Translations under genes and position numbers: made by a program
Notes under the pieces: model-generated
Database searches by the model: none
The model's input: only the letters and a program-made list of their open reading frames with translations
What the model was told of the DNA's origin: nothing
Source of the DNA: Tannerella sp.
GTDB taxonomy: Bacteria > Bacteroidota > Bacteroidia > Bacteroidales > Tannerellaceae
DNA length: 11,413 bases
Direction: 5' to 3'
Assembly (NCBI GenBank): GCA_031288935.1
Contig: JAITQL010000170.1
Coordinates: forward strand, 1-11,413
Shown here: positions 1-11,413 of the stretch, piece by piece
Layout of the letters: each line of letters starts with the position of its first letter
Numbering within the stretch: the stretch's first letter is position 1

Positions 1-9
1 ATCAATCAT

Positions 10-1830
10 TCACCTGGCTCCGTCATACTCGATGGTAATAAATCCCTCTGCGGCTAATGTGATGGCCAGCGTATGGTCGGCGTCGCGATAGACGCCTGTA
101 ATGTTCAGCTTGGCGCCTATCACCGGCATGGTGGTTTCGCCGCTAAGCGCGTACTCGCCTTCGGCATCTCCCGGGGTTATGGCCAGTTCGTCGGCGGTAA
201 TGGTCATCTCGCCAAAGCCCGTTACCGCTGCCACAATTGTAAACTTGACTGCGCCTGTTTCCCCCTCAACAAGTTCCAGCTTGACCGGCACATTGGAGAT
301 GGTTTCATTGACCGCACCGGACAATTGTGCCGTGCCCTTATAGTCCCCCGCCATTGTTTCAGCCGGGCTGGTGACCGGGCCGTCTTCAGGCGCAGGCGTA
401 GCTTCCAGGTCGATGTTTACCACTTCGTTCGATTCGACTAATTGCAGCTTCAGCGTCCTGTCGGAAGCGTCAAACGTACCGGTCACGTTCATCGTCAGAC
501 CCATGCCCGACATCGTCGCTGCACCGCTCAACCGGTAGGTGTTTGGCGCGTCGCCCTCCGCCACCGTCACCTGATCGCCGACAACCGACACTTTGCCAAG
601 ACCCGGAACTTCGGTTTCCAGATTCAGCTTCACGGCGTCCTTGTCGACCCGCTCCAAAGCGACTTGTACACCGGACAAGTCGGCGGTCATCTGGCCTGTC
701 AGCTTCGCATTGCCGAGATAATTTCCGGCCACGATCGCCCCGTAGTCCGACGGGTCGAACCCTGCCGGCTTTGCTACCACAAGGATGTTTACAAGACCGC
801 CCGATTCGGGTAACGCCAGCGTAAGCGTATGGTCGGTGATATTGTACGTCCCCGACACGTTCAGCGTAAAGTTCATGAGCGGCAGCGTGGCAGTCCCGCT
901 GAGCGCACAGATATTTTCCGTTTCTCCGGCAGAAACGGTGATGTTGTCGCTCAAAATCTCCAGTGCGCCTATGCCCGGCGCCACACCCAGGAGGAGCAGG
1001 CTCACCTTGCTGTTGCTCAAACGTGTCAGCGCGATTTGTATGTCGTCGATGTCGGTAGTGAGCGCTCCCGTCAGTTTCGCCGTTCCCAGATAATCACCGG
1101 CCACTATCGCGCCGTAATCCGCCGGCACGCCCGGCGCGGCCTCAATATGAATGAGGATGACGCCATCCGCCTCCAGATCCAGCGTCAGCGACTTGTCGCC
1201 CACTCTGAACGTCCCCGACACGTTGAGCGTCAGTTGCAGCGCCGGCAGAAAAGCCGTGCCTTTCAACGCATACGTCCCCGGCTCCGCGCCCAGCGATACA
1301 TACACTTCATCCCCCGTGACCGTCAGCTCGCCCATATCCGGTATTTCCGTCAGGACGTTCAGTTTCACTTTCGCCTGTTCGTTGCCGACGCGCGCCAAAG
1401 TCACTTCCACGCCGGGAAGGGTTGCATTGATCGCTCCGCTTACCTGTGCCGTGCCGATGTAGTTGCCGATCACAAAGCCGGCATATTCCGCCGAATTGAC
1501 CTTTACTTCAATTTCCTCGCTCACGACGATACCCGTCTTGTTGGTTGCAAAAACCCGCGTCGTTCCCGCCGAATCAGCCCTGAGAATCGCCTTCGACCCC
1601 TCACTTGTTATCGAAATAATCTTCGGGTCATACGATACCCATCGGATTTCTTCCGTAGCGTCAGCCGGCGTAATGGTCGCCGTCAGTTCCACCGTTCCAC
1701 CTATTTCCATCGCAGACACCGTTGCCGGCGTAATGGAAATCCCTTTTACCGTCACTTCATCGTCATCGTTGCATCCCGTGAAGCACAGAGATGCAATCAA
1801 GCATCCAAGTGTAAAAAATTTCGTTTTCAT
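10..1830 (-). CDS. Surface lipoprotein with one Ig-like (Big_2) domain and four tandem calycin-like repeats
   Basis: This 606-residue protein has a lipoprotein signal with its lipobox Cys at residue 20 (FTGC), followed by NDDDE. An acidic run after the Cys is the type of signal that sends Bacteroidota lipoproteins to the cell surface. Residues ~28-111 resemble a bacterial Ig-like group 2 domain (ISITPATVSA, then TATITPADAT). Four homologous units of ~115 residues follow, at ~118-234, 241-355, 365-480 and 491-604. Each opens with G-[ND/D]Y-x-G-[TN]A-x-[VL][ST]G and contains a 'LSG-[TE]-[TA]-x-[ML]P' type strand and 'N[VI][ST]G-x-[YF]', then 'D(H/R/K)[TS]L'. They look like the putative calycin-like beta-barrel domain common in Bacteroides lipoproteins. 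That family name is recognised from pattern, not searched. The start is the only ATG giving a signal peptide, with AAGGAAAG just upstream. It lies 52 bp after the hydrolase gene on the same strand, so the two are probably cotranscribed. A binding or scaffold role at the surface is inference, and no catalytic motif is seen. Confidence 0.85.
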   Translation of the reverse strand: MKTKFFTLGCLIASLCFTGCNDDDEVTVKGISITPATVSAMEIGGTVELTATITPADATEEIRWVSYDPKIISITSEGSKAILRADSAGTTRVFATNKTGIVVSEEIEVKVNSAEYAGFVIGNYIGTAQVSGAINATLPGVEVTLARVGNEQAKVKLNVLTEIPDMGELTVTGDEVYVSLGAEPGTYALKGTAFLPALQLTLNVSGTFRVGDKSLTLDLEADGVILIHIEAAPGVPADYGAIVAGDYLGTAKLTGALTTDIDDIQIALTRLSNSKVSLLLLGVAPGIGALEILSDNITVSAGETENICALSGTATLPLMNFTLNVSGTYNITDHTLTLALPESGGLVNILVVAKPAGFDPSDYGAIVAGNYLGNAKLTGQMTADLSGVQVALERVDKDAVKLNLETEVPGLGKVSVVGDQVTVAEGDAPNTYRLSGAATMSGMGLTMNVTGTFDASDRTLKLQLVESNEVVNIDLEATPAPEDGPVTSPAETMAGDYKGTAQLSGAVNETISNVPVKLELVEGETGAVKFTIVAAVTGFGEMTITADELAITPGDAEGEYALSGETTMPVIGAKLNITGVYRDADHTLAITLAAEGFITIEYDGAR

Positions 1831-1882
1831 GTTTCTTTCCTTAATTATATAATGATCAAAATATCAGTTTTTATTCGATTGA

Positions 1883-3460
1883 TTATTGAATATCCAACGT
1901 GGCCGGCCCGACAAGATAGGTGATTTCAGCATTGATTTCGAGCGTTTCAGACGCTGCCGTAACCGTCGAAATCACCTCGCCCAAACCGTTGAGCGTTTGT
2001 TGCAGACCCTTGCCGATTTTCACGTTCACCCGCCGGACGCCTTCGGGCGACCAGATCGCCCAGACGCGCGTTCCGTTTTGCTGCGTCCAGCTGACTACGC
2101 AAAAATCCTTCCGGTTCCAGTCTACGGACATATCCATAACAGATCCTTCCGAAAAAAGTTTACCGACCGTCGCATACGCATAATAGGCCGGTTTAGGTTC
2201 CAGTTCCCGGCGCACAACGCCGAAATTATCTTCCCTGTCGAAAATGTTTCGTTCGGGAGATGAAAATTCATAACAGATATACCGTTCGATCCCGAAGCGC
2301 AGCGAAAGGAGCATCGTCTGTCCGAGAAAAACAGCCTGGCTTCTCTCTTTGGCTACCATGTCGTCGTAATAGTACATCTTCCCCTCTTTGGTGTAATAAT
2401 ACACCCGGCCTCCGCTTCCAAGATAATGAACCAGCGGTTGGGCGATGAGCTGGCTGATGTGCAGCGGAAGATTTTCCGACGGCGGAAAAAAAACGGCGTC
2501 GTAGCTGTTCCGGGACATCCGTTTCAATTCAAAAAACGTGATGAACTCAAGCGACGTGCCTTCCGGGAAAAACGACCGGACGGTTTGTTCCGCAAACGCA
2601 GGGTCGACCGGAAAATCATCGTCGGACACAACGGCTACCCGCCAGGCTTTACCCGACCGGCTTTTGGCTTCATGAAACGCATCCCTGTCCGCCACGTTGA
2701 TACGCACCATCGAAGTATATCCCATCTCGGTAATCCAGATACTCTTTTTATCTACCTTATACTTGGCCATCAACGTACGCAGACCGGCAAGATCGTCATG
2801 GTAACGGACGGTCTCCTCCATAGTCTGCAACAGCGGACGGTAGGGATGGATACAAAACCGGTCGAAATACTTTCCGGCTCCTGTCTCGAAGACCTTTTCG
2901 GCATATTCCATCGGGATGCCGCACAGTCCGGCGTGAAGTACAACCAAATCCGGGTCTATCTCTTTGATTTTTTTATACGTGGCTTCAAGCAGTACCGCAT
3001 ATTCGGCTGCATTGCCACCCATTTTGTCCCAGAACAAATTCGGTTCGTTCCAGATTTCCCAATAACGTACCTTGTCCTTATAACGCATAACCGTCTTTTC
3101 CACATACGTCAGCCATGCATCCAAATGTTGATAAGCCGGATTCGCCCACGCTACATTATATAATAGCAGCGCCAACACCTGAATACCCTGTTTACCCGTT
3201 TCCTCCACCACCCGGTCGAGATGTTCGAAATGCCAGTTTCCCTGCGGTGATTCCACGCCGCCCCAGGAAAAATCGGTTCGTACCCACCTGGCGCCGGCAT
3301 CACGCATCATCTGCAGATTTTTCGGCATCCGATCATGCTCTTCCCCGCTTTGGATATGCGCCGTGAAGCCAAACGGACACGCTTCCTGCGACATGCCGCG
3401 AGCTGGAAAGAAAAGAAACCATACGGGAATAAACACCCAAATATACACACGTTTTTTCAT
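1883..3460 (-). CDS. Secreted clan GH-A glycoside hydrolase (GH39/cellulase-like) with an inserted alpha/beta domain
   Basis: This 525-residue protein has a signal peptide (basic MKKR, hydrophobic core to ~residue 20, probable cleavage near residues 24-26) and no lipobox. The barrel starts at ~residue 29. Clan GH-A signatures are clear: WVRTDFSW (59-66), the acid/base motif WNEPN with Glu139, HPYRP (205-209), and the nucleophile strand IWITEMGYTS with Glu245. The WNEPN form and the spacing suggest a GH39-like or cellulase-family enzyme acting on a beta-linked glycan; the substrate is not readable. After the nucleophile strand the expected final barrel segment (QAVFLGQTMLLSLRFGIERY, then ICYEF) appears only at ~375-398. 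The ~110 residues between look like a separate alpha/beta domain (see findings). The C-terminal ~80 residues form a beta-rich domain, as is common after GH-A barrels. It is the first gene of the minus-strand unit and is divergent from susC. The ATG at 3458-3460 gives the signal peptide. Confidence 0.85.
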   Translation of the reverse strand: MKKRVYIWVFIPVWFLFFPARGMSQEACPFGFTAHIQSGEEHDRMPKNLQMMRDAGARWVRTDFSWGGVESPQGNWHFEHLDRVVEETGKQGIQVLALLLYNVAWANPAYQHLDAWLTYVEKTVMRYKDKVRYWEIWNEPNLFWDKMGGNAAEYAVLLEATYKKIKEIDPDLVVLHAGLCGIPMEYAEKVFETGAGKYFDRFCIHPYRPLLQTMEETVRYHDDLAGLRTLMAKYKVDKKSIWITEMGYTSMVRINVADRDAFHEAKSRSGKAWRVAVVSDDDFPVDPAFAEQTVRSFFPEGTSLEFITFFELKRMSRNSYDAVFFPPSENLPLHISQLIAQPLVHYLGSGGRVYYYTKEGKMYYYDDMVAKERSQAVFLGQTMLLSLRFGIERYICYEFSSPERNIFDREDNFGVVRRELEPKPAYYAYATVGKLFSEGSVMDMSVDWNRKDFCVVSWTQQNGTRVWAIWSPEGVRRVNVKIGKGLQQTLNGLGEVISTVTAASETLEINAEITYLVGPATLDIQ

Positions 3461-3683
3461 GCAATTGTTTTTGATTGAAACCGCAAAAATAAAATATTTT
3501 CTTAGAAAACGGAAAGAATCTCCCTCCTTTGTTTTATTTTTTCACCTGTTACGTATTATTATTGGGTGCACCCTTGAAGATTAACCAAAATCGTTAGCTG
3601 ATCTTTCAAAATAAATTGCTAAACTTGCAACTTGTTTTTCAATCAAAGTTGAATGTCTATAATAATAGTAAAATAGTGATACT
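3461..3683. promoter_or_regulatory. Divergent intergenic region between the hydrolase unit and susC
   Basis: This 223-bp AT-rich region must hold both divergent promoters. It contains a perfect 10-bp palindrome, GGGTGCACCC, at 3564-3573. An interrupted inverted repeat follows: AAGAT-TAAC at 3577-3585 against GTTA at 3593-3596 and ATCTT at 3601-3605. Either could be an operator, but both are short enough to occur by chance. For susC the nearest approach to a Bacteroides -7 box is TAAACTTG at 3620-3627, one base off TAnnTTTG, which would give a leader of ~50 nt. No convincing -33 box is visible for it. No regulator gene is present in the window. Confidence 0.5.
3484..3491 (-). promoter_or_regulatory. 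Candidate Bacteroidota -7 promoter box for the hydrolase unit
   Basis: Read on the minus strand, this is TATTTTTG, a full match to the Bacteroides primary-sigma -7 consensus TAnnTTTG. It lies 23 nt before the ATG, so the leader would be short. The expected TTTG -33 element is not clear; only TTTC-like runs occur about 18-21 nt upstream. AT-rich sequence makes chance matches fairly likely. Confidence 0.35.
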
Positions 3684-6600
3684 ATGAAGAAGAGAAATGT
3701 GTTGAGATGTGGGCAGTTTTGCATGTGGAGACAAGCAAAATTGAACTGTTTTATTTTCTTTCTGTCATTTATTTCAATGCCGCTCATGGCGACTGTCAGT
3801 GGAACAGTTGAGAAAAGCATTGAGACGGAAGGAATATTGTCTCCATCGGACAGTGAGATCAGAGGATCTGTGGTTGGTGTGAACGATGAGCCGCTGCCAG
3901 GAGTAAATATAGTGGTTAAAGGGACTACTCTTGGGACGGTCACCGACAGCGAAGGACGGTTTGTATTACGCGTACCGGAGGGAGCTGTATTGGAGATATC
4001 TTATATCGGTTATGTAAAACAGACCGTGGCGGCGACGAACAATCTTCGGATTGTGCTGGAGGAAGATATGGAGAGTTTGGAAGAGGTCATTGTCGTAGGT
4101 TACGGAACGGTGAAGAAATCCGATCTGACGGGAGCTGTCAGCTCCGTGACCCCCAAGTCTTTTCTTGACCAGCCGGGTTCGTCCGTCAACTCTGTTTTGC
4201 AGGGACGGGCGCCGGGTGTAGTCGTCAGACGAAGCAACGGAGCGCCGGGCGAAGGTTCTACGATCCGTATCCGCGGCGTCAACTCCATTCTGGGGAACAA
4301 CGACCCGCTGATTGTGGTGGACGGCAATTACAGCAGTATGCCGAACTTGTACGATATTGAGTCGATCGAAATCCTGAAAGACGCCTCCGCTACGGCCATC
4401 TACGGTTCCCGGGGCGCCAACGGCGTCATTATCGTCACTACCAAACGAGGCAGTACGGAGGGAAAGAACGAAGTAAAACTGTATTCCAATGTATCTTTCG
4501 ATCAGGTACCCCGGCTGTATGACATGATGGGAGCGGTGGAGTTTGCCGAGTTCATGAATCAGGTAGGCATTGGGATGGGTGGTTCGGCCACTTACTCGGA
4601 GGCCGACATTGCCCGCTTCAGGGAACACGGTGGAACAAACTGGCAGGAGGAATTGTTCCGGACGGGCATGACCCAAAATCACAAGGCGGTACTGACCGGT
4701 GGAAACAAAAAGATGAAGTATTATCTCTCTCCCACCTATAATCAGATGGATGGAGTTTTGATTAACACTTCGTCCAGGAATTACGGCGTAATTGCAAAAT
4801 TGGACGCCGAAGTGAGTAAGCGCGTATCCTATCAGTTCGAGGCAAGTGTCAGGCACAGTGAACTATTGAATCCGGGACTGGGAAGAGGCGGCGATCACAT
4901 GGGGCTTCCGCTGCAATCCGCCCTGATCTGGTCGCCGACGGCCAATGTATTCAATGAAGACGGCACGTATCAAAGTTTGGATCCGCTTTCCGCAAGGACG
5001 TTGAACCCGGTCTTGCTGACTACGATGAAAGATACGCGCTATACCAACGACGGCGGCGCCGTGGGGAACCTCAAGGTCAAAATCATCGACGGACTGGTCT
5101 TCGACGGCAAAGCGTCCATGAGCTACGGCACCGGCGGTCAGCGTTATTTTCTTCCGGCGGAATTGAACGGCAACCGCGCCAATGCGTCGCAAAACAGCTA
5201 TGAATCCCGTTCATGGCTGATGAATGCCTTCCTGACATACAGCAAGACCTTTGCCGCGAAACATCAGATGTCGCTTATGTTCGGATTTGAAGAAAGCCAG
5301 GGACAATCGCGCTCCTTCAACGCGAATGCCGAGGATCTGGCCTATCCGGTTGTCGAATGGGACAATCTGAATCTCGGGGCAATCAAGAATGTCGGTTCCG
5401 GTTTCAGTAACGACGCCTTGCGGTCGTATTTTGCCCGCGGTACGTATCAGTATGACGGACGGTATTATTTCACCGGAACGTATCGTTCCGACGGTTCTTC
5501 CAAGTTCAGAGGGGACAACCGTTTCAGTAACTTCCCGTCGTTTGCGTTGGGCTGGAGGCTCTCCGAAGAAGGCTTCCTGAAAGATACGGAGATTTTCCAA
5601 AACCTGAAACTCCGGGGCGGCTGGGGCATCACCGGCAGTCAGGCCGTCAGCCCGTATGCCACCCTTTCACCCATGGAGAGCGGCCCCTTCACCTGGGCTA
5701 CCAGCCAGTCATACACGGGCTACTATCCGGGTGTCGTCGGCAATCCCTATCTGCAGTGGGAGGAAACAACACAAACCGACTTCGGACTGGACTTCTCCGT
5801 CCTCGGCGGAAAACTGTCCTTTGCCTTTGATTACTATTACAAGCAGACCGACAAACTGCTGTCCAAAATCGTCATACCGATTTACAACGGGGGCGGAACG
5901 ATTAATACCAACGTCGGCCTGATTGAAAACAAGGGATTTGAGTTCAACCTTAATTACGTCGTCTTTGAAAACAAGGACTGGTCGTATGACGTCAACCTGA
6001 ACGGCGCTCACAACGAGAACAAGGTGGTTGACATCGGCGATCAGGATCGTCTGTGGGGCGGCACCTCCGTGGCCGGCATCATGCCGCAAAGTCCGTTTAT
6101 CATTCTTCCGGGACACTCCATCGGTACGATTTACGGATACAAATACCTGGGCATTTGGCAGCGCGGCGATGTAGTGGATGCTCTGAAATTCGGACAGGAA
6201 CCGGGCGGTTATCATTACGAAGATCTGAACAACAATAGCAAATACGATGCGGAAGACTACCAGATCATCGGCAACGCATGTCCGAAATTCACGTGGGGAT
6301 TCAACAATCACCTCTCCTGGAAGAACTGGGATCTGAATGTGCTGGTCGAAGGACTGCACGGCCGGGATATTCTCAACCTCAGCTATTTCATGGCAGCCAA
6401 TGTCTATGACAACTCGCTGGCCGTGACGTCGAGCGCCGGAAAAGACCGCTGGACACCCGAAAATCCCTGGGCGGAGTTTTCCAAGCTGGCCCTGAGCAAC
6501 GTGGTGATGTCCAATTCCGACCAGTGGATACAGGACGGCAGTTATGTGAAGATACGGAATCTCAGTCTGGCGTATCGCTTGACGAAGCAAACGACCCGGT

Positions 6601-6773
6601 TTGCCGACATCCGGCTGGCCGTAAGCGCTCAAAACGTGTTTACGTTTACAAATTACAAGGGCTACGATCCCGAAGTATCTTCCGCGGGAGGCTCCGATAC
6701 GGATGCCGGACTGGACTGGTTCGCCTACCCCAATCCCCGAAGTTATACGTTCAGTCTTATGTTGGAATACTAA
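3684..6773 (+). CDS. SusC/RagA-family TonB-linked outer-membrane transporter
   Basis: This 1029-residue protein has the usual length and order for a SusC-type transporter. A signal peptide (hydrophobic ~20-36) is followed by a short linker and then a carboxypeptidase-regulatory-like domain at ~58-127, with GVNIVVKGTTLGTVTDSEGRF near its start and ISYIGY near its end. The TonB box region is EEVIVVGYGTVKKSDLTGAV (~133-152). The plug domain runs to ~260 and includes LQGRAPGVVV, TIRIRGVNS, DPLIVVDG and SATAIYGSRGANGVIIVTTKRG. The rest is the 22-strand barrel, ending in SYTFSLMLEY with the terminal aromatic residue typical of outer-membrane barrels. There is no room for an N-terminal STN signalling domain, so control through an ECF sigma/anti-sigma pair is not expected. 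With the adjacent SusD it would import an oligosaccharide using TonB energy; the substrate is unknown. The ATG at 3684 is the first that gives a signal peptide. Confidence 0.97.
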   Translation: MKKRNVLRCGQFCMWRQAKLNCFIFFLSFISMPLMATVSGTVEKSIETEGILSPSDSEIRGSVVGVNDEPLPGVNIVVKGTTLGTVTDSEGRFVLRVPEGAVLEISYIGYVKQTVAATNNLRIVLEEDMESLEEVIVVGYGTVKKSDLTGAVSSVTPKSFLDQPGSSVNSVLQGRAPGVVVRRSNGAPGEGSTIRIRGVNSILGNNDPLIVVDGNYSSMPNLYDIESIEILKDASATAIYGSRGANGVIIVTTKRGSTEGKNEVKLYSNVSFDQVPRLYDMMGAVEFAEFMNQVGIGMGGSATYSEADIARFREHGGTNWQEELFRTGMTQNHKAVLTGGNKKMKYYLSPTYNQMDGVLINTSSRNYGVIAKLDAEVSKRVSYQFEASVRHSELLNPGLGRGGDHMGLPLQSALIWSPTANVFNEDGTYQSLDPLSARTLNPVLLTTMKDTRYTNDGGAVGNLKVKIIDGLVFDGKASMSYGTGGQRYFLPAELNGNRANASQNSYESRSWLMNAFLTYSKTFAAKHQMSLMFGFEESQGQSRSFNANAEDLAYPVVEWDNLNLGAIKNVGSGFSNDALRSYFARGTYQYDGRYYFTGTYRSDGSSKFRGDNRFSNFPSFALGWRLSEEGFLKDTEIFQNLKLRGGWGITGSQAVSPYATLSPMESGPFTWATSQSYTGYYPGVVGNPYLQWEETTQTDFGLDFSVLGGKLSFAFDYYYKQTDKLLSKIVIPIYNGGGTINTNVGLIENKGFEFNLNYVVFENKDWSYDVNLNGAHNENKVVDIGDQDRLWGGTSVAGIMPQSPFIILPGHSIGTIYGYKYLGIWQRGDVVDALKFGQEPGGYHYEDLNNNSKYDAEDYQIIGNACPKFTWGFNNHLSWKNWDLNVLVEGLHGRDILNLSYFMAANVYDNSLAVTSSAGKDRWTPENPWAEFSKLALSNVVMSNSDQWIQDGSYVKIRNLSLAYRLTKQTTRFADIRLAVSAQNVFTFTNYKGYDPEVSSAGGSDTDAGLDWFAYPNPRSYTFSLMLEY

Positions 6774-6791
6774 CCTCTTTAAATTGGAAAA

Positions 6792-8405
6792 ATGATGAAA
6801 AAAGATAGTTTGAAATATATCGTGATGCTGCTCGGCATCGCCGTTCTTGCAGCCTGTTCGTCCAACGACGAGTTTCTGGAGGAGAAAACCTACGGGAAAA
6901 TCTTCCCGGAAGAGTTTTATCGCAATCAGGTGGAGCTGGACATGGCAAACAATGCGCTGTATCGCCGGTTCAGCAAGACATTCAATGCGGATTACGCTTC
7001 GTTCGTGGTCGTGCTTTATGGAGGGGACGACGTGACGACGCCTTACAATGCGAATACGTCTTACCTTCAGAATGACACCTACATCCGGCAGGCGGCGAAC
7101 GGTGATGTGCTGGACGGATGGCAGTATGGCTATTCCACCATTAACATTGCCAACGGAATTATCCGGAACTACCGGACGGCCGAAGGCGAGACCAGCGAGC
7201 AAAACCTGCGCTACATCGCTGCGCAGGCGCATTTTGCACGCGCTTACATGTATTACTGGCTGGTGCGCATATTCAATGAAATTCCTTACGTGACAACGGT
7301 GAGGGAACCGGACAAGACGATTACGAAAAGTTCTCCCGAAGTCATCTACGAAGCCATCATCGCCGACCTGAAGATAGCGGAAGAATGGTTGCCGGTCACC
7401 TGGAAGGGAATTGATGAAGTCAAGGCCAACGGCGGCGGATTCACCAGAGGAGCCGCCAAGGCTACGCTGGCCAGCGTCTACCTGAGCATGGCCGGCTATC
7501 CGCTGAAGAAAACCGAGTGCTACAGACTGGCGAAAGAGAAGGCCGCCGAACTCGTCGAACACGAATCGGAATACGGTTACCGCCTGCTGGATCACTGCGC
7601 GGAACTGTGGAAAGTGACTCCGCTGATACACGACGAAATGGTTTTCTCTCTTATGTACAACAAGTCCACGGATGATTACAATGTGCGGGCGCCCAAGGGA
7701 TGCCGTCCCGTGCAGTTCGGCGGATGGGAAGCCTACTGTCCGGAGATCGGCTTTTTCCACCGCTTTCCGGCCGGCGAACGGCGGGAGGCGACTTTTGTCA
7801 CGGAATTTCCGTTGACAAGCGGATGGTATACGACCGTACCGACGCTGCCGTGGCCGGAAGACAAGCCGATGCTCCCCTGGCAGGAAATGATGTTCCGGCA
7901 TCCGTATTACTTCAAGATGTGGGAAGCGGAAGGCATGGAAGGGGTCAACAAGTGGGTGCCGGCGGGCGATAACGACTGGTACAGCAGCCGTACCAGCCAG
8001 GTGATCCGTTATGCCGAGGTGTTGCTGATTTACGCCGAAGCGCAGGCGATGGCCGACGGCGCGCCCAATGCCCTGGCTTACGATTGCATCAACCGCGTGC
8101 GCAACCGCGCCTTTGCCGGCGTCGGCACGCATCTGAACGACCTGAAGCCCGGCCTGAGCGCCGAAGCATTCCGCGATTCCGTATTCGTGGAACGCGGATG
8201 GGAATTTGCCGGTTTTGAGTACGCCAGTCGCTGGTTCGACCTGGTGCGGCTTGAACTGGTAGAAGACGCAGCCTCTGCCAGTCCCTCGCACGCCTTCCTG
8301 CCCGGACGGTCTGCCGATGACTGGGCGATTCTGAACAAGCCCACGCACGACAGCTATTTCCTTCCCATCCCGGAAGAAGATGCGTTGCTGAACGATAATT
8401 TATAG
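6792..8405 (+). CDS. SusD/RagB-family surface glycan-binding lipoprotein
   Basis: This 537-residue protein is of normal length for the family. The lipobox LAAC puts the lipidated Cys at residue 22, followed by SSNDEFLEEKTYG, the usual SusD opening and a surface-export type signal. The alpha-helical TPR-like N-terminal half includes RYIAAQAHFARAYMYYWLVR. The C-terminal half has the SusD hallmarks: QVIRYAEVLLIYAEAQAMA, INRVRNRA, a VFVERGWEFAGFEYASRWFDLVR block ending near residue 487, and a closing FLPIPEEDALLNDNL. SusD proteins sit as a lid on the SusC barrel and bind the incoming glycan. The gene starts 18 bp after the susC stop, so the two are cotranscribed. A second ATG directly follows the first (MMKK), and the choice does not affect the mature protein. 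No fused or truncated domains are seen. Confidence 0.96.
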   Translation: MMKKDSLKYIVMLLGIAVLAACSSNDEFLEEKTYGKIFPEEFYRNQVELDMANNALYRRFSKTFNADYASFVVVLYGGDDVTTPYNANTSYLQNDTYIRQAANGDVLDGWQYGYSTINIANGIIRNYRTAEGETSEQNLRYIAAQAHFARAYMYYWLVRIFNEIPYVTTVREPDKTITKSSPEVIYEAIIADLKIAEEWLPVTWKGIDEVKANGGGFTRGAAKATLASVYLSMAGYPLKKTECYRLAKEKAAELVEHESEYGYRLLDHCAELWKVTPLIHDEMVFSLMYNKSTDDYNVRAPKGCRPVQFGGWEAYCPEIGFFHRFPAGERREATFVTEFPLTSGWYTTVPTLPWPEDKPMLPWQEMMFRHPYYFKMWEAEGMEGVNKWVPAGDNDWYSSRTSQVIRYAEVLLIYAEAQAMADGAPNALAYDCINRVRNRAFAGVGTHLNDLKPGLSAEAFRDSVFVERGWEFAGFEYASRWFDLVRLELVEDAASASPSHAFLPGRSADDWAILNKPTHDSYFLPIPEEDALLNDNL

Positions 8406-8487
8406 TATGACGCAAGGGCGATTTTTGAACAAAAGACAGTGAGTTTTGTTTTTAACACAGTATTTTTTAATGTAATAATTTGATCGT

Positions 8488-8874
8488 ATGAAAAGAATGT
8501 ATGTAATGTTGGCAGGTTTGTGCCTGCTGTGTATGGCGGCCGTAGAGGCCCGGTCCGGTAACGATATCAAAAGCAAGGTCAAAGGCAAGTGGGAAATAAG
8601 CATTCCCGACGCGCCTCACGGATACCAGAGCTACACGCTTGACATAAAGGAAAAGAATGAAGCGGTGGTAGTCGACGTCAAGGGCGGAGATATCAATATC
8701 AAGGAGCAGAAGTTTACCGAAAAGGAAGGCAAGTTATCGGCCAATCTATACGTAGGCGAATACGTGAAAGTGACCATCTGGGAAGAAAAAGGCGTGGTCA
8801 AGGGATCGGCAGATACGTCCATGGGTAAAATGGCGTGCAATTTCAAGAAACTGACTGAAAAGAAGGCGAAGTAA
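8488..8874 (+). CDS. Small secreted beta-rich protein of unknown function
   Basis: This 128-residue protein has a clear Sec signal peptide (MKRM, then a hydrophobic core, with probable cleavage near residue 21 at VEA-RSG). The mature part is ~105 residues, rich in Lys and Glu. Its pattern of alternating strands (GKWEISIPDAPHGYQSYTLDIK, VVVDVKGGDINIKEQKFTEKEGKLSA, YVKVTIWEEKGVVKGSADT) suggests one small beta-barrel or beta-sandwich, perhaps lipocalin/calycin-like. I do not recognise a named family. It begins 82 bp after the SusD gene and is followed by a strong terminator, so it may be the last gene of the susCD transcript; a separate promoter in the 82-bp gap is possible but not evident. The ATG at 8488 gives a good signal peptide. 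A periplasmic or surface accessory role in the glycan locus is inferred only from position. Confidence 0.8.
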   Translation: MKRMYVMLAGLCLLCMAAVEARSGNDIKSKVKGKWEISIPDAPHGYQSYTLDIKEKNEAVVVDVKGGDINIKEQKFTEKEGKLSANLYVGEYVKVTIWEEKGVVKGSADTSMGKMACNFKKLTEKKAK

Positions 8875-8898
8875 GCAAAAGCATGTACAGCACGCACG

Positions 8899-8954
8899 GG
8901 GTGCATGGCGTGCGGGAGGATCGTTCCCGCTGCGCCGTGCACCCTTTGTATTTT
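8899..8954 (+). terminator. Strong intrinsic terminator after the susCD transcript
   Basis: The arms at 8899-8917 and 8925-8944 pair over most of their length: GGGTGCA with TGCACCC, then a G-T wobble, GGCG with CGCC, a small 1-versus-2 base internal loop, and GCGGGA with TCCCGC. The loop is 7 nt. The stem is followed by the T-rich tail TTTGTATTTT. It begins 24 bp after the small secreted-protein gene. Confidence 0.85.
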
Positions 8955-9015
8955 CGGATATCATGATGGTGAACGGGGTTGCTGCCGGTTAACACGGGCA
9001 GGTTCCATATCATCA

Positions 9016-9179
9016 AACGATGGCGGCGGGCTGCACGGAAAGGTTTCATGACGGAAAACGGTGGCGGCGGATTGCATTTTAACGGTTCACGGCGAAAAAC
9101 GGCTCGTGCGGGCTGCACGGAAAGGTTTCACGACGGAAACCGATTCGTGCGGGTCGCATTTTAACGGTTCGAGAGCGAG
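9016..9179. repeat. Four tandem copies of a 41-bp repeat in the leader of the AsmA-like gene
   Basis: The units are 9016-9056, 9057-9097, 9098-9138 and 9139-9179, head to tail with no spacers. All share the opening A-A/C-C-G and a central GCGG-G/A-N-T/C-N-GCA core. Units 1 and 3 share the second half (CTGCACGGAAAGGTTTCA) and differ at ~7 of 41 positions. Units 2 and 4 share a different second half (GCATTTTAACGGTTC). The array is therefore an A-B-A'-B' pattern, as expected from duplication of an 82-bp pair. The period is not a multiple of three, so it is unlikely to be coding. In unit 3/4, GGTTTC (9124-9129) can pair with GAAACC (9136-9141). Together with 8955-9015 and 9180-9219, where I see nothing clear, this fills the gap before the AsmA-like gene. 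Confidence 0.85.
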
Positions 9180-9219
9180 GCTGATTAATGCAAACCGTAT
9201 TTTAATACTTGTTACAAAT

Positions 9220-10728
9220 ATGACGGCACAAATGATAAAAAAATCTGTGATCATGCTCGTCTGGGCAGTCTGCCTGTTGCCCTTGCCGGCCAGGGGACAG
9301 TTTGGAAAGATAATCCGAAAGCAGTTGAACGGCCTGTTCACCGCGGAGGTTGATTTTTCCAGCCTGCGCGTGTCCTTCATTCGCAAATTCCCGCGCACGT
9401 ATCTTTCGCTCGAAAACTTCCGGATGATCGGAACCGGCGCGTTTGAGGGAGACACCCTCGTCGCCTGCAGGAAAGCGACCGTGGTACTCAGCCTCGGCAG
9501 CCTCATCCGCCGAAAACATGTCAAAATAAAATCCATCCGGCTGGAAGAACCCGGATTCTACGCGCACATTTTGGCCGACGGGCAGGCGAACTGGCAGATC
9601 CTGAAATCGAAGGCGAAGGCGACGCCGGAAGAAACGCCGCCCTCTCCGCCGGCAACTCCGCCACCGCCGGAAACCGAACGGAAAGCCGGGCGAAAAGCCA
9701 AGCCGAAGCCTGAAACGAAGTTCTCGACCGGGCGGATCGAAGTATGCGACGCCGACATCGCGTTTCGCGACGACAGGCGCAAGATGCGGACTGCGGCGAA
9801 AGACATGGATATACTCATCGTCGAAGATCCGGTGAAAAAAGGCGCCGCTGCCGGCTGGACGGTGGAATTGCATGTGGCCGACCTTGACTTCCGCACGGGC
9901 AACAGCGGCTGGGTGCAGCATGCGCATCTGGACATGGCGGCGAGGATCTGTCCCGACGCGAACCGGAGGATGTTCGAACTGGAGGACGGACGGCTGCGAA
10001 TCAACGAAGTAGAGCTGCTCTTCGGCGGCAGGGCGGGCAAGCAGGACGGCGACCTGATAGCCGATCTGGCCTTCGACACCGGCCATACGGACTTTAAACA
10101 CCTGCTGTCGCTTGTTCCGGCCATCGCCCTGAGAGCGGATTTCGACAGCCTGCTCACGGCCGGCAGTTTCAGCGCCGGCGGAGCCGTGAAGGGGACGTTC
10201 AATAAACGGCAAAAGCCCGCGGTCAACTTCCACCTGCGGATAGACAGCGCCCGGCTCGGCTTCCCCGGCCTGCCCGAAGCCGTCGAACGGATTCGGCTGG
10301 CCATGCACATCCTGTACGACGGCGCCGTCTTCGACCGCAGTGCGATAGACATCGACCGGCTCCATCTGGCGCCGGGCGGACGGCCGTTCGACCTGTCTCT
10401 GCATCTGCAAACGCCTCAAAGCGACCTCCGGGTGGCCGGCGCCATGAAGGGAACCGTCCGTCTCGATTCGCTGGCCCGTGCCATTCCGCTGCGCGACGTG
10501 CAGCTGACCGGATTCATGGAAAGCGACCTTTCATTAGACGGCCGGATGTCGGCGCTCGAAAAGGAACCTTTTGAAGATTTTCATGCGCAGGGCATGTTGG
10601 AACTGAACAGCATTACCCTCATCAACAACCGGTTTCCGGAGGGCGCAGACGTACCGAACCTCTCCGTCAACTTCACGCCCCGGGTAGTGAAAATGCTCAA
10701 GACCATGCTGTCCGGAATAAAAAAGTAA
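9220..10728 (+). CDS. AsmA-like envelope protein, short for the family, with a proline-rich insertion
   Basis: Counted from the ATG at 9220, this protein has 502 residues. An N-terminal hydrophobic segment (~9-24) is a signal anchor or signal peptide. An AsmA-type N-terminal region follows: AEVDFSSLRVSFIRKFPRTY (42-61), LSLENFRMIG, FEGDTLVACRKATVVLSLGS and KIKSIRLEEPGFYAHILADGQANWQIL, with order and wording as in Bacteroidota AsmA-family proteins. Residues ~131-169 form a Pro/Lys/Glu-rich linker (TPPSPPATPPPPETERKAGR) before the beta-rich repeats resume. The protein ends soon after the LELNSITLINNRFP strand with a basic tail (KMLKTMLSGIKK), where relatives as I know them continue for several hundred residues. 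It may be a natural short form or C-terminally truncated. The family acts in inter-membrane lipid transport or envelope homeostasis. The frame is open upstream to a GTG at 9061, but that would translate the 41-bp repeats; 9220, or 9232 (MIKKSVIM), fits a signal sequence better. Confidence 0.8.
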   Translation: MTAQMIKKSVIMLVWAVCLLPLPARGQFGKIIRKQLNGLFTAEVDFSSLRVSFIRKFPRTYLSLENFRMIGTGAFEGDTLVACRKATVVLSLGSLIRRKHVKIKSIRLEEPGFYAHILADGQANWQILKSKAKATPEETPPSPPATPPPPETERKAGRKAKPKPETKFSTGRIEVCDADIAFRDDRRKMRTAAKDMDILIVEDPVKKGAAAGWTVELHVADLDFRTGNSGWVQHAHLDMAARICPDANRRMFELEDGRLRINEVELLFGGRAGKQDGDLIADLAFDTGHTDFKHLLSLVPAIALRADFDSLLTAGSFSAGGAVKGTFNKRQKPAVNFHLRIDSARLGFPGLPEAVERIRLAMHILYDGAVFDRSAIDIDRLHLAPGGRPFDLSLHLQTPQSDLRVAGAMKGTVRLDSLARAIPLRDVQLTGFMESDLSLDGRMSALEKEPFEDFHAQGMLELNSITLINNRFPEGADVPNLSVNFTPRVVKMLKTMLSGIKK

Positions 10729-10736
10729 CCGGCGCA

Positions 10737-10751
10737 ACCCGAGTTTCGGGT
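10737..10751 (+). terminator. Small perfect hairpin just after the AsmA-like gene
   Basis: ACCCGA and TCGGGT form a perfect 6-bp stem around a GTT loop, 8 bp after the stop codon. There is no T-run after it (AAGATTCATATAAAG), so it is a poor intrinsic terminator. It may protect the 3' end of the mRNA instead. Confidence 0.3.
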
Positions 10752-10816
10752 AAGATTCATATAAAGTCTGCTGAAAAACGCATCCGGACAGTCCCTGAAA
10801 TTTATCCGTTGTCATT

Positions 10817-10840
10817 AAAAAATTCGACTGCCTTCGGCAG
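10817..10840 (-). terminator. Hairpin with T-run after the lectin-fold gene (minus strand)
   Basis: On the minus strand CTGCC-GAA-GGCAG (10840 down to 10828) is a 5-bp stem with a GAA loop, followed after 5 nt by a run of six T (10822-10817). The stem is short and the T-run is offset, so termination is only plausible. On the plus strand the same stem is followed by CAGTTGTTTT and could help end the AsmA-like transcript. It lies 78 bp beyond the stop of the minus-strand gene. Confidence 0.4.
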
Positions 10841-10843
10841 CAG

Positions 10844-10896
10844 TTGTTTTGCCAAAAGGCGAAGCGAGGGACGAGCGAAGCAAAAGGGCAAAACAA
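10844..10896. repeat. 10-bp inverted repeat flanking a purine-rich mirror repeat, downstream of the variable gene
   Basis: TTGTTTTGCC (10844-10853) and GGCAAAACAA (10887-10896) are perfect inverted copies 33 nt apart. Between them lies a mirror repeat: CGAAGCGAG is followed, after GGGAC less one shared base, by its exact reverse GAGCGAAGC. The right arm is 21 bp past the stop codon of the lectin-fold gene. DGRs are known to need a hairpin or cruciform just downstream of the variable region for efficient mutagenic homing, so this is a candidate for that element. An ordinary transcriptional hairpin is the alternative. Confidence 0.55.
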
Positions 10897-10917
10897 GGCC
10901 CGCTTGACCCTGCCCGC

Positions 10918-11413
10918 TCAATTTGAACTGGAGGCCAGGCGGAAGCCCAGGTAGCGGAAGCGAAAGTCGGGCGCGCCGACGAAGCGAAAGGGAACACGCA
11001 CGTACTGCGCGACGAAGTCGTTCCAGCCACCGCCACGAAACACGCGGTGAGAGCCTGACGAAGGCCCGGCAGGATTGGTCTGAGAACTGCTACTATAAGA
11101 AAAAGACCAGTAGTCACTGCACCATTCATACACATTGCCGCTCATGTCATAAATGCCCAGCTCGTTCGGCGACTTTTGTCCCGCCGGATGGGTGGTGCCG
11201 CCGCTATTCCCGTCATACCATGCCACGTCGCCAACCGTATTGCTGCCGCTGTACCTGTATCCCTGGCTTTGAGCGCCGCCCCGCGCCGCGTATTCCCATT
11301 CCGCCTCCGTAGGCAGACGGTATGTCTTGCCTGTTTGTGCATTGAGTTTCTGAATAAACTCCTGCACATCGTGCCAACTCACCGATTCTACCGGCAAATT
11401 GTCTCCTTTGAAC
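10918..11413 (-). CDS. C-type-lectin/FGE-fold protein (partial), probable DGR variable protein
   Basis: The gene runs off the right edge of the window, so only its C-terminal ~164 codons are seen. The first visible in-frame residues are FKGDNLPVESVSWHDVQEF; the apparent TTG start at 11397 is internal and not a true start. Family signatures of the formylglycine-generating-enzyme (SUMF1) domain are clear: RLPTEAEWEYAARGG, SPNELGIYDMSGNVYEWCSD, RVFRGGGWND and LGFRLA. The two Cys that do catalysis in true FGE near the C-terminus are absent; that stretch here has no Cys at all. It is therefore not expected to activate sulfatases and more likely uses the fold for ligand binding. The last ~35 codons have the layout of a DGR variable region (separate entry). 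A Ser-rich loop (SFSYSSSSQTNPAGPSSGSH) precedes it. Neither a signal peptide nor a localisation can be judged without the N-terminus. Confidence 0.85.
   Translation of the reverse strand, partial: FKGDNLPVESVSWHDVQEFIQKLNAQTGKTYRLPTEAEWEYAARGGAQSQGYRYSGSNTVGDVAWYDGNSGGTTHPAGQKSPNELGIYDMSGNVYEWCSDYWSFSYSSSSQTNPAGPSSGSHRVFRGGGWNDFVAQYVRVPFRFVGAPDFRFRYLGFRLASSSN
10930..11046 (-). other. Putative variable region (VR) of a diversity-generating retroelement
   Basis: Within the fixed frame RVFRGGGWN...AQ-x-VRVP-x-R...APD-x-R...LGFRLA, the changing positions are nearly all NNC or NNT codons. They are GAC, TTC, GTC (11019-11011), TAC (11004-11002), TTT (10989-10987), TTC, GTC, GGC (10983-10975), TTT (10965-10963) and TTC, CGC, TAC (10959-10951). 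Replacing their first two bases with AA gives AAC or AAT everywhere, the Asn-rich template typical of DGRs with CLec-fold targets. Fixed codons between them (GCG CAG, GTG CGT GTT CCC, GCG CCC GAC, CTG GGC TTC CGC) contain few adenines, as adenine-specific mutagenesis predicts. The run ends at the gene's 3' end, the usual VR place. The inferred template is a reconstruction; no template copy was found in the window. Confidence 0.75.

Follow-up and report, generated by a model that had tools for sequence, protein, structure and literature searches.

A probable DGR-type variable region at the 3' end of an FGE-fold gene from an uncultured bacterial lineage, recognised by codon-position comparison

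Background

Can the variable region (VR) of a DGR be recognised in a genome whose assembly holds neither the template repeat (TR) nor the reverse transcriptase (RT)? A large RT-anchored survey states, in a part of its text, that it is itself unable to detect cases without an assembled RT (PMC8144416). The question is raised here by the last gene of an 11,413-base stretch of DNA, hereafter the window, which is the whole of contig C129 in a MAG of 1.85 Mb, 264 contigs and an estimated completeness of 55.66% (G000; other genomes, contigs and loci are likewise denoted by G, C and L numbers). A sequence-only reading of the window had noticed a run of NNC and NNT codons at the 3' end of this gene and had proposed that they were derived from the AAC and AAT codons of an Asn-rich template. 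We compared the gene with its copies and homologues. In our judgement it is very probable that the region delimited in Table 1 is the VR of a DGR-diversified receptor domain of the FGE/C-type-lectin fold, probably situated C-terminal to a Ser/Thr kinase.

Results

The gene and its surroundings

In a profile search the gene matches the FGE-sulfatase domain PF03781 with E 7.3e-38, and the VR lies close to its stop codon, which bears out the lectin/FGE fold and the 3'-terminal position of the original proposal. The six best relatives in a contig search are 59-65% identical; five carry names that we take to belong to Bacteroidota and the sixth is named only "bacterium", so that the suggested membership in Bacteroidales is plausible. 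Elsewhere in the window, two long genes at 3684-8405 resemble what is presumably a SusC/SusD nutrient-uptake pair, which is adjoined by a GH42-like gene at 1883-3460, and four partly similar 63-base repeats in 41-base steps occupy 8985-9170, between a gene of 128 amino acids and an AsmA-like gene.

Table 1. Features of the terminal gene, in window coordinates
Feature	Position	Strand	Basis or remark
FGE-sulfatase-fold gene, 3' part	10918..11412	-	stop codon 10918-10920; 5' end lost at contig end
DGR-type VR (probable), hypervariable codons within a near-constant frame	10927..11049	-	codon comparison, four copies
First hypervariable block: AAC GAC TTC GTC, GCG CAG (constant or nearly so), TAC	11002..11022	-	four-copy comparison
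Second block: TTT (NNT column), CGC constant, TTC GTC GGC	10975..10989	-	four-copy comparison
Third block: TTT (NNT column), CGC constant, TTC CGC TAC	10951..10965	-	four-copy comparison

Codon pattern of the variable region

The reported codon pattern does occur at the place given for it. Reading the minus strand from 11049 to 10951, fifteen codons are of the NNC or NNT type (CAC TTT AAC GAC TTC GTC TAC TTT TTC GTC GGC TTT TTC CGC TAC), against a background of 51.2% C- or T-ending codons among 3,204 in the five other large open reading frames of the window; the naive chance of fifteen such codons, 0.512^15 = 4e-5, is indicative only, the codons having been picked after comparing the copies. 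Adenines are few, as had been claimed, the 132 bases at 10918-11049 comprising 13 A, 45 C, 38 G and 36 T. The range originally given, 10930-11046, contains the pattern and is slightly too narrow: the codon at 11047-11049 is CAC in the window and AAC, TAC and TAC in the three other copies described below, and the codon at 10927-10929 varies as well. The edges in Table 1 are approximate, being the outermost variable codons of this type rather than the ends of a known template.

Across the four copies NNT columns remain NNT and NNC columns remain NNC, with one exception. The NNT columns read TTT/TTT/GGT/TTT at 11038-11040, TTT/TAT/TAT/TTT at 10987-10989 and TTT/AAT/AAT/GAT at 10963-10965. The encoded amino acids change in these columns. 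A preference for C-ending codons is no explanation of the pattern, and AAT codons in a template would be one. In the first block the window is longer by one codon than the other three copies.

Comparison of copies by codon position

The 495-base gene part was searched at the DNA level against 41 genomes of the genus and found some match in 37, many of them consisting only of a short conserved stretch (query positions 77-137). Its nearest copies lie at G037:C216:5872-6360 (84% DNA identity over 495 bases) and G037:C216:11877-12120 (81%), and a further copy lies inside the window's own MAG at C12:8990-9215. A pattern search of 123 genomes of the family, in which the frame bases were fixed, the suspected bases were free and two mismatches were tolerated, returned no copy beyond these three and the window itself.

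The stretch from RGG to GFR comprises 29 codons, in which the window and G037:C216:5872-6360 differ at 7, 10 and 0 bases of codon positions 1, 2 and 3; in the 124 codons upstream the counts are 12, 13 and 34. The contrast of 17 differences at positions 1 and 2 and none at position 3 with 25 and 34 upstream is significant (Fisher P 9.1e-6). The remaining five pairs among the four copies, which are not independent of one another, give P values of 7.3e-4, 0.011, 0.051, 0.33 and 0.0039; the contrast is therefore not significant in two of the six pairs (0.051 and 0.33). Taken over all four copies, the VR has 32 variable bases (15, 15 and 2 by codon position), with A in at least one copy at 24 of them and in no copy at the other 8; the upstream part has 12 (2, 2 and 8), with A in some copy at 4. 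The direction of change in the VR, from A to any base, appears to be indicated indirectly.

Another comparison involves two other members of the genus. G025:C144 and G024:C42 overlap by 343 bases, in which 24 of 90 VR bases differ, against 8 of 253 outside the VR (P 1.6e-9). The VR differences are distributed 15, 6 and 3 over the codon positions, and A stands on one side in 17 of the 24 and on neither side in 7. The variation appears to be fresh; if one population had been mis-binned into two MAGs, this would equally mean fast local variation. Against the DGR reading count the two non-significant pairs of copies, the 3 third-position differences of this last pair, and the variable bases that show no A (7 of 24 here, 8 of 32 among the four copies).

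The positions in question vary throughout the FGE family, so variability alone is little proof. As negative controls we took seven pairs formed by other FGE paralogues of the genus (L106/L107 and six among L113, L114, L116 and L117); in none of them did the place of the VR differ by codon position from the rest of the gene (P 0.2 to 1). In three pairs of VR genes from L058, a homologous locus where the template is present, each pair had 0 third-position differences in the VR (P 7e-5 to 2e-4). The window shares the profile of this template-bearing system, which the ordinary paralogues of the genus do not. A simulation of third bases found 19 of 22 columns constant against 1.8 expected; it treats the copies as independent, ignores common descent and is not relied upon.

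The copy on C12 (L014, 8990-9242) is an isolated 3' fragment of an FGE gene whose end resembles a VR. It directly follows an ABC-permease-like reading frame, has ATTCAAAG-type repeats on either side and sits near a contig end. Candidate readings of this piece are a pseudogene, an assembly artefact or a cassette. The stretch C12:9047-9215 was considered as a template and ruled out, since it departs from the window VR at bases other than its own A's as well.

Templates in homologous loci

A scan of 80 homologous loci for repeats in which at least 75% of the mismatches fall at A (or T) of one sequence returned four loci. One of them, L048, contains short repeats. At L058 one template accompanies three VR genes, with mismatches at template A in 12/12, 16/16 and 14/15 cases; the corresponding counts are 15/15 at L019 and 15/18 at L029. 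The templates of these true TR/VR pairs translate to Asn-rich peptides. A DGR RT is present in L029 and L058, and no convincing RT was found within 14.7 kb at L019 (best E 0.63). The FGE domain is fused to a caspase at L019, where the gene and its VR occupy 6537-8869 together with the template, 256 bases downstream. Of the three targets of the single template at L058 (112-8468), two are joined to nSTAND1 and TIR and the third shows FGE alone, as does the L029 target.

Search for the template and the reverse transcriptase

The sequence-only reading had also predicted a near-copy serving as template and a DGR-type RT in the same genome. Both were sought and neither was found in the window's MAG: it yielded no template copy and no RT above the Pfam cut-off, and the RT of Bacteroides phage p00 found no match in it, an empty result that by itself shows little. 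With only 56% of this genome recovered, the missing template and RT neither confirm nor refute the DGR reading. A candidate RT on C205 of the same MAG scored 13.5 bits, under the cut-off, and has an internal stop. Nor was a template found in the 41 genomes of the genus (DNA search) or in the 123 of the family (pattern search).

No DGR RT was found in any of the four VR-bearing genomes (G000, G024, G025 and G037), and in G024 and G025 even a threshold of E 1 brings up no PF00078 match. The estimated completeness of the four is 56, 84, 85 and 72%, respectively, so that the absence of a chromosomal gene from all of them by chance is unlikely; an unbinned element or loss would be the likelier cause. 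Leaving aside the UG24 RT treated below, the RT fragments of G037 look like pieces of other RTs and were rejected: L199 and L202 resemble the DGR RTs weakly at best, with E values no better than 1e-4, and L206 has no listed match. The RT of L029, searched against the 41 genomes of the genus, had matches at 1e-5 or better in 13 and a clearly close one only in G035 (2.7e-58). There a DGR-type RT is accompanied by a repeat that resembles a template and by two VR-like copies of another, non-FGE protein; which repeat represents the template was judged from its A content. These elements (L157, G035:C34, 7083-8846) lie among prophage-looking genes, some of which we take to be terminase-like.

Among viral contigs, no usable locus was returned for either of two VR patterns, for the UG24 protein or for the kinase-FGE protein of G025. 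The G037 kinase-FGE protein returned 79 FGE loci; at 1e-5 none of the 79 matched any of five RT queries, and an A-biased repeat was present in 3. Phage and plasmid records gave merely partial FGE matches. As for a DGR-like hairpin behind the VR, three downstream stretches fold no better than shuffles (z 0.29, -0.19 and -1.46).

The kinase domain and the UG24 gene of G037

The G037 ortholog is a protein of 578 aa in which aa 24-295 form a Ser/Thr kinase (PF00069) and aa 358-574 the FGE domain, and the G025 protein of 567 aa has the two domains in the same order. By comparison with the G037 ortholog, the full-length window gene probably encodes a kinase-FGE fusion as well, an architecture beyond what the window sequence could show.

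A UG24 RT of 1086 aa (RT + HD-CE, PADLOC 1130.7 bits) is encoded at 7608-10865 on the minus strand of the same G037 contig (L154, G037:C216), and a neighbouring gene of 186 aa has a weak RTas1299 match (17 bits). We take this UG24 to be a neighbouring defence gene. No UG24 was found on plasmids.

Discussion

The DGR-type variation between copies, consisting of changes at the first two positions of NNC/NNT codons within a near-constant frame, and the true templates in homologues, together with TvpA as the best solved relative, strongly support the view that this gene carries a DGR-type VR. In the mechanism that we envisage, a DGR reverse transcriptase would copy an A-rich template RNA into error-ridden cDNA, which would replace the gene end and randomise the first two bases of AAC/AAT codons and with them the binding face, whose contact with a ligand would then be relayed to the kinase. 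By analogy with conflict systems, a phage or surface ligand may be what the variable face binds, with the kinase switched in response. The template and enzyme would either be encoded on an unassembled or unbinned stretch and act in trans, or would no longer act.

The last case, in which the VR was made by a DGR since lost, the last binding face being kept and diversification having ended, is a sub-case of the DGR explanation that we regard as possible but less likely than not. It agrees with the lack of template and DGR RT in four VR-bearing genomes of the completeness given above, and part of the account of Treponema denticola provides a precedent in strains that keep the target genes without RT and TR (PMC4891356). 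On the other hand, the fresh variation between G025 and G024, in neither of whose MAGs an RT was found, speaks for an enzyme that lies beyond the bins and not for loss. A bolder and unlikely version supposes that a family of kinase-coupled hypervariable receptors in these bacteria is diversified in trans and that the retroelement responsible does not accompany its targets. It would be either one RT and template that the targets share and that lie off the binned chromosome (on a plasmid, a phage or some other element) or an RT of a kind other than DGR, for instance UG24. That UG24 itself, rather than a DGR RT, diversifies these genes is barely credible in our opinion. The UG24 gene of G037 does lie between two VR genes and has the kinase-FGE gene as a same-strand neighbour, but it is missing from the other 40 genomes of the genus, G000, G024 and G025 among them, and it occurs in only 1 of 393 genomes of the order (G232, in a 16-kb stretch with no FGE match) and in 0 of 395 of the phylum (both searches at E 1e-20); nor was a template copy found near it.

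An explanation that involves no retroelement would see ordinary paralogues whose exposed loops are under positive selection and whose variants are exchanged through recombination between scattered copies, the C12 fragment being one of them. Several copies do exist, the one on C12 is a lone gene end, and the FGE family generally varies at these residues. Selection, however, would not spare third bases while altering both first bases, and it is hard to reconcile with NNT and NNC columns that are held with one exception; moreover, the pattern is absent from the ordinary FGE paralogues of the genus and present in the positive control. We consider this explanation quite improbable. Reading the region as a DGR-type VR extends the putative hypermutable sensors by a kinase-FGE architecture found in an uncultured lineage, and it illustrates that comparative codon statistics can recognise such VRs when the assembly is without template and enzyme.

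Among known systems, formylglycine-generating enzymes (6muj and others) share with the window protein the fold and the PF03781 match (2.3e-19 and weaker). In an alignment covering the C-terminal part, the window protein differs from them in having no Cys at the C...C pair of 6muj, which we take to be the pair with a role in the enzyme. A better match among solved structures is TvpA of T. denticola (PDB 2y3c, 7.5e-29), a PF03781-fold, FGE-type DGR variable protein with its VR at the equivalent C-terminal place; in contrast to TvpA, the window protein probably carries a Ser/Thr kinase in addition to its FGE domain, and neither template nor RT was found in the genome. Remote targets are reported in T. 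denticola in part of the same source (PMC4891356). The FGE proteins of L029, L058 and L019 have a homologous FGE domain, a VR at the equivalent place and an A-rich template, which is present at each of these loci, and are identical to the window part at 56%, 47% (two of the three L058 copies, 37% for the third) and 62% of protein positions, respectively; their partners, nSTAND1/TIR at L058 and a caspase at L019, differ from the probable kinase of the window gene. A further comparison is offered by the FGE and CLec sensors of conflict systems, the subject of a 2021 paper presumably from the Burroughs and Aravind group. In these systems, according to parts of three reports, FGE is joined to signalling or effector domains and the DGR is adjacent or elsewhere in the genome (Kaur et al. 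2020, PMC7159879; PMC8195603; PMC10907252). The cases described in those parts are mainly from cyanobacteria and proteobacteria with identified DGRs, unlike the present Bacteroidota-like MAG without one. Invader-molecule binding has been proposed there for the FGE domains (PMC8195603, PMC7159879). Portions of Dore et al. 2024 list Pkinase among the domains of DGR targets and describe targets diversified in trans (PMC10907252).
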